A DNA stretch of 64,000 bases from Rhodothermus marinus (GTDB taxonomy: Bacteria; Bacteroidota; Rhodothermia; Rhodothermales; Rhodothermaceae): the NCBI RefSeq assembly GCF_009936275.1, contig NZ_AP019797.1:3269890-3333889 (forward strand). Direction: 5' to 3'. A program made the translations under genes and the position numbers. The notes under the pieces were generated by a model that was given only the letters and a program-made list of their open reading frames with translations, was not told the origin of the DNA and ran no database searches. This document shows, in pieces, positions 1-64,000 of this stretch. Each line of letters begins with the position of its first letter. The first letter of the stretch is position 1.

Positions 1-447
1 GGCGATCATCAGCGCCACCACGATGGCCGGCACTTCGAGCATGGCCACCAGCGCCGGCATGAACCCTTCGGCCGGATTGCCCTGAAGCTGCCCGAAGGCC
101 TGTGCCGCGATAAACGTCACGGCCGAGACCGAGCCGTAGTGCGCCGCGATGGCCGCCGCGTTGATCCGGTCCATGCGGCCGATCTTGCGCAGCACCACGT
201 ACGACGTGATCGGCGTCAGCATGCCCAGCGCCAGCGTCACCAGCGCCGGCCAGATCACCACGGCCCAGGGCGTGTGGCTCAGCTCGGCCCCGCCCTTGAG
301 CCCGATAGCCAGCAGCAGGTAGATCGAAAGCGCCTGGTAAAGCGGCTCGGGAAACGAAAGATCGCTGCGAATCAGCTGGGCAATGATACCAAGGGCAAAG
401 GCCAGAACGATGGGCGAGAGCAGGTTCGTCAGCAGGATCTCCAGCAT
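1..447 (-). CDS. SbtA-family sodium-dependent bicarbonate transporter (3' part cut by window edge)
   Basis: Translating the minus strand from the ATG at 447 gives an unbroken hydrophobic frame of 149 residues that runs off the left edge. It begins MLEILLTNLLSPIVLAFALG and contains LLLAIGLKGGAEL, then AIAAHYGSVSAVTF and PALVAMLEVPAIVVAL. This is the pattern of the N-terminal half of the SbtA (DUF897) family, inner-membrane proteins known in cyanobacteria as Na+-dependent HCO3- symporters. I recognise the family from these motifs; substrate in this organism is inference. It lies just downstream of nhaA on the same strand with a 61-base gap, so the two may be co-transcribed and share sodium as coupling ion. 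The C-terminal half is not visible. Confidence 0.8.
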   Translation of the reverse strand, partial: MLEILLTNLLSPIVLAFALGIIAQLIRSDLSFPEPLYQALSIYLLLAIGLKGGAELSHTPWAVVIWPALVTLALGMLTPITSYVVLRKIGRMDRINAAAIAAHYGSVSAVTFIAAQAFGQLQGNPAEGFMPALVAMLEVPAIVVALMIA

Positions 448-508
448 AGAACGGTTCCGGCTGGTTCACAGTAGCCGGCCGCCCAACGGCCCACGCTTTC
501 TTCATGTT

Positions 509-1858
509 TCACTCCGAAAGGGCTTCGGCCTGTTGAATTTTTCGTGCCCTTGCCAGAAACACCCAGCCGAGCAGCCCGGCCAGCAGCGAAGCGCCCAGAA
601 TGCCCAGCTTGGCCTGATCCAGCAGCAGCGGGGTAGGAAAAGCCAGCCCGGCGATGAACAGCGCCATCGTGAACCCGATGCCGCACAGACATCCCACACC
701 CAGCAGCTGGCCCCAGGTCACGCCGGCCGGTAGTTCGGCCAGTCGCAGGCGCACCGCCAGCCAGGATGCCAGCAGCACGCCGATCGGCTTGCCAAGCAGC
801 AGCCCCAGCACCACCCCGAGCGTGACCGGGTGCGTCAGGCTGAGCCCGCTGTCGCCCCCGAGCACCACGCCCGCATTGGCCAGCGCAAACAGCGGCATGA
901 TGCCGTAGGCGACCAGGCCATGCAGTCCGTGCTCCAGGCGCGTCAGCGGCGCCTCGACCCGCTCGCAGGCCTGCTCCAGCGAATAGACCGCGTCGCGCTG
1001 GTCCGCGCTGAGCAACCGACCCGTGCCCGGATTTTTACGGAATACGTCCAGTAGCCCCTGCACCTCGCGCAGAAACGCCGCGCCGTCGATCTCCCGGCGG
1101 GCGGGAATCGTCAGGGCCAGCAGCACGCCGGCCACCGTGGCGTGCACGCCCGACTTGAACACGGCCAGCCAGAGCAGCACCCCCAGCAGACCGTACACCC
1201 AGAGCTGGCGCACGCCCAGCAGGTTGCACGCCCAGAGCAACCCCCAGACGACGGCGGCCGCCAGCAGCGCACCTACCGACAGATCGGCCGTGTAGAACAG
1301 CGCGATCACCAGCACGGCCCCCAGATCGTCCACAATGGCCAGCGCCGCCAGGAACACGCGCAACCCCACGGGCAATCCGCGCCCCAGCAGGGCGAGCACG
1401 CCCAGCGCAAAGGCGATGTCGGTGGCCATCGGAATTCCCCATCCGCGCTCGCCCGCGCCGCCCGCATTGAGCGTCAGGTACAGCAGCGCCGGCACGATCA
1501 TGCCCCCGATCGCCCCGGCTATCGCCAGTCCGGCCTTGCGCGGCGACGACAGCTCGCCCACCAGCAGCTCCCGCTTGATCTCCAGGCCCACCAGCAGGAA
1601 AAACAGCACCATCAACCCGTCGTTGATCCAGTGGAGCAGCGACTTGGAAAGCGCCGCTCCTTCGGGGCCGATGGTCCACTTCATCTCCCAGAGTGCCCGG
1701 TACGTCTCGCCCCAGGGCGAATTGGCCCAGACCAGCGCGATCACGGCACTGAGCAACAAAAGAGTGCCGCTGGCCGCCTCGGTGTGAAAGAACTCCTGAA
1801 AGGGACGAAACAGGCGATCCGTAATACGAGAACCACGCTCCTGCATATTATCCGGCAT
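509..1858 (-). CDS. nhaA: Na+/H+ antiporter NhaA
   Basis: A 449-residue inner-membrane protein with about twelve hydrophobic segments, close to the usual family length plus a short N-terminal extension. It shows the NhaA signatures: [15 protein letters not shown] near residue 145 (Asp147 corresponds to E. coli Asp133) and [16 protein letters not shown] with the ion-binding aspartate pair at 177-178. NhaA exchanges internal Na+ for external H+ and supports salt and pH homeostasis. It starts 22 bases downstream of the stop of the larger antiporter gene, and the SbtA-like gene follows. The cluster therefore looks like a sodium-handling operon. Assignment is secure; the exact start could be the second Met (residue 5). 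Confidence 0.96.
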
Positions 1859-1880
1859 TTGTGTTCTGGAATTCAGTCGT

Positions 1881-4184
1881 TCACGCTTCCGGTAAGGCTT
1901 CGTCCGGCTCCGAACCGGCCGGCATAGGCAGGCGACGCCGCTCGCTTTCGAGCAGGAGCCGACGCAGCGCCTCGGCGTCGGGTGCCATCAGCCAGGCCTG
2001 CTCGAAGTCCTCACGCTGCAGAATCTGCGCGATGGCCGAAAGCGCCTGCAGGTGGAAGGTGCGTTCGTCTTCGGAGCGGGCCAGCACAAACACGGCGTAG
2101 ACGCGCTCCGGTTGATCGGGAAAGCGCAGTCCTTCGCGACAGCGGGCCACCACCAGCTCAAAGCGACCGCGGCCTTCGACAATCACATGCGGAATGGCCA
2201 CGCCCGGAAACACCACGGTGCTGCTGAGCGCCTCCCGCTCCAGAAAGCGCCGCTGGAGCACCTCGGCCTCCAGGCCCAGACGGGCCGCCAGCGGCTCGGC
2301 CGCCACCCGGAAGAACTCTTCCAGCGAGAGCTGGCGGCTCAGATCCAGCACCGGCGCCTGCGCCACCAGGTGATCGAACCGATCACGCGGCATCGCCGGC
2401 ACGTCCATCGCCTGCAGCACGATCACCTCGTCGCCGGGCTCCAGCGTCAGCCCGCTGTGCACAGGCAGGTATCGATCGCCGCGTAGCAATGCCAGCGGCA
2501 GGGCCGGACGCGGTCCCTGCAACGCCTGGAAGAAGCGGCCGGCCGACATGGGCTGCTCGACCGGCACCTTGCTGCGCACGATGCGCTCCTGCTCGATCCG
2601 GTAGTCCCAGGCCACCAGCGAAACGGGCCCGGCAAACAGCGTCGTGGCATGCAGGTGCGCCAGCAGGCTCTGGTGCTCGGCCTCGTCGCCGCCGCTGAAG
2701 AGCACGTGAATCTCGGGCACGTAGAAGACCGTGCGGGCCAGCTGCGCGGCCAGCGCGTTCACCTCGGCGTTGGCCGTCATGGCGATGAACGTGCGCACGT
2801 GCGCGGCCTGCGCCTCGCCGAGCACCTGTTCGTCCAGCGCATCGCCGCAGATGACCTGCAGCCCGTCGCTTTCGGCCAGGGCGCAGAGCTGCGGGTTGCG
2901 GTCCACCACCCACACCGGTTGCGAGCGGGCCAGCACCCGGCCCAGAGCCCGCGCCGTCGCCCCGGCGCCGATGATCAGCACGCCGCGCCGCTCGTGGTCC
3001 GAACGCACCAGCTCATTTCGCCGCTTGAGCCAGTCCACGCCCAGCTTGAGCAGCACCGGCACGGTGGCCGTCGTGAAGATGGCCATGAAGACCAGAATGG
3101 AAAAAATCGTGGCGTCGATGATGCCCATCGACAGGCCGATCTGGGCGATGATGATCTCGACGGCGCCGCGACCGTTCATGCCCGCCCCGATGACGACCCC
3201 TTCGCGCCAGCCGTATCCGGTGGGCAGGTAGAACAGCGCGGTACCGACGATCTTGGCCACTGTGGCCGCGGCAATCACCCCGGCCAGCAGGATCGGGTGT
3301 TGCTGGAAAACGTCGAAGGTCACCTCGAAGCCGGCCGTCACGAAGAAGATCGGCGCCAGAAAGCCCAGCGACACGTCGCGCACCAGGTCCATCAGGTCTT
3401 TCGAGAGCGTACGGCCCAGCGTGCGCTCGCGCAGGAACAGCCCGGCCAGAAAGGCGCCCAGAATGCCGTGGAGCCCGGCCAGCTCGGCCCCTTCCGCAAA
3501 CAGCAGCGCCAGCACGACGATCAGCAGAAAGCTGACGGTCCGCCCCGGCGCGTAGCGTTGCAGCCAGACGCCAAAACGCGGGATCAGCTTAAGCCCCACC
3601 AGCGCCGCCACCGCGAAGAAAGCCAGCGCTTTCAAGCCCACCAGCGCCAGGTCCATCACCGACACGCTTCCGAACTGGGCCACGCCGATGATCCCGGCAA
3701 AGATCAACAGCGACAGCGTATCGGCGATCAGCGCCCCGGCCATCATCACGTGCGCAATGCGCGTGTCGAGCAGTTGCAGATCGACCAGAATGCGCGACTT
3801 GGTGGCCAGCGACGTCACCCCGGCCGCCACGCCCACGAACATCGCCGCGTAGGCGCTCCCCGTCACGTAATAGATGATCAGGTAACAGGCCACAAACGGC
3901 GTGATGAACCCGCCCAGCGCCGCCAGCACGCCGCCTTTGGACGCGCGCCCCAGCTCCCGGGGATCGATCTCCATCCCGATGTAGAGCATCATGAGCAGCA
4001 CGCCCAGCTCTCCCACCACGGCCAGCGCCTCGCTTCCGTGCAGGACGCCCAGCAGCGGCGGCCCCAGCAGCATGCCGGCCAGCAGCTCCCCCAGCACCGA
4101 CGGATACCCCAGCCGCGTGGCCAGCAATCCCCCCAGCCAGGCGGCTACCAGCACAAGGAGCAGGTTCAGCAGCGAGAGTTCCAT
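1881..4184 (-). CDS. CPA2-family cation:proton antiporter with TrkA-N and PTS EIIA-type domains
   Basis: A 767-residue, three-part protein. Residues about 1-390 form a KefB/CPA2 membrane domain with many transmembrane segments ([18 protein letters not shown] near the start, [14 protein letters not shown] mid-domain). From about 399, [19 protein letters not shown] opens a Rossmann nucleotide-binding TrkA-N/KTN domain. From about 610 to 755 lies a PTS EIIA type-2 domain in which [11 protein letters not shown] places the potentially phosphorylatable histidine at about residue 666. K+ or Na+ efflux in exchange for protons is the family role; ion choice cannot be read from sequence. The EIIA domain suggests control by a phosphotransferase signal. 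The gene heads the minus-strand run that continues into nhaA and follows the two-component genes after a 264-base gap. Confidence 0.9.
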
Positions 4185-4322
4185 AGACCCGTTCGTTGGT
4201 TGGAAGACGATATTCGTGTTGCTTCAGGGGAAAGTACGGCGGGCTAAAAAGCCGACATCACCGGCCGACGTGCACACGCGACGGTCATTCTTGCGGCTTG
4301 CAGCGGCCAAGCCACCGCCGGA

Positions 4323-4351
4323 CGAGGCATCGCCGCAGCGACAACGCCTCG
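4323..4351. other. Inverted repeat between kinase and antiporter genes
   Basis: CGAGGC at 4323-4328 pairs with GCCTCG at 4346-4351, and TCGC/GCGA (4330-4333, 4338-4341) pair inside. There is no T-run on either side, so it is not a standard terminator. It sits in the 264-base gap downstream of the histidine kinase stop and upstream of the antiporter. It may be a leader or mRNA-processing hairpin; I see nothing else recognisable in the gap. Confidence 0.3.
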
Positions 4352-4448
4352 CCTCGCACCGAACGATATGGAAGAAGCAGGTACTTCAACGCGAGACCGG
4401 CATTCCTTTCAGACGATACGAACCTCGCCTGGAAAAGGCAAGTCGTCT

Positions 4449-5495
4449 TCAGCGGGCAACCGGCAGGCGGAAGGCGAACGTGGAGCCTTTGCCCGGGGTG
4501 CTTTCGATCTCCAGACGCGTCTGATGGGCGTTCAGAATGTGCTTGACGATGGCCAGGCCGAGCCCGGTGCCGCCCTGCTCCCGCGAGCGCGAGCGGTCCA
4601 CGCGGTAGAAACGCTCGGTCAGCCGGGGAATATGCTGCGGCGCAATGCCGATGCCGTTGTCCACCACGGCCACGCGCACGCTCCCGTCCTGCTCCTGCAG
4701 GCGCACCTCCACGAAGCCGCCGGAGTTGTTGTACTTGATCGCGTTGTCCACCAGGTTGATCAGCACCTGGCGCAGCCGCTCCCGGTCGCCCAGCACGCGG
4801 GGCAGGTGCTCCGGCGCGCAGCACCGCAGCGACACCTGGCGCGTGGCCGCCAGCGGCTCCATCGACTCGAGCACCTCGCGCACCAGCGCCGGGAGTTCGA
4901 ACGGCACCGGCTGCAGTTGCAGTTCGCCAGTCTCCAGCCGCGAGATCTCCGTCAGATCCCGCACCAGATTGGCCAGCCGGTCGGCGTTGCGCAGGATCTT
5001 TTCCAGAAAGGCGCGGCGCGTGGCCTCGTCGCCCGGATCGGCTTCGAGCAGCGTTTCGGTGAAGCCCCGGATCGAAAAGATGGGTGTCTTCAGCTCGTGC
5101 GAGACGTTCCCGAGAAACTCACGCCGGTAGTTTTCCATGCGTTTGAGTTCCTCGATTTCCTTTTCGAGCGTGCGCCCTGTGCGATAGACCTGCCAGATGA
5201 GGCTGTTCAGCTCGTCGCCCTGCGGCACATGCGCCAGTTCCAGGTTCTCGAACGAGCGACGGCGAATCTGACGGAGCAGCTCACGGGCCAGTGCCAGCCG
5301 GGGCATGATCAGGTAGGCCGCCGCGACGAACACGCTGGCGCCGAAGATCAGCAGCAGCAGTCCCAGCCGCAGCCAGGGTTGCTCCACGCGCAACCCCACA
5401 AAGAGCGCAGGCAGCAGGGCCAGCAGTACGCTGTAGGCGGCCAGCTTCCAGGCCAGCCGCCCCGGACGAAGGCGACGGAGCTGTCGTGCGGGCAT
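4449..5495 (-). CDS. Sensor histidine kinase, PhoR-like
   Basis: A 348-residue membrane kinase. Two transmembrane segments lie at about 15-35 and 43-63 with almost no periplasmic loop, followed by a HAMP-like linker. The HisKA box VSHELKTPI carries the phospho-accepting His133. The ATPase domain shows LVDNAIKYN (N box), VVDNGIGI (G1), the F box ERFYRVD and GGTGLGLAIVK (G2), so the protein looks catalytically intact. The gene starts 6 bases after the response-regulator stop, so the two form an operon and a cognate pair. The minimal sensory region suggests detection of a membrane or intracellular cue rather than a periplasmic ligand. The signal is unknown. Confidence 0.93.
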   Translation of the reverse strand: MPARQLRRLRPGRLAWKLAAYSVLLALLPALFVGLRVEQPWLRLGLLLLIFGASVFVAAAYLIMPRLALARELLRQIRRRSFENLELAHVPQGDELNSLIWQVYRTGRTLEKEIEELKRMENYRREFLGNVSHELKTPIFSIRGFTETLLEADPGDEATRRAFLEKILRNADRLANLVRDLTEISRLETGELQLQPVPFELPALVREVLESMEPLAATRQVSLRCCAPEHLPRVLGDRERLRQVLINLVDNAIKYNNSGGFVEVRLQEQDGSVRVAVVDNGIGIAPQHIPRLTERFYRVDRSRSREQGGTGLGLAIVKHILNAHQTRLEIESTPGKGSTFAFRLPVAR

Positions 5496-5501
5496 TACGC
5501 G

Positions 5502-6236
5502 CTACTCACGAAACTTGTAGCCCACGCCCTTGACCGTTTCAATATAGTGGCTCCCGAGCTTTTCACGGATCTTGCGGATGTGCACGTCCACGGTCCGGTC
5601 CACCACGTACACGTCCCGTCCCCACACCTCGTCGAGCAGCTCCTGCCGCGTGAAAACCTTGCCGGGATGGGCCGCCAGAAAGTAGAGCAGCTCGAATTCT
5701 TTGCGGGGCAGGCGCACCGTTTCGCGCCCTTCCGGCCCGTCGCGATAGACCAGGTAACGGTCGCGATCGATCTCCAGATCGTGGATGCGCAGCAGATCGG
5801 GCGGCGTCTCGTAGCGCCGGGCACCCCGCAACAGCGCCCGGGTCTGGCTCAGCAGCACCGGGACCGACACCGGCTTGCCCACGTACATGTCGGCGCCGAT
5901 TTCCAGCCCCTGAATCTGATCTTCCTCCTCGGTCCGCGCCGTGAGCATCAGAATGGGCGTGGTACGCAGCCGGGCGTCGCGCCGAATGCGGCGGCACACC
6001 TCGATCCCGTCCATGTTCGGCATCATGATGTCCAGGATGATCACGTCCGGCTGCCACCGGGCGGCCTTCTCCAGCGCCTCGACGCCGTCACGGGCCAGTT
6101 CCACCTCGAAGCCTTCCCGTTTGAAGTTGTAGGCCAGCAGCGCCAGAATATCATCTTCGTCATCGACGATGAGCACGCGCGGCGGCCGTTCGTCAAAGGC
6201 GGAGAGCGACATGGCTCGCGTGGCCGTTTCCATCAT
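5502..6236 (-). CDS. Response regulator, OmpR/PhoB family
   Basis: A two-domain DNA-binding regulator. The receiver domain has the acidic pair in VLIVDDEDD, the phospho-acceptor Asp in VIILDIMMPNMDG (residue 69 from the start used here), and the conserved Lys in MYVGKPVS. A C-terminal winged helix follows, with DEVWGRDVYVVDRTVDVHI, RKIREKLG and YIETVKGVGYKF, typical of OmpR/PhoB proteins. The frame extends to 6275, but a GGAG lies just before the paired ATG codons at 6236 and 6233, so I place the start there. Its kinase partner is encoded 6 bases downstream. Targets are unknown; the antiporter gene 1.3 kb downstream on the same strand is one candidate. Confidence 0.93.
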   Translation of the reverse strand: MMETATRAMSLSAFDERPPRVLIVDDEDDILALLAYNFKREGFEVELARDGVEALEKAARWQPDVIILDIMMPNMDGIEVCRRIRRDARLRTTPILMLTARTEEEDQIQGLEIGADMYVGKPVSVPVLLSQTRALLRGARRYETPPDLLRIHDLEIDRDRYLVYRDGPEGRETVRLPRKEFELLYFLAAHPGKVFTRQELLDEVWGRDVYVVDRTVDVHIRKIREKLGSHYIETVKGVGYKFRE

Positions 6237-6296
6237 CAACTCCGGTACGTTTACACGGTTTTTTAACGCAAACAAAATACAGGGGAAACGGCCGTT

Positions 6297-7037
6297 TTAT
6301 GTTATCGAAGCGTTATGTGCTGGATTTTCAACGACGGGCAGGCGATCGGTCAGGTCATCCAGCGGCGGATCGAACGTTTCCTGAAACAGCTCGAAGCAGA
6401 CGCCCTCGGCCACCGATTCCAGCGGCCGGTGCTTTTCGATGACGCGCCGGTAGGTCCGGTAGCAGGCCAGCGCCGCCTCGGCCCGCTCGAGATCTTCGGC
6501 GGTGAACGAAACGCAGGCGTCGATGCGCTCCCGGGGGGAAGTGTGCAGGTGGGCCGGTTTCTTTTCGAGCCCTTCGGGTAAGGTGAAAAAAGCCAGCCGC
6601 CGCGGCACACCGAGCCGCTCCCGCAGTGCACAGCCGACGCGCTTGACGACGGCGTGCGTGACCAGATGGTCCGGGTGTCCGCTGATGCCGTGCACCGGGT
6701 AGGTCACCACCACGTCAGGCCGATGGCGCTCGATGACACGGGCCACAACGTCTTCCAGCACGCGGGGGTCCAGTTCGGCCAGCTCACCGTCCGGGAAGTC
6801 CAGCACCTCCAGGCTGGACAGCCCAAGCACTTCGGCCACGCACTGCATTTCCTCGAAGCGGACCCGGCCCATTTCGGGCTTGCTGTAGCCGTGATGGTGC
6901 CGCTGGCGGGTGGCCTCTCCGCGCGTGAGCGTCAGCAGGTGCACGGCATGGCCTTCGCGTCGCTGGCGGGCGATGGCCGGCGCCGGCCCGAAGCTCTCGT
7001 CATCCGGATGGGGAAAGATGTACAGCAGCGTGGCCAC
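6297..7037 (-). CDS. PIG-L family N-acyl-glucosamine deacetylase-like protein
   Basis: A 246-residue protein of the PIG-L/LmbE zinc deacetylase family. The metal and catalytic motif appears as PHPDDES at residues 9-15, and HGISGHPDHL around residue 118 supplies the further histidines. Family members remove acetyl groups from GlcNAc-linked substrates, for example in bacillithiol (BshB), mycothiol or GPI synthesis. A bacillithiol role is plausible in this lineage, but no other bsh gene is in the window, so it is only inference. The gene starts 59 bases after the Bfd-like gene on the same strand and could be the last gene of the B12-riboswitch transcript. Confidence 0.85.
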   Translation of the reverse strand: MATLLYIFPHPDDESFGPAPAIARQRREGHAVHLLTLTRGEATRQRHHHGYSKPEMGRVRFEEMQCVAEVLGLSSLEVLDFPDGELAELDPRVLEDVVARVIERHRPDVVVTYPVHGISGHPDHLVTHAVVKRVGCALRERLGVPRRLAFFTLPEGLEKKPAHLHTSPRERIDACVSFTAEDLERAEAALACYRTYRRVIEKHRPLESVAEGVCFELFQETFDPPLDDLTDRLPVVENPAHNASIT

Positions 7038-7096
7038 CGAAGCAAACGGGTCTTCTGGCCGCCCAACGCCGTTACGCCAGAATTTGTTGCAACAGA

Positions 7097-7306
7097 TTAT
7101 GAGTCCGACGCTTCCTGAATGATTTCATGAAAGACGGTCTGGCCGGTCTGGAGCATGCGACGCACGTAGGGCAGACAGAGCCGGCAGCGGAGGCCGAAGC
7201 GCACGTGGCGCTGTAGGTCCTCGACGCTGCCGGCTCCGGTCTGCGCGGCCACGGCTTTCAGTTCCGCGAACGTCCGCTGGAAGCAGAGGCAGCGGTCGAT
7301 CCGCAT
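7097..7306 (-). CDS. Small Bfd-like [2Fe-2S] protein
   Basis: A 69-residue protein with four cysteines in the arrangement CLC (6 and 8) and CRLC (41 and 44), the CxC...CxxC spacing of bacterioferritin-associated ferredoxin (Bfd) and BFD-like [2Fe-2S] domains. Length also fits Bfd. Its start overlaps the stop of the BtuG-like gene by one base (TGATG), which points to translational coupling and membership of the riboswitch-controlled operon. Electron delivery is the expected role; the partner is unknown. Redox work on imported corrinoid is an attractive but unproven idea. Confidence 0.8.
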   Translation of the reverse strand: MRIDRCLCFQRTFAELKAVAAQTGAGSVEDLQRHVRFGLRCRLCLPYVRRMLQTGQTVFHEIIQEASDS

Positions 7307-8427
7307 CAGCGCGTCTCCTGCACCAGTTCGATGTGGGACGGCGCCGGGCCGACGGTGAAGCGGCCCACCTGCCGGCCGTTGCGGTCCAGAATGACCACGG
7401 CACCGGCGGCCGTGTAGTCGGGCGCGCCGTTCGGTCCGGCGGCCAGCCGGGCCACGTAGAGGCGCCGCTGCGCCGCATCGTAGGCGACGGCCGACAGCGC
7501 GGACAGATCGGCCGCTTCGGGCACGGACAGCGTGGCCGCCAGCGCATTGGCGTCGGTGTCGATGCGGAAGACCTCATTGCTGATGCTGCTGATGACGTAC
7601 AGCTCTTCGGCCGCCGGCGCATAGTAAGCCACCTGGGTGAAGTTAGCCGAGCCGAGCTGCACGTCGAACGTCAGCCGGGCCGTCACCGCCCCGGTACCCG
7701 GATTCATGAACACCACCTGGCCATTCGTCTGCTCGATGATCGCGCTGTAATCCTCGTTGTAGACCGTCTTGCCCTGGCAGACGACCACCAGCTCCTCCTC
7801 TTCGTCGATGAAAAGTGCCTTCGGGCCGTCGCAGCCGGGTTCGAGCGTACCGACCACCTGATCCGTCGCGGCGTCGATCACCGAGATCGTCCGCCCGGCC
7901 CCCAGCGAGCCGTAGTTGGCCACGTACACGCGCCCCTCATGGGCGACCACGCCCTCGGGATAGGGCCCCACCTCGATCGAATCGACCATGATGGTCAGCG
8001 CGGCCGGATCGACGGCAAACACGAGTCCGTTGCCGCCGAAGATCATGTTCGTCACGTAAGCTTTGTTGTCGGCGGCAAAGGCCAGATAGCGCGGGTTGGG
8101 CAGGCCATCGATGCGCCCGACGAGCTGTTGCGTGGCAACATCGACCACGGCGACGTGCCCGACGCTGAACGTGTTCAGCACCACATAGGCCCGTCCTTCA
8201 TGCAGCGTCAGGCTCTGCACGAAGGCGTTCAGCGCCAGCGTCGCGGTCTGTCCGTTTGCCGGATTGTAGAAGGTCAGCGAGCCGTTCTGGTCGCTGAAGT
8301 TTCCGCCGTTGCCCACCAGCACGCCGGTGGTTACGAGCTGTTCTCCATCGTCTTCGCTGCCCAGCAGGTCACAGCCGCTCAGCACGAGCAGCGGCAGTGC
8401 AATCAGCAATAGCAGGCGTCGCATCAT
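7306..8427 (-). CDS. btuG: YncE-like beta-propeller lipoprotein, probable BtuG-type cobalamin-binding surface protein
   Basis: A 373-residue lipoprotein. The signal sequence ends in a lipobox (LLVLSGC, lipidated Cys19). The rest is a repeated beta-propeller pattern, with units such as VAVVDVATQQLVGRIDGLPNP, YLAFAADNKAYVTN and VYVANYGSLGAGRTISVIDA, resembling YncE/BtuG. In Bacteroides, BtuG is a surface beta-propeller lipoprotein that binds B12 tightly and caps the TonB-dependent transporter BtuB. Here the gene begins 28 bases after a TonB-dependent receptor gene that is controlled by a cobalamin riboswitch, so context strongly supports the same role. Ligand binding itself is inferred. The Bfd-like gene follows with a one-base overlap. 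Confidence 0.82.
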   Translation of the reverse strand: MMRRLLLLIALPLLVLSGCDLLGSEDDGEQLVTTGVLVGNGGNFSDQNGSLTFYNPANGQTATLALNAFVQSLTLHEGRAYVVLNTFSVGHVAVVDVATQQLVGRIDGLPNPRYLAFAADNKAYVTNMIFGGNGLVFAVDPAALTIMVDSIEVGPYPEGVVAHEGRVYVANYGSLGAGRTISVIDAATDQVVGTLEPGCDGPKALFIDEEEELVVVCQGKTVYNEDYSAIIEQTNGQVVFMNPGTGAVTARLTFDVQLGSANFTQVAYYAPAAEELYVISSISNEVFRIDTDANALAATLSVPEAADLSALSAVAYDAAQRRLYVARLAAGPNGAPDYTAAGAVVILDRNGRQVGRFTVGPAPSHIELVQETR

Positions 8428-8455
8428 CTGTCGCTCCTTTCGTTTTGTTTGCGGT

Positions 8456-10357
8456 TCAGGGAAGCAGGTCTATGCGAAGCTGCACGCGCACGTGGCGCGG
8501 TGGCATCGGATAGAAGCGCACGACCTCGTAGGCCGTGTCGGTCAGGTTCTCGACGGTCAGGCCGAAGGACAGCCGGGTCCGGGCGACCGACTGCGTCAGG
8601 CGCAGATGGGCGTCGAGCACGGTGAAGGGCGCCAGCGCCTGGGTTTCGTCGGTGGTGAGATAGCGGCGGCCGGTGTGGCGGGCGTCGAGTCCCAGCGTGA
8701 GCGGGCCGGCCAGCACATCCAGAAAAGCCTTGAGCTGGTGCGGCGGTACGTAGCGAAGCTGGTGGCCGTAGGCCCGCGTGGCCGGATTCGAGCGGTCTTC
8801 GGCACGGGTGAACGTGTAGAAAAGGCCACTTTGCAGCCGAAGCGACGCGGCCAGCGGCACATCGGCCCGAAGCGAGGCTTCCAGGCCGCGCGTGCGCACG
8901 CGCCCGACGTTGATGGGCCGCCAGAGCTGCAGGCCCGGCGCCACGAAGCCCGGATACCAGACGATCTGATCCGTCAGCGTGGTCTGAAAGGCCGTCAGTT
9001 CCAGCACGAAAGGCCGAAGACGTGCGTACAGACCAGCTTCGACGGTCCAGCCGCGCTCGGGCTTCAGATCGGGGTTGCCGCCGGGCCGGAAGAAGCGCTC
9101 GCCCAGCGTGGGCGCCCGAAAGGCACGCCCCACCAGCCCTTTCAGGTGCAGCATCCCTTCCTTCAGGGCCAGGTTCAGGCCAAGCCGGGGGCTGAGTGCG
9201 TGGAAGGTGCGGCCGGCCGTCGCGTACAGATCCAGCCGCAGCGCCGGGTAGAGGCGTAGCCGTCCCCGGCGCCCGGACAGGTGGAGCGCCAGCGCGACCG
9301 CGCGTTGATCGACGCCACCGCGCAGCGCCGCCCGCTCCCACCGGGTTTCGGCCCGGGCGGTCAGGGCCCAGCGCGGGTGCAGCGCCCGGTCGAGCGTCGC
9401 TTCCAGCGCCAGCCCGCGCGTGCGCGTGGTGTCGGCCTCGCCGGCGAACCGGTTGACGTAGGCCAGCAGCGTGTGCTGGTAGCTACCGCGCAGCGTGAGC
9501 CGTCCGGCCGGCAACGGCCGCTCGGCCAGCAGCAGCAGGCGGCGCTGGCGGTCGGTCTGGTGCGCATCGACAGGTGGCGCGTTGCCCGGACCGGGCAGGC
9601 TCCGGCGCGCCTCGGTCAGCCACAGCGTCCCCTCGAACCGCCAGGTGCCCTCGTAGCGCACCTTGCCGAACGCCGAGGTCATCGCCCGGTCGGCCCCTTC
9701 GCGGCGACGCACCGCCGGCGGCGGGAGCGGATTGGGATACGGATAGTCGCCGATGGTGCGGCTGTGCTCGACGGCCCCCAGCACGGCCACGCGTCCTGCC
9801 CCGGCATGCGCGACCACGCCCAGGCTTCGTTCACCGTAGGCGCCCAGCCGCAACGCCACCCGGCCGCCCGGGCGCACTGCCGGCTGCAGCGTGTAGAGCC
9901 GCACCACGCCGCCGATGGCGCCCGATCCGTAGGTGGCAGCGGCCGGTCCGTGCACCACCTCGACGGACGAGAGCAGGACGGTGGGCAGCAGCGTCAGGTC
10001 GATCAGGCCCGATTGCGGATCGGCCACACGGTGCCCGTCGATGAGCAGAAGTGTCTGCGTGGCGCTGCTTCCGCGCAGCGAGAGCGTGGCCAGTCCGCCG
10101 CTCCCGTAGCGTTTGACGAAGAGCCCGGTCCGCGCTTCCAGCAGCTCGGCCGCCGTGGTCGCGTCGGTGCGTTCCAGCTCGGCCGCTTCCAGACGCCACA
10201 GCCGCCTTCCGGCTTCCCGCGTCTGCTCGAGGCGCTCCCCTTCGACGACGACCGGCGGCAGCGCCAGCGTGGTATCGGCCCGTTCCTGGGCCCGGGCGCC
10301 CAGCACGCACCCGAGTCCCAGCAACACCAGTCCGCAGCGAACAACAGAAAAGCTCAT
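8456..10357 (-). CDS. btuB: TonB-dependent outer-membrane receptor, BtuB-like (cobalamin uptake)
   Basis: An outer-membrane barrel of 633 residues from the start used here. A signal peptide (VVRCGLVLLGLGCVLGARAQ) is followed by a TonB-box-like LPPVVVEGE, then a plug domain (ELLEARTGLFVKRYGSGGLA, LLIDGHRVADPQSG) and a long beta-rich barrel ending FYPMPPRHVRVQLRIDLLP. The frame is open to 10459, but translation from there would run through the riboswitch expression platform and gives no signal peptide. The ATG at 10357, directly after the terminator T-run, is the better start. The upstream cobalamin riboswitch assigns the substrate as B12 or a related corrinoid. The BtuG-like lipoprotein is next in the operon. 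Confidence 0.92.
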   Translation of the reverse strand: MSFSVVRCGLVLLGLGCVLGARAQERADTTLALPPVVVEGERLEQTREAGRRLWRLEAAELERTDATTAAELLEARTGLFVKRYGSGGLATLSLRGSSATQTLLLIDGHRVADPQSGLIDLTLLPTVLLSSVEVVHGPAAATYGSGAIGGVVRLYTLQPAVRPGGRVALRLGAYGERSLGVVAHAGAGRVAVLGAVEHSRTIGDYPYPNPLPPPAVRRREGADRAMTSAFGKVRYEGTWRFEGTLWLTEARRSLPGPGNAPPVDAHQTDRQRRLLLLAERPLPAGRLTLRGSYQHTLLAYVNRFAGEADTTRTRGLALEATLDRALHPRWALTARAETRWERAALRGGVDQRAVALALHLSGRRGRLRLYPALRLDLYATAGRTFHALSPRLGLNLALKEGMLHLKGLVGRAFRAPTLGERFFRPGGNPDLKPERGWTVEAGLYARLRPFVLELTAFQTTLTDQIVWYPGFVAPGLQLWRPINVGRVRTRGLEASLRADVPLAASLRLQSGLFYTFTRAEDRSNPATRAYGHQLRYVPPHQLKAFLDVLAGPLTLGLDARHTGRRYLTTDETQALAPFTVLDAHLRLTQSVARTRLSFGLTVENLTDTAYEVVRFYPMPPRHVRVQLRIDLLP

Positions 10358-10391
10358 AAAAAAGCCCGTTACCTCAATGCGAGGTCCGGGC
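10358..10391 (-). terminator. Intrinsic terminator forming the riboswitch expression platform
   Basis: On the minus strand GCCCG and ACCTC pair with GAGGT and CGGGC around a GCATT loop, followed by six T residues and then immediately by the btuB ATG. The 3' arm contains GAGGT, the only ribosome-binding-like sequence before the start. The same hairpin can therefore end transcription and hide the translation start. A second 7-bp hairpin (CCGGCCT/AGGCCGG, 10422-10437) lies just upstream and may take part in switching. Confidence 0.82.
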
Positions 10392-10499
10392 CAGCGCAGC
10401 CATGCCAGAACGACAGAACGGCCGGCCTCAAGGCCGGTGCGGTCGAACAGCCGGTGCATCAGGCGCGGACCTCAGTTCCCGGAGGCTTCGGCCTGACGC

Positions 10500-10725
10500 C
10501 GCTGGCAGGTCTCCTGGCTCGCCGTGGGTTCCGTCGGATGACGGAACGGGCCCGACACAGGCTCCACCGCCGGCCTTCCCATCTGCCCGGAGCAGACAGT
10601 GACCGTCGGCTTCTTCGCCCGCCGGCCGCAGCCACGACTCACAGTTGCGGGTACAGCTCCAGATTCCCCGGCCCGGTGGGCCAGGCCACTGGATTCCCTT
10701 TTCATCCGCCGAAGCGGAACCAGCG
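10500..10725 (-). promoter_or_regulatory. Cobalamin riboswitch (AdoCbl/B12 class)
   Basis: Read on the minus strand, the segment shows the conserved elements in order: AAAAGGGAATCCAGTG, GGGGAATCTGGAGCTG, TACCCGCAACTGTGAG, GGTCACTG, ATGGGAAGGC and the B12 box GAGCCAGGAGACCTGCC. These are hallmarks of the cobalamin riboswitch. It lies between a predicted promoter (10748-10779) and the btuB start, with a terminator hairpin at its 3' end. The expected logic is that B12 binding favours termination and represses the uptake operon. Confidence 0.95.
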
Positions 10726-10747
10726 GCGCATGTCGAAGAACACAGAG

Positions 10748-10779
10748 CGAATTTAGCAACATGCAGGCCGCCCCGCAAA
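10748..10779 (-). promoter_or_regulatory. Putative promoter of the B12 uptake operon
   Basis: TTTG (minus strand, 10779-10776) is separated by 20 bases from TAAATTCG (10755-10748), close to the Bacteroidota -33/-7 consensus TTTG-N17..23-TAnnTTTG. It lies about 25 bases upstream of the riboswitch aptamer. Evidence is by eye only. Confidence 0.5.
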
Positions 10780-10846
10780 CCTTTTGACACCCCCTCCTGT
10801 TGAAACTTTCTGGAACGCTTCGGGGACTTGCCCGTTGGCGCCGAAC

Positions 10847-10878
10847 TTTGTAGGTTTAGCGCCATCGTGATAATTACG
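10847..10878 (+). promoter_or_regulatory. Putative promoter and operator of the marR gene
   Basis: TTTG at 10847-10850, a 20-base spacer and TAATTACG at 10871-10878 resemble the lineage promoter form. An imperfect palindrome CGTGATAATTACG (10866-10878) covers the -7 element. A palindrome at this place is what a self-regulating MarR protein would use; binding is not shown. Confidence 0.4.
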
Positions 10879-10898
10879 ATAAACTACGTATCTCTCCG

Positions 10899-11396
10899 AT
10901 GAAACTCTCGGAGCGCATCAAGCAGACCCGTTTCGCCTCGCCCGCTCAGGAAGCGCTGCTCAACATTCTGGTGACCAGTTCGTGGCTGCTGAACGAACTG
11001 TCAGCGCTCATGGCGCCCTTTGGCGTTACGCCCACGCAGTACAACGTGCTGCGCATTCTCCGGGGAAGCCACCCCGGCAAGCTCACCTGCACGGAAATCG
11101 GTCGCCGGATGCTCGACCGCACGCCGGACGTCAACCGGCTGCTCAACCGTCTGGAACGGGCCGGTCTCGTCACACGCAGTCGGGCCAGTCATGACAAGCG
11201 CGTGGTCGAGGTGGGCATTACGGAAAAGGGGCTGGAGCTACTGGCCCGAATGCAGCCAGTGGTGGACGCAGCCCAGGAGCGCCTGATGAGCCGCCTCTCA
11301 CCCGAAGAATTGCGCCTGCTCAGCGAGCTGCTGGACCGCCTGCGGATTGACGAGGACGAATCGGAAGAAGCAGCGGAAAGTGCGACCGGCTCCTGA
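10899..11396 (+). CDS. MarR-family transcriptional regulator
   Basis: A 165-residue winged-helix regulator. The DNA-binding part reads FGVTPTQYNVLRILRG, CTEIGRRMLDRTPDVNRLLNRLERAGLVTR and then the wing SHDKRVVEVGITEKGLELL, the standard MarR fold, flanked by dimerisation helices and an acidic tail (EDESEEAAE). It is followed after 9 bases by the queuosine-precursor transporter gene, so the two are an operon. An imperfect palindrome in its promoter suggests autoregulation. The ligand is unknown; control of the adjacent transporter is a reasonable inference. Confidence 0.93.
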   Translation: MKLSERIKQTRFASPAQEALLNILVTSSWLLNELSALMAPFGVTPTQYNVLRILRGSHPGKLTCTEIGRRMLDRTPDVNRLLNRLERAGLVTRSRASHDKRVVEVGITEKGLELLARMQPVVDAAQERLMSRLSPEELRLLSELLDRLRIDEDESEEAAESATGS

Positions 11397-11405
11397 GCAC
11401 GCCGT

Positions 11406-12179
11406 ATGCTCCGCGAGGCTTACGTCCTGAGCCGCCCGCAGAAGGTCTTCGTCGTCTGCACGGCGATCTTCATCACGGCGCTGGTGCTGGCCGAAGCCAC
11501 CGCTTCCAAGTTTTTCACCGCCTTTCGGTTGCCCTTCACGCTGCACCTGCTGGGCATGACCTTCGGCGAGGTGGTGATGACGGCCGGCGTGCTGGCCTTC
11601 CCCATCACGTTCATCGTCACGGACATCATGAACGAATACTTCGGCAAGAAGGGCATCCGGTTCGTGACGATGGTCGGGATGGGGATGGTTGTGTTCGAGT
11701 TTGCCCTGCTCCGACTGGCCATAGCCGTACCGGCGGCCGACATCTCTCCTGTTCCGCAGGAGGCTTTCGAGACGGTCTTCGGAGCAACCGGACGGGTCAT
11801 CCTGGGCAGCCTGACGGCCTACCTGCTGGGCCAGCTCGCCGACATCACGCTGTTCCACTGGCTCCGACGCCTGACGCGCGGCCGCTGGCTCTGGCTACGG
11901 GCGACGGGCTCGACGTTCGGCTCCCAGTTCATCGACACGCTGGTGGTGCTGACGGTCGCCTTTGCCGGCCAGCTTGCCTTTCCGCAGATTCTGGCCATCA
12001 CGCTGTTCAACTACGGCTACAAGTTCGCCATCGCCGTAGCCATCACACCGCTCATCTACCTGGCCCACTGGCTCATCGACGCCTACCTGGGCCGGGAACT
12101 GGCCCACGCACTCATCGAACGGGCGGCGGCCGGTGCCGAAGCCCTGCCCTTCAGCGAAAGATCCGAAGCAGCAGATTGA
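11406..12179 (+). CDS. Queuosine precursor transporter (YhhQ/DUF165 family)
   Basis: A 257-residue inner-membrane protein with about six transmembrane segments and the family patterns VLAEATASKFF, FPITFIVTDIMNEYFGKKG, LLGQLADITLFHWLRRLT and GSQFIDTLVVLTVAFAG. The YhhQ/QPTR family imports 7-deazaguanine precursors (preQ0/preQ1) used to make queuosine in tRNA. Family assignment is confident; which precursor is carried is not visible. It is the second gene of a pair with marR. Its last 29 bases overlap the 3' end of the DUF2905 gene on the opposite strand. Confidence 0.92.
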   Translation: MLREAYVLSRPQKVFVVCTAIFITALVLAEATASKFFTAFRLPFTLHLLGMTFGEVVMTAGVLAFPITFIVTDIMNEYFGKKGIRFVTMVGMGMVVFEFALLRLAIAVPAADISPVPQEAFETVFGATGRVILGSLTAYLLGQLADITLFHWLRRLTRGRWLWLRATGSTFGSQFIDTLVVLTVAFAGQLAFPQILAITLFNYGYKFAIAVAITPLIYLAHWLIDAYLGRELAHALIERAAAGAEALPFSERSEAAD

Positions 12180-12393
12180 GCAGGATTGTCAGCACCAGGC
12201 TGACCAGCAGCATCGTGCCCAGCGGGAAGTAGATGCGGAAGTTGCCCTTCTCCCAGCTGAAGTCGCCGGGCAGACGGCCGAAGGGCAACTGAGGCAGTCG
12301 CCCCAGCAGGAGCAGCAATCCGCCCAGCACCACCAGCACGACGCCCATCAGCAGCAGCCAGCGTCCCAGTTCGGTCAGCGGACTCTGGGCCAT
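12151..12393 (-). CDS. DUF2905 family small membrane protein
   Basis: An 80-residue protein with two hydrophobic segments (LLLMGVVLVVLGGLLLLLG and LGTMLLVSLVLTILLNLLL) flanking PQLPFGRLPGDFSWEKGNFR, the recognisable DUF2905 core. No function is known for the family. It starts 3 bases after the ilvE stop on the same strand, so it is probably co-transcribed with ilvE. Its 3' end overlaps the transporter gene tail to tail. Confidence 0.88.
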   Translation of the reverse strand: MAQSPLTELGRWLLLMGVVLVVLGGLLLLLGRLPQLPFGRLPGDFSWEKGNFRIYFPLGTMLLVSLVLTILLNLLLRIFR

Positions 12394-12396
12394 GGC

Positions 12397-13335
<939 letters not shown>

Positions 13336-13392
13336 GGTCGTTTATTTTCGTTGGGTTCGTGTCAGAAACTACGGAAATCCCTTTCGCCCTCG

Positions 13393-13431
13393 AAACCTGC
13401 TCGTCCGCTTGACCATTAGCAGAGCAGGTTT
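13393..13431. repeat. 10-bp inverted repeat in the ilvE divergent spacer
   Basis: AAACCTGCTC at 13393-13402 is exactly complementary to GAGCAGGTTT at 13422-13431, with 19 bases between. It lies between ilvE (minus) and the small membrane protein gene (plus). It could be an operator or an mRNA hairpin; the arms end in only two or three T residues, so a terminator is less likely. Confidence 0.5.
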
Positions 13432-13441
13432 TCACCCGCAC

Positions 13442-13699
13442 ATGCAGGCGTCTATGCGCTGGGGTCGCTGGATTCTCGGGCTGGTTATCCTGTTGTTCGT
13501 GCTGCTGGCCGTGGCCGACGCACTCGATCTGTTCAGCCGGCGCCCTTACTACGAGGTCCCGCACGGCAACCATACGCACTACGTGCCGCGCGACCGGGAC
13601 CCCGACGTACCGATCGAGCGCTTTCCCACGCGTCCGCCGGAGCGGTGCGAGCGCATCGCGCCCGACGGTCGGCTGGTGCCCATCGAAGGTTGCCAGTAG
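13442..13699 (+). CDS. Small single-span membrane protein of unknown function
   Basis: The reading frame is open from 13304, but its first part is antisense to the start of ilvE and lacks protein character, so I place the start at ATG 13442 (alternatively 13454). The product is about 85 residues: a basic N-terminus, one transmembrane segment (ILGLVILLFVLLAVADAL), then a polar tail rich in Pro, His and Arg (HGNHTHYVPRDRDPDVPIER) with two cysteines near the end. The topology suggests an anchored periplasmic tail. I do not recognise the family. Confidence 0.6.
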   Translation: MQASMRWGRWILGLVILLFVLLAVADALDLFSRRPYYEVPHGNHTHYVPRDRDPDVPIERFPTRPPERCERIAPDGRLVPIEGCQ

Positions 13700-13701
13700 C
13701 C

Positions 13702-14223
13702 TCACGCGTCCGTTCCGCTTCGTCCCAGCTGCTCCAGCGCCTCGCCGCTCAGCCGCATCGTGATCCATTCCCGCATCGGGCGCGCGCCCAGCTTCCGGTA
13801 AAAGCGGAGCGCCGGCTCGTTCCAGTCGAGCACCTGCCACTCCAGCCGCTTCGCGCCACGCGCGACGGCAATTTCGGCCACGCGCTTCAGCAACGCAAAT
13901 CCGATTCCGCGACCCCGGTAGGCCGGACGTACGTAAATATCTTCCAGATGAATGCCCCAGCGGGTCAGAAAGGTTGAATAGTTCGCAAAGAAAAGGGCAA
14001 AGCCCAGCGCCTCGCCCGTCGCCGGGTCTTCGGCCACCAGCGCTTCACAGCGGGGCGAAGCGTCCGGGTGCAGGTGCGCCCGAAGCGCCTCGGGATCGGG
14101 CCGGGCTTCGTGGCGCAATTTTTCGTAGTCGGCCAGTTCCAGAATCAGGGCGACGAGCGTTTCGGCGTCGTCCGGCGTCGCCTCGCGAATGTGGAACGTA
14201 AGCTCTGTCGCAGGGGCTTTCAT
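13702..14223 (-). CDS. GNAT-family N-acetyltransferase
   Basis: A 173-residue acetyltransferase. The acetyl-CoA motif appears as IYVRPAYRGRGIGFALLKRVAEIA (motif A, R/Q-x-x-G-x-G/A), and LEWQVLDWNEPALRFYRKLGA supplies motif B. This resembles the diamine/thialysine acetyltransferase (SAT-like) branch, but the substrate cannot be fixed. The ATG overlaps the stop of the AAA+ gene by 4 bases (14220-14223), so translation is probably coupled and the protein may act on, or with, that system. Confidence 0.9.
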   Translation of the reverse strand: MKAPATELTFHIREATPDDAETLVALILELADYEKLRHEARPDPEALRAHLHPDASPRCEALVAEDPATGEALGFALFFANYSTFLTRWGIHLEDIYVRPAYRGRGIGFALLKRVAEIAVARGAKRLEWQVLDWNEPALRFYRKLGARPMREWITMRLSGEALEQLGRSGTDA

Positions 14224-15737
14224 CGGTAGCGGCGGAAGAATTCGTCGTCTTCGTCCTCTTCGTCGTCGTCCCGGCCCAGCGACGAGAGCATCGAGCCCAT
14301 GATGTCGCTGTAGCGGGTCTCCTGGTCGAGCAGATCCTTGCCGAGCAGCGAGTGCTGGTGGAGCGCCTCCAGCACGAACTCCATCATCGAAGCCGTCTCA
14401 GCCGGGGTGGCCGGATGCGTGTAGCGCTGCACGAGCGCGCAGAGTCCCTCCACGGCATCCAGCCGGCGGGCGTACTCGTCGAAAGGAAGTTCGGGCGTCA
14501 GCTCCACCTGCCCGCCCTTCGCGAACCAGTCCAGAATGGGCTGGTAGACGGCCCGCCCCTCCTTGCGGTTGGCCGGATCCGGGAAGTAGCGCGGGAAGAT
14601 GGCCTTGACGGCACGCCCGACGAGCATCCGCGCCACGTTCTGCACGCCCTCCTGCTCGCCTTCGTACACCAGCTCGATCTTGCCGGTGATGGCCGGCTCC
14701 ACAAAGAGCAGGTCGCTGATCCGCACGGTGGTTTCCGCTTCGCCGTTCAGCAGGGCCCGGCGTTCGGCCGCCGAGATCAGGCATTCGAGCGCCGCCCGCG
14801 TCATGCGCACCGACACGCCGGACTTCTGATCCACGTACTCGCTCTGGCGCGCCTCGAAGGCGATCTGCTCGATGATCTCCCGGAAGAAGTAGGGCACGTG
14901 CACGCGCACCTGGCCGTCGCGCTCCTGCCAGGCTTCCTGTTGCGTGATGGCAATGCCGATCTCGATCGTTTTCGGATAGTGCGTGATGATCTGGCTGTCG
15001 ATGCGGTCCTTCAGCGGCGTGATGATGTTGCCGCGGTTCGTGTAATCCTCCGGGTTGGCCGTGAAAACGAGCAGGATGTCGAGCGGAAAGCGAATGTTGA
15101 AGCCGCGAATCTGAATGTCCTGCTCCTCCAGGATGTTGAGCAGGCCCACCTGAATGCGCGGCTGCAGGTCGGGTAGCTCGTTGATGGCGAAGATGCCCCG
15201 GTTCGTGCGGGGAATCAGGCCGAAGTGGATGACCTCTTCGTCGGCGTAGGTCAGCCGTTGGTTGGCCGCCTTGATGGGGTCGATGTCGCCGATCAGGTCG
15301 GCGATGGTCGTGTCGGGAGTGGCGAGCTTTTCGGCATAGCGCCGGCTTCGATGGAGCCATTCGATGGGCGTGTCGTCGCCCATGTCGGCCACCATCTCGC
15401 GACCGTACTTGGAGATCGGGGCGAACGGATTGTCGTTGACCTCGCTGCCCTTGATGATCGGGATGTATTCGTCAAGCAGTTCGGGAAGCATCCGGATGAT
15501 GCGCGTTTTGGCCTGGCCGCGCAGCCCGAGCAGGATCATGTCGTGCCGCCCCAGAATGGCGTTCTGGATCTGGGGAATGACGGTCCGTTCGTAGCCGATG
15601 ATTCCGGGAAAGATCTCCTCGCCGCGCCGCAGTTTGGCGATCAGGTTCTTGCGCAGCTCGTCCTTGACCGACAGCGGCCGATAGCCTGCCTCCTTCAGGT
15701 CCCCCAGCGTCTTCAGTTCGGTCAGCACCTGTCCCAT
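14220..15737 (-). CDS. ChlI/MoxR-like AAA+ ATPase (magnesium-chelatase-related)
   Basis: A 505-residue AAA+ protein. Walker A is LLGLRGQAKTR (about residues 69-79). The Walker B region is GIFAINELPDL, with Asn where most AAA+ proteins have Asp. ANPEDYTNRG supplies sensor 1, and PLKDRIDSQI follows as in ChlI/BchI. Related proteins are often annotated as magnesium chelatase or as sigma-54-interacting, but there is no sigma-54 motif and no chelatase partner here. The C-terminus is acidic (DDDEEDEDDEFF). The usual VWA partner is not adjacent; instead a lipoprotein gene lies upstream and an acetyltransferase gene overlaps downstream. A remodelling ATPase role is inference. Confidence 0.85.
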   Translation of the reverse strand: MGQVLTELKTLGDLKEAGYRPLSVKDELRKNLIAKLRRGEEIFPGIIGYERTVIPQIQNAILGRHDMILLGLRGQAKTRIIRMLPELLDEYIPIIKGSEVNDNPFAPISKYGREMVADMGDDTPIEWLHRSRRYAEKLATPDTTIADLIGDIDPIKAANQRLTYADEEVIHFGLIPRTNRGIFAINELPDLQPRIQVGLLNILEEQDIQIRGFNIRFPLDILLVFTANPEDYTNRGNIITPLKDRIDSQIITHYPKTIEIGIAITQQEAWQERDGQVRVHVPYFFREIIEQIAFEARQSEYVDQKSGVSVRMTRAALECLISAAERRALLNGEAETTVRISDLLFVEPAITGKIELVYEGEQEGVQNVARMLVGRAVKAIFPRYFPDPANRKEGRAVYQPILDWFAKGGQVELTPELPFDEYARRLDAVEGLCALVQRYTHPATPAETASMMEFVLEALHQHSLLGKDLLDQETRYSDIMGSMLSSLGRDDDEEDEDDEFFRRYR

Positions 15738-15804
15738 GGCTCCCGGTGATCGATTAAAGCATGCAGCAGGTTAGGTAGCACGGTCACGTTGCGGCACTGT
15801 TCCC

Positions 15805-16821
15805 CTACCGTTCCCAGCGATAGGCCACGATCCGGGGATCCGGATCGTTCAGCACCACCACCAGCAGGCACGAAGCGTCCCGGCACTGCACGGCCAGATC
15901 GTGCGGGTAAAACCGGCGATTCAGGCGCTGCTCCGGAGGAATCAGCCGGTGACGCAGCCGGCCGTCGCGCAGGCCGTACACGTCGATCTGCACCCAGCCG
16001 GGTCGCAGGTTGAGCACAAAGAGCAGCGAATCGACGGGCACGGCCGACGACGTGAGCAGCGGCGCTTCGTGCACCTCCCCTACGAGAAAGGCGCGGCTTC
16101 GGGCCAGCATGGGCGAATCGAAGCCCACCAGCGCCAGCGTGTCGAGCCGACCGTCGGGCCACCAGCGGTCGATTACGGGCCGGAAGCCGGCTAGGCTCAG
16201 CAGCGTGTCGCCCCGGGGACGCACAAACCCGGCGTAGCGCCAGTAGGGTTCGGGGAGCTTTTGCCGACGCACGACGTGCCCCTGCCGGTCGAGCTGCACC
16301 AGCAGCCCGCCCTGTCCTTCGCGGACGGCCTTGACGAAGTAGCCGTCCGGCGTGGCCGCCGCATAGAGCAGCGCCCGGTCGGGCAGCTCGGCCGGTAGCG
16401 CCAACCGCTGCACCACACGGCGTCGGGCGATCAGCACAAGCTCCCGGGCCTCGGGCGCCAGCACCACCAGCGTATCGCTCCGGAAGCCGGCCAGGTACGG
16501 ATAGCGCACCCCGGCCGGCCGCAGCGTGTCGCGCAACGCGCCGGTCGTGTCGAGCACGGCCAGAAAATGCCGCTCGGCGTCGCTGACGTAGAGCAGGCCG
16601 TCGGGGCCAAGCTGCACGGTGCGGGGGCGCTTGAGCGGCAGCGTCTCGGAGGCCGAGACCATCCACAGCGGCCGCAGCGTGTCGAAGGGGACGGTGGCCG
16701 CCACCCGGCGCGAGAGCGAATCGGACGGGAGCAGCGCCGTGGGTTCTTCACGGCGGCACGACGACGGAAAGCACCCCGCCAACAGCAACGCCAGCCCCAG
16801 CAGCAGCGTCGTGTACTTCAT
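15805..16821 (-). CDS. Six-bladed beta-propeller-like lipoprotein of unknown function
   Basis: A 338-residue exported lipoprotein. The signal LLLGLALLLAGC has a clear lipobox with lipidated Cys17. The mature part has NHL/6-bladed-propeller-like repeats, for example TVQLGPDGLLYVSDAERHFLAVLD and RPTTLR-style strands. The final residues read LLVVVLNDPDPRIVAYRWER. The start overlaps the stop of the htrA gene by 4 bases (ATGA), so it is translationally coupled to the protease. It may be a sensor or scaffold for the envelope protease, but that is inference from position only. Confidence 0.78.
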   Translation of the reverse strand: MKYTTLLLGLALLLAGCFPSSCRREEPTALLPSDSLSRRVAATVPFDTLRPLWMVSASETLPLKRPRTVQLGPDGLLYVSDAERHFLAVLDTTGALRDTLRPAGVRYPYLAGFRSDTLVVLAPEARELVLIARRRVVQRLALPAELPDRALLYAAATPDGYFVKAVREGQGGLLVQLDRQGHVVRRQKLPEPYWRYAGFVRPRGDTLLSLAGFRPVIDRWWPDGRLDTLALVGFDSPMLARSRAFLVGEVHEAPLLTSSAVPVDSLLFVLNLRPGWVQIDVYGLRDGRLRHRLIPPEQRLNRRFYPHDLAVQCRDASCLLVVVLNDPDPRIVAYRWER

Positions 16822-17993
16822 CGCCGCGACGACTCCTGGCGTCCGATGCGCATTTCCAGCGTCAGGCGCTTTCCTTCGCGCAGCACCTCCACCTGCACGC
16901 GGTCGCCGGGCCGGAAGTCGAACAGCCGGGCCCGCAGGTCGTCGCTGTTGGCGACGGGCGTGCCGCCGAACGATCTGATCACATCGTAGGGCCGCAGACC
17001 GGCTTCGTCGGCAGGCGAGCCGGGATCGACGTCGGTCACAAACACGCCGCGCGTATCGGGCGCGCCCAGCGCCTGGGCAATCCGCGGCGTCAGATCCCGC
17101 ACGTACAGGCCCGTGTAGTAGGAGCGGTCCACGTAGCCCTTCTCCTTCAACTCGGCCACGATGCGCTGGATTTTGTCGGCCGGAATGGCGAAGCCGATGC
17201 CCACCGAGCCGCCCGTTTCCGTGTAGATGGCCGCGTTCATGCCGATCACCTCGCCGAGCGCGTTCACCAGCGGTCCGCCCGAGTTGCCCTGGTTGATGGC
17301 CGCGTCGGTCTGGATCATGTCGCGGTAGAGCCGGCCATCTTGGGCGGGCAGGTTGCGTCCCACCGCACTGACCACGCCCACCGTCACCGTCGGCGGGGCC
17401 GCCTCGAACAGCCCGTACGGATTACCCAGCGCGATCACCCATTCGCCCACGATCGGCTCGCTCTTGCTGAAGCGCAGGTAGGGCAGCGGCCGATCCGGAT
17501 TCACCTTCAGCAGCGCGATGTCCGTGACCGGATCGGTGCCCACCAGCTCGGCATCCATGGCCCGACCGTCGGGAAACGAGACGGTGATCTTCGTGGCGTT
17601 CCCCACCACGTGGTCGTTCGTGACGATGTACCCGTCCGGCGAGATGATAAAGCCCGAGCCGATCGCGTGAATCTGGCGTTCGATGATGCGCGAGCGCGGC
17701 CCTCCGAAGAAGAACTCCCAGATCGGGTCGTTGAAAAAGTCGGCAAACGGATCGCGATACAGCACACGCTGCACTTCCAGCACGTTGATGCTGACCACGG
17801 CCGGCGAGACCTCGCGCACGGCCCGCGTGATGGCCGTCTCCCGCGAGCGGTAAAGCTGGGTCTGCACATCCACGGTATCGGCCACCACCTGAGGCGCGGC
17901 CGGCTCCGGCTTTTCGGAATGGGCATTCTGTGAACACCCGACTTCGATCAACGGCAGCAGCAGCAATCCCAGCAGTGGAAGGGCGCGTCGCAT
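16818..17993 (-). CDS. HtrA/DegP-type serine protease with one PDZ domain
   Basis: A 391-residue envelope protease. An N-terminal hydrophobic signal ending near Cys20 (LLLPLIEVGC) suggests export, perhaps as a lipoprotein, although the lipobox is poor. The trypsin-like domain has the triad His128 (VTNDHVV), Asp158 (DPVTDIALL) and Ser238 (NQGNSGGPL). A single PDZ domain follows at about 290-385 (GVFVTDVDPGSPADEAGLRPYD). HtrA proteins degrade or refold damaged periplasmic proteins. It is the first gene of a minus-strand set with the propeller lipoprotein (4-base overlap), the AAA+ ATPase and the GNAT enzyme. Confidence 0.94.
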   Translation of the reverse strand: MRRALPLLGLLLLPLIEVGCSQNAHSEKPEPAAPQVVADTVDVQTQLYRSRETAITRAVREVSPAVVSINVLEVQRVLYRDPFADFFNDPIWEFFFGGPRSRIIERQIHAIGSGFIISPDGYIVTNDHVVGNATKITVSFPDGRAMDAELVGTDPVTDIALLKVNPDRPLPYLRFSKSEPIVGEWVIALGNPYGLFEAAPPTVTVGVVSAVGRNLPAQDGRLYRDMIQTDAAINQGNSGGPLVNALGEVIGMNAAIYTETGGSVGIGFAIPADKIQRIVAELKEKGYVDRSYYTGLYVRDLTPRIAQALGAPDTRGVFVTDVDPGSPADEAGLRPYDVIRSFGGTPVANSDDLRARLFDFRPGDRVQVEVLREGKRLTLEMRIGRQESSRR

Positions 17994-18120
17994 GGCAAAC
18001 GGTCGGCTGAATTCGAAAGGATGCAGAGCCAGGCGGCTGATACGAACCAGCCCGTGCCGGGTTCAACCGATGAACGCGCCGGCCGTTTAAGGTGCGGATA
18101 AAAAATGGCGAAGCGGGTTC

Positions 18121-18726
18121 ATGCGCAAACCGGTCCGACACATTCTGTTCTGGAAGCCCTACGGCGTCCTGAGCCAGTTCACCGATCGGGAAGGACGCCC
18201 GACGCTCAAGGATTACATTGACGTGCCAGACGTCTATCCGGTCGGGCGACTGGACATGGACAGCGAAGGGCTGTTGCTGCTCACCAACGACGGGTTGCTC
18301 AAGTACCGGCTGTTACACCCGCGGTACGGGCACTGGCGCACCTACTGGGCGCAGGTCGAACGCATTCCCGACGACGAGGCGCTCCGGCGTCTGGCCGAGG
18401 GCGTGGTGATCGCAGGCGGCTACCGGACGCGCCCGGCCCGCGTGCGCCGCATCGAGCCGCCGGAGCTGCCGCCACGCCCCATGCCCATTCGCTACCGCAA
18501 GACGGTGCCCACCTGCTGGCTGGAGATCTCCATTCGGGAAGGCAAAAACCGACAGGTGCGCCGCATGACGGCCGCCGTGGGGCACCCGACGCTCCGCCTG
18601 GTCCGCGTGGCCATCGGCCCACTGCGCCTCGACGGTCTGGAACCCGGCCGGTGGCGTCCGCTCACACCCGACGAAGAAACCGCCCTCTATCGCCTCTGTC
18701 GCCTGAAACCTCCTGTTGGCCGATAA
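18121..18726 (+). CDS. rluE: Pseudouridine synthase, RsuA/RluE type
   Basis: A 201-residue RsuA-family enzyme. The catalytic motif [18 protein letters not shown] carries Asp45, and [14 protein letters not shown] and [29 protein letters not shown] are the other family blocks. There is no N-terminal S4 domain, as in RluE, which modifies 23S rRNA (U2457 in E. coli). Assignment to RluE rather than another RsuA-type enzyme rests on the missing S4 domain and overall similarity. It is alone on its strand, convergent with ahcY. Confidence 0.88.
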
Positions 18727-18753
18727 AAAAGGGCCATCCATCGGGATGGCCCT
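18725..18753 (-). terminator. Rho-independent terminator of ahcY
   Basis: On the minus strand AGGGCCATCC pairs with GGATGGCCCT around a short CGAT-type loop and is followed by six T residues. It lies 25 bases past the ahcY stop. There is no useful T-run in the plus direction, so it serves ahcY, not rluE. Confidence 0.88.
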
Positions 18754-18777
18754 GAAAAGGTTCGTAGCTGGTCGGCC

Positions 18778-20055
18778 TCAGGTGCCGGCCGTGTAGTCGG
18801 TGGCGTAGGCCCGCTGCTCGTCGGTGAGCGTGTCGATCCGGATGCCCATCGTTTCCAGCTTGATGCGGGCGATCTCCTGGTCCAGCTCTTCGGGCAGATC
18901 GATCACCTGCGGCGGCAGCTTTTCGCCCGCCTTGTGCTTCTCGACGAGCATCAGGTGCGCCATGAACTGGTTGGCGAAGCTCATGTCCATGACCTCGGAC
19001 GGATGCCCCTCGGCCGCGGCCAGGTTGACCAGACGGCCGTCGGCCAGCACGTAGATGCGGCGGCCGTTTTCGAGCAGGTACTCCTTGTTGTTGGGCCGCA
19101 CTTCACGCACGCGCACGGCCAGCTCGGCCAGTTCCTTCAGGTTCAGTTCCACGTCGTAGTGGCCCGTGTTGCACACGATGGCCCCGTCCTTCATTTTCCG
19201 GAAGTGGCGGCCGCGGATCACGTCCTTCATGCCGGTGGCCGTCACGAAGATGTCGCCGATCTCGGCGGCCTCGTCCATGGGCATCACGCGGAAGCCGTCG
19301 AGCACGGCCTTCAGGGCCGCCGTGGGCTTCACTTCGGTGACAATGACGTTGGCGCCCATGCCACGCGCCCGCATAGCCACGCCCCGGCCGCAATGGCCGT
19401 AGCCGGCCACCACGAAGTTTTTGCCGGCCAGCAGCACGCTCGTCGCCCGCAGAATGCCGTCGATCGTGGACTGGCCCGTGCCGTAGACGTTGTCGAAGTC
19501 CCACTTCGTCTCGGCGTCGTTGACGGCAAAGACCGGGTAGAGCAGCTTGCCATCGGCGGCCATGGCGCGCAGCCGCTTGACACCGGTGGTCGTCTCCTCC
19601 GAGCCGCCGATGATGTGCTGCGCCAGGTCCGGGCGCTTGTGATGGACGGTGAAAATCAGGTCGGCGCCGTCGTCGAGCGTCAGGTGCGGGGGCTTGTCCA
19701 GCGTGCGCTCGATGCTCCAGTAGAATTCTTCGACGGTCTGGCCGTGCCAGGCGTAGATCTCGACACCGGCCACGGCCAGCGCAGCGGCGATGTCGTCCTG
19801 CGTCGAAAGCGGGTTGCAGCCGCTCCAGGCCACCTCGGCACCGCAGGCTTTGAACGTCTCGATCAGCACGGCCGTCTCCTTGGTCACGTGCAGACAGCCG
19901 GCGATTTTGTAGCCTTTGAACGGCTGCGTCTTGCTGTAACGCTCGCGCAGGTGCATGAGCACGGGCATACGGCTTTCGGCCCACTCGATCCGCTTCCGGC
20001 CCGCTTCGGCCAGGCTCAGATCCCGCACCTTGTAGGCTCCTTCCTTGTAGTCCAT
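18778..20055 (-). CDS. ahcY: Adenosylhomocysteinase (S-adenosyl-L-homocysteine hydrolase)
   Basis: A 425-residue enzyme with typical prokaryotic length. It starts with [20 protein letters not shown] and shows [15 protein letters not shown], the NAD-binding region [23 protein letters not shown] and GATITEVKP-like [12 protein letters not shown]. The C-terminus ends YATDYTAGT, a shortened form of the usual KPDHYRY tail. It splits S-adenosylhomocysteine into adenosine and homocysteine using bound NAD, in the cytoplasm, completing the methylation cycle started by MetK. metK lies 3 kb upstream on the same strand, with a protease gene between. No SAH riboswitch was seen in the short leader. Confidence 0.96.
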
Positions 20056-20137
20056 CGTCCCGAATGCTTTGAGTGAATTCGTTTTCGGCCAGCCTCTTAC
20101 GCCTCAGCCGCGGCTTCGGTCGCAATTTGTCCGAACT

Positions 20138-22933
20138 TCACGGTCGTTCCGGAAGAAACAGAACGGAGCGCGTCTGAACCCGCCCGTCCGCCTCCAGCCG
20201 GATCAGGTACATGCCAGCGGCCAGTCCTTCCGGACGGAACATGGCCACGTGGCTGCCTGCCGACAGCGTGGCATCCACGAGCCGGGCCACCTCGCGTCCC
20301 AGCAGGTCATAGACGACCAGCCGCACATGCCGGACGGCGTCCAGCGTGAAGGGAATCGAAGCCTGCCGGCGGAACGGATTCGGGAAAGGCGCCAGCAGTT
20401 GCGTCGCGTGGCGCGTGCGCAGCGCGGGATCGCGCGTGGCCTGCTCCAGCTCCAGTTTTTCGATCGTCCAGAAGGCACTTGGATCGGCCGCCGTGCAGCC
20501 AAAGGTAAACCGCAGCCACTGCTGGCTACCCGCCGCCTCCGAGAGATCGAACGTGTGCTGCATGCCCTCGGGCGGACTCGCCGCGCCAAAGGGACGCTTC
20601 GGGGTGCCGCCGCTTTCAGGCAACAGCACTTCCCAGGTGCGGCCGCCGTCGGCCGAACTTTCCAGATAGCCCTCGCAAGTCATTCCGAAATTGAACCGAT
20701 GCGTCAGGTGCAGCCGCAGTCGATCGGCATTGGTGGCCAGCGACACGGGCAACAGCACCAGCGTCGTGTAGCCTTCCAATCGCCCATCCACGGTCCAGGC
20801 GGCGCCTCCCTGTCGCCAACCGGAGCCGGCCCGTGCCACCTGCAGCACGTCGGCCGTCGCCACACGCCCCACGTCCACCTCGTAGGTCTGCACCGGGGCC
20901 TGAAGCGGCTGGCGGAGTACCCAGCCGCCGGCCGTCTCGGCCTCCAGGTAGTACCGGAACCGCCCCGGCACGCCGTCCCAGGGAATTTGTCCCTCGAAGA
21001 GCGTGTCGTTGACAGGTTGAAACAGGGCCGTCGGGACGAATTGCCCGGCCTGCTCGTAGAAGGCCTGCACGCGCACCACCGAGTCGCCCCGGGCGACGGC
21101 CACCACCTGCAGCATTAGATGGTCGGTCTCAATGCGCACATCCTGGTTCGGATCGTGGCGCACCACCAGCCGAATGGCGTCCGGATCGACCAGCCCGCGG
21201 GCGCCCAGCCGGTCGATCAGCACGGCCAGGTGCGCCCCGTCGTAATAGTCCATGTCGGCCTGCAGGAGCGCCTGCGCCGCATCCCGGAACGTGGCCGGCG
21301 GACTCAGATACAGCGCGGCGGCCATCGCCAGCCGGTCGGTGACGGCCTTTCCGAGCACGTTCTGAATCTCCATGAGCACGGTCGTCCAGAGCAGCCCGTC
21401 TTCGTAGATGTTGCAGGACTGGCGGGGCGTGTCCTCCCGATCGCAGTTCGTGTCTTCCGGGTAGCGCCCGGTGAAGGCGATGTGCCGTCCTTCCCAGATC
21501 GTCCCGTCGCCGCTGTCCCAGCGAAAGACGAAGTCCCAGTCCGTGCGGCGCACCAGACCGGCTTCGACCAATCCGCGCACATAGGAGGCCGCCCAGTAGT
21601 CGGCCCACCCTTCGTGGAGCGCGCGCCCTTCGTTGTCGCCGAGTAAACCCGGCGCTGCGTCCTCCAGCAGCGCGTGCATGTACTCGTGCCAGATCACCGT
21701 GGCGTCCTCGGCATCGTCCACGCCACCATCGCCGAAAACGATCGCGTTCTGCGAGGGATAGAATTGCGAGTTGTCCTGCTGGCCGAAGCCGTGCGGGTTC
21801 ACCCGGATCGGCGTGGCCAGCACCGCCGTGCCCAGATCGAGCTGCTGCACATAGCGCTGGCTGCGGTCGATTTGGTAGTAGGCCATGACGGCCTCGAAGT
21901 GGTCGTCAGCGCGGGTATACCGGAAGGCATCGGGCGTAGCCTCGGCCGGTGGGTCGTAGGGCGTGTCGGCAATGCCCGGAATGTCGCCGGTGATGCGCAC
22001 GTAAGGACCCTCGAGCCGGTAGAGGCCATCCCCGCCCTGCGTGATGTCGGGAAGCGTGACGACCAGCCGCTCGGCGTTCAGCTCGGGCGTGTCGGCGTCG
22101 TCGTTGTCGGCGTAGGCGCCGCCGTAGGGGACGCCTGCCGTCGCCAGCGGATCGGGATCGAACACCATCCCCTCACCCGCGACCAGTCCCACCGGCAACG
22201 GTGCGGTAGGCGTCCACGCTGCCGTCGCCTTTGCCCGGGTCGCCTTCGCAGGCCGCTCCTGGACGGCCTGACTTCGCACGTGCAGCAACTCGCCGCTGCG
22301 GGCATCGACCAGCACGGCCCACTCGTCGGGCCGATCCTGCGGCCAGAGCACGAAGTGCCAGGCCAGGCGTGGCGGCTCCGCGGGCCATACGACCAGCTCC
22401 GGCGTGGTCGTCGGTGCCTCGGGCTGCGCCAGGCGGCGCCGCGCTTCGTTCAGCGCCGCGGTTGCCGAAAGCCGTGGCGTCGGATCAAAACGGGCGGCGT
22501 AGGCCTCCAGCCGGGGGTCGTAGCCGCTGAGCACCAGCGTAGGCCGGCCCTGGCGGTTCAGGTTGACCTGCACGTAGCGCCCGTAGACGGGAAGGCCGGC
22601 CAGCGTCTGGCGGAAGCGTACGTGCATGGCGTAGGGCGTGGTGCGCACGCGGTCCACGGCCAGCGTGCGGTCGGGCTGCCGCCAGCCGAAACGCACCGCC
22701 TCCATGCGGAGATAGGCGCGGGCGGTGGCATCTGCGCTTCCCTGCCAGGCCACCGGGGTGCGCACGCGGTAGCGCGCCTGCCAGCGTCCCGTAGTCGGAT
22801 CGATGCGTCCTTCGGGAGTCGCCTTCGTGGCCGGAGCCTGCAACACCTCGCGCCGGGGTTGCGCCTGCAATCCGGAGACGCCCGCCTCCACCAGCAACGC
22901 GATCAGTACAATCGCCCGGAACCGGCCGTTCAT
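20138..22933 (-). CDS. Secreted M36-like zinc metalloprotease with T9SS C-terminal sorting domain
   Basis: About 931 residues from the ATG at 22933, where a signal peptide begins (MNGRFRAIVLIALLVEAGVS); the frame is open to 23080 but that part lies over the metK terminator. An FTP/PepSY-type propeptide follows at about 50-240. The zinc motif HEYMH is at about residue 415 (VIWHEYMHALLEDA), with EGWADYWAASY about 30 residues on giving the third ligand, as in fungalysins (M36). The end is a Por-secretion sorting domain (ASIPFTLDAVRHVRLVVYD, LAAGMYLIRL), implying export by the type IX system. Probable extracellular protein degradation. Its gene lies between metK and ahcY. Confidence 0.88.
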   Translation of the reverse strand: MNGRFRAIVLIALLVEAGVSGLQAQPRREVLQAPATKATPEGRIDPTTGRWQARYRVRTPVAWQGSADATARAYLRMEAVRFGWRQPDRTLAVDRVRTTPYAMHVRFRQTLAGLPVYGRYVQVNLNRQGRPTLVLSGYDPRLEAYAARFDPTPRLSATAALNEARRRLAQPEAPTTTPELVVWPAEPPRLAWHFVLWPQDRPDEWAVLVDARSGELLHVRSQAVQERPAKATRAKATAAWTPTAPLPVGLVAGEGMVFDPDPLATAGVPYGGAYADNDDADTPELNAERLVVTLPDITQGGDGLYRLEGPYVRITGDIPGIADTPYDPPAEATPDAFRYTRADDHFEAVMAYYQIDRSQRYVQQLDLGTAVLATPIRVNPHGFGQQDNSQFYPSQNAIVFGDGGVDDAEDATVIWHEYMHALLEDAAPGLLGDNEGRALHEGWADYWAASYVRGLVEAGLVRRTDWDFVFRWDSGDGTIWEGRHIAFTGRYPEDTNCDREDTPRQSCNIYEDGLLWTTVLMEIQNVLGKAVTDRLAMAAALYLSPPATFRDAAQALLQADMDYYDGAHLAVLIDRLGARGLVDPDAIRLVVRHDPNQDVRIETDHLMLQVVAVARGDSVVRVQAFYEQAGQFVPTALFQPVNDTLFEGQIPWDGVPGRFRYYLEAETAGGWVLRQPLQAPVQTYEVDVGRVATADVLQVARAGSGWRQGGAAWTVDGRLEGYTTLVLLPVSLATNADRLRLHLTHRFNFGMTCEGYLESSADGGRTWEVLLPESGGTPKRPFGAASPPEGMQHTFDLSEAAGSQQWLRFTFGCTAADPSAFWTIEKLELEQATRDPALRTRHATQLLAPFPNPFRRQASIPFTLDAVRHVRLVVYDLLGREVARLVDATLSAGSHVAMFRPEGLAAGMYLIRLEADGRVQTRSVLFLPERP

Positions 22934-22971
22934 CGAAAAGCCCGTGCACTTCGGTTCAGGCAAAAGGTAAC

Positions 22972-22998
22972 AAAAAAAGGGCCGCCTCGCAGCGGCCC
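22972..22998 (-). terminator. Rho-independent terminator of metK
   Basis: On the minus strand GGGCCGC pairs with GCGGCCC around TGCGAG and is followed by seven T residues, 25 bases past the metK stop. It separates metK from the protease gene. Confidence 0.88.
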
Positions 22999-23022
22999 CT
23001 CGAAAAGCCTGTGCCGGCTTTG

Positions 23023-24189
23023 TCAGGCATAGCGTGAAACGGCCTGCTTGAGTTCTTCGACGCGGTCGAGCGCCTCCCACGGAAACTCCGGACGTCCGAA
23101 GTGGCCGTAGGCGGCCGTGGCCCGATAGCGCGGCTTGAGCAGATCCAGATCCCGGATGATCGCGGCCGGCCGCAGATCGAAGACCTCGCGCACGGCCTCC
23201 ACCAGCACTGCATCGGGCACGACGCCCGTGCCGAACGTGTTCACGTCGATCGAGACCGGCTCGGCCAGACCGATCGCATAGGCAATCTGCACCTCCACCT
23301 CGTCGGCGAGTCCGGCGCCCACGATGTTTTTGGCCACGTAGCGGGCGGCGTAGGCACCCGAGCGGTCCACCTTGGACGGGTCCTTGCCGCTGAAGGCCCC
23401 ACCGCCATGCGCCCCTTTGCCGCCGTAGGTGTCCACGATGATCTTGCGGCCGGTCAGCCCCGTGTCGCCGTGCGGCCCACCGATGACGAAGCGGCCGGTC
23501 GGGTTCACATGCAGGATAAGCCGGTCGTCCACCAGCTCGGGCGGGAGCACGCGCGGCAGCAGAATCTCCCGGATGTCTTCGCGAATGCGCTCCTGCGTGA
23601 CGTCTTCGGCGTGCTGGGTCGAGACGACCACCGTGTGGATGCGCCGGGGTGTGCGTCGGTCGTCCTCGTACTCGACCGTCACCTGGCTTTTAGCATCCGG
23701 GCGCAGATACGGCATCAGGTGTGGCTCTTCCTTGCGGATGCGGGCCAGCTCACGCACGAGCCGATGCGCCAGCATGATCGGCAACGGCATCAGCTCGGGC
23801 GTCTCGCGGCAGGCGTAACCGAACATCATGCCCTGATCGCCCGCGCCCTGCTCGCCGGTGGGCGCCCCATCGACACCCTGACGGATGTCCGGGCTCTGCT
23901 CGTGGATGCTGGAGAGCACGCCGCAGCTGTCGGCATCGAAGCGAAGCCGCGGATCCGTGTAGCCGATTTCGCGGATGACGTCCCGGGCGATCTGCTGCAC
24001 GTCGACGTGCGCGCGCGTGTAGACTTCCCCGGAAAGCACCACCAGTCCGGTGGTCACCAGCGTCTCCACGGCCACGCGGCTGTGCGGGTCCTGCGCCAGC
24101 ATCGCGTCCAGAATGGCATCCGAGATCTGATCGGCGATCTTGTCCGGATGCCCTTCGGAGACCGACTCGGAAGTAAACAGGTAGGCCAT
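23023..24189 (-). CDS. metK: S-adenosylmethionine synthetase
   Basis: A 388-residue enzyme of full family length. Signature blocks are [22 protein letters not shown] at the N-terminus (shown here as [13 protein letters not shown]), [12 protein letters not shown] for ATP binding, and [20 protein letters not shown] for the P-loop-like motif. It makes S-adenosylmethionine from methionine and ATP. The start is supported by GAGGGAG about 6 bases upstream. The leader between metK and the divergent acpP is short and showed no recognisable SAM riboswitch. A terminator follows the gene. Confidence 0.97.
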
Positions 24190-24346
24190 CGAAGCTCCCT
24201 CAAAGGTTTAGCTGCAGCCAAATTCTTTTTAAAGCGAGCCGTTAACGCCCCGTTTGCTTACAGGGTTCAACGCTTTATGTGAAGAACGATTCCACGGAAC
24301 CCCTTGATAAGGTTGCACGTTGGCGGGCTTCGTCTGCAGCACCACG

Positions 24347-24377
24347 TTGCCCCGCAAGCCGTGGTGTTGTATTTTGG
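24347..24377 (+). promoter_or_regulatory. Putative acpP promoter
   Basis: TTG at 24347-24349, a 20-base spacer and TATTTTGG at 24370-24377 match the lineage promoter pattern. The acpP start is 79 bases further on, preceded by AAGGAGG at 24439-24446. Confidence 0.55.
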
Positions 24378-24455
24378 GATGATTTACGAGCTACGGGCCT
24401 CGGCCCGCACACTCTCGACAGCAAAACCGCGGATCAACCAAGGAGGCGTAGCACT

Positions 24456-24704
24456 ATGGCCACCAACGACATCGAAGCCAAGGTGAAAGCCATCATCGTG
24501 GAGAAGCTCGGCGTCGACGAGGCCGACATCACGCCGGAGGCTTCCTTCACGAACGACCTCGGGGCCGACTCGCTCGACACGGTCGAACTCATCATGGAAT
24601 TTGAAAAAGAATTCGACATCACGATCCCCGACGAAGAGGCGGAGAAGATTGTGACGGTGGGCGACGCGATCAAGTACCTGAAGGAAAAGATCGGCCAGGC
24701 CTGA
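24456..24704 (+). CDS. acpP: Acyl carrier protein
   Basis: An 82-residue acidic protein. The phosphopantetheine attachment site is Ser39 in [18 protein letters not shown], the standard AcpP core. The open frame extends upstream to 24279, but the strong AAGGAGG (24439-24446) ten bases before ATG 24456 and the family length fix the start. It carries growing acyl chains in fatty-acid synthesis. fabF follows 82 bases downstream after a possible terminator, an arrangement that would keep ACP more abundant than the enzyme. Confidence 0.97.
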
Positions 24705-24721
24705 TCGAGCCTCTGTTCCGA

Positions 24722-24759
24722 GCCCGGCGGCACCCGATTGCGCGATGCGCCGGGCTTTT
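24722..24759 (+). terminator. Hairpin with T-run between acpP and fabF
   Basis: GCCCGGCG at 24722-24729 pairs perfectly with CGCCGGGC at 24748-24755, followed by TTTT. The 18-base loop and short T-run suggest partial rather than complete termination, allowing some read-through into fabF. Confidence 0.65.
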
Positions 24760-24786
24760 CTGTACCTGTCCGAACCGGAAACGATC

Positions 24787-26043
24787 ATGGCACAGCGACG
24801 ACGCGTTGTGGTCACGGGCATGGGCGCCCTGACGCCCATCGGGCTGAACGTCCCGGACTTCTGGGAAGCGCTGCTGCAGGGCAAAAGCGGGGCGGCCCCC
24901 ATCACCCGCTTCGATCCTACCCCGTTCGATACGCACTTCGCCTGCGAACTGAAGGGGTTCGATCCGCTGGACTACATGGACCGCAAAACGGCCCGGCGCC
25001 TGGACCCCTTCGCCCAGTACGCGCTGGTGGCCACCGACGAGGCGCTCCGGGATGCCGGACTGGATCCCGAAAAGCTCGCCGCTTCGGAAAAAGACCGGAT
25101 CGGGGTGGTCTTCGGCAGCGGGATCGGCGGCATGCAGGTGTTTCAGGAGCAGACCGCCCAGTATCTGCAGCGGGGCGCGCGCTTCATCTCGCCGCTGTTC
25201 ATTCCGATGCTCATTCCCGACATCTCGGCCGGTCACCTGGCCATCCGCTACGGCTTCCGCGGCCCCAACTACGCCGTCGTCTCCGCCTGCGCCACGGCCA
25301 ACCACAACCTCGGCGACGCTTTTCTGCTCATTCAGCGGGGCATGGCCGACGTGGTGCTCTGCGGTGGCAGCGAGGCGCCCATCACCGAAATGGCACTGGG
25401 CGGCTTCAACGCGATGAAGGCGCTCTCCACCCGCAACGACGACCCGGCCCGGGCCAGCCGTCCCTTCGACGCCACCCGCGACGGGTTCGTCATGGGCGAA
25501 GGCGCCGGGGCGCTGGTGCTCGAAGAGCTGGAGCACGCGCGCCGACGCGGCGCCCGCATCTACGCCGAGGTGCTCGGCATCGGCATGTCGGCCGACGCCC
25601 ACCACATCACCGCCCCGGATCCCGAAGGCGAAGGGGCGGTCCTGGCCATGCAGGCCCTGCTGCGCGACGCGAACCTCCGGCCCGAAGACGTTGACTACAT
25701 CAATATGCACGGCACGTCCACCCCACTGGGCGACGTGGCCGAAACGAAGGCGATCAAGCGCGTCTTCGGCGAGCACGCCTACCGGATGAACGTGTCCTCA
25801 ACGAAGAGCATGACGGGCCACCTGCTGGGCGCGGCCGGCGCCGTCGAGGCCATCGCCACGATCCTGGCCATCGTACACCAGACCGTACCGCCCACCATCA
25901 ACTTCGAGCACCCCGATCCCGAATGCGACCTGAACTACACGTTCAACGCGCCGCAGCAGCGCCCCGTACGTGTGGCGATCAGCAACGCCTTCGGTTTCGG
26001 CGGGCACAACACGGCCGTGGCTTTCGGCCGCTACGAAGCATAG
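24787..26043 (+). CDS. fabF: 3-oxoacyl-[acyl-carrier-protein] synthase II
   Basis: A 418-residue condensing enzyme. It begins [16 protein letters not shown] and has the active-site cysteine in [16 protein letters not shown] and the two histidines in [11 protein letters not shown] and [15 protein letters not shown]. FabF joins malonyl-ACP to an acyl-ACP during fatty-acid elongation. The frame opens at 24745, but the ATG at 24787 gives the conserved start; the earlier one lies in the terminator hairpin region. It pairs with acpP upstream. It stops 3 bases before the convergent DciA-like gene. Confidence 0.96.
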
Positions 26044-26046
26044 CCG

Positions 26047-26334
26047 TTACTTGAAGACGATTTCGTCGATCAGCGGCGCGCCCAGCGCTTCGTTCAGGCG
26101 GGCGCGCCACTGCTCCCGCTGCAGGTGCAGCGTATGGCGCCAGGCCGCCGAGGTCAGGCGCACGTAGAGTTTGCGATCGCGCACCCAGGCCGAATCCGTC
26201 ACCCGATTGATCCGGGGGCCGGCCAGCGCCGCCCAGGTTTCGATGATGTGCACGGCGTCGATGCGCCCGCGCAGCCCCCATCGTTCGATGACTTCTTTTA
26301 AAATTTGTCCCAGCGGCTGTGGTCCGGATAGCAT
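26047..26334 (-). CDS. DUF721 (DciA-like) protein
   Basis: A 95-residue protein with the DUF721 pattern: QPLGQILKEVIERWGLRGRI, then IIETWAALAGPRINRVTDS and VRDRKLYVRLTSAAWRHTL. DciA proteins of this family act as loaders of the replicative helicase DnaB in bacteria without DnaC. The N-terminal part is short, so only the domain is present. Family is clear; the helicase role in this organism is inferred. It is divergent from the TolC gene and convergent with fabF. Confidence 0.87.
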   Translation of the reverse strand: MLSGPQPLGQILKEVIERWGLRGRIDAVHIIETWAALAGPRINRVTDSAWVRDRKLYVRLTSAAWRHTLHLQREQWRARLNEALGAPLIDEIVFK

Positions 26335-26423
26335 AGGCGGGTGCGGGGAAGAGTTTTTGCAATAAGGTAGCCGCCCGCATGGATTCTGTCCAGTCGAAAA
26401 TGCAAAAAATCCGAGTTTGCCGT

Positions 26424-27830
26424 ATGCGTCCCTTGCTGCTCTGCGCGTGGTTGCTGACCCTGGGCCCGGGACTGCTCGAAGCCCGGGCGCAGTCGGCCGA
26501 CACGCTCCGTCTGACGCTGATTCAGACGCTGCAACGCGCGCTCGAAGTCAGCCCCGACCTGCAGGCCGTCGAAGCCCGACAGGATTTCGCCGAAGCCCGC
26601 TACGATCAGGCCCGCGCCAGCCGCTTCCTGACGCAGTTTCAGCTCCAGACCGCCCACGCTGTGGGGCCGGGCCTCAAGATCCCTGAAAACAACACCTTTT
26701 CCACCGAAGCCCTGTACCTGAATCCCGAGGTGCGCAACGACTGGCGCAACGTGCGGCCGTTCAACCAGCTCGAAATCCAGCTCATCCAGCCGCTGTGGAC
26801 CTGGGGCGAACTCAGCGGCCAGATCCGGGCCGCCCGCTACGGCACCGAGGTCGAGGCCGCCGGCACGCGCCAGAAAGCGCTGGAAGTGGCTGCCCGCACC
26901 GGCGAGCTGTACTTCAGCCTTCAGCTCACCGAAGCGCTGCTCCGTCTGGCCCGCGAAACCGGCGAAATCCTGGACCGCGCCAAGGAAGAGGTGAACCGTC
27001 TGCTGCAGGAAGGCGACCCCACGGTGGACGACGCCGACCTGTTTCAGCTCCGCATCACCGAGCAGGAGTACCTGCAGCGTGTCGTCGAAGCCGAAGAGCG
27101 CCACCGGATCGCCCGCTCGGCGCTGGCCCGTCAGCTCCTGCTGCCCGATAGCGTGGTGATCGACCCGGCCGAAGGGCCGCTGGCGCCCCTTTCGTTCACG
27201 CTCCAGCCACTGGAAACCTACCTGGAACTGGCCGAAGCCAACCGCCCAGAGATCCAGCAGGCCCGGGCCGGACTGGCCGCCCGCGAAGCCCTCGTGGATG
27301 TGGCCCGCTCGGACTACTACCCGAAGCTGTTCCTGGGCATCTCCGGCCGCTGGACCTACACGGCCGGCCGCTACCGCCAGCCCAATCCGTACATCAGCGA
27401 TCCCTACCTGGGCGAAAGCCTGCGGGCCGGGCTCGGCTTCCGGCTGAACCTGAACTTCGGCCAGACGCGCGCCCGCGTCGAGCAGGCCCGCGCCCAGCGC
27501 AACGAAGTGGCCTACCAGCTGGAAGCCGCCCGCCAGCTCGTGCGCTTCGAAGTCGAAGAAGCCTACCGCAACGTCCGGATCGCACAGGCGGCGCTGGAAG
27601 CCCGCGACCGGGCCCTGACCATCAGCAAGGAATGGCTGCGCACCGAACAGATCAACTTCGACCTGGACCTCGGCGACACCGAAAACCTCGTGCGGGCCGT
27701 CCGTGAAAACCTCGAACTGCAGGCGCGGTACTACGAAGCTGTCTACAATTACAACCGGGCCGTGCTGCGCCTGCAACGCGCCGTCGGTGTGCTCGACCTG
27801 AACGTGCGGCGCGGCACGCTTGTTGAATAA
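26424..27830 (+). CDS. TolC-family outer-membrane efflux/channel protein
   Basis: About 468 residues from ATG 26424, where a signal peptide begins (RPLLLCAWLLTLGPGLLEARAQ); an upstream ATG at 26379 is in frame but adds no signal character. The mature protein has two long helical repeats typical of the outer-membrane efflux (OEP) fold, for example LQRALEVSPDLQAVEARQ and VRFEVEEAYRNVRIAQAAL in the second repeat. TolC trimers form an exit duct through the periplasm for type I secretion or efflux. No pump gene is nearby. The MlaC-like gene follows after 38 bases, so the pair may work together in envelope transport. Confidence 0.9.
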   Translation: MRPLLLCAWLLTLGPGLLEARAQSADTLRLTLIQTLQRALEVSPDLQAVEARQDFAEARYDQARASRFLTQFQLQTAHAVGPGLKIPENNTFSTEALYLNPEVRNDWRNVRPFNQLEIQLIQPLWTWGELSGQIRAARYGTEVEAAGTRQKALEVAARTGELYFSLQLTEALLRLARETGEILDRAKEEVNRLLQEGDPTVDDADLFQLRITEQEYLQRVVEAEERHRIARSALARQLLLPDSVVIDPAEGPLAPLSFTLQPLETYLELAEANRPEIQQARAGLAAREALVDVARSDYYPKLFLGISGRWTYTAGRYRQPNPYISDPYLGESLRAGLGFRLNLNFGQTRARVEQARAQRNEVAYQLEAARQLVRFEVEEAYRNVRIAQAALEARDRALTISKEWLRTEQINFDLDLGDTENLVRAVRENLELQARYYEAVYNYNRAVLRLQRAVGVLDLNVRRGTLVE

Positions 27831-27868
27831 ATTCGCAACACCTGATTCGCCAACAACCTGCTGCGATA

Positions 27869-28483
27869 ATGAACACCCCGAAACTTCTCGTGCTGCTGCT
27901 GATCGGCCTGCTGCTCGGTAGCTTTTCCGTTGCCCGGGCGCAGTCCAGTCCCGAAGCGCAGAAACTCCGCCAACTGCTGGAGTCGCGCGACCGCCAGATC
28001 AAAGCGCTGCTCGACGCCGGTCCGCTGACGTCCGAACGCCGCGAGCAGCTCAAAGACCTGATCAACGGCGTCGTCGACTTCGAGACGATGGGCCGGCTGG
28101 CACTGGGTCCCTTCTGGAACGACCTGACCCCCGCGCAGCGACAGGAGTTCGTCGAGGTCTTCAGCGACATCGTGCGCGAGCAGTCGCTCTCGGACCTGGA
28201 CATCTACCGTGCCCGCGTGCGCTACGACCGCGTCGAGGTGCAGGGCGACAGCGCCCGCGTCGTTACCACCGTCACCTACAAGGAAACGCCCACGCAGGTG
28301 GTCTATCTGTTCACGCGCCGCGACGGCCAGTGGAAGGCCTACGACATCATCATCGACGAGGTGAGCACCGTCGAAGGCTACGCCCGCTCCTTCCAGAGCG
28401 TGATCCGCAAGCGGGGCTTCGACGCGCTCATGAACAGCCTCCGGAAAAAGCAGGCCCAGCTGGCCCGCTCCAGTTCTTCGTAA
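27869..28483 (+). CDS. MlaC/Ttg2D-family periplasmic lipid-binding protein
   Basis: A 204-residue exported protein. A signal peptide (LLVLLLIGLLLGSFSVARAQ) precedes a domain with LINGVVDFETMGRLALG, LTPAQRQEFVEVFSDI, and VYLFTRRDGQWKAYDIIIDEVSTV, all typical of MlaC/Ttg2D. MlaC shuttles phospholipids across the periplasm for outer-membrane lipid asymmetry. The Mla ABC transporter genes are not in the window. It follows the TolC-like gene closely, suggesting co-transcription. Confidence 0.9.
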   Translation: MNTPKLLVLLLIGLLLGSFSVARAQSSPEAQKLRQLLESRDRQIKALLDAGPLTSERREQLKDLINGVVDFETMGRLALGPFWNDLTPAQRQEFVEVFSDIVREQSLSDLDIYRARVRYDRVEVQGDSARVVTTVTYKETPTQVVYLFTRRDGQWKAYDIIIDEVSTVEGYARSFQSVIRKRGFDALMNSLRKKQAQLARSSSS

Positions 28484-28564
28484 AACGAAAATTTCAAATC
28501 TTTGCCGAAAACCCGGCGCCTTTCGTATCGTTGGGTTGAGACCCCGGGTCTTAACCTTAACGTA

Positions 28565-29617
28565 ATGGCCGGTCCGCTTCAGGAGGGATACGTACTGCAC
28601 ACCTATGGCGCCGAGCGCTACGTGCGCCATGCGGTGGCTTCGGTAATCACGCTGCGGCGGCACGACCCGAACCGGCCGGTGGCGCTTTTCTGTCCGGACG
28701 AGCACCGGGCGCTGCTGGAACGGCACGGGCTGGATCGACTCTTTCAGGTGATCGCGCCGCTGCCCGAGGCGCATCGCTCCATCGTCGGTTTCAAACACCA
28801 TCTACACCGGTTCATGCCCTTCGACCGGTGCCTGTTCGTCGATGCCGACATGATCTGGTGCCGCAATCCCGATCCGCTCTGGCAACAACTTGCGGCCTTT
28901 CCGTTCACGGCCACCGGCCTGGAGCGTGCCGACTTCTTTTTCGGCGGCCCCAAAGGCCTCGGCGTGGTACTCGATGTGCTGCTGGATCGCCGGCGCCGGA
29001 CGCTGCGCCGCTTCGGCCTGACCTATCTGCCGCGCGTGCAGGCCGGAATGATCTACGCGCAGGATGCGACGCTGACGCGCACCGTCTGCGAACTGGCCTC
29101 GGAGTTTCTCGCCCGCCGCCACGAGACGCACTTCCGCAGCCGCCTCCACGAAGGCCGCAGCGAGGAATCCTGTGAGTGGAGCCTCGCCATGGCCATGAGT
29201 CGGCTGAACCTGCCCGTTTTCCCCTGGTTTGCCGGCCAGAACAGCCCGCAACTGGATTACATCGACGACCTGACCTCCCACGACCCCGACTTCAACCGGG
29301 TAACCTGCCGCTACTACACGGACCGCTTTGTGTATTCGCTTCGCGGGATTCCATCGCCGTTTCTGCGCCGGTTGCTGCTGAACCTGTTGACGCGCCTGCC
29401 GGGACGCGGCGACTACATGGAAGTGACGCCCTTTGCCCTGCACTTCGGCTGGCTGCACCAGAAGCAGCCGTTTTATGCCTTTGCCGAAAAAGTCTGGGCG
29501 GAGCTGACCCGCACGCCCGAAACGATCCCGCTACCGGACGGTGAGCAGATGCCAGAGCATGACGGTATGGCCGGTGTAGAGCCCCCGGCTCAGCCCGAAC
29601 AGCACGGCAAGGAGTAG
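28565..29617 (+). CDS. Glycosyltransferase-like protein (GT-A type, DAD motif)
   Basis: About 350 residues from ATG 28565. EGYVLHTYGAERYVRHAVAS opens the domain and FDRCLFVDADMIWCRNPD holds a DAD-type metal/nucleotide-sugar motif at residues 93-95, as in GT8-like enzymes. There is no signal peptide or membrane segment. The donor and acceptor are unknown. I prefer 28565 to the frame's first ATG (28502), which lies in unlike sequence. The last 87 bases overlap the 3' end of the opposite-strand membrane protein gene, and the final residues (PEHDGMAGVEPPAQPEQHG) look disordered. Confidence 0.72.
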   Translation: MAGPLQEGYVLHTYGAERYVRHAVASVITLRRHDPNRPVALFCPDEHRALLERHGLDRLFQVIAPLPEAHRSIVGFKHHLHRFMPFDRCLFVDADMIWCRNPDPLWQQLAAFPFTATGLERADFFFGGPKGLGVVLDVLLDRRRRTLRRFGLTYLPRVQAGMIYAQDATLTRTVCELASEFLARRHETHFRSRLHEGRSEESCEWSLAMAMSRLNLPVFPWFAGQNSPQLDYIDDLTSHDPDFNRVTCRYYTDRFVYSLRGIPSPFLRRLLLNLLTRLPGRGDYMEVTPFALHFGWLHQKQPFYAFAEKVWAELTRTPETIPLPDGEQMPEHDGMAGVEPPAQPEQHGKE

Positions 29618-31189
29618 CCAGCATCCGGGGTGCAGCACGGCCAGCACCGCACGCAGCCAGCCCGGTCCTGCCACCACCTGCGCCACGTCGCGGAGCGTTC
29701 GCACCAGCGCCCAGCCTTCCACGAGCAGCCATAGCGCCAGCAGGACGTGCCCGGTCCCGGCATCCGGCTTCAGGCTGAGCGCGGCGATCATCAACAAAAA
29801 GAGCGGCCACCGGGGCATGTGCGCCAGCGTCCAGGCCTGCACGAAGCCGGTGCGCCGTCCCCATCGGCTGAGCAGTCGCACCCCCAGCGCCCAGCCTCCC
29901 AGCAGCACGAGACTCCCCGGCACCACGAGGAGCAGCACAGAGGGCGTCCGAACAGCTTCAACGATCGGCGTTGCCAGTTCCGGCGGAAGCAGTCCGACCA
30001 GCCAGGCGGCGGCCGGACTTTCCCGAAGCATCGCGGCCGTGACGGCCAGCGTGACGCCCAGCGCCACCCCTTCGGCCAGTCCCAGCACGCTCAGCGCCCC
30101 CGTCGGAAGATCACGGCCGTACTGCACAGCCTCGGCATAGAAGCCGTGTGCCCGGAAGTAACGCGCTCCCAGCAACCGAAACAGCGGCGAGAGCCGGTAG
30201 CTCAGCACCAGCAGTACGATCGGCACCCATCCGACCAGCACCGCCCAGGGCCAGGAATCCGACGGAGAACGCCCGGCCGGAAAGGCAAAGACCGTTTGCG
30301 TTCCCGCAAATACGCCACGCACCACATCAAGCGCCGGTCGCGCCCGCCCCTGCTGATCGTGCAGGCCATAGGCTTCCACAAACGGGCGATCCAGGTGCAG
30401 CGCTGGCCGCCGACGCTCGACATCCTGCCAGCGGTAGACGAACACCCACCCCTCAAAAGCCCCCTGCAGACGGTTCAGATGATGCTCCAGATAGCGCGCC
30501 TGCCATTCGGGCGAGTGCGGCACGCGCAGGCCACGGAGCGTATCGGCCCGGACCCAGGTGCCCAGCCGCCCGAGTCCGACAGGCACCGTCGGATGCGCCT
30601 GCTGCCAGCGCCGGAGCAGTTGCAGGGGATCTGCGGCATCGCGCGCGTCCAGCAGCACAAAATCCACCGCCTTCCCGCACCGATCGCCCTCGATGAAGCG
30701 CGTCTCGTAGTACACCTGCAGGTCCGGACGCGCCCGTCGCACGTCATCCCGCAGCGACTCGAAGTAGGCGCAGGCTTCCGGATCGGCCGTGTCGGCCAGC
30801 CGGGCCAGCCCGACGGCCCGCACCGAGGGGTGCCCGGCAATCTGCGCCAGCAGCCTGCGCAGCATTTCCCGGGCTTCAGGCCAACGCCGTCGAAGTTGCC
30901 GGGCCGGCTCTTCCGTGATCGGTAGCTCAACGAAAAGCGCAAGCCCCAGCGAGTCGGCCGCCGTCAGCAACCACGCCGGCACCGAATCCGTCTCCAGCCG
31001 CAGCGCTTCGGCGCCAGTCTGTCGGATGTGCTGCCACTGGTGCAGTGCCTGCACCGTGTCGTCCGGAAGCCGCCACACCAGCCCCCACGTCTGGGCCCTT
31101 ACGCCTGAAAGTCCGGATATTCCGAGCAAGATCAGGAGCCCGATAGCCAAAGCTTTAGAAATAATGACAGAAAAAATGTTTGGCTTCAA
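29531..31189 (-). CDS. Exported-domain plus multi-span membrane protein, unknown function
   Basis: A 552-residue protein. Residues 1-32 are a signal or anchor segment (ALAIGLLILLGISGLSGVRA). Residues about 33-300 form a soluble domain with a glycosidase-like TIM-barrel feel: LRLETDSVPAWLLTAADSLG, ALFVELPI, HPSVRAVGLARL, EGWVFVYRWQDVE. Residues about 315-550 contain several transmembrane segments (WAVLVGWVPIVLLVLSY, VLLLVVPGSLVLLGGWALG, LLLAVLFGLSRG). I cannot name a family. The soluble half may sense or cut a sugar polymer outside the membrane. Its 3' end overlaps the convergent glycosyltransferase-like gene. Confidence 0.72.
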   Translation of the reverse strand: MKPNIFSVIISKALAIGLLILLGISGLSGVRAQTWGLVWRLPDDTVQALHQWQHIRQTGAEALRLETDSVPAWLLTAADSLGLALFVELPITEEPARQLRRRWPEAREMLRRLLAQIAGHPSVRAVGLARLADTADPEACAYFESLRDDVRRARPDLQVYYETRFIEGDRCGKAVDFVLLDARDAADPLQLLRRWQQAHPTVPVGLGRLGTWVRADTLRGLRVPHSPEWQARYLEHHLNRLQGAFEGWVFVYRWQDVERRRPALHLDRPFVEAYGLHDQQGRARPALDVVRGVFAGTQTVFAFPAGRSPSDSWPWAVLVGWVPIVLLVLSYRLSPLFRLLGARYFRAHGFYAEAVQYGRDLPTGALSVLGLAEGVALGVTLAVTAAMLRESPAAAWLVGLLPPELATPIVEAVRTPSVLLLVVPGSLVLLGGWALGVRLLSRWGRRTGFVQAWTLAHMPRWPLFLLMIAALSLKPDAGTGHVLLALWLLVEGWALVRTLRDVAQVVAGPGWLRAVLAVLHPGCWLLLAVLFGLSRGLYTGHTVMLWHLLTVR

Positions 31190-31214
31190 GGTTACAAATT
31201 CGTTATCCGGGCGC

Positions 31215-31245
31215 TTGCCGTTTCAACACGTGCATTGTATCTTAA
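31215..31245 (+). promoter_or_regulatory. Putative promoter of the small OMP gene
   Basis: TTG at 31215-31217, a 20-base spacer and TATCTTAA at 31238-31245 follow the lineage promoter form. The OMP start codon lies about 93 bases downstream. Confidence 0.45.
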
Positions 31246-31337
31246 GGCGCATTCAGCGCCGTTCCCGGAAAATACGGCACAATCCTTTCTTCTCGAAACA
31301 GCGATCCCGTTATCTAAAACCAAACCGTACCATCGCC

Positions 31338-31847
31338 ATGAGACACGCAGCTTTACTGCTGACCGCCCTCTTTTTTGTGACCGCTGCAAAGGCGCAGGTC
31401 CCCTCGCCGGTTACGTTTGAACTGGGTCCCCGCGTCGGTTATGACATCGGGGGAGATGTAGAAGAGGCCTTTGTGGGCGTCGATGCCCGGCTGGGCGTCA
31501 TGGTCCTGCCCATCGACTTCCAGGCCACGTTCGACTACTACTTCATGGAAGAAAATGTAACGTTCTGGCAACTGGGTCTGAATGCCCTGCTGGGCTTCGG
31601 GCCGGGTCTTGTCTTTACGCCCTATGTGGGGGCCGGCCTGGGTATTGCTCGTACGTCGGTCAGTGCCGACCTGGGCGACTTCGGCGAATTCAGCGCCAGC
31701 GATACCGACACCGGCATCAATCTGATCGGCGGTGCCCGCTTCGGCGTTGGTCCGATTCGGCCCTTCGTACAGGCGCAGGTTACCGTCCTGGGCGATGTCG
31801 ATCTGGTGACGATCGCCGGCGGGTTGCTGTTCAAATTCGGGCCCTGA
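31338..31847 (+). CDS. Small outer-membrane beta-barrel protein
   Basis: A 169-residue protein. A signal peptide (RHAALLLTALFFVTAAKAQ) is followed by alternating hydrophobic strands with glycine turns (FELGPRVGYDIGGD, FTPYVGAGLGIART, LIGGARFGVGPIRPFVQAQ) and a C-terminal GGLLFKFGP ending near an aromatic, as in eight-stranded OmpX/OmpW-like barrels. The frame is open far upstream, to 30789, but that region is antisense to the neighbouring gene; ATG 31338 starts the signal peptide. Ligand or role is unknown. A terminator follows the gene. Confidence 0.87.
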   Translation: MRHAALLLTALFFVTAAKAQVPSPVTFELGPRVGYDIGGDVEEAFVGVDARLGVMVLPIDFQATFDYYFMEENVTFWQLGLNALLGFGPGLVFTPYVGAGLGIARTSVSADLGDFGEFSASDTDTGINLIGGARFGVGPIRPFVQAQVTVLGDVDLVTIAGGLLFKFGP

Positions 31848-31881
31848 GCCTAAACGGATCGTTTCGGAGCAAAACCAGAAA

Positions 31882-31911
31882 GGGCCGCGTCTGACTGGAC
31901 GCGGCCCTTTT
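31882..31911 (+). terminator. Rho-independent terminator of the OMP gene
   Basis: GGGCCGCGTC (31882-31891) pairs with GACGCGGCCC (31898-31907) around TGACTG, followed by TTTT. It lies 34 bases past the OMP stop. Confidence 0.9.
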
Positions 31912-31919
31912 CTGTTAGC

Positions 31920-32150
31920 AGCCTCATCGGCCGCCCGCTGAACCACAACCCCTGCAGGTCGGGGCAACCTGCAGTGTACGGACCGTGCTCGTCGGTCCGG
32001 TGGTGGGGTGCTGCGCACCCGCCACCCGTCGGGCTGGCCGTCCGGGTCCGGCCCGGCCTCGGCCACCGCAATGCACGGGCAATCTCGGAAACGTCGGTGT
32101 CATCTGTATGTCACCGATGTCGCGGGCGAGGCGACCGATCACGCGGCCGC
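31920..32150. other. Hairpin-rich non-coding stretch, candidate structured RNA
   Basis: No convincing gene lies between the OMP terminator and the ftsZ stop. The stretch holds CTGCAGGT/ACCTGCAG (31952-31959, 31967-31974), CGGACCG/CGGTCCG (31979-31985, 31993-31999) and a nested stem GGTGG..GGGTGC/GCACCC..CCACC (31999-32026) in succession. The outer ends (31923-31934 and 32129-32140) can also pair; one mismatch becomes a G-U pair only when read on the minus strand, which slightly favours a minus-strand RNA. I looked for SRP, RNase P, tmRNA and 6S signatures and found none. Confidence 0.35.
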
Positions 32151-32151
32151 A

Positions 32152-33393
32152 TCAGTCCAGCATCTTGCGCAAAAAAGCCGGCGTGTCCGGATTGTCCTTC
32201 CGGATACGTTCGCCCCGCTCCCGGAGTTCGTCCGCCTGCAGCCGGCGGATGTTTCCCAGGCGTTCCCCTTCGGCCGGCGTCGTGCCCGGAATGACGCGCC
32301 GTTCGAAAGCCGGCGTGTCGAGCCGCTTCAGATTCTCCTCGCCTTTGTAGTTGATGTACGGGTCTTCGGGCTCGAGCGGGACGGTCCGGCGACGTCCCAC
32401 CGTCTCCGGCCGCTGCTCGCGGTCGAAGCCGGTGGCGATGACCGTCACGCGCAGATCGTCGCCCATGTTATCGTCGATCACCGTACCGAAGATGACCTCC
32501 ACGTCCTCGCCGGCTTCCTGCTGGATGATACGAACGGCCGTGGTGGCCTCCCGGATACCCAGCGACCGGCCGGCCGTGATGTTGACCAGCACGTTCCGGG
32601 CTCCGGCGATCGATAGCCCGTCCAGCAGCGGGCTCGAAATGGCCGCAATGGCCGCCTTTTCGGCCCGGTTCTCGCCCGAGGCCACCGCCGAGCCCATGAT
32701 CGCCGTGCCCCCGTTCTGCATGGTAGTCTTCACATCGGCGAAGTCTAGGTTGATCAGGCCGTGCACGGTGATCAGATCGCTGATGCCGCGCGTGGCGTTG
32801 TAGAGCACCTCGTCGGCCTTCGCAAAAGCTTCCAGCAGCGTGGTATTCTCGTCGGAAATGTCGAGCAGGCGCTCGTTCGGGATGACGATCAGCGTATCGA
32901 CGTTTTCCTTGAGCAGGGCAATACCGTCGAGGGCGGCCTTCATGCGCTTGGGCCCCTCGCACTCGAAGGGTTTCGTGACGATGGCCACCGTCAGGATGCC
33001 CAGCTTCCGGGCGATGGCGGCCACCACGGGCGCACCGCCGGTACCCGTGCCGCCGCCCATGCCGGCCGTGATGAAGACCATGTCATAGCCTTTGAGCGCC
33101 TGTTCGATCTCCTCACGGCTTTCCTCGACAGCCTGCGCGCCGACGGCAGGTCGGGCGCCGGCACCCAGGCCCTTGGTCAGATTGCGTCCGACCTGAATCT
33201 TCACGGGCGCCTTGTTGGCGGCCAGCGCCTGGGCATCCGTGTTGATCGCGATGAAATCGACACCCTGGATGCCCCGCTCCAGCATGTTGTTGATGGCGTT
33301 GCCGCCACCACCGCCGATCCCGACGACACAGATCTTCGCTTCCGGATGCGCCGAGTCGTCGAACGCGAAGCGCGAACTGATGGACTGTTCCAT
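32152..33393 (-). CDS. ftsZ: Cell division protein FtsZ
   Basis: A tubulin-like GTPase of 413 residues. The N-terminal part has ICVVGIGGGGGNAINNM, the T4 loop reads MGGGTGTGGAPVVAAIA, and GLINLDFADVKTTMQNGGTA is the T7 region for GTP hydrolysis. The C-terminal peptide DTPAFLRKML matches the site used to bind FtsA. GAGGGGAG seven bases upstream supports ATG 33393, rather than the TTG at 33405. It polymerises into the division ring. It is the last gene of the division operon, 84 bases after ftsA. Confidence 0.97.
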   Translation of the reverse strand: MEQSISSRFAFDDSAHPEAKICVVGIGGGGGNAINNMLERGIQGVDFIAINTDAQALAANKAPVKIQVGRNLTKGLGAGARPAVGAQAVEESREEIEQALKGYDMVFITAGMGGGTGTGGAPVVAAIARKLGILTVAIVTKPFECEGPKRMKAALDGIALLKENVDTLIVIPNERLLDISDENTTLLEAFAKADEVLYNATRGISDLITVHGLINLDFADVKTTMQNGGTAIMGSAVASGENRAEKAAIAAISSPLLDGLSIAGARNVLVNITAGRSLGIREATTAVRIIQQEAGEDVEVIFGTVIDDNMGDDLRVTVIATGFDREQRPETVGRRRTVPLEPEDPYINYKGEENLKRLDTPAFERRVIPGTTPAEGERLGNIRRLQADELRERGERIRKDNPDTPAFLRKMLD

Positions 33394-33477
33394 GACTCCC
33401 CTCAATTTTTGGTTGTGGTTCAGCTTGTTTATTCCTCAGGCGCCGGGGCGAGCATCCCCGTCGCCATCGTGCCCCGA

Positions 33478-34746
33478 CTACAGTTCGTTGAACCAGGCCT
33501 TCATGCGGCTGGCGATCTTGCGCAACAGCATTTCACCCGGCATCGATTCGCCAGCACTCCGGGCGTGGACCTCCTGGCTCAGACCGGGCGACCCGATCAG
33601 TTCGGGTCGCAGGCCGTAGAGGACCAGCCCCACGGCCGTGGAAAACTTCGGATCGCTCACCTCGGCCACCATGCCGCCCGAAATCCCCATGGGCGAACCG
33701 ATCCGGGCTTCCATGCCGAGCACGTCGGCCGCCAGTTCGGCCGTGCCCGGAATGAGCGCGCCGCCGCCGGTGAGCACCACACCGGCCGCCAGATGCCGCG
33801 CATACCCGCTCCGCTTGATCTCGATGGCCGCAATCTCCAGAATTTCCTCCATGCGCGGCTGAATGATCTGCGCCAGCGTGCTTCGGCTGATGCGCTTTTC
33901 AGGTCGCCCGCCGATGCCCGGAATGGTGATCTCCTCGTCCTCTTCGATCAGATCGACCATGGCCACCCCGAAGCGGCACTTGAGCCGCTCGGCCTGGTCG
34001 CGCATGATCCCCAGCCCCTTCCGGATGTCGTCGGTCACCTTGTTGCCGGCCACGGCAATCACGCCGGTGTGCCGGATCGTGTTGTCCTCGAAGACGGCGA
34101 TGTCGGTCGTGCCGCCACCGATGTCGATCAGCGCCACGCCTATTTCTTTTTCGTCCGGGTGCAGCACGGCAAACGACGAAGCCAGCGGCTCGAGCACCAG
34201 GTCGGCCACCTCGTAGCCGGCCTTTTCGACGCAGCGATACACGTTTTTGGCGGCCGACACCAGCCCCGTGATGATGTGCACATTGGCCTCCAGGCGCACG
34301 CCGCTCATGCCCACCGGATCGACCACGCCGTCCTGTCCGTCCACGATGAACTCCTGCGGGATGACGTGCAGGATCTCCCGGTCGGCGGGCAGCGCCACAT
34401 GCGTGGTGTCTTCCAGCAGCCGCTCGACGTCGCGCCGCGTGATCTCGCCGTCCCGGTTCGAGATGGTGATGACGCCGCGGCTCTGGAAGCTCTGGATGTG
34501 ATCGCCGGCAATGCCCACGATCACCTGGCGCACCTGGATGCCGGCCGTCCGCTCGGCCTCGTGGAGGGCCGCCTGCAGCGAGGCCACCGTCTTGTCGATG
34601 TTCACCACGACGCCCCGGTTCAGGCCGTCGGACTCGGCCACGCCGACGCCCAGAATGTTCACCCGATTCGCCTCGTCGGCCGAAGCCACCACGGCACACA
34701 CTTTCGTGGTGCCGATGTCTACGCCCACAACAATGCGCTCATTCAT
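33478..34746 (-). CDS. ftsA: Cell division protein FtsA
   Basis: An actin-like ATPase of 422 residues from ATG 34746. It opens IVVGVDIGTTKVCAVVA (phosphate 1), has VLIDIGGGTTDIAVF-type sequence (ALIDIGGGTTDIAVFEDN), and ends VVLTGGGALIPGTAEL and an amphipathic-helix-like tail (LLRKIASRMKAWFNEL) for membrane attachment. It tethers FtsZ to the membrane. The frame continues upstream to 34809 but that overlaps ftsQ; the MNERIVV start overlaps the ftsQ stop by 8 bases, implying coupled translation. Confidence 0.96.
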   Translation of the reverse strand: MNERIVVGVDIGTTKVCAVVASADEANRVNILGVGVAESDGLNRGVVVNIDKTVASLQAALHEAERTAGIQVRQVIVGIAGDHIQSFQSRGVITISNRDGEITRRDVERLLEDTTHVALPADREILHVIPQEFIVDGQDGVVDPVGMSGVRLEANVHIITGLVSAAKNVYRCVEKAGYEVADLVLEPLASSFAVLHPDEKEIGVALIDIGGGTTDIAVFEDNTIRHTGVIAVAGNKVTDDIRKGLGIMRDQAERLKCRFGVAMVDLIEEDEEITIPGIGGRPEKRISRSTLAQIIQPRMEEILEIAAIEIKRSGYARHLAAGVVLTGGGALIPGTAELAADVLGMEARIGSPMGISGGMVAEVSDPKFSTAVGLVLYGLRPELIGSPGLSQEVHARSAGESMPGEMLLRKIASRMKAWFNEL

Positions 34747-35546
34747 GGCCCATCGCAGATTTTTGGGTGGACGGATGCGCCTCCTCGCGCACCACGATCT
34801 GATTCGCAAAACGCAGGTCGATCAACGAAAACGTCTTGTGTGGTTGCGTCAGCACCGCCTGTTGCCAGAAAGCCACCAGACGACGCAGCCGCCGCTCGAA
34901 GTCTTTCCGGCCCAGCCGAACCGGAACGCTGTGCTGTCCGGCTGCCGGCGTCGTGTAGAGCCAGAACTCGCCGTCCGGCGCCCGCACGATCTCCGAGATG
35001 AGCGCGCGTGCCGGGTCTTCCAGCCCGGCCAGGGCCGCCAGCAGCACCCGCACCGATTCATCCTCCAGCGGTCGCATCGGATGGGCCGGTCCCTGCACGC
35101 CGTAGAGCAGCGGCACGTCGGGGACCGGTCCGCGTCCCGGCGGCATGCCGTAGCCTTCGGCGTCCAGATAGCGCAGGGGACGGCCTCCGGCATCCATCTG
35201 AAGCACCACCGGCACCCGTTCTGCCACGGCAATGCGCAGCGTACCGGTGGGCCAGCGCGTGACCGAAGCCGCCTGCACCCACGGATGGCGCGCGACCCGA
35301 TCGGCAATCAGCGCCGGATCCAGGTCGAACAGCGCCGTGCCGGAATCGACGGCGGCCAGACGCCGCAGCTCTCCGGGATCGGCCTGACGCGCCCCCACGA
35401 TCTCAATGCGCGTTAGCCGCACGCTCTCCAGCCACAGCCAGGCCACGCCGCAGAGGGCCAGCACCGGCACCCCCGTCACCAGCAGCCGGAGCAGCCGGCG
35501 GCGGACACCCGACTTCTTCGTCGGAGTCCTGCGGGTCGTATGTGCC

Positions 35547-35560
<14 letters not shown>
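34739..35560 (-). CDS. ftsQ: Cell division protein FtsQ/DivIB
   Basis: A 273-residue bitopic protein. A very basic cytoplasmic start (PRKAHTTRRTPTKKSGVRRR) leads to one transmembrane segment (LVTGVPVLALCGVAWLWL), then a POTRA domain (RIEIVGARQADPGELRRLA) and the FtsQ beta domain (WVQAASVTRWPTGTLRIAVAE). It links early and late division proteins. Sequence conservation is low as usual, but domain order and place in the operon make the call firm. It overlaps murC by 14 bases and ftsA by 8. Confidence 0.93.
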
Positions 35561-36982
<1,422 letters not shown>

Positions 36983-36986
<4 letters not shown>

Positions 36987-38173
36987 GCGGTTTTCCTGTT
37001 TTTTCTCCGTTCGGTTGCCAGTTGCAGCACGTCGGCGGCAATCTGCGCGGCGGCTTCCGGACGCGCCATGCGCCGCGCCGCCTCGCTCATGGCCGCACGA
37101 CGCTCCGCGTCGGCCAGCAGCGTCCACACCTCCTGCACCAGCCGTTCGGTCAGCACAGCCTCCGGTACGTGCCGGGCGGCTCCGGCACGCTCCATACTTT
37201 CGGCGTTGCGCGTCTGGTGATCGGCCGCCACGCGCGTGGCCGGCACCAGGATGGCCGGCGTGCCGGTCACCATGAGTTCGCTGCAGGTCAGCGCACCGGC
37301 GCGGCACAGCACCAGGTCGGCCGCGGCATAGGCCGCCGCCATGTCTTCGATGTAGGGCAGCAGGCGAATCCGGTGGTGCAGTTGCTTTGCCATCGCGTCC
37401 AGCCGTTGCCGCACGGCCATGTAGTGCGCCCGGCCCGTCTGCCAGAGCAGGTGCAGGCGCGACTCCTCGAGCAGCGTCGGCAGCACCTGCAGCAGCGCGT
37501 CGTTGAGCACCATGCTGCCGAGCGAGCCGCCGAAGACGAACAGCACCTGTGCCTCGGCCGGCAGCCCGAAGCGGCGGCGGGCTTCCAGGCGGGACACGTC
37601 TCGGAGCGACGCCCGCACCGGATTGCCGCTGAGCACGCACCGTCCGGCCGGAAAGTAGGCCTGCGCCTCCGGGAAAGCCACGTAGACACGGGCGGCCCAC
37701 CGCCCCAGCAGCCGGTTGGTCAGCCCCGGGAAGGCATTCTGCTCCTGCAGCACAAGGGGGCGCCCCAGCAGCCGGGCCGCCACAAGCACCGGTGCCGACA
37801 CGTAGCCGCCGGTGCCCACGACGACGTCCGGATCGAACGCCCGGACAAGCTGCAGGCTTTCGGTGAGCCCCTGTGCCAGCTTCCCCGGCACCTGCAACAT
37901 CCGGAGTGAAGGCCGGCGCGGCAACGCCGCGGCCGCAATCGGATAGATCGGGAAGCCGGCCGCCGGCACGGCCCGCCATTCCAGTCGCTCGCGCGTGCCG
38001 GCAAAGGCGATCACCGCTTCCGGACATTGCGCCCGGATCGCCTCGGCAATGGCAATGGCCGGATACACATGGCCCCCGGTGCCACCGCCTGCCAGCAGCA
38101 CGCGCGGCACCTCGCCGGCAGCCGCCAGCACGGCCGCCGGCACTTCAGGTTCTCGCTGGAGCACTTCGGACAT
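36983..38173 (-). CDS. murG: UDP-GlcNAc:undecaprenyl-PP-MurNAc-pentapeptide transferase
   Basis: A 396-residue GT28 glycosyltransferase. The glycine-rich loop VLLAGGGTGGHVYPAIAIAE near residue 25 is diagnostic, with VFGGSLGSMVLNDALL and the donor-site block AGALTCSELMVTGTPAILVP later. MurG makes lipid II from lipid I on the cytoplasmic face of the membrane. A roughly 20-residue N-terminal extension precedes the family start. It overlaps the ftsW stop by one base and murC by four. Confidence 0.96.
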
Positions 38174-39351
38174 CAGGACCGCTCCGTTTCAGGTGATTGA
38201 ACACGTCGGGAAACGCTCAGCAGCAGCCCCACCAGAACACCGCTGGTCAGCAGCGACGTGCCGCCGTACGACACGAACGGGAACGGCAGGCCCGTCACCG
38301 GCAGCAGCCCACAGGTGACCGCTGCATGTACGAAGCCCTGCAGCACCAGCATGGTCGTGGCGCCGAAGGCCAGGAAAAAGCCTAAAGGGTCGGGCGCGTG
38401 CCGGGCAATACGCAGGTACCCGCGAAACAGCAGCACCATCAGCGCTCCCAGCAGCAGCAGCGCCCCGATCATGCCGTATTCCTCGGCCACGATGGCAAAG
38501 ATGAAGTCGTTGTAGGGCGCCGGCAGAAAGTCACGCTGCACGCTCTTGCCGGGCCCGACGCCCGTCAGCCCGCCCATGGCAAAGGCAATGCGTGCCTGGC
38601 GCGCCTGATACCCTTCATTCTGTGGATCGAATACCGCCTCGGCCTCCGTGTGCGGGAAAATCTTGGTGCCCAGGAAAGCCTCCACGCGGGCCGCCCGCTG
38701 CGGCGAGGTCAGCAGCATCAACGTAGCCAGCAGCAGCCCGAGCAGCCCCGAGCCGGCCAGGTGCAGCACCCGCACCCGCCCCACAAAACACAGCAGCAAC
38801 ATGGTGGCCGTCAGCAGGGCGGCCGTCGAAAGGTTTTCGATACCGATCAGCACGGCCGTCAGCAGGATCCAGAACAGCAGCGGAAGGAAGCCCCGATCGA
38901 ACGAACTGATATAGCTCTGCTTGCGCGTGAGCAGCACCGACAGGTGCAGCAGCAATGCCACGCCGGCCAGCTCCGAAGGCTGAAAGGCCAGCGAGCCGAT
39001 GCGGAGCCAGCGCGTCGCCCCGCCGAAGGCCACGCCGGCCACCTGCACCAGCAACAGCAACCCCAGCGAGCCCAGCAGCAGCGGCTTGCTCCAACGGGCC
39101 AGCCGCCGATAGTCCATGCGCGACACCACGACGATCGCGCCGGCCGCCAGCAGCACGCGCACCAGATGGCGCAGCAGCAGGCGCTCCGGTTCGCCCCCGG
39201 CCTTCGTCTCGGCCAGGAACGACACGGCACTGTAGACGGCCACCACGCCGAAAGCCATCAGCGCCACCACCACGAGCTGCACGTAGCGGTCGGCCGAGGA
39301 CTTCGACGCCGCGGTCGTCTTCGATCGGGATGTCGCGCGCAGTCGATTCAT
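38173..39351 (-). CDS. ftsW: Lipid II polymerase/flippase-family protein FtsW
   Basis: A 392-residue SEDS protein with about ten transmembrane segments. The family block GLTGVGPGKSVQRDFLPAPYNDFIFAIVAEE holds the catalytic-loop aspartate region, and LPFPFVSYGGTSLLTSGVLVGLLLSV is the C-terminal signature. FtsW works with its partner transpeptidase (FtsI, encoded nearby) to build septal peptidoglycan. It overlaps the murD stop by four bases, so translation is coupled. FtsW rather than RodA is chosen because of the operon. Confidence 0.95.
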   Translation of the reverse strand: MNRLRATSRSKTTAASKSSADRYVQLVVVALMAFGVVAVYSAVSFLAETKAGGEPERLLLRHLVRVLLAAGAIVVVSRMDYRRLARWSKPLLLGSLGLLLLVQVAGVAFGGATRWLRIGSLAFQPSELAGVALLLHLSVLLTRKQSYISSFDRGFLPLLFWILLTAVLIGIENLSTAALLTATMLLLCFVGRVRVLHLAGSGLLGLLLATLMLLTSPQRAARVEAFLGTKIFPHTEAEAVFDPQNEGYQARQARIAFAMGGLTGVGPGKSVQRDFLPAPYNDFIFAIVAEEYGMIGALLLLGALMVLLFRGYLRIARHAPDPLGFFLAFGATTMLVLQGFVHAAVTCGLLPVTGLPFPFVSYGGTSLLTSGVLVGLLLSVSRRVQSPETERS

Positions 39352-40715
39352 TGCAGACTCATCACCAGGCGGCGGAAGGTGTCGCCGCGATCCTCGTAGT
39401 TTTCGAACATGTCGAACGACGCGCAGGCCGGGCTGAGCAGCACCACGTCGCCCGGCTCGGCAAACACGCGGGCGTACTGGATCGCTTCCTCCATGCTCTG
39501 CGCTTTGACGGCGTGCGGCACGAGCGGCCCCAGCTCACGCAACAGCTTGTCGGCGCTTTCGCCGATGGCTACCAGCGCCCGCACCTTCTCTTTCACCAGC
39601 GGCTTGAGCACCGAGTAGTCGTTGCCCTTGTCCCGCCCGCCGGCAATCAGCACAATCGGGCAGGAGAAGCTCTCCAGGGCGTACCACACGGCGTTCACGT
39701 TGGTGGCCTTCGAGTCGTTGACGTAGCGCACGCCGTCAAGCTCGCGCACGAACTCCAGGCGGTGCGGCACGCCCTCGAAGCTTGCCAGGCTTTCGCGCAC
39801 CACGTCGTTACGCACCTCCATGACGCGGGCCGCAACGGCCGCCGCCAGCGAGTTGTACAGGTTGTGTCGCCCGCGCAGGGCCAGCTCATTCGCGTGCATA
39901 AGGACTTCCTCCTGCTGTTCGATCCGAAGGATCAGGTAGCCGTCGCGCACGAAGGCGCCGGCCGGCAATTCCGTCCGCTGGCTGAAGCCGAGCACCCGCA
40001 ACCCCCGTTTGCGATGGGCGCGCTCGGCCGCCATGCGGATGAGTTCGTCGTCGTGATTGTACACCAGCACATCCGCATCCCGCTGGTTGGCGAAGATGCG
40101 GAATTTGCTCTGCGCATATTCATTGAAGTTGTAGTTGTAGCGGTCCAGGTGATCCGGCGTGATGTTCAGCAGCACGCTCACGCGCGGCCGGAAGGTGGCC
40201 ACGTGGTCGAGCTGGAAGCTGGAGACTTCCAGCACCACCACATCGTCGGGCGTCGTATCGAGCACATAGTCGGAAAACGGATAGCCGATGTTGCCGGCCA
40301 CGATCGTGCGCCGTCCGGCCCGCCGGAAGATGTAGCCGATCAGGCTGGTGGTGGTCGTCTTGCCGTTGGTGCCCGTGACGGCCACGATCGGCGCGCGGCA
40401 GAACCACGAGGCCACCTCGATTTCGGAGTACACGGGCAGGCCGATCCGCCGCGCCTGCTGCACCAGCGGGGCCGTCGAGGGTACGCCCGGACTGATCACC
40501 ATTAGGTCGGCCTCCAGCGCCCGGGGCGTGTGCCCGCCGAACTCGTAGCGCACGCCCAGCTCCTCCAGCGTCGCTTCCAGCCCCGGCGGTGCCGGCTGCT
40601 GCTCGGTCAGAAACACTTCGGCACCCGCCTTCCGCAGCAGCCGGGCTACGGCCAGCCCGCTTCGGGCGCCTCCCACCACCGTTACCTGTTTTTTTCGCAG
40701 CTCCTCCGGTCGCAT
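39348..40715 (-). CDS. murD: UDP-N-acetylmuramoylalanine--D-glutamate ligase
   Basis: A 455-residue Mur ligase. VTVVGGARSGLAVARLLRKAG opens the UDP-binding domain, PIVAVTGTNGKTTTTSLIGYIF is the ATP loop, and YVNDSKATNVNAVWYALES and LIAGGRDKGNDYSVLKP are the standard C-terminal motifs. It adds D-glutamate to UDP-MurNAc-L-alanine. It starts 7 bases after mraY and overlaps ftsW. Confidence 0.97.
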   Translation of the reverse strand: MRPEELRKKQVTVVGGARSGLAVARLLRKAGAEVFLTEQQPAPPGLEATLEELGVRYEFGGHTPRALEADLMVISPGVPSTAPLVQQARRIGLPVYSEIEVASWFCRAPIVAVTGTNGKTTTTSLIGYIFRRAGRRTIVAGNIGYPFSDYVLDTTPDDVVVLEVSSFQLDHVATFRPRVSVLLNITPDHLDRYNYNFNEYAQSKFRIFANQRDADVLVYNHDDELIRMAAERAHRKRGLRVLGFSQRTELPAGAFVRDGYLILRIEQQEEVLMHANELALRGRHNLYNSLAAAVAARVMEVRNDVVRESLASFEGVPHRLEFVRELDGVRYVNDSKATNVNAVWYALESFSCPIVLIAGGRDKGNDYSVLKPLVKEKVRALVAIGESADKLLRELGPLVPHAVKAQSMEEAIQYARVFAEPGDVVLLSPACASFDMFENYEDRGDTFRRLVMSLQ

Positions 40716-40722
40716 CGCTCCT

Positions 40723-41868
40723 TTACCGAATCCGCAACGTCAGCAGCGTGGCCAGCACGGTCAGCGCCGTTACGATCCAGAACCGGATCACGATCTTCGA
40801 CTCGTGCAGCCCCATTGCCTCAAAGTGATGATGCAACGGCGCCACCCGAAACACCCGGCGTCCGGTGCCCGTGCGCCAGCGCGTGTATTTGAAATAGGTC
40901 GTCTGAATGATCACCGAAAGCGCCTCGACGAAATAGACGGCGCCCAGCAGCGGCAGCAGCAACTCTTTTTTGACCATCAGGGCCAGCGTGCCCACGGCCG
41001 CCCCCAGCGCCAGCGCACCCGTATCGCCCATGAAGACCTGGGCCGGATAGCCGTTGTACCAGAGGAAGCCCAGACAGGCCGCCGCCATGGCCGCTGCAAA
41101 CACGGCCAGCTCGCCCACACCCGGCAGGTACAGGTCGTTGAGAAAGTCGGCCAGGATGGCGTTGCCCGAGATGTAAGCGAACACCATCAGACCACCCGCC
41201 ACGAAGGCCGTCGTGCCGGCCGCCAGCCCATCAAGTCCATCGGTGATGTTGACCGCGTTCGATACGGCCGTCACGATGAAGACAGCCACCGGCAGGTACA
41301 CCACCCAGCCGATGTCCACCGGCAGCCCATCGCCGAAGAAGTAGTAGTCGAAAACCTTGTCTTTCAGAAACGGGACATAGGTGATCGTATGGATCTCGGC
41401 AAACTGGGGATGAAAGTAGAGCACGCTCCCCACGATCAATCCCAGACTCACCTGGCCGATCAGCTTGATGCGCGGGGCCAGCCCTCGTTTGTCCCGTAGA
41501 ATCGTCTTGATGTAATCGTCGGCCAGTCCGAAAGCCCCCATCCAGGCCGTGGCCAGCAGGGCCAGCCAGACGTACACTTCGGCGATCGCCCCCCAGAGCA
41601 GTACGGACGTCAGGAGCGAGAGCAGGATGATCAGACCGCCCATGGTCGGCGTGCCGGCCTTGTGGGCGTGGCTGACCGGCATGTCGTTGCGCACGTGCTC
41701 GCCGAGCTGCTTGCGCTGCAGCCAGCGAATGATGCGGCGGCCCACAAAAAGCGACAGGGCCAGCGCCGTCAGCGCGGCCAGCACCGCCCGCACCGTGATG
41801 AACCGGAACACCTGAAAGCCGGGCGGCTGGTAGGTGGCTTCGAGATATTGCAGCAGGTAGTACAGCAT
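40723..41868 (-). CDS. mraY: Phospho-N-acetylmuramoyl-pentapeptide transferase
   Basis: A 381-residue integral membrane enzyme with about ten transmembrane segments. Its key motifs are AHKAGTPTMGGLIILLS, the acidic loop FGLADDYIK, NAVNITDGLDGLAAG and GDTGALALGAAVG, and RRVFRVAPLHHHFEAMG near the end. It transfers phospho-MurNAc-pentapeptide to undecaprenyl phosphate to make lipid I. It begins 2 bases after murE. murF, often found between these genes in other phyla, is absent. Confidence 0.97.
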   Translation of the reverse strand: MLYYLLQYLEATYQPPGFQVFRFITVRAVLAALTALALSLFVGRRIIRWLQRKQLGEHVRNDMPVSHAHKAGTPTMGGLIILLSLLTSVLLWGAIAEVYVWLALLATAWMGAFGLADDYIKTILRDKRGLAPRIKLIGQVSLGLIVGSVLYFHPQFAEIHTITYVPFLKDKVFDYYFFGDGLPVDIGWVVYLPVAVFIVTAVSNAVNITDGLDGLAAGTTAFVAGGLMVFAYISGNAILADFLNDLYLPGVGELAVFAAAMAAACLGFLWYNGYPAQVFMGDTGALALGAAVGTLALMVKKELLLPLLGAVYFVEALSVIIQTTYFKYTRWRTGTGRRVFRVAPLHHHFEAMGLHESKIVIRFWIVTALTVLATLLTLRIR

Positions 41869-41870
41869 CG

Positions 41871-43406
41871 TTACAGAAACCGGATCGAAGGCGGACGCGC
41901 CGGCGTGTGGTAGTGTTCGAAGTATTCCTGCACCAGCTGACGATCGTCCAGTGGAATCTTTTCGGTGCCGATGATCTGATAGGCCTCGTGCCCTTTACCG
42001 GCCACCAGCACCACATCGCCCGGGCGGCATAGCTTCGCGGCCTGTTCGATAGCCCGGGCCCGGTCCACCTCCCACAGCGCCGCTTCGGGGTGCCGCATGC
42101 CCTGGCGAATGTCTTCAAAAATCTGGAGCGGATCTTCGGAGCGCGGGTTGTCGCTGGTAACGATTACGCAGTCGGCCAGTCGCTCGGCCACGGCGCCCAT
42201 CATGGGCCGCTTGCCCCGATCGCGCTCGCCTCCGCATCCGAAAACGCACCATAGACGCGCCCCTTCGGGCATCACCTCGCGGATCGTGCGCAGCACGTTT
42301 TCGAGCGCATCGGGCGTGTGCGCATAGTCAACGATAGCCGTGGTGCCGTCTTCGAACGTGAAGCGTTCGAAGCGGCCGGGAATCTGCGGCACGCGCCCCA
42401 GCGCCTCCAGCAGCAGGTCGGGATCCAGTCCCATGGCCCGTCCCACCCCGTAAGCGGCCAGCAGGTTGTAGGCGTTGAAGCGGCCCACCAGCGGAAAGCG
42501 CTGCAAACGACCGTCAATGTTGAGCGTCAGGCCTTCCAGGCTGTGGCCGACAATGCGCATGCGCAACTGGGCATCTTCCCGCTGGCCGTAGCTGATGCAG
42601 CAGGCCTGCGTGTCGGCCACCATGGCGGGACCGCTGGGATCGTCGATGTTGTAAAGTGCCGTGGCCCTGAACGTCAGCCCGTCAAAGAGCTTCTTTTTGG
42701 CTTTCAGATAGGCCTCGAACGAGCCGTGATAATCCAGGTGGTCGCGCGTCAGGTTCGTAAAGACCGCGATGGAGAACGACAGGCCGGCCACCCGCTCCTG
42801 CTCCAGCGCATGCGAGGAGACTTCCATCACACAGTTCTTGCAGGGGACGCCCGTCATGCGCCGCAGCAGGTGGTTTAGCTCGATGGGCCCCGGGGTGGTA
42901 TTCGACGCCGGAAGCTCATGCCGGCCGAACCGGTAGCAGACCGTCCCGATCAGACCGGTTTCCTGGCCGATGGCGTTCAGCATGTGATAGACCAGGAAAG
43001 CGGTCGTCGTTTTGCCGTTGGTGCCCGTAATGCCGATCAGACGCAGCCGCCGGCCCGGATTCATGTGAAAGATCGTGGCCAGTATGCCGAGCGCCCGCCG
43101 GCTGTTGGACACCTGCACAAAGGTGACTTTCGGAAAGCGTTCGGCGAACGCCTCCGGCACGACTTCACCCACCACGGCCACGGCGCCTCGCTCGATGGCC
43201 TGTTCGATGAACTGGTGGCCGTCGACGCGCTCGCCCCGCACGGCGACAAACAGCCCGCGCGGCTGCACCTCCCGGCTGTCGTCCGTCAGGTGCGTGAGCT
43301 TCCGCGCGGTCGCCGATCCGACGACCGTCTGCAACAGCCCCTCACGCTCCAGTCGCTGGAGCACCCGGGTCAATGGGATCGGTTGTTTCGGGATAGCTAC
43401 CGGCAT
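41871..43406 (-). CDS. murE: UDP-MurNAc-tripeptide ligase (meso-diaminopimelate-adding)
   Basis: A 511-residue Mur ligase from the ATG at 43406. The ATP loop is IGITGTNGKTTTAFLVYHML and the carbamylated-lysine region follows. TSDNPRSEDP carries the DNPR motif that marks enzymes adding meso-diaminopimelate rather than lysine, so the cell wall is predicted to use mDAP. The frame is open to 43451, inside ftsI; the MPVAIPKQ start overlaps the ftsI stop by ten bases and fits the family. It catalyses the third amino-acid addition in the peptidoglycan precursor. Confidence 0.96.
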   Translation of the reverse strand: MPVAIPKQPIPLTRVLQRLEREGLLQTVVGSATARKLTHLTDDSREVQPRGLFVAVRGERVDGHQFIEQAIERGAVAVVGEVVPEAFAERFPKVTFVQVSNSRRALGILATIFHMNPGRRLRLIGITGTNGKTTTAFLVYHMLNAIGQETGLIGTVCYRFGRHELPASNTTPGPIELNHLLRRMTGVPCKNCVMEVSSHALEQERVAGLSFSIAVFTNLTRDHLDYHGSFEAYLKAKKKLFDGLTFRATALYNIDDPSGPAMVADTQACCISYGQREDAQLRMRIVGHSLEGLTLNIDGRLQRFPLVGRFNAYNLLAAYGVGRAMGLDPDLLLEALGRVPQIPGRFERFTFEDGTTAIVDYAHTPDALENVLRTIREVMPEGARLWCVFGCGGERDRGKRPMMGAVAERLADCVIVTSDNPRSEDPLQIFEDIRQGMRHPEAALWEVDRARAIEQAAKLCRPGDVVLVAGKGHEAYQIIGTEKIPLDDRQLVQEYFEHYHTPARPPSIRFL

Positions 43407-45484
43407 CGCAGATAGACCTCGCTGGGTAAGGGAGCCCCGGGTTCGGGCCACTGGGCTACCACCTGTCCATGTCCTTCAACACGTACCCCCACGCCGAAGG
43501 CGGCCAGCCAGTAGGTGGCCTGCCGTGCGCTCAGGCCCCGCACGTCGGGCATGCGGCGTACGAGCGTGTCGGGCGGCGTTACCTCCAGACGCACAGCATC
43601 GCCGGGCGTTATCGGGGCTTCGGGCGCCGGACGCTGACCGGTGACAAAGGCCAGCGCCCCGTCCGGGCCGGCTACCCGCACCCTCAACCCTTCGGCCTGA
43701 AGCCGCGCACGCGCGACGGCCAGCGGCTGTCCTTCCAGGGTCGGAAGCGGCCGTGTCACCTGCTCTGGCAACTCCTCGCGGGGGGCCATGCGCTCGGCAA
43801 TCTTCGGGAAGGTGCCGATCCAGCGCTCGGCAACGCGTCGGAAGATGGGCGCGGCGACCTGCCCTCCGTAGATGCTGCGGCGCGGCTCGTCGAGCACCAC
43901 GATCAGCGCCACCTGGGGATCGTCGGCCGGGAAGAAGCCCACGAACGACGCCCGGTAGGCGCCCGGCTGGTAGCGTCCGTCCACCACCTTGAAGGCGGTG
44001 CCCGTCTTGCCGGCCACCGGCAATCCTTCAACCCGCGCCGCCTTACCTGTTCCCTCGTTGACCACCCGCTCGAAGACGGGGAGCAATTGCCGAGCCGTCT
44101 CGCGCCGAAAGGCCCGCCGGATCGAGTCGGGCCGCGCGCGCCAGAGCACCTCCCCCGTAATCGAACGCCGCTCGGCCACCACGAACGGCCGCACGAGCAG
44201 TCCGCCATTGGCCAGTGCGCAGTAGGCCGTCAGGATCTGGAGTGGCGTGGCATCGACTTCGTAGCCGATGCTCATGGAGGTCAACGTGGTGCCGCTCCAG
44301 CGGGACGGACGCTTGAGCGTGCCGCTCACCTCGCCGGGCAAGTCGATCATCGTGGGTTGCCCGAAACCCAGATTGCGGGCATACTGGTAGAGAACGCCGG
44401 GCTTGAGCCGCGTGGCGATTTTGGCGATGCCCACGTTGCTGGAATGCACCAGCGCCTCGGCAAACGAGATGCGGCCGTAGGCATGCACGTCGCGCATGGT
44501 GCGTCCGGCGAAGACGGCCCAGCCGGCGCCGGTGTCGATCGTATCGTCGAGCGCCACCACGCCCTGCTCCAGCGCGGCAATGGCCGTGATCAGCTTGAAC
44601 GTGGAGCCGGGTTCCATGCGGTCGGTGATGGCCCGGTTGCGTCGGGCTTCCTCCGGAGCGGCGGCCGGCCGGTTGGGATCGTAGGTGGGCACGTTCGCCA
44701 TGGCCAGCACGGCCCCTGTGCGTGGATCCATGGCGATGGCCGTGCCCCAGCGGGCGCCCGCCTCGGCCACGCCACGTGCCAGCTCCTCTTCCAGAATCGT
44801 CTGGCGGATCAGGTCGAGCGTCAGCACCAGCGTCTGCCCGTGCTCGGGCTCGACGACCTCACCGCCCACCATCGGCTTGAGCACCCCGCGACGATCGCGC
44901 TGGACCACGCGCCGCCCGGGGCGTCCCTGCAGGTACCGATCGTACTGCAGCTCCAGGCCGGCCAGTCCGCGGCCGTCGGCTCCCACGTAGCCGAGCACGT
45001 GCGCCGCCAGCGAACCATAGGGATACCAGCGGCTGAAGCGGGGCTCCAGAATGACGCCCGGCACCTCCCAGCTTTCGATGGCCTTCTTCTGGGCCTCGGT
45101 CAGCCCTCGCCAGAGCACCACGTAGCGCGGACTCGCGCGCCGGGCCACCCGTTGCCGGAAATACGCCGCCGACCTTCCGGTCAGGCGCGCCAGTCTTTCA
45201 AAGAACGTGGAAGCCTGTGCGGCAAAGCCTTCGACTTCAGGATCGAGCGCCAGGTCGTAGCGCACCGTGTTGACGGCCAGCGCCCGCCCGGCCCGATCGA
45301 GCATTTCCCCCCGCATGGCGGGGATCTCCACGACGGCCCGCACCTGCCGCCGCCCTTCGGCCCGTAGCGCCGCGCCCTCGCCCAGATAGATCCAGAGCAT
45401 GCGCCCCACGATGGCCAATGGCCAGAGCGCCATCAGCACCAGCACCACATACAGGCGGGTCAGCATTTGATCGCGGGGCTCCAC
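43397..45484 (-). CDS. ftsI: Division transpeptidase FtsI/PBP3 with two PASTA domains
   Basis: A 695-residue penicillin-binding protein. One N-terminal transmembrane anchor (LYVVLVLMALWPLAIVGRML) leads to a PBP dimer domain and a transpeptidase domain with the active-site serine and lysine in PGSTFKLITAI (Ser294, Lys297), HSSN (348-350) and AGKTGTAFK. The C-terminal 120 residues form two PASTA modules (LPTLEGQPLAVARARLQAEG and MPDVRGLSARQATYWLAAFG). The enzyme crosslinks septal peptidoglycan with FtsW. The start may be the second Met (45466). It follows ftsL by 18 bases. Confidence 0.95.
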   Translation of the reverse strand: MEPRDQMLTRLYVVLVLMALWPLAIVGRMLWIYLGEGAALRAEGRRQVRAVVEIPAMRGEMLDRAGRALAVNTVRYDLALDPEVEGFAAQASTFFERLARLTGRSAAYFRQRVARRASPRYVVLWRGLTEAQKKAIESWEVPGVILEPRFSRWYPYGSLAAHVLGYVGADGRGLAGLELQYDRYLQGRPGRRVVQRDRRGVLKPMVGGEVVEPEHGQTLVLTLDLIRQTILEEELARGVAEAGARWGTAIAMDPRTGAVLAMANVPTYDPNRPAAAPEEARRNRAITDRMEPGSTFKLITAIAALEQGVVALDDTIDTGAGWAVFAGRTMRDVHAYGRISFAEALVHSSNVGIAKIATRLKPGVLYQYARNLGFGQPTMIDLPGEVSGTLKRPSRWSGTTLTSMSIGYEVDATPLQILTAYCALANGGLLVRPFVVAERRSITGEVLWRARPDSIRRAFRRETARQLLPVFERVVNEGTGKAARVEGLPVAGKTGTAFKVVDGRYQPGAYRASFVGFFPADDPQVALIVVLDEPRRSIYGGQVAAPIFRRVAERWIGTFPKIAERMAPREELPEQVTRPLPTLEGQPLAVARARLQAEGLRVRVAGPDGALAFVTGQRPAPEAPITPGDAVRLEVTPPDTLVRRMPDVRGLSARQATYWLAAFGVGVRVEGHGQVVAQWPEPGAPLPSEVYLRCR

Positions 45485-45502
45485 GGCACAGGCGCATAGG
45501 CT

Positions 45503-45916
45503 TCAGGGTTGCACGTGAATGACCACCGGTCCGTAGGTGAAGCCTTCCTCCAGACCCAGCGCCCGGGCGCGCTCGTAGATGACGGCCGGACTCGTGGCCC
45601 GGTCGAATTCGCCCTTCAACCGGTTGTACGTGAGCACCAGTTGCAGATGCTCGCGCCGCAGGCGCTGCACTTCCTGAAGCGCCTCCCGCGTGGCGTACAC
45701 GTGCCACACGTAGGCGAGAAACAGCAATGCCGCGCCGATCACATACAGCGTGAGCCGCCGCGCCGAGAAGCGGACGCCCCGGAGCTGATCCGCCCGGGTC
45801 GTCTCCCGGCGGGCCAGCTCGCGCCACGACGGCCAGCGTGTCGTCGTACGCGCCGTCGGCCGTCTCGGACGGCCGGCACGACCACTTCGGTCTGTTTTTG
45901 TGCGTGTTCCGATCAT
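45503..45916 (-). CDS. ftsL: FtsL-like division protein
   Basis: A 137-residue bitopic protein: a basic cytoplasmic tail rich in Arg and Thr, one transmembrane segment (LTLYVIGAALLFLAYVWHVY), then a coiled-coil stretch (ATREALQEVQRLRREHLQLV) as in FtsL. Sequence similarity for FtsL is always weak, so the call rests on topology and its place between rsmH and ftsI. It overlaps the rsmH stop by four bases. FtsL helps activate FtsWI. Confidence 0.85.
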   Translation of the reverse strand: MIGTRTKTDRSGRAGRPRRPTARTTTRWPSWRELARRETTRADQLRGVRFSARRLTLYVIGAALLFLAYVWHVYATREALQEVQRLRREHLQLVLTYNRLKGEFDRATSPAVIYERARALGLEEGFTYGPVVIHVQP

Positions 45917-46899
45917 GCGTTTTCCGTTTCCGCTACCCGTTCAGCAATGCGTAGCCGGGCGCTTCGGGCCCGCGGGTTGGCGGCCACTTCGTCGTCGGAG
46001 GGTCGGATCGCCCGGCGGGTCAGCGGCCGCCAGGGCGCGATCAGGCGCCCGTAGAAGTCACGCACGGGCTCGCCTTTCAGGTTGCCATAGCGCAGAAAGC
46101 GCTTCACGCGCCGGTCCTCCAGCGAATGGTAGCTGAGCACGGCCAGCCGTCCGCCCGGACGCACCCGGCGCGTGGCGGCTTCCAGTGCCCGTTCCAGCGC
46201 CTGCAATTCGTCGTTGACGGCAATGCGCAGCGCCTGGAAGACGCGCGCCAGTGTCTTGGTCGCCTCCTTTGGCGGCACCTCGCGCCGCACGACCTCGGCC
46301 AGTTCGGCGGTGGTGCGGATCGGCCGGGCCCGACAGATGGCGCGGGCCAGTTTGCGTGCACGTGGCTCCTCGCCATAGCGCCGCAGCACCTCGGCCAGCT
46401 CGTATTCGCTCCAGCGCTCCAGGAGCTGTGCGGCCGTCGGACCCGGACTCGTCGGGTCCATGCGCATGTCGAGCGGCCCTTCGGCCTGGAAGCTGAACCC
46501 GCGCAGCGCTTCGTCGAGCTGGTGCGAGGAGACGCCCAGGTCCAGCAGCAACCCGTCGATCTGTGCCACCCCGAGCCGGTCCAGGATCGCCTCCAGGTCG
46601 GCAAAATTGCCCTGCACGAGCTGGAGACGTCCGGCCTCGATGGCGTCGCTCAGCCGGCGGCGCACCGCCTCCAGGGCCTCCGGGTCCCGGTCGATGCCGA
46701 TAACACGCCCTTCGGGCGCCAGCGCATCGAGCAGGGCGGCCGCGTGCCCGCCACCGCCGATCGTGGCGTCCACGTAGCAGCCCGCCGGATCGGTGACCAA
46801 CCCTTCGACGACAGCCTTCCAAAGAACCGGTACGTGATACGGCGAGCCATAAGGCCCCGCCGCTCCGGTATCTGTATGCGCCGACCGCTCGCTCATCAC
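45913..46899 (-). CDS. rsmH: 16S rRNA (cytosine1402-N4)-methyltransferase
   Basis: A 328-residue SAM-dependent methyltransferase. YHVPVLWKAVVEGLV opens the family, DATIGGGGHAAALLDAL binds SAM, GLLLDLGVSSHQLDEALRGF and LAVLSYHSLEDRRVKRFLR are family signatures. It methylates C1402 of 16S rRNA. It overlaps mraZ and ftsL by four bases each, which suggests coupled translation through the first three genes of the operon. Confidence 0.97.
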   Translation of the reverse strand: MMSERSAHTDTGAAGPYGSPYHVPVLWKAVVEGLVTDPAGCYVDATIGGGGHAAALLDALAPEGRVIGIDRDPEALEAVRRRLSDAIEAGRLQLVQGNFADLEAILDRLGVAQIDGLLLDLGVSSHQLDEALRGFSFQAEGPLDMRMDPTSPGPTAAQLLERWSEYELAEVLRRYGEEPRARKLARAICRARPIRTTAELAEVVRREVPPKEATKTLARVFQALRIAVNDELQALERALEAATRRVRPGGRLAVLSYHSLEDRRVKRFLRYGNLKGEPVRDFYGRLIAPWRPLTRRAIRPSDDEVAANPRARSARLRIAERVAETENA

Positions 46900-47339
46900 G
46901 CCGCCATCACCCTTTCGGCCAGCGTCTCGTAGCTCTCCATTTCCCTGTTCACGAACTGATCGAACGTGGCCGGATCCCAGATCTCAATGTGATCGAGCGC
47001 CCCGATGATCAGCGCCCGATCCTTGATGCCCGCAAACTCCATCAGCGGCTTGGGCAGCACGATGCGCCCCTGCCGGTCCAGCGTGACCTCCTCGGCCCAG
47101 CGCAGCAGCTGGCGCACGAAGTTGCGCGCCTCGCGCTGATACAAGTTGAGCGACATCATCTGCTCTTCGATCTCCTCCCAGCGATCGAGCGGATACAGGA
47201 AGATGCACTGCTCGAAGCCGCGCGTGGCCGTGAAGGTCCCCTTGGCCTCGGGCTTCAGGACGGCCCGCATTTTGGCCGGAATGGCCACCCGGCCTTTCTC
47301 GTCCACGGAGTACTCGGCCTGTCCCTTGAAGCCCGCCAT
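46896..47339 (-). CDS. mraZ: Transcriptional regulator MraZ
   Basis: A 147-residue protein with two SpoVT/AbrB-like repeats. The first contains YSVDEKGRVAIPAKMRAVL and the second EVTLDRQGRIVLPKPLMEFAG. MraZ binds repeated TGGG-type boxes upstream of its own gene and controls the division operon in other bacteria. Such boxes are present here at 47391-47414, overlapping the promoter. It is the first gene of the operon. The assignment is secure. Confidence 0.96.
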   Translation of the reverse strand: MAGFKGQAEYSVDEKGRVAIPAKMRAVLKPEAKGTFTATRGFEQCIFLYPLDRWEEIEEQMMSLNLYQREARNFVRQLLRWAEEVTLDRQGRIVLPKPLMEFAGIKDRALIIGALDHIEIWDPATFDQFVNREMESYETLAERVMAA

Positions 47340-47390
47340 TGCGCTTCCCCGTGCAGGGTCCTCGCATTAAACCAGGGTCGTGGGAAAATT

Positions 47391-47414
47391 CCCCACTTTT
47401 CCCCACCACCCCCA
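47391..47414 (-). promoter_or_regulatory. Candidate MraZ operator (three TGGGG boxes)
   Basis: On the minus strand TGGGG occurs at 47414-47410, 47405-47401 and 47395-47391, steps of 9 and 10 bases. MraZ operators elsewhere are repeats of TGGGN at about one helical turn. The boxes begin at the last base of the predicted -7 element and run through the likely transcription start, a position suited to repression. Confidence 0.7.
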
Positions 47415-47443
47415 CAAGGTACATCTTTTTTTCAAAAAGTCAA
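47414..47443 (-). promoter_or_regulatory. Putative promoter of the division operon
   Basis: On the minus strand TTG (47443-47441) is followed after 19 bases by TACCTTGT (47421-47414), similar to TAnnTTTG. The surrounding sequence is unusually AT-rich for this genome. It is the only promoter-like sequence seen upstream of mraZ. Confidence 0.6.
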
Positions 47444-47534
47444 GTTTTCTCATATAAAGAAAGCATTTTTCTTTGCCGCACCAGAAGCACCAAAAACAAT
47501 CGTTCTGCTACAACAAAGCCATTTCGGGAAGTGA

Positions 47535-47584
47535 GGTGAAATTTTTTTCACCATATCATTCAGACTGGTAAAAATCTTTTCACC
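47535..47584. promoter_or_regulatory. Two 18-bp palindromic operators upstream of the LexA-like gene
   Basis: GGTGAAATTTTTTTCACC (47535-47552) is a perfect GGTGAAA-N4-TTTCACC palindrome. GGTAAAAATCTTTTCACC (47567-47584) is the same with one mismatch. The centres are 32 bases apart, about three helical turns, so two dimers would sit on one face of the DNA. The second ends 5 bases before the -7 element TATCTTTG, so binding should block transcription. They are the likely sites of the adjacent repressor itself. Confidence 0.65.
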
Positions 47585-47588
47585 TGCT

Positions 47589-47596
47589 TATCTTTG
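47589..47596 (+). promoter_or_regulatory. -7 element of the lexA-like gene
   Basis: TATCTTTG is an exact match to the TAnnTTTG element of Bacteroidota-type promoters. It lies 36 bases before the start codon. The matching -33 region is weak (CTGG near 47565-47568) and is overlapped by the second palindrome. Confidence 0.55.
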
Positions 47597-47631
47597 GGCT
47601 CGACACGCTGTCAACCCATCCCGGCTTTCCC

Positions 47632-48279
47632 ATGAAGGGCCGCCTGACCGCGCGACAGAACGAAGCCTACGAGTTCATCCGCACCTACCAGCGCCGCCAC
47701 CACAAACCCCCCACCCTCCAGGAGATCGGCGAGGCGCTGGGCATCCGCTCCACCAACGGCGTCTTCAAGCTGCTCCGGGCGCTTGAAAAGAAAGGCTATC
47801 TCCGCCGGGACCCCGGCGCCGCCCGCGGCCTGCACCTGCTCGACAGCGACGATCCGTTCGCGCTGACCGACGAGGTGCCCAGCCTGCCGGTCATCAGCCG
47901 CACGGCCAGCCACGAGCCCGAACGCCTCCGCGCCCGACCGGCCGGCTTCCTCTCGGTCGATCCGTTCTTTCTGCCCCGGGGCCTCGACCCCGATGCCTGC
48001 CTGATCGGCCGCGCCGGCGACGACGGCATGAGCGGCGAAGGTATTTTCAAAGGCGATCTGCTCCTGATCGAAGAAGTGCCCTGGCGCACGCTGAACAACC
48101 GCGAGCTGGTCGCCTGTCTGGTGGGCGAATTGCTACTGGCCCGCCGCTTCGTCTTCGCCAACAACCGGATCCACCTCCAGCCGGCCAACCGGACCTACCT
48201 GGAGGAGGTCTTCCCTCCGGACGACCCGGGCTGCTACGTCGTCGGTCGCATCCGGGCCGTCTTCCGACGCCTTCCATAA
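47632..48279 (+). CDS. LexA-family repressor lacking the autocleavage dyad
   Basis: A 215-residue protein. Residues 1-65 are a clear LexA winged helix: LTARQNEAYEFIRTY, PPTLQEIGEALGIRSTNGVF and LEKKGYLRRD. The C-terminal half aligns with the LexA/S24 domain (LPVISRTASHEP, GIFKGDLLLIEE, YVVGRIRAVFR), but the essentials are missing. The cleavage Ala-Gly is Ala92-Ser93. In an ungapped alignment the catalytic serine position is Gly132, although Ser134 is nearby. There is no lysine at all after Lys140, so no Ser-Lys dyad can form. It probably binds DNA without RecA-triggered self-cleavage. It is divergent from the division operon and has two palindromes in its promoter. Confidence 0.85.
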   Translation: MKGRLTARQNEAYEFIRTYQRRHHKPPTLQEIGEALGIRSTNGVFKLLRALEKKGYLRRDPGAARGLHLLDSDDPFALTDEVPSLPVISRTASHEPERLRARPAGFLSVDPFFLPRGLDPDACLIGRAGDDGMSGEGIFKGDLLLIEEVPWRTLNNRELVACLVGELLLARRFVFANNRIHLQPANRTYLEEVFPPDDPGCYVVGRIRAVFRRLP

Positions 48280-48310
48280 AGCCTGGCTTGCCTGAGGCGC
48301 GGGCTTTTTG
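48278..48310 (+). terminator. Possible terminator after the lexA-like gene
   Basis: AAGCC pairs with GGCTT, with an inner GCC-TGA-GGC stem, followed by a run of five T residues ending at 48309. The stem is interrupted, so strength is uncertain. Confidence 0.5.
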
Positions 48311-48352
48311 CATATTCCGGCGGGTCCCGACCAAAGTTGCACCTTCGTCGCC

Positions 48353-49654
48353 GTGCTGGATCGATACTTTCGCCTCTCGGAACGGGGCACGACGGTCCTG
48401 ACCGAGCTACGGGCCGGCGTGGCCACCTTCCTGACCATGGCCTACATCCTGCTGGTCAATCCCCAGATCCTGGCCGATGCCGGCATGCCCCCCGACGACG
48501 TGGCACGGGCCACGGCACTGGCTTCGGCGGCCGCCACGCTGCTCATGGGCCTGTGGGCCCACTATCCGTTCGCGCTGGCGCCCGGCATGGGGCTGAACGC
48601 CTACTTCACCTACGGCGTCGTGCAGGGAATGGGCGTCAGTTACCACGTCGCGCTCGCGGCCGTCTTCGTGGAAGGGCTGCTGTTTCTGGCGCTGGCGCTC
48701 AGCGGCGTACGCGGGGCCGTCCTCCGGGCCATCCCCGACGCGCTGAAGGTGGCCACCTCCGGTGGCATCGGCCTGTTTCTGGCAATCATCGGCTTTCAGC
48801 ATGCCGGGCTGGTGGTCGACAGCCCGGCCACGCTGGTCACGCTCGGCACGCCGACCCATCCGACGACCCTGCTGGCGCTCGGCACGCTCGTGCTCATGGC
48901 GCTGCTCCTGGTGCGCCGCGTCCCGGGCGCGCTGCTGCTGGGCATCCTGGCCGGCACGCTCGTGGCCTGGCTGACCGGACTGGCGCCGCTGCCCGAACGC
49001 TGGGTGCAGCTTCCCGGACTCCCCCGCGAAACGCTCGTCTCCTTCGACTTCGGCACGCTGCTGCACGCCAAGCTGGTGACCGTGGTGCTGGCGTTTCTGT
49101 TCGTGGACTTTTTCGACACGGCCGGTACGCTGATGGGCATCGGGCGACTGGGCGGTTTTCTCAATGCGCGCGGCGAACTGGAGCGCGCCCGCGAAGCCTT
49201 CTCGGCCGACGCCGTGGGCACCACGCTCGGTGCGCTGCTGGGCACCAGCACGGTCACCACCTACATCGAATCGGCCACCGGCATCGAAGAAGGGGGACGC
49301 ACCGGCCTGACCGCCGTGGTGGTGGCCCTGCTCTTTCTGCTTTCGCTCTTTCTGGCACCGCTCTTTACGGCCGTACCGGCCGCCGCTACCGCCCCGGCGC
49401 TGATTCTGGTGGGCGTCTTCATGATGCAGGGGCTGACCGAACTGAACTGGCGCAAGTACGACGAAGCGATCCCGGCCTTCCTGACGATCACGCTCATGCC
49501 CTTCACCTACTCCATCGCCAACGGGATCGCCTTCGGGCTGATCGCCTACGTGCTGCTGCAGGTACTCAGCGGCCGGGCACGTGCCGTGCACCCGATCCTC
49601 TACGTGCTGGCCATCCTGCTGAGCCTCTACTACGCCTTCGAGCTGGGAGCCTGA
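48353..49654 (+). CDS. NCS2-family purine permease (AzgA/GhxP-like)
   Basis: A permease of about 433 residues with 12 or more transmembrane segments. RLSERGTTVLTELRAGVATFLTMAYILLVNP is the typical start of the AzgA-like branch (shown in part: TELRAGVATFLTMAYIL), and FDTAGTLMGIGR and TYIESATGIEEGGRTGLTA are substrate-site motifs. This branch carries adenine, guanine or hypoxanthine with protons. I prefer the GTG at 48353 because the earlier ATG (48308) lies in the probable terminator and adds unrelated residues. It ends one base before the convergent pyrG stop. Confidence 0.9.
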   Translation: MLDRYFRLSERGTTVLTELRAGVATFLTMAYILLVNPQILADAGMPPDDVARATALASAAATLLMGLWAHYPFALAPGMGLNAYFTYGVVQGMGVSYHVALAAVFVEGLLFLALALSGVRGAVLRAIPDALKVATSGGIGLFLAIIGFQHAGLVVDSPATLVTLGTPTHPTTLLALGTLVLMALLLVRRVPGALLLGILAGTLVAWLTGLAPLPERWVQLPGLPRETLVSFDFGTLLHAKLVTVVLAFLFVDFFDTAGTLMGIGRLGGFLNARGELERAREAFSADAVGTTLGALLGTSTVTTYIESATGIEEGGRTGLTAVVVALLFLLSLFLAPLFTAVPAAATAPALILVGVFMMQGLTELNWRKYDEAIPAFLTITLMPFTYSIANGIAFGLIAYVLLQVLSGRARAVHPILYVLAILLSLYYAFELGA

Positions 49655-51394
<1,740 letters not shown>

Positions 51395-51408
51395 TCAGAC
51401 AGGCCCTA

Positions 51409-51440
51409 CCAAGATACGCCGAAATGCCCGAAGGGATCAA
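51409..51440 (-). promoter_or_regulatory. Putative pyrG promoter
   Basis: On the minus strand TTG (51440-51438), a 21-base spacer and TATCTTGG (51416-51409) fit the lineage promoter form. The pyrG start is about 63 bases downstream. Confidence 0.55.
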
Positions 51441-51541
51441 CCGCCGCCGTGGATTCTCCGCCAAGGAGACGTAGAGCGCCGGGAAAGCGCCCCCTCCCCG
51501 TGCAACTCTGCTGACGATAACAGGTAGGAAGATGCAAAATC

Positions 51542-51775
51542 ATGCGTCTGGCAATGCGTCGCCGAACAATTACCCTCCGCCGCCTGACGCGCGCGGAAGC
51601 TGAAGATTACGAAGAAGCCGTGCGGGACCTGACGCCGGCCGAGCGCATCGCGCTGGTCTGGCCGCTGACCGTCGAGGCCTGGTCGCTCCGACAACGTGAT
51701 GCCGAAACGCCCGCCTTTGATGCACAATCCAGACTACCGCGACATATTGTCCGCCTTTACCGACGCCGGCGTTAG
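51542..51775 (+). CDS. Small conserved-looking protein, unknown function
   Basis: A 77-residue very basic protein beginning MRLAMRRRTITLRRLTRAEA with the core DLTPAERIALVWPLTVEAWS and the tail DAQSRLPRHIVRLYRRRR. I recall similar short proteins in thermophiles encoded next to nucleotidyltransferase-like genes, but there is no such partner here: the next gene is on the other strand and overlaps by 4 bases. The frame has consistent protein character. Function unknown. Confidence 0.65.
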   Translation: MRLAMRRRTITLRRLTRAEAEDYEEAVRDLTPAERIALVWPLTVEAWSLRQRDAETPAFDAQSRLPRHIVRLYRRRR

Positions 51776-52596
51776 CCTTCCGGCTTGCGGGCCACCACGA
51801 TCAGCCCGGTGCCCGTCCGGTTTTCCCGCACCAGATCCAGCGCGTTCAGCACCAGTCCCACGGGCAACACGACCAGGTAGTACACGGGAAGCAGCAGGTA
51901 GGCCAGCGCCGTCCGGTTGAGCGCCAGCATGGGATACTTGATAAGCAGCCGCCAGGCCAGCGATCCGAACGGGCCGTAGCTGTAGTGGCTTTCGACGGGT
52001 TCCAGGCCAGCCTCGCGGAGACGCGCTTCCAGCAGCTCGCGGCTGTAGCCCTCGCGCACATGCTCTTCGATGAAGCTCTGCTGGCCGGGCGCCTGCACGT
52101 CGGAGCCGCCCTGGTCCGACGGCGTGTTGATGATCACATAGCCGCCGGGCCGCAGCACGCGCGCAAAGTTGCGCAGCACGGCCCGATCGTCTTCGATATG
52201 CTCCAGCACGTCCACCGACAGGATCAGGTCGAACGGCCCTTCGGTCTGCAGGCGCGTCAGGTCGTCCTGCACAAAATGCACGCGACCGGCCACGGGCGCA
52301 CGCGCCACGAAGCGCCGGGCCTGTTCCAGATAGTCGGTTTTGAGATCGACACCGACGACCTCGGCATGGGGCCACCGGCGGGCGATGTAGTAGGCGTACT
52401 GGCCGAAGCCCGTCCCGGCATCGAGCACGCGCACCGGCCGGTCGGCCGGCCAGCCTTCGAAGATCCGACGCAGCGCCCGCCGTACGTACCAGCTTCGCAG
52501 AAAAATCAGGTGCAGCAGCGCAAAAAACAGCCGCTGCAGCAGCGGGTGGCGTCCGAAGATCCATCCCAGCCGATCTTTGACCGGATCGTAGCGCAT
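51772..52596 (-). CDS. Class I SAM-dependent methyltransferase
   Basis: A 274-residue protein. The SAM-binding motif is VRVLDAGTGFGQYAYYIARR, followed by VVGVDLKTDYLEQARRF and FDLILSVDVLEHIEDD, then GGYVIINTPSD. A hydrophobic stretch near the C-terminus (LAYLLLPVYYLVVLPVGLVL) suggests membrane association. It starts at the last base of the GT4 gene and is the final gene of the gyrB-GT2-GT4 set, so a role in modifying a surface glycan or lipid-linked sugar is plausible. The substrate is unknown. Confidence 0.9.
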   Translation of the reverse strand: MRYDPVKDRLGWIFGRHPLLQRLFFALLHLIFLRSWYVRRALRRIFEGWPADRPVRVLDAGTGFGQYAYYIARRWPHAEVVGVDLKTDYLEQARRFVARAPVAGRVHFVQDDLTRLQTEGPFDLILSVDVLEHIEDDRAVLRNFARVLRPGGYVIINTPSDQGGSDVQAPGQQSFIEEHVREGYSRELLEARLREAGLEPVESHYSYGPFGSLAWRLLIKYPMLALNRTALAYLLLPVYYLVVLPVGLVLNALDLVRENRTGTGLIVVARKPEG

Positions 52597-53723
52597 CAGT
52601 CGGCAAGCATTCGTTCCAGCGTTTCACAGAGCGGCTCCCAGCCGTAGCGTCCGCGCAGGCGACGCACGCCCTCGGTCAGGCGCTTGGCCCACTCCTCCCG
52701 GAAAAAACGCACAACGGCCTCGGCCAGCGCACCGGGATCGCCCGGCGGCACGACAAAGCCGGCCACCTCGTGCGGCACCACCTCGGGAAGGCCTCCCACG
52801 GCCGTCACCACCACCGGCCGCTCAAAGTGAAAGGCCATGGGCACAACGCCGCTCTGGGTGGCCGAAAGATAGGGCTGCACGACCAGATCCGCCGCCGAAA
52901 AATACCAGACCACCTCCGATTCGGGAATGTAGCGGTCGTGCACGTGCACGCAGGAGCTCAGGCCCAGCTCCCGGATGCGTGCCCGGTAGCGGTCCGCCTG
53001 TTCGTAGAACTCGCCCGCCACCAGGAGCTGTACGTCCGGTAGCGTCGCCCGAATCGCCGGCATCGCCTCCAGCAGCACGTCCAGTCCCTTGTAGCGACGC
53101 ACAAATCCGAAGAACAACAGCACCGGCGCATCGGGCGGCAGGCCCAGCCGCCTGCGCGCCTCCAGACGGGGACGCACCGGGCCATAGCGGGGATCGACGG
53201 GATGCACGAGCTGCACGTCGGCTGGCAGGCCCAGCGTCGCAAGCTGGCGGGCTACCGTTTCCGAAAGTACGATCCGCGCCCGACACCGACGCAGAAACCA
53301 GCGGCTGAGCGTGGCATCGAGCACGTGGCGTTCGTGCGGCAGCGCGTTGTGCACGAGCACCACGGTAGGCACTTCCCACCGACGCAGGCGTCCGGCGATC
53401 GTCCCGTAGGCCGGCGCAAAGAACGGCATCCAGTACTGGAACACGACCAGCTCCGGCCGCTGCTCCCTGAGCCAGCGGGCGGCCTGTAGCCAGGTCCAGG
53501 GCCGCAGCGGATCGAGCACGTAGGCGGCCGGCATCGACGACGGGACCGGCTCCGGCTCGGTCTGAGTGCGGCCAGGGAAAAGCCACCGGGGATACTGACG
53601 CCGGAAGCTCAGCGCCGATACCTGATGACCACGCGCCTGCAACGCCTGCCCCAGCGCTTCGGTGAAATGGGCGATACCGCCGCGGTAAGGCGCCACCGGA
53701 CCGACCAGCGTCAGACGGGCCAT
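52596..53723 (-). CDS. Glycosyltransferase family 4 protein
   Basis: A 375-residue GT-B enzyme from ATG 53723. LTLVGPVAPYRGGIAHFTEA is the N-terminal acceptor-side loop, VLLFFGFVRRYKGLDVLLEA begins the C-terminal domain, and the donor-site block includes SEVVWYFSAADLVVQPYLSA followed by AVGGLPEVV. The frame continues upstream to 53933 inside the GT2 gene, but similarity begins at MARLTLVG. It starts 5 bases after the GT2 stop. It probably adds a sugar to a surface glycan; the sugar is not known. Confidence 0.92.
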   Translation of the reverse strand: MARLTLVGPVAPYRGGIAHFTEALGQALQARGHQVSALSFRRQYPRWLFPGRTQTEPEPVPSSMPAAYVLDPLRPWTWLQAARWLREQRPELVVFQYWMPFFAPAYGTIAGRLRRWEVPTVVLVHNALPHERHVLDATLSRWFLRRCRARIVLSETVARQLATLGLPADVQLVHPVDPRYGPVRPRLEARRRLGLPPDAPVLLFFGFVRRYKGLDVLLEAMPAIRATLPDVQLLVAGEFYEQADRYRARIRELGLSSCVHVHDRYIPESEVVWYFSAADLVVQPYLSATQSGVVPMAFHFERPVVVTAVGGLPEVVPHEVAGFVVPPGDPGALAEAVVRFFREEWAKRLTEGVRRLRGRYGWEPLCETLERMLAD

Positions 53724-53728
53724 GGTTG

Positions 53729-54688
53729 TCAGACGGTTCGCACGACTTCCGGCGGACGCTCCTCGACCACCTGGTAAGTGGGTGTCCGCTCCATCCGCTC
53801 CCGGATGATCAGCTCGCCGAGCAGCCCCGTCGTGAACATCTGCACGCCCACCATGATCATCAGCACACCCAGCAGTAGCAGCGGCCGGTTCGTGAGCGGC
53901 TGATTCCAGATGAGTTTTTCCAGCGAAAGCCACAGGCTGATGACAAACCCTGCCAGAAACGCCAGCACGCCGAACGTGCCGAAAAAGTGCATGGGCCGCG
54001 ACATGAACCGGGTCAGGAACAGCACCGTGATCAGGTCCAGGAAGCCCCGGATGAAGCGTTCCAGCCCGAACTTCGTGCGGCCGTATTTGCGGGGCCGGTG
54101 GCGCACCGGCTTTTCCGTGATCCGCGTGAAGCCCTCCCAGTAGGCCAGCAGCGGAATGTAGCGGTGCAATTCGCCGTAGACGCGCACCGCCTTCACCACC
54201 TCGCGCCGGTAGGCTTTCAACCCGCAGTTGAAGTCGTGCAGCGGAATGCCCGAGAGCTTCCGCGTGACGAAGTTGAAAAAGCGGCTCGGGATCGTCTTAC
54301 TGGGTGGATCCTGACGGCGTTTCTTCCAGCCGCTGACCAGGTCGTAGCCCGATTCCAGCAGTTCGATCAGCGCCGGGATTTCGGCCGGGTCGTCCTGCAG
54401 ATCGGCGTCGAGCGTGACCACATAGCGGCCGCGAGCCCGCTCGAAGCCCACCGCCAGCGCCGCGCTTTTGCCGTAGTTACGCCGCAGGCGCACGCCGGCA
54501 AAGCGGGGATCTTCGGCGTGCAGCCGTTCGATGACCTCCCAGGAGCCGTCCCGCGAGCCGTCGTCCACGAACCACACTTCGAAGCTATAGCCATGCGTCT
54601 CGCAGACGGCGCGGATCTCCTCGGCCAGCTCCGGAAGCGAAGCGGCCTCGTCGTAGACCGGGACGACGATGCTCAGATCGGGCGTCAT
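53729..54688 (-). CDS. Glycosyltransferase family 2, DPM1/ArnC-like, with two C-terminal membrane segments
   Basis: A 319-residue GT2 protein. LSIVVPVYDEAASLPELAEE opens the GT-A fold, FVDDGSRDGSWEVIE and VVTLDADLQDDPAEIP are the donor and metal motifs, and LHDFNCGLKAYRREVVK is typical of polyprenyl-phosphate mannosyl or aminoarabinosyl transferase relatives. Two transmembrane segments follow (FGTFGVLAFLAGFVISLWLS and LLLLGVLMIMVGVQMFTTGL). It likely moves a sugar onto undecaprenyl phosphate. It lies 17 bases after gyrB and 5 before the GT4 gene. Confidence 0.93.
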   Translation of the reverse strand: MTPDLSIVVPVYDEAASLPELAEEIRAVCETHGYSFEVWFVDDGSRDGSWEVIERLHAEDPRFAGVRLRRNYGKSAALAVGFERARGRYVVTLDADLQDDPAEIPALIELLESGYDLVSGWKKRRQDPPSKTIPSRFFNFVTRKLSGIPLHDFNCGLKAYRREVVKAVRVYGELHRYIPLLAYWEGFTRITEKPVRHRPRKYGRTKFGLERFIRGFLDLITVLFLTRFMSRPMHFFGTFGVLAFLAGFVISLWLSLEKLIWNQPLTNRPLLLLGVLMIMVGVQMFTTGLLGELIIRERMERTPTYQVVEERPPEVVRTV

Positions 54689-54705
54689 GGAAGCAGCCCG
54701 GCGCC

Positions 54706-56745
<2,040 letters not shown>

Positions 56746-57234
56746 TCAGCGCTTCCGGCGCAGCATGTGCCGAACGGCCCGTAACACGCGGTTTCCGAAG
56801 TGCAGGGCCGCCTGCCACCGGATGGCGGGCGACTCGGCGTCCAGGCGGTCGAATCGGCGCGCCGCCCGCCGCACCGCCTCCACGAGCGAGGCCGGGACCT
56901 CGGGGTACCATTGCAGCAGATCCTGATGGAGCGTGCGCCAGGCGTCGGCCACCTCCCGGGCGGTGAGTAGCAGATCGAAGCGCCGCAGCAGCGCGGCATC
57001 GAGCGTCTGGTCTCCGACGACGTCCGCGTAGAGCAGCGCCAGTTGCAGGCGGTCGAGCAACCGCCGCAGTCGGCGCACTTCCCGACGCAGCCGTACCCGA
57101 AGCGGTAGTGCTTCGCGTCGGGCGCGTACGGCGACGGCCGTCCGGACCGCCACGCGCAGTGCGCTCAGCAGCCAGAACGCTTCGAGCAGGCCGGGACGCC
57201 CTGTCGGCGCTTTTTCCATGGGTTCCTCGTGCAT
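56746..57234 (-). CDS. Hypothetical helical protein
   Basis: A 162-residue Arg- and Leu-rich protein predicted to be mostly helical (LLEAFWLLSALRVAVRTAVA, REVRRLRRLLDRLQLALLYA, AREVADAWRTLHQDLLQWYP). No signal peptide or catalytic motif is visible and I recognise no family. The first helix is hydrophobic and might touch the membrane. It lies upstream of gyrB on the same strand with a 78-base gap and is divergent from the amidohydrolase gene, where the 5' regions are close. Confidence 0.6.
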   Translation of the reverse strand: MHEEPMEKAPTGRPGLLEAFWLLSALRVAVRTAVAVRARREALPLRVRLRREVRRLRRLLDRLQLALLYADVVGDQTLDAALLRRFDLLLTAREVADAWRTLHQDLLQWYPEVPASLVEAVRRAARRFDRLDAESPAIRWQAALHFGNRVLRAVRHMLRRKR

Positions 57235-57331
57235 GGCAGCGCAAGCCTATGCGCGCCGCCGGAGGGTGTTCCTTCTGTGTGCGAAATGTCGTATGCTGAA
57301 GGCATCCGCGAACCACCAACCCGTTGCAGCC

Positions 57332-58654
57332 ATGCGCTGGTGCATTTTCCTGCTGCTACTCGGACTGGCCGCCGGCGTGCAGGCGCAGCCCGCTTCCGGC
57401 CGTCTGCTCGTGCATTGCGGCACGGTCATCGACCCCGGCGTCTCCCCGGAACCCATATCCGAGCGCACCATCATCGTGCGTGGTGAACGTATCGAAGCGG
57501 TGCAGTCCGGCTTTGTCACGCCGCAGGAAGGCGATCAGGTGGTCGATCTACGCCGGGCTTACTGCCTGCCCGGCCTGATCGACATGCACACGCACCTGTC
57601 GATGGAAAGCCGGAAAGGGGGCTACCTGGATCGGTTTCAGATGTCGCCCGCGCTGCAGGCGCTCCGGGCTTCGGTCTATGCCCGGCGTACGCTGATGGCG
57701 GGCTTCACCACGGTACGCGACGTGGGCGGTAACGAAGGGATCGATCTGGCGCTCCGGGATGCGATCAGCCAGGGCTGGATCGTCGGTCCCCGTATGTTCG
57801 TAGCGGGCAAAAGCCTGGCCATCATGGGCGGGCACGCCGATCCCACGAACGGCTTCCGCGAGGACATTCTGGGCATTCCGACCGAAGCCGAAGGGGTGGT
57901 CAATGGCGTGGCCAGCGCCCGCCGGGGTGCCCGGCTGGCCATCAAGCGCGGCGCCGACGTGATCAAGATCACGGCCACCGGGGGCGTGCTCTCGATCGCC
58001 CGGGACGGCTCCTCGCCGCAGTTCTTTGAAGACGAGATCCGGGCGATCGTCGAAGTGGCCCGCGACTTCGGGCTGAAAGTGGCCGCCCACGCGCACGGCG
58101 ACGAAGGCATGCAGCGCGCCATCCGGGCCGGCGTGGCCTCCATTGAACACGGCACGTTCATGAGCGACCAGACCATGCAGATGATGAAGGAGTACGGCGT
58201 CTACCTGGTGCCGACGATCACGGCGGGCCGTAGCGTGGCCGACTCCGCCAAAATCCCCGGTTACTACGTGCCGGTGGTGGCCGAAAAGGCGCAGCGGATC
58301 GGACCGGTCATTCAGGAGACGTTCGCCCGAGCCTATCGGGCCGGCGTGCCCATCGCGTTCGGGACCGACGCGGGCGTCTTCCGCCACGGCCGCAACGCGC
58401 TGGAGTTCGTCTACATGGTCGAGGCCGGGATGCCGCCCATCGAGGCCATCAAGGCGGCCACCTACAATGCCGCCGACCTGCTGGGCCAGCTCGACAACCT
58501 CGGCACGCTCGAGCCCGGCAAATGGGCCGACGTGATCGCTGTCACGCGCAATCCGCTGGAAGACATTGCGGCGTTGCAGAACGTGTCGTTCGTGATGAAG
58601 GCGGGCGTCATCTACAAGCAGAACGGCCAGCCCGTCCCACAGCCCGTACGATAA
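57332..58654 (+). CDS. Exported amidohydrolase (imidazolonepropionase/prolidase-like)
   Basis: A 440-residue metal-dependent hydrolase from ATG 57332, which starts a signal peptide (RWCIFLLLLGLAAGVQAQ). The metal sites are visible: LIDMHTHLSM (HxH), DVIKITATGG (likely carboxylated Lys), KVAAHAHGDEG, SIEHGTF and AFGTDAGVF. This pattern belongs to the Xaa-Pro dipeptidase/imidazolonepropionase-like amidohydrolases, many of which are exported peptidases. The substrate is not certain. The longer frame from 57218 adds residues unlike a signal peptide. A terminator follows at 58682. Confidence 0.92.
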   Translation: MRWCIFLLLLGLAAGVQAQPASGRLLVHCGTVIDPGVSPEPISERTIIVRGERIEAVQSGFVTPQEGDQVVDLRRAYCLPGLIDMHTHLSMESRKGGYLDRFQMSPALQALRASVYARRTLMAGFTTVRDVGGNEGIDLALRDAISQGWIVGPRMFVAGKSLAIMGGHADPTNGFREDILGIPTEAEGVVNGVASARRGARLAIKRGADVIKITATGGVLSIARDGSSPQFFEDEIRAIVEVARDFGLKVAAHAHGDEGMQRAIRAGVASIEHGTFMSDQTMQMMKEYGVYLVPTITAGRSVADSAKIPGYYVPVVAEKAQRIGPVIQETFARAYRAGVPIAFGTDAGVFRHGRNALEFVYMVEAGMPPIEAIKAATYNAADLLGQLDNLGTLEPGKWADVIAVTRNPLEDIAALQNVSFVMKAGVIYKQNGQPVPQPVR

Positions 58655-58681
58655 CGGCATCGCCCGTTTTCAACGCAAAAA

Positions 58682-58709
58682 GGGGCCTTTCGGCCCCTTC
58701 CTTTTCTTA
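58682..58709 (+). terminator. Terminator of the amidohydrolase gene
   Basis: GGGGCC pairs with GGCCCC around TTTC, followed by TTCCTTTTCTT. It lies 28 bases past the stop codon. Confidence 0.82.
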
Positions 58710-58727
58710 TTCACAGCCCGGGATCGT

Positions 58728-59390
58728 TCAGACCTCCAGGTAGCGCATGAAGGCTTCGATGCGCTGGCGGAGTTCTTCGTCGTCCTCTTCGTTGTAGGCG
58801 GCCGCCACGTGGAAGCCGCGGTGCTCCAGCACATGGCGGATGCGGGCCGTGTCCTGCACGTTCAGTTTGAGCGTGACGCGGAAGCGGCTCTCGGAAGCGT
58901 CGAGCGGCTCGACGACCAGCGCCCGCACGCGCGCATCGCACTGCTCCACGCAGTAGAGCAGGTTGGAGAGTGCATAGTCGCGGGCGTCGATCTCCAGCTC
59001 CAGGATGGCCCCGGGCTCGTGCAGCGAGAGCATCCGGATGAGCTGCTCCAGCAGATGCTGAGCCGGCACGGCGCCCCGGTAGTGGTGATTCGACTCCGCG
59101 ACCGGGAGTACGGTCAGCCCGTGCTGCAGCACCACCCGGGCGGCGTCGAACACGTGCAGGTCGGGCGTAACGCTAACGGGCGTACCACGTACCAGCATCG
59201 CCACCGGCAGGTTCGGGTCGTCCACCAGACGCAGCTGTTCGTCCGAGACCACGCCCAGCAGTTCGCCCGCCTCGTCGACCACCGGCAGGTGCCGTATCCG
59301 CTGCGCGGCCATCTGCTCCCGGGCCCGATGCACGGTGTCACCGGGGCTCAGGGGCTGCAACCCTTCTTGAATCAGTTGCGCAATCCGCAT
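58728..59390 (-). CDS. CBS-domain protein with an ACT-like C-terminal part
   Basis: A 220-residue protein from ATG 59390 (the frame opens at 59519 but the upstream part has no similarity). Two CBS repeats occupy about 1-130: LSPGDTVHRAREQMAAQRIRHLPVVD and VTPDLHVFDAARVVLQHGLTVLPV (each quoted in part here). The second half (LVVEPLDASESRFRVTLKL, VLEHRGFHVAAAYNEED) resembles an ACT/CBS-associated domain. CBS pairs bind adenine nucleotides and act as regulatory sensors. No partner domain or gene is adjacent. Confidence 0.85.
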   Translation of the reverse strand: MRIAQLIQEGLQPLSPGDTVHRAREQMAAQRIRHLPVVDEAGELLGVVSDEQLRLVDDPNLPVAMLVRGTPVSVTPDLHVFDAARVVLQHGLTVLPVAESNHHYRGAVPAQHLLEQLIRMLSLHEPGAILELEIDARDYALSNLLYCVEQCDARVRALVVEPLDASESRFRVTLKLNVQDTARIRHVLEHRGFHVAAAYNEEDDEELRQRIEAFMRYLEV

Positions 59391-59598
59391 GGCAGTACCT
59401 CCCACTTCGTAGGGCCCGGCTCCTCTTCCGGAATACCGGGCAACCCCTGTACCGTTTCCCCGCGCTGGCCGCCCCGAGCCACAACTTACCGCTTCGTTGC
59501 AGGCCGGCGCTTCACCCAAGATTTACAGTAAGCATCGGTTGAATGCAAGGGATTTTTTAGTCCCCATAGCAGCCACTTCTGGCGCATGCCTTCGACGC

Positions 59599-60927
59599 CT
59601 ACGACGCCATATCCGGCAGCGGTTGCAACGAACGGAAGCGCATCAGCAGGCGTTCGACGGCCGCCTGTCGGTGCACCGGCACGCGCAACCGGAGCCGTGC
59701 GGCCGGTAGCGGCGTCTCATCGTGGCCGTTGCGGGCGTAGAGATAGGTTTCTTCCAGCACATCGGCCACCTGGTAGAGATAGGAAAGCGTGCGCCCCTCG
59801 GTCAGCGGCACGCAGACGTCCAGCTCCAGCGCTTCGGCTTCGATGCGCTCCTGCAGCCGCCGCTTGAGTTCTTCGAGGCCGATCCCGCGCAGCGCCGAGA
59901 TGAAGACGGCCTCGGGATATTCTGCCCGCAACGCCTGCAGCAACCCCAGATCGGCCAGTCTGTCTATTTTGTTGAACACAAGAAGCATCGGTTTGTCGGC
60001 AGCGCCCAGCTCGGCCAGCGTCTCGTGCACCACCTGGATGTGATCCTCGAAGCGCGGATGGGTGGCATCCACCAGGTGGAGCAGCACATCGCTTTCGCGC
60101 ACCTCGTCGAGCGTGCTCTTGAAGCTTTCGATGAGCCGGTGCGGCAACTTGCGAATGAACCCGACCGTGTCGGACAGAAGCACCGGCTTGCCCGGCTCCA
60201 GATGAACCAGCCGGGTAGTGGCATCCAGCGTGGCAAAGAGCCGGTCCTCAGCCAGCACATTGGTGCCGGCCAGCACGTTCATCAGCGTCGATTTTCCGGC
60301 GTTTGTGTAGCCGACCAGCGACACGCGGGTATAGCGCTGGCGCTTTTTGCGCTGGGTGGTCCGCTGCCGGTCGATCCGTTCCAGACGCTCCCGGAGCACG
60401 GCGATACGCCGGGCGATCAGCCGCCGGTCCGTTTCGATCTGGGTTTCGCCCGGCCCTTTCGTGCCGATCCCGCCTTTCTGGCGCGACAGGTGCGTCCACT
60501 GGCGCGTCAGGCGCGTGCGCATGTACTCGAGCTGGGCCAGCTCGACCTGCGTTTTGGCCACGGCCGTACGGGCCCGCCGGGCGAAAATGTCCAGGATCAG
60601 ACCGGTGCGGTCGAGCAGCTTACAGCCCAGCGCCCGTTCCAGGTTGCGCATCTGCGCGGGCGAGAGGTCGTCGTCGAAGATGACCAGATCGCTCTTGCGC
60701 GCGGCCACCAGGCGTTTGAGTTCTTCGACCTTCCCGCGGCCGACGTAGGTGGCGGCATGGACGCGCCGGAGCACCTGCAGCACGCGATCGGTCACTTCGG
60801 CGCCCGCCGTGCGGGCCAGCTGCGCCAGTTCTTCCAGCGAATCCTCGACATCCCAGCGCGTCGTCTCGGGCGTTACGACGCCCACCAGAATCGCGGTTTC
60901 CGGACGAGGTGCTGTGGCCGTGTACAA
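59599..60927 (-). CDS. hflX: Ribosome-associated GTPase HflX
   Basis: A 442-residue GTPase. The N-terminal HflX domain includes [20 protein letters not shown] and [15 protein letters not shown]-type sequence, [19 protein letters not shown] is diagnostic, and the G domain has [15 protein letters not shown] (G1), [10 protein letters not shown] (G3) and FNKIDRLAD (G4). HflX splits stalled ribosomes after heat or antibiotic stress. It is the last gene of a minus-strand run below the small membrane protein. The start at 60927 is likely; the 5' region is short. Confidence 0.95.
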
Positions 60928-61009
60928 CGCCGTATGCAGAATCGGTCTGGTTACTGTTTTCTTTTCACTTCCGGAAAGTTCAACGTTGCCCGGACGGCAA
61001 AGTGCCGGC

Positions 61010-61579
61010 CTATCCTTCGAGCGTTTTCCCGTAGCACTGCTGCACGGTCATTTCGAAGCGGGTATCCAGATAACGAGCCAATACGCGCCGGAAGGCCGGT
61101 TGCCGTGCGGGCGGAACGGCCAGGTTGAGCCGCCGCCGTCTGTTTCGCGCATCGACAAACAGAAACGCAAAGCCGCGCACGCGGCCGTTTGGATCCTGCC
61201 AGGGAAAATAGTCCAGGATCTGCCCCCAGCCCACGTAGCGATCGTGCCGGCTCAGCCCGTCGATGATGCCGCAATTCGTGATCAACACCTGCTCCGACAC
61301 CAGCGCTGCACCCAGCCAGAAAAGTCCGCCGGCAAAGTAGAGGCTCAGGCGCAAAATCGGAACAGGCTGCTCGCTCAGCGCGGCATAGGCACCCAGCGCA
61401 ACGACGAGCAGCAGAAAGCCGGTAGGCAACAGCGGCCACCGGCGAAGCCAGCGCAGGTGCACCTCCCGTATCTGCCAGTAATGAAAGAGCGTAACGACGA
61501 AAAAAAGCAGCGTGACCCCGAAAAAGCAGACCGGCAGGACGCCGTGCAGCGTGCGAAGAAATTCGGCCATCGCATTCAT
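61010..61579 (-). CDS. Membrane protein with a PH-like domain, unknown function
   Basis: A 189-residue protein. Three hydrophobic segments come first ([58 protein letters not shown]). They are followed by a soluble part with a bacterial-PH-like look: [24 protein letters not shown] and [20 protein letters not shown]. The fold assignment is tentative. The gene lies between the BatA-like gene and hflX on the same strand. Confidence 0.72.
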
Positions 61580-61618
61580 GGTGCTGCCTGCAATCGGGGC
61601 ACGCGCAGGTAGGGAAAA

Positions 61619-63751
61619 CTACGCGTTGCCGGCAGTTACGGTTTCGATTCGCGTGCGGAGTGCCACCAGCATTTCCAGTACCAGAAGGCCCAACGCCAGC
61701 CCCAGCAAGACGTTCCAGAGTTCCACGCCGACCTGCGCCTGGCGAAGCGCCGCCGCGACGGCCTGCGGCGAAGCCTCCGGCACCTCCAGCAGCGTCACCG
61801 ACAGGCCAGTCTGCTCCTGCAGGCGACGCACGGCCGCCTCGGGCGCTTCCGGCCGCAGGTCCGATTCGGCCACCGCCGGGTTGACCGCCACACGTCGCAC
61901 CACCTGGTTGCCCGCCCGCAGCTCGTAGATACCCGGCTGCGCCGGACCCGGCTCGAAGCGCGCCCAGCGTGCCCCACCCTGCCGCTCCGGCTCGGCCCGA
62001 TACACCTGTCCGTCCGGCCCGACCAGCTCCGGGACGGCGTCGGTCGGAAACGTCTGGAGCCGGATGCGGGCGGGCATGCCGGCCGTCAGCGCGTCCTGCG
62101 CCTCTTCTTCGCTCCCCGCCAGGTAGAACACCGATCGGTAAAGCAACGGCACGAACAGCCCGCGCAGCGGAAGCTCGCTCCAGGCCGGATCGGGGGCCGT
62201 CGTCCAGAGCAGCACGCGTCCTGCGACGTGCCGCACCTCCTGCAGCAGAGGGAGTCCGTTGCTGAGCCGGATCAGCGTCTGCTCCAGGCCGCTACCGGGC
62301 GCATAGTTCAACGCGAAGTACACGGCCGGGCGCTCGGTCCGGATCGCGCGCTGGCCGGGCAGTCGCACGAACAGCCCTTCAAAAAGCGGATGGGCCAGGT
62401 CCATGCGATCGAACGTCGCGATCGGCATCGTGCCGTTCCAGTTGCCAACAAACCCGCGCACCTGTCCGGCCTCCAGCGCCTCCAACAGCCGCCGGTAGTC
62501 TTCCAGTCGCCCGTCGGCGCCCGGGAAAAACAGCAGCCCGCCGCCCTCGGCCACATAGCGGGCCAGCGTCGCCACCTCGCCACTCGAAAGGTCGTGCAGG
62601 CCGACCAGCCCCACCACATCGTAGCCATCGAGCGCGGTGGCCGGCAGCGCCTCCTCCGGGATCCGGGTGATCTCGAAGCGCACGCGCTCCTGACGAATCT
62701 CCGGCGAAAGCGCCAGCTCCAGATAGTCGGTGCGGGCCTGCGCACCGGCCACCAGCAACAGCCGCCGCACTTCCGGTACGTGCAGCACCAGGTAACGCGT
62801 GTTGTCTTCGAGCAGGGCATCGGGCTGGAGCAGTTCCACCACGCCGGGCAGCCAGCCCCGACGGGCCGGCGTGGTGGTCAACGTGACGCGGGCAGTGCCG
62901 CCGGGCGGTAGATCGACCGAAGCCTGCGCCACCCGCTGCTCCTCCAGCGAAAGCGTCGCCACTACGCCCTCGGCGGCGGCCGTTCCGAAATTCGCCAGTG
63001 TGACTTCAATTCGGACAGGCTGCCCCTGTTCGATGATGCGGCTGACGATTCGAACGGCCGTGATGGCCAGGTTGGCGGGCGTCTGGCCACCGACGGGAAT
63101 CAGCAGCGCGGGCAGCGGCTCCGCAACGGGTTGGGCCAGCGAATCGACCAGCGTTGAAGCCTGCAGGTCGCCGATCGCATACAACACGGCCGGCGCCTGC
63201 ACCTGTTGCACGCAAGCGTAGGCCTCGCGCAACGCGGCCGCAAACGTCCGGGCACCGTGCTGAACCGTCAGCAGACGCAGCTGTTCTTCGGCCACGTCGC
63301 GCGGCACCGGCTCCGGCGTCATCGCCGCACCGGCCACCGGCACCAGACAGACGCGGGCGTCGGGATCGAGCTGCGCCAGAATGCCGGCGGCAATGGTCCG
63401 GGCCTGCGCAAAATAGGCGCCGCCGGCATCCCGCACGGCCATCGAGGGCGAATTGTCCACCACCAGTCCCACGACCGGGGGCGTTCCGCCTCCGGCCCAG
63501 GACGCCAGCGGTCCACGAACGACCGGTCGGGCAAACGCCAGCACCAGGCACACCAGCGCCAGCGTGCGCAGCAGCAACAGGAGCCACTGGCGAATGCGCA
63601 GCCGCTGCAGGGCCGTCTGCTGCAGTTCCTTCAGAAAAGCCAGCGAACTGAAGGCCACACGCTGCGGCCGCCGAAAGTGAAACAGATGCACCAGAATCGG
63701 AATGGCGGCCGCCGCCAGGGCCAGCAGCGCCAGCGGGTTCAAAAACGTCAT
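61619..63751 (-). CDS. BatA-domain protein with VWA-like region
   Basis: A 710-residue protein. The first 80 residues form the BatA/aerotolerance N-terminal membrane domain: FLNPLALLALAAAAIPILVH, RPQRVAFSSLAFLKELQQTA and LLLLLRTLALVCLVLAFARP. A VWA-type domain follows with the MIDAS-like VVDNSPSMAV. The rest is a long beta-rich and class-I-glutamine-amidotransferase-like region (DGYDVVGLVGLHDL, EGGGLLFFPGADG), and a last transmembrane helix ends the protein (LLGLALGLLVLEMLVAL). Such proteins accompany MoxR ATPases in envelope stress systems. No moxR is adjacent. Confidence 0.88.
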   Translation of the reverse strand: MTFLNPLALLALAAAAIPILVHLFHFRRPQRVAFSSLAFLKELQQTALQRLRIRQWLLLLLRTLALVCLVLAFARPVVRGPLASWAGGGTPPVVGLVVDNSPSMAVRDAGGAYFAQARTIAAGILAQLDPDARVCLVPVAGAAMTPEPVPRDVAEEQLRLLTVQHGARTFAAALREAYACVQQVQAPAVLYAIGDLQASTLVDSLAQPVAEPLPALLIPVGGQTPANLAITAVRIVSRIIEQGQPVRIEVTLANFGTAAAEGVVATLSLEEQRVAQASVDLPPGGTARVTLTTTPARRGWLPGVVELLQPDALLEDNTRYLVLHVPEVRRLLLVAGAQARTDYLELALSPEIRQERVRFEITRIPEEALPATALDGYDVVGLVGLHDLSSGEVATLARYVAEGGGLLFFPGADGRLEDYRRLLEALEAGQVRGFVGNWNGTMPIATFDRMDLAHPLFEGLFVRLPGQRAIRTERPAVYFALNYAPGSGLEQTLIRLSNGLPLLQEVRHVAGRVLLWTTAPDPAWSELPLRGLFVPLLYRSVFYLAGSEEEAQDALTAGMPARIRLQTFPTDAVPELVGPDGQVYRAEPERQGGARWARFEPGPAQPGIYELRAGNQVVRRVAVNPAVAESDLRPEAPEAAVRRLQEQTGLSVTLLEVPEASPQAVAAALRQAQVGVELWNVLLGLALGLLVLEMLVALRTRIETVTAGNA

Positions 63752-63812
63752 GGGCTACCCTGCCACGTCGTACCTCGAGGCACCGAACCGCAGCCTGCGG
63801 CTTACGTTCCGC

Positions 63813-64000
63813 TTACAGCCAGGCGAAATGCACCTCGGCGCCGCGCTCGGCAGGCACGAAGCGCAGCCGGAAGCGATTGCCCATGCGCGGCGTCCACACA
63901 TAGGGCCAGTTCGGACAACGCCCGGCCTGGCAGATCAGCCGGTCGCCGTGGTAGATCTGAAGCCCCAGGTACAGCAGGTCGCCCTCTCGGCCGCTCAGAT
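63813..64000 (-). CDS. Truncated gene at the right window edge, unknown function
   Basis: The minus strand has an open frame entering from the edge and stopping at TAA 63813-63815. The visible 62 residues read LSGREGDLLYLGLQIYHGDR, then LICQAGRCPNWPYVWTPRMG and RFRLRFVPAERGAEVHFAWL. The composition is aromatic and beta-like with a CxxxxC pair. The start and most of the protein lie outside the window, so no family can be named. It would be the upstream neighbour of the BatA-like gene, 61 bases away. Confidence 0.6.
   Translation of the reverse strand, partial: LSGREGDLLYLGLQIYHGDRLICQAGRCPNWPYVWTPRMGNRFRLRFVPAERGAEVHFAWL

Follow-up and report, generated by a model that had tools for sequence, protein, structure and literature searches.

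A new operator type for an apparently uncleavable LexA-like clade beside the division cluster of Rhodothermus marinus

Two palindromes in the promoter of a lexA-like gene of Rhodothermus marinus, here called lexA2, are well supported as a genuine new operator type, GGTGAAA-N4-TTTCACC, of a LexA-family clade (LexA2), because the pair is conserved and phased in the promoters of orthologues and is missing at mraZ in genomes that lack lexA2. The sites, their conservation, phasing and near-exclusive location, the loss of catalytic residues in the protein and the synteny of the locus were all computed. LexA2 proteins look permanently uncleavable, and LexA2 is probably not an SOS switch, since the parts needed for a damage response have been lost and the gene has its address beside cell-division genes.

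The operator pair and its surroundings

The features below lie within the window, that is, the whole 64,000-nucleotide stretch of DNA that was analysed.

O1, 47535..47552, no strand assigned: perfect GGTGAAA-N4-TTTCACC (GGTGAAATTTTTTTCACC, 14 of 14 arm bases), conserved in orthologue promoters
O2, 47567..47584, no strand assigned: GGTAAAAATCTTTTCACC, 13 of 14 arm bases with one mismatch, filling the -35/spacer region of the lexA2 promoter
Probable lexA2 -10/-7 element, 47589..47596, plus strand: TATCTTTG, with TATCTT kept in 7 of 7 Rhodothermus genomes
lexA2, 47632..48279, plus strand: 215-aa LexA-family protein with a winged-HTH and a degenerate S24 domain
Probable mraZ promoter, 47415..47443, minus strand: TTGACT-N16-TACCTTG, -10/-35 conserved genus-wide and recognisable order-wide
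MraZ-box-like direct repeats, 47391..47406, minus strand: GTGGGGAAAAGTGGGG, just downstream of the mraZ -10
mraZ, 46896..47339, minus strand: first gene of the dcw cluster, divergent from lexA2 (NCBIfam TIGR00242, 124.5 bits, above cut-off)
mraW (rsmH)-like ORF, 45913..46899, minus strand: next dcw gene, conserved beside mraZ in related loci

The initial annotation had described one perfect and one imperfect palindrome with centres three helical turns apart, and both points were verified: the arm bases are as listed, and the start-to-start distance is 32 bp, or 3.05 turns of 10.5 bp. Its statement that the second palindrome abuts the promoter element is nearly right, in that O2 lies close by but ends 4 bp before TATCTTTG. 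The left arm of O2, GGTAAAAAT, is unchanged in all seven Rhodothermus genomes. Sequence comparison also bore out that the core is neither the CTGT-N8-ACAG box of E. coli nor the GAAC-N4-GTTC box of Bacillus. No literature on LexA operators of Rhodothermus or Salinibacter was found among the papers searched, and the comparison with known LexA motifs was a non-exhaustive one.

Rarity and conservation of the sites

Within the window alone, the count of sites is unremarkable (2 matches at no more than 3 mismatches versus 1.0 expected). Across the complete 3.43-Mb genome, O1 and O2 are the only matches to GGTRAAA-N4-TTTYACC with 0-1 mismatch. With up to 2 mismatches there are 12 sites in all versus 18 for a reversed control pattern, so that the 2-mismatch class is background, and in every Rhodothermus genome scanned at this level the matches were fewer than those of the reversed control.

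The idea that the palindromes represent a new operator type of a distinct LexA branch had been tied in advance to conservation upstream of orthologues, and this conservation proved to be strong. The pair is kept in all seven Rhodothermus genomes examined, although the sequence around it varies considerably, and it is also conserved in most other genera carrying lexA2. Of 47 mraZ-lexA2 intergenic regions from the order, 42 contain a site with 11 or more of the 14 arm bases and 36 contain a second such site, a level that the second-best site reached in none of 940 shuffles. By our own count, the exact sequence RGTGAAAANNNTTTCACC has 18 distinct sites among the 113 genomes scanned from the order, as against 1 for the reversed control. 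Sixteen lie in the mraZ-lexA2 region; the other two (G088 and G101) are single, unpaired and in genomes without lexA2. A 12-base core, again by our own count, yields about 37 sites in the mraZ-lexA2 region; elsewhere it is found about 13 times in 49 lexA2 carriers and about 34 times in 64 non-carriers. Because such off-region sites are no commoner in carriers, there is no sign of a wider regulon, although additional LexA2 targets with more divergent sites may exist.

The operator is absent from the mraZ upstream region at 13 loci in genomes without lexA2, where the best match is 9 of 14, as in shuffles (two extractions ended by contig ends, L246 and L256, were left out of this count). Furthermore, the weakest operators (L133, L137 and L138) coincide with the most altered LexA2 recognition helices. 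O1 and O2 are very probably the landing sites of their own gene's repressor, LexA2.

Helical phasing

Across the order, the O1-O2 spacing is 22, 31-33, 41-43 or 54 bp, corresponding to 2, 3, 4 or 5 turns, and with one value per genus the phase coherence is R=0.88 at 10.5 bp. Distances measured to the start codon of either gene, mraZ or lexA2, serve as a control and show no helical phase (R=0.18), which argues against a phasing artefact. The distance from the mraZ -10 to O1 is also phased, more loosely than O1 is to O2 (R=0.65; jitter p=0.0006, with all phasing p-values being optimistic because the genomes tested are related). The CACATR boxes found on either side of the operators in genera other than Rhodothermus are phased as well (R=0.86 and 0.84). 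The placement of O1 and O2 on the same face of the helix suggests cooperative binding.

The LexA2 protein and the loss of self-cleavage

LexA2 belongs to the LexA family by its DNA-binding domain (Pfam LexA_DNA_bind, PF01726: E 7.8e-19, 67.7 bits against a cut-off of 23.7) and by its C-terminal domain (Peptidase_S24, PF00717: E 3.6e-8, 33.5 bits against 23.3), but it scores under the cut-off of the NCBIfam lexA equivalog TIGR00498 (94.9 versus 110.95 bits). The best PDB matches of its AlphaFold2 model (pLDDT 88) are LexA structures (3k2z, 1jhh/1jhf), including the fold of the C-terminal domain.

Residue states were read from an alignment of 49 LexA2 proteins to E. coli LexA. The position of the catalytic Ser119 holds Gly in 48 and Ala in one, that of the catalytic Lys156 holds Arg in all 49, and an intact scissile Ala-Gly is seen nowhere in the alignment, Rhodothermus LexA2 having Ser-His. 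In the recognition helix, Lys replaces Glu45 in 48 of 49. The autocleavage residues are intact in 17 of 19 canonical LexA proteins of the same order and in 17 of 17 LexAs from outside it. As the replacement residues are themselves conserved, the LexA2 condition looks like a stable state rather than decay. Residues 128-133 of LexA2 (AGDDGM) carry a nearly invariant GDDGM motif in place of the LexA serine loop. Separately, two canonical-type LexAs of family f9 (L156 and L157, from G040 and G038) lack the catalytic Ser (Glu or Ala) and Lys (Cys), as well as the Ala of Ala-Gly.

In a phylogenetic tree, the canonical LexA1 of the order splits off with full support. Support for the LexA2 group is low (0.24) because of very divergent members, and a single origin of LexA2 is consequently not proven.

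The question of an SOS response

In the initial annotation the palindromes had been compared with known SOS boxes, and a genome scan for GGTRAAA-N4-TTTYACC upstream of genes, above all recA, uvrA, dinB and division genes, had been proposed. When the scan was run, it did not support an SOS box. The recA and umuDC promoters of the same genome, both inspected directly, have 5 mismatches at best, and the whole-genome scan gave no site with 0-1 mismatch at any other repair gene. A feature of canonical SOS systems, an operator in the repressor's own promoter, is found for lexA2 as a predicted site, by sequence and conservation. Rhodothermus LexA2 is the only LexA-type HTH protein above cut-off in its genome; no canonical cleavable LexA was found in Rhodothermus, although RecA and UmuDC are present. 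Most related genera carry a canonical cleavable LexA besides LexA2. In the Rhodothermus umuDC operon (G000:C1:1629852-1630695; L231, L234), the self-cleavage site of UmuD is intact despite the absence of canonical LexA. As one study points out, citing its sources, a non-cleavable LexA cannot start SOS induction (PMC3091678).

The divergent mraZ-lexA2 locus

The divergent pairing of lexA2 with mraZ recurs in 47 of 50 loci, while the other flank of lexA2 varies; the genera in this set have LexA2 proteins with 36-67% identity to that of Rhodothermus. Between the two genes the elements always come in one order, given here from mraZ to lexA2: MraZ-type boxes, mraZ promoter, O1, O2. A -10-like hexamer follows O2 within 14 bp in 20 of 38 orthologue promoters. 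The probable mraZ promoter in the window was not returned by a strict sigma-70 scan. The direct repeats GTGGGGAAAAGTGGGG are presumably an MraZ box, and repeats of this type are found order-wide in nearly all intergenic regions, lexA2 present or absent (here within 47380-47443). The neighbouring ORF we take, from its sequence, to be mraW (rsmH).

About 113 bp separate O1 from the mraZ -10 in Rhodothermus, which is too far for simple occlusion, so that any effect on mraZ would need looping or action at a distance.

Two genomes depart from the usual arrangement. In G053 (L125/L198), lexA2 is interrupted by an in-frame stop codon and is some 500 bp more distant, and the operator pair is fully intact near mraZ. 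In G051 (L236, L237), the operator pair is beside mraZ and lexA2 is on another contig without operators, through either rearrangement or an assembly fault. As draft assemblies these are a weak basis, but they hint that the operators serve mraZ too.

CACATR boxes and canonical LexA

In most genera (L020-L136), CACATR boxes lie on both sides of O1/O2, with 75 matches versus 9.8 expected in genera other than Rhodothermus and family f11. They are missing in Rhodothermus (1 versus 1.3 expected) and in family f11 (0 versus 1.5). The promoters of canonical lexA genes are also enriched in CACATR (14 versus 3.6 expected), and the box is similar to a portion of the LexA motif of Balneolaeota (PMC7739468). 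Given this enrichment and likeness, it is plausible that canonical LexA controls lexA2 through these boxes.

These observations have led to a more tentative proposal, which may be correct but for which the chances appear rather modest. In it, the non-cleavable LexA2 would serve as a dedicated division-cluster regulator, and LexA2 at O1/O2, the mraZ promoter and, in most genera, two CACATR boxes, probably those of canonical LexA, would together make up a single helically phased divergent element. DNA damage would act through canonical LexA on LexA2 and in this way on the expression of division genes. Rhodothermus would have lost canonical LexA and the boxes and kept the LexA2 part.

A model for LexA2 and its alternatives

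In the model that we consider probable, a non-cleavable LexA2 represses itself at O1/O2 and probably also tunes mraZ and the dcw cluster. A LexA2 dimer would bind each palindrome through its winged HTH, and the two dimers would sit on one side of the DNA, probably binding cooperatively. Since O2 lies in the -35/spacer region next to the -10, LexA2 bound there would block RNA polymerase, giving negative autoregulation. RecA-triggered self-cleavage should not lift this repression because LexA2 is without Ala-Gly, the catalytic serine and the catalytic lysine; derepression would instead come through protein level or another signal. The likeliest second target is the divergent mraZ/dcw cluster: the phased complex probably affects the mraZ promoter as well, which would make LexA2 a regulator acting locally on its own gene and on the division and cell-wall cluster. 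LexA2 binding, repression, cooperativity and action on mraZ are what we infer from the computed features. Of the two halves of the model, the one that concerns the division cluster is less certain.

That half would fall away if the operators serve lexA2 only, with the mraZ neighbourhood a functionless inherited synteny and any other targets having other or degenerate sites. This is a serious though less probable reading. It would fit the position of O2, which adjoins the lexA2 -10 and not the mraZ promoter, the near-absence of the motif outside the mraZ-lexA2 region, and the behaviour of Leptospira LexA2, for which binding was seen at its own promoter but not at those of the other UV-induced genes that were tested (PMC3789691). 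However, O1 and O2 are in phase with the mraZ -10 and not with the start codons, and the adjacency to mraZ persists in nearly all loci despite the varying other flank. Another possibility is that the palindromes, lying as they do in the mraZ upstream region, bind a different dcw regulator, such as MraZ, rather than LexA2. The pair beside mraZ without lexA2 in G051 could be read in this way, but the 13 lexA2-less loci lack the palindromes at mraZ, most of them having the usual MraZ-type boxes, and operators are weak where the LexA2 recognition helix is altered; this explanation is unlikely, and an MraZ site as such was rejected as a candidate on the absence upstream of mraZ in lexA2-less genomes.

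It has also to be asked whether LexA2 is the true SOS repressor of Rhodothermus, controlling recA, umuDC and repair genes and inactivated by RecA-stimulated cleavage. Its standing as the genome's sole LexA-type HTH protein above cut-off is in keeping with this, and for other groups it has been proposed that a diverged copy took over when the primary LexA was lost (PMC8565304). Against it are the lack of any other site with 0-1 mismatch, recA and umuDC included, and the replacement of all three autocleavage elements, with conserved Gly/Arg, in a genome whose UmuD keeps them, so that we regard it as very unlikely. Finally, the unremarkable count in the window would by itself allow chance AT-rich palindromes, or RNA hairpins or terminators. 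Chance was ruled out by conservation across genera, and a terminator or RNA element by the finding of neither a terminator-like nor an Rfam match at the sites, which furthermore lie upstream of the -10 and between divergent genes; the probability left to this explanation is negligible.

Comparison with known systems

LexA2 shares with LexA of the E. coli and Thermotoga type the winged HTH, the S24-fold C-terminal domain and palindromes in its own promoter. It differs in being without Ala-Gly, Ser119 and Lys156, in its operator, and in that repair-gene sites were not found. The LexA of Synechocystis PCC 6803 has likewise lost cleavage residues and has apparently left the SOS role (PMC3091678). 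It has Gly-Gly for Ala-Gly and Asp for Ser, in one species among those compared (PMC3091678), whereas the Gly/Arg state of LexA2 is clade-wide, in most genera in a paralogue beside canonical LexA, and LexA2 has a dedicated two-operator element and mraZ synteny. In Leptospira interrogans, too, the second LexA (LexA2) has a palindrome of its own, which was found in the promoter of its gene but at none of the remaining UV-induced genes tested; LexA1 likewise binds that promoter. This LexA2 differs in having cleavage-competent residues, depletion after UV, a prophage-like region and the motif TTGTA-N10-TACAA (PMC3789691). Unusual LexA operators are known from neighbouring phyla, in Balneolaeota (PMC7739468) and for non-canonical LexA of Bacteroidetes (PMC8565304), but these motifs (TTACACATATTTTWTACATA, a direct repeat; GGA-N5-TCC; CTAA-N5-TTAG) are different, and these proteins control SOS regulons (PMC7739468, PMC8565304).

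Implications

What had been a vague "new SOS box" becomes a testable local circuit, with a new operator type and an uncleavable-looking LexA clade at a fixed genomic address beside the division cluster. For the study of phased repressor pairs, the series of spacings from 2 to 5 turns is a clean natural experiment. A lexA annotation is no guarantee of an SOS response. If the proposed relay from canonical LexA through LexA2 to the division genes is true, it would provide a SulA-independent link from SOS to division.
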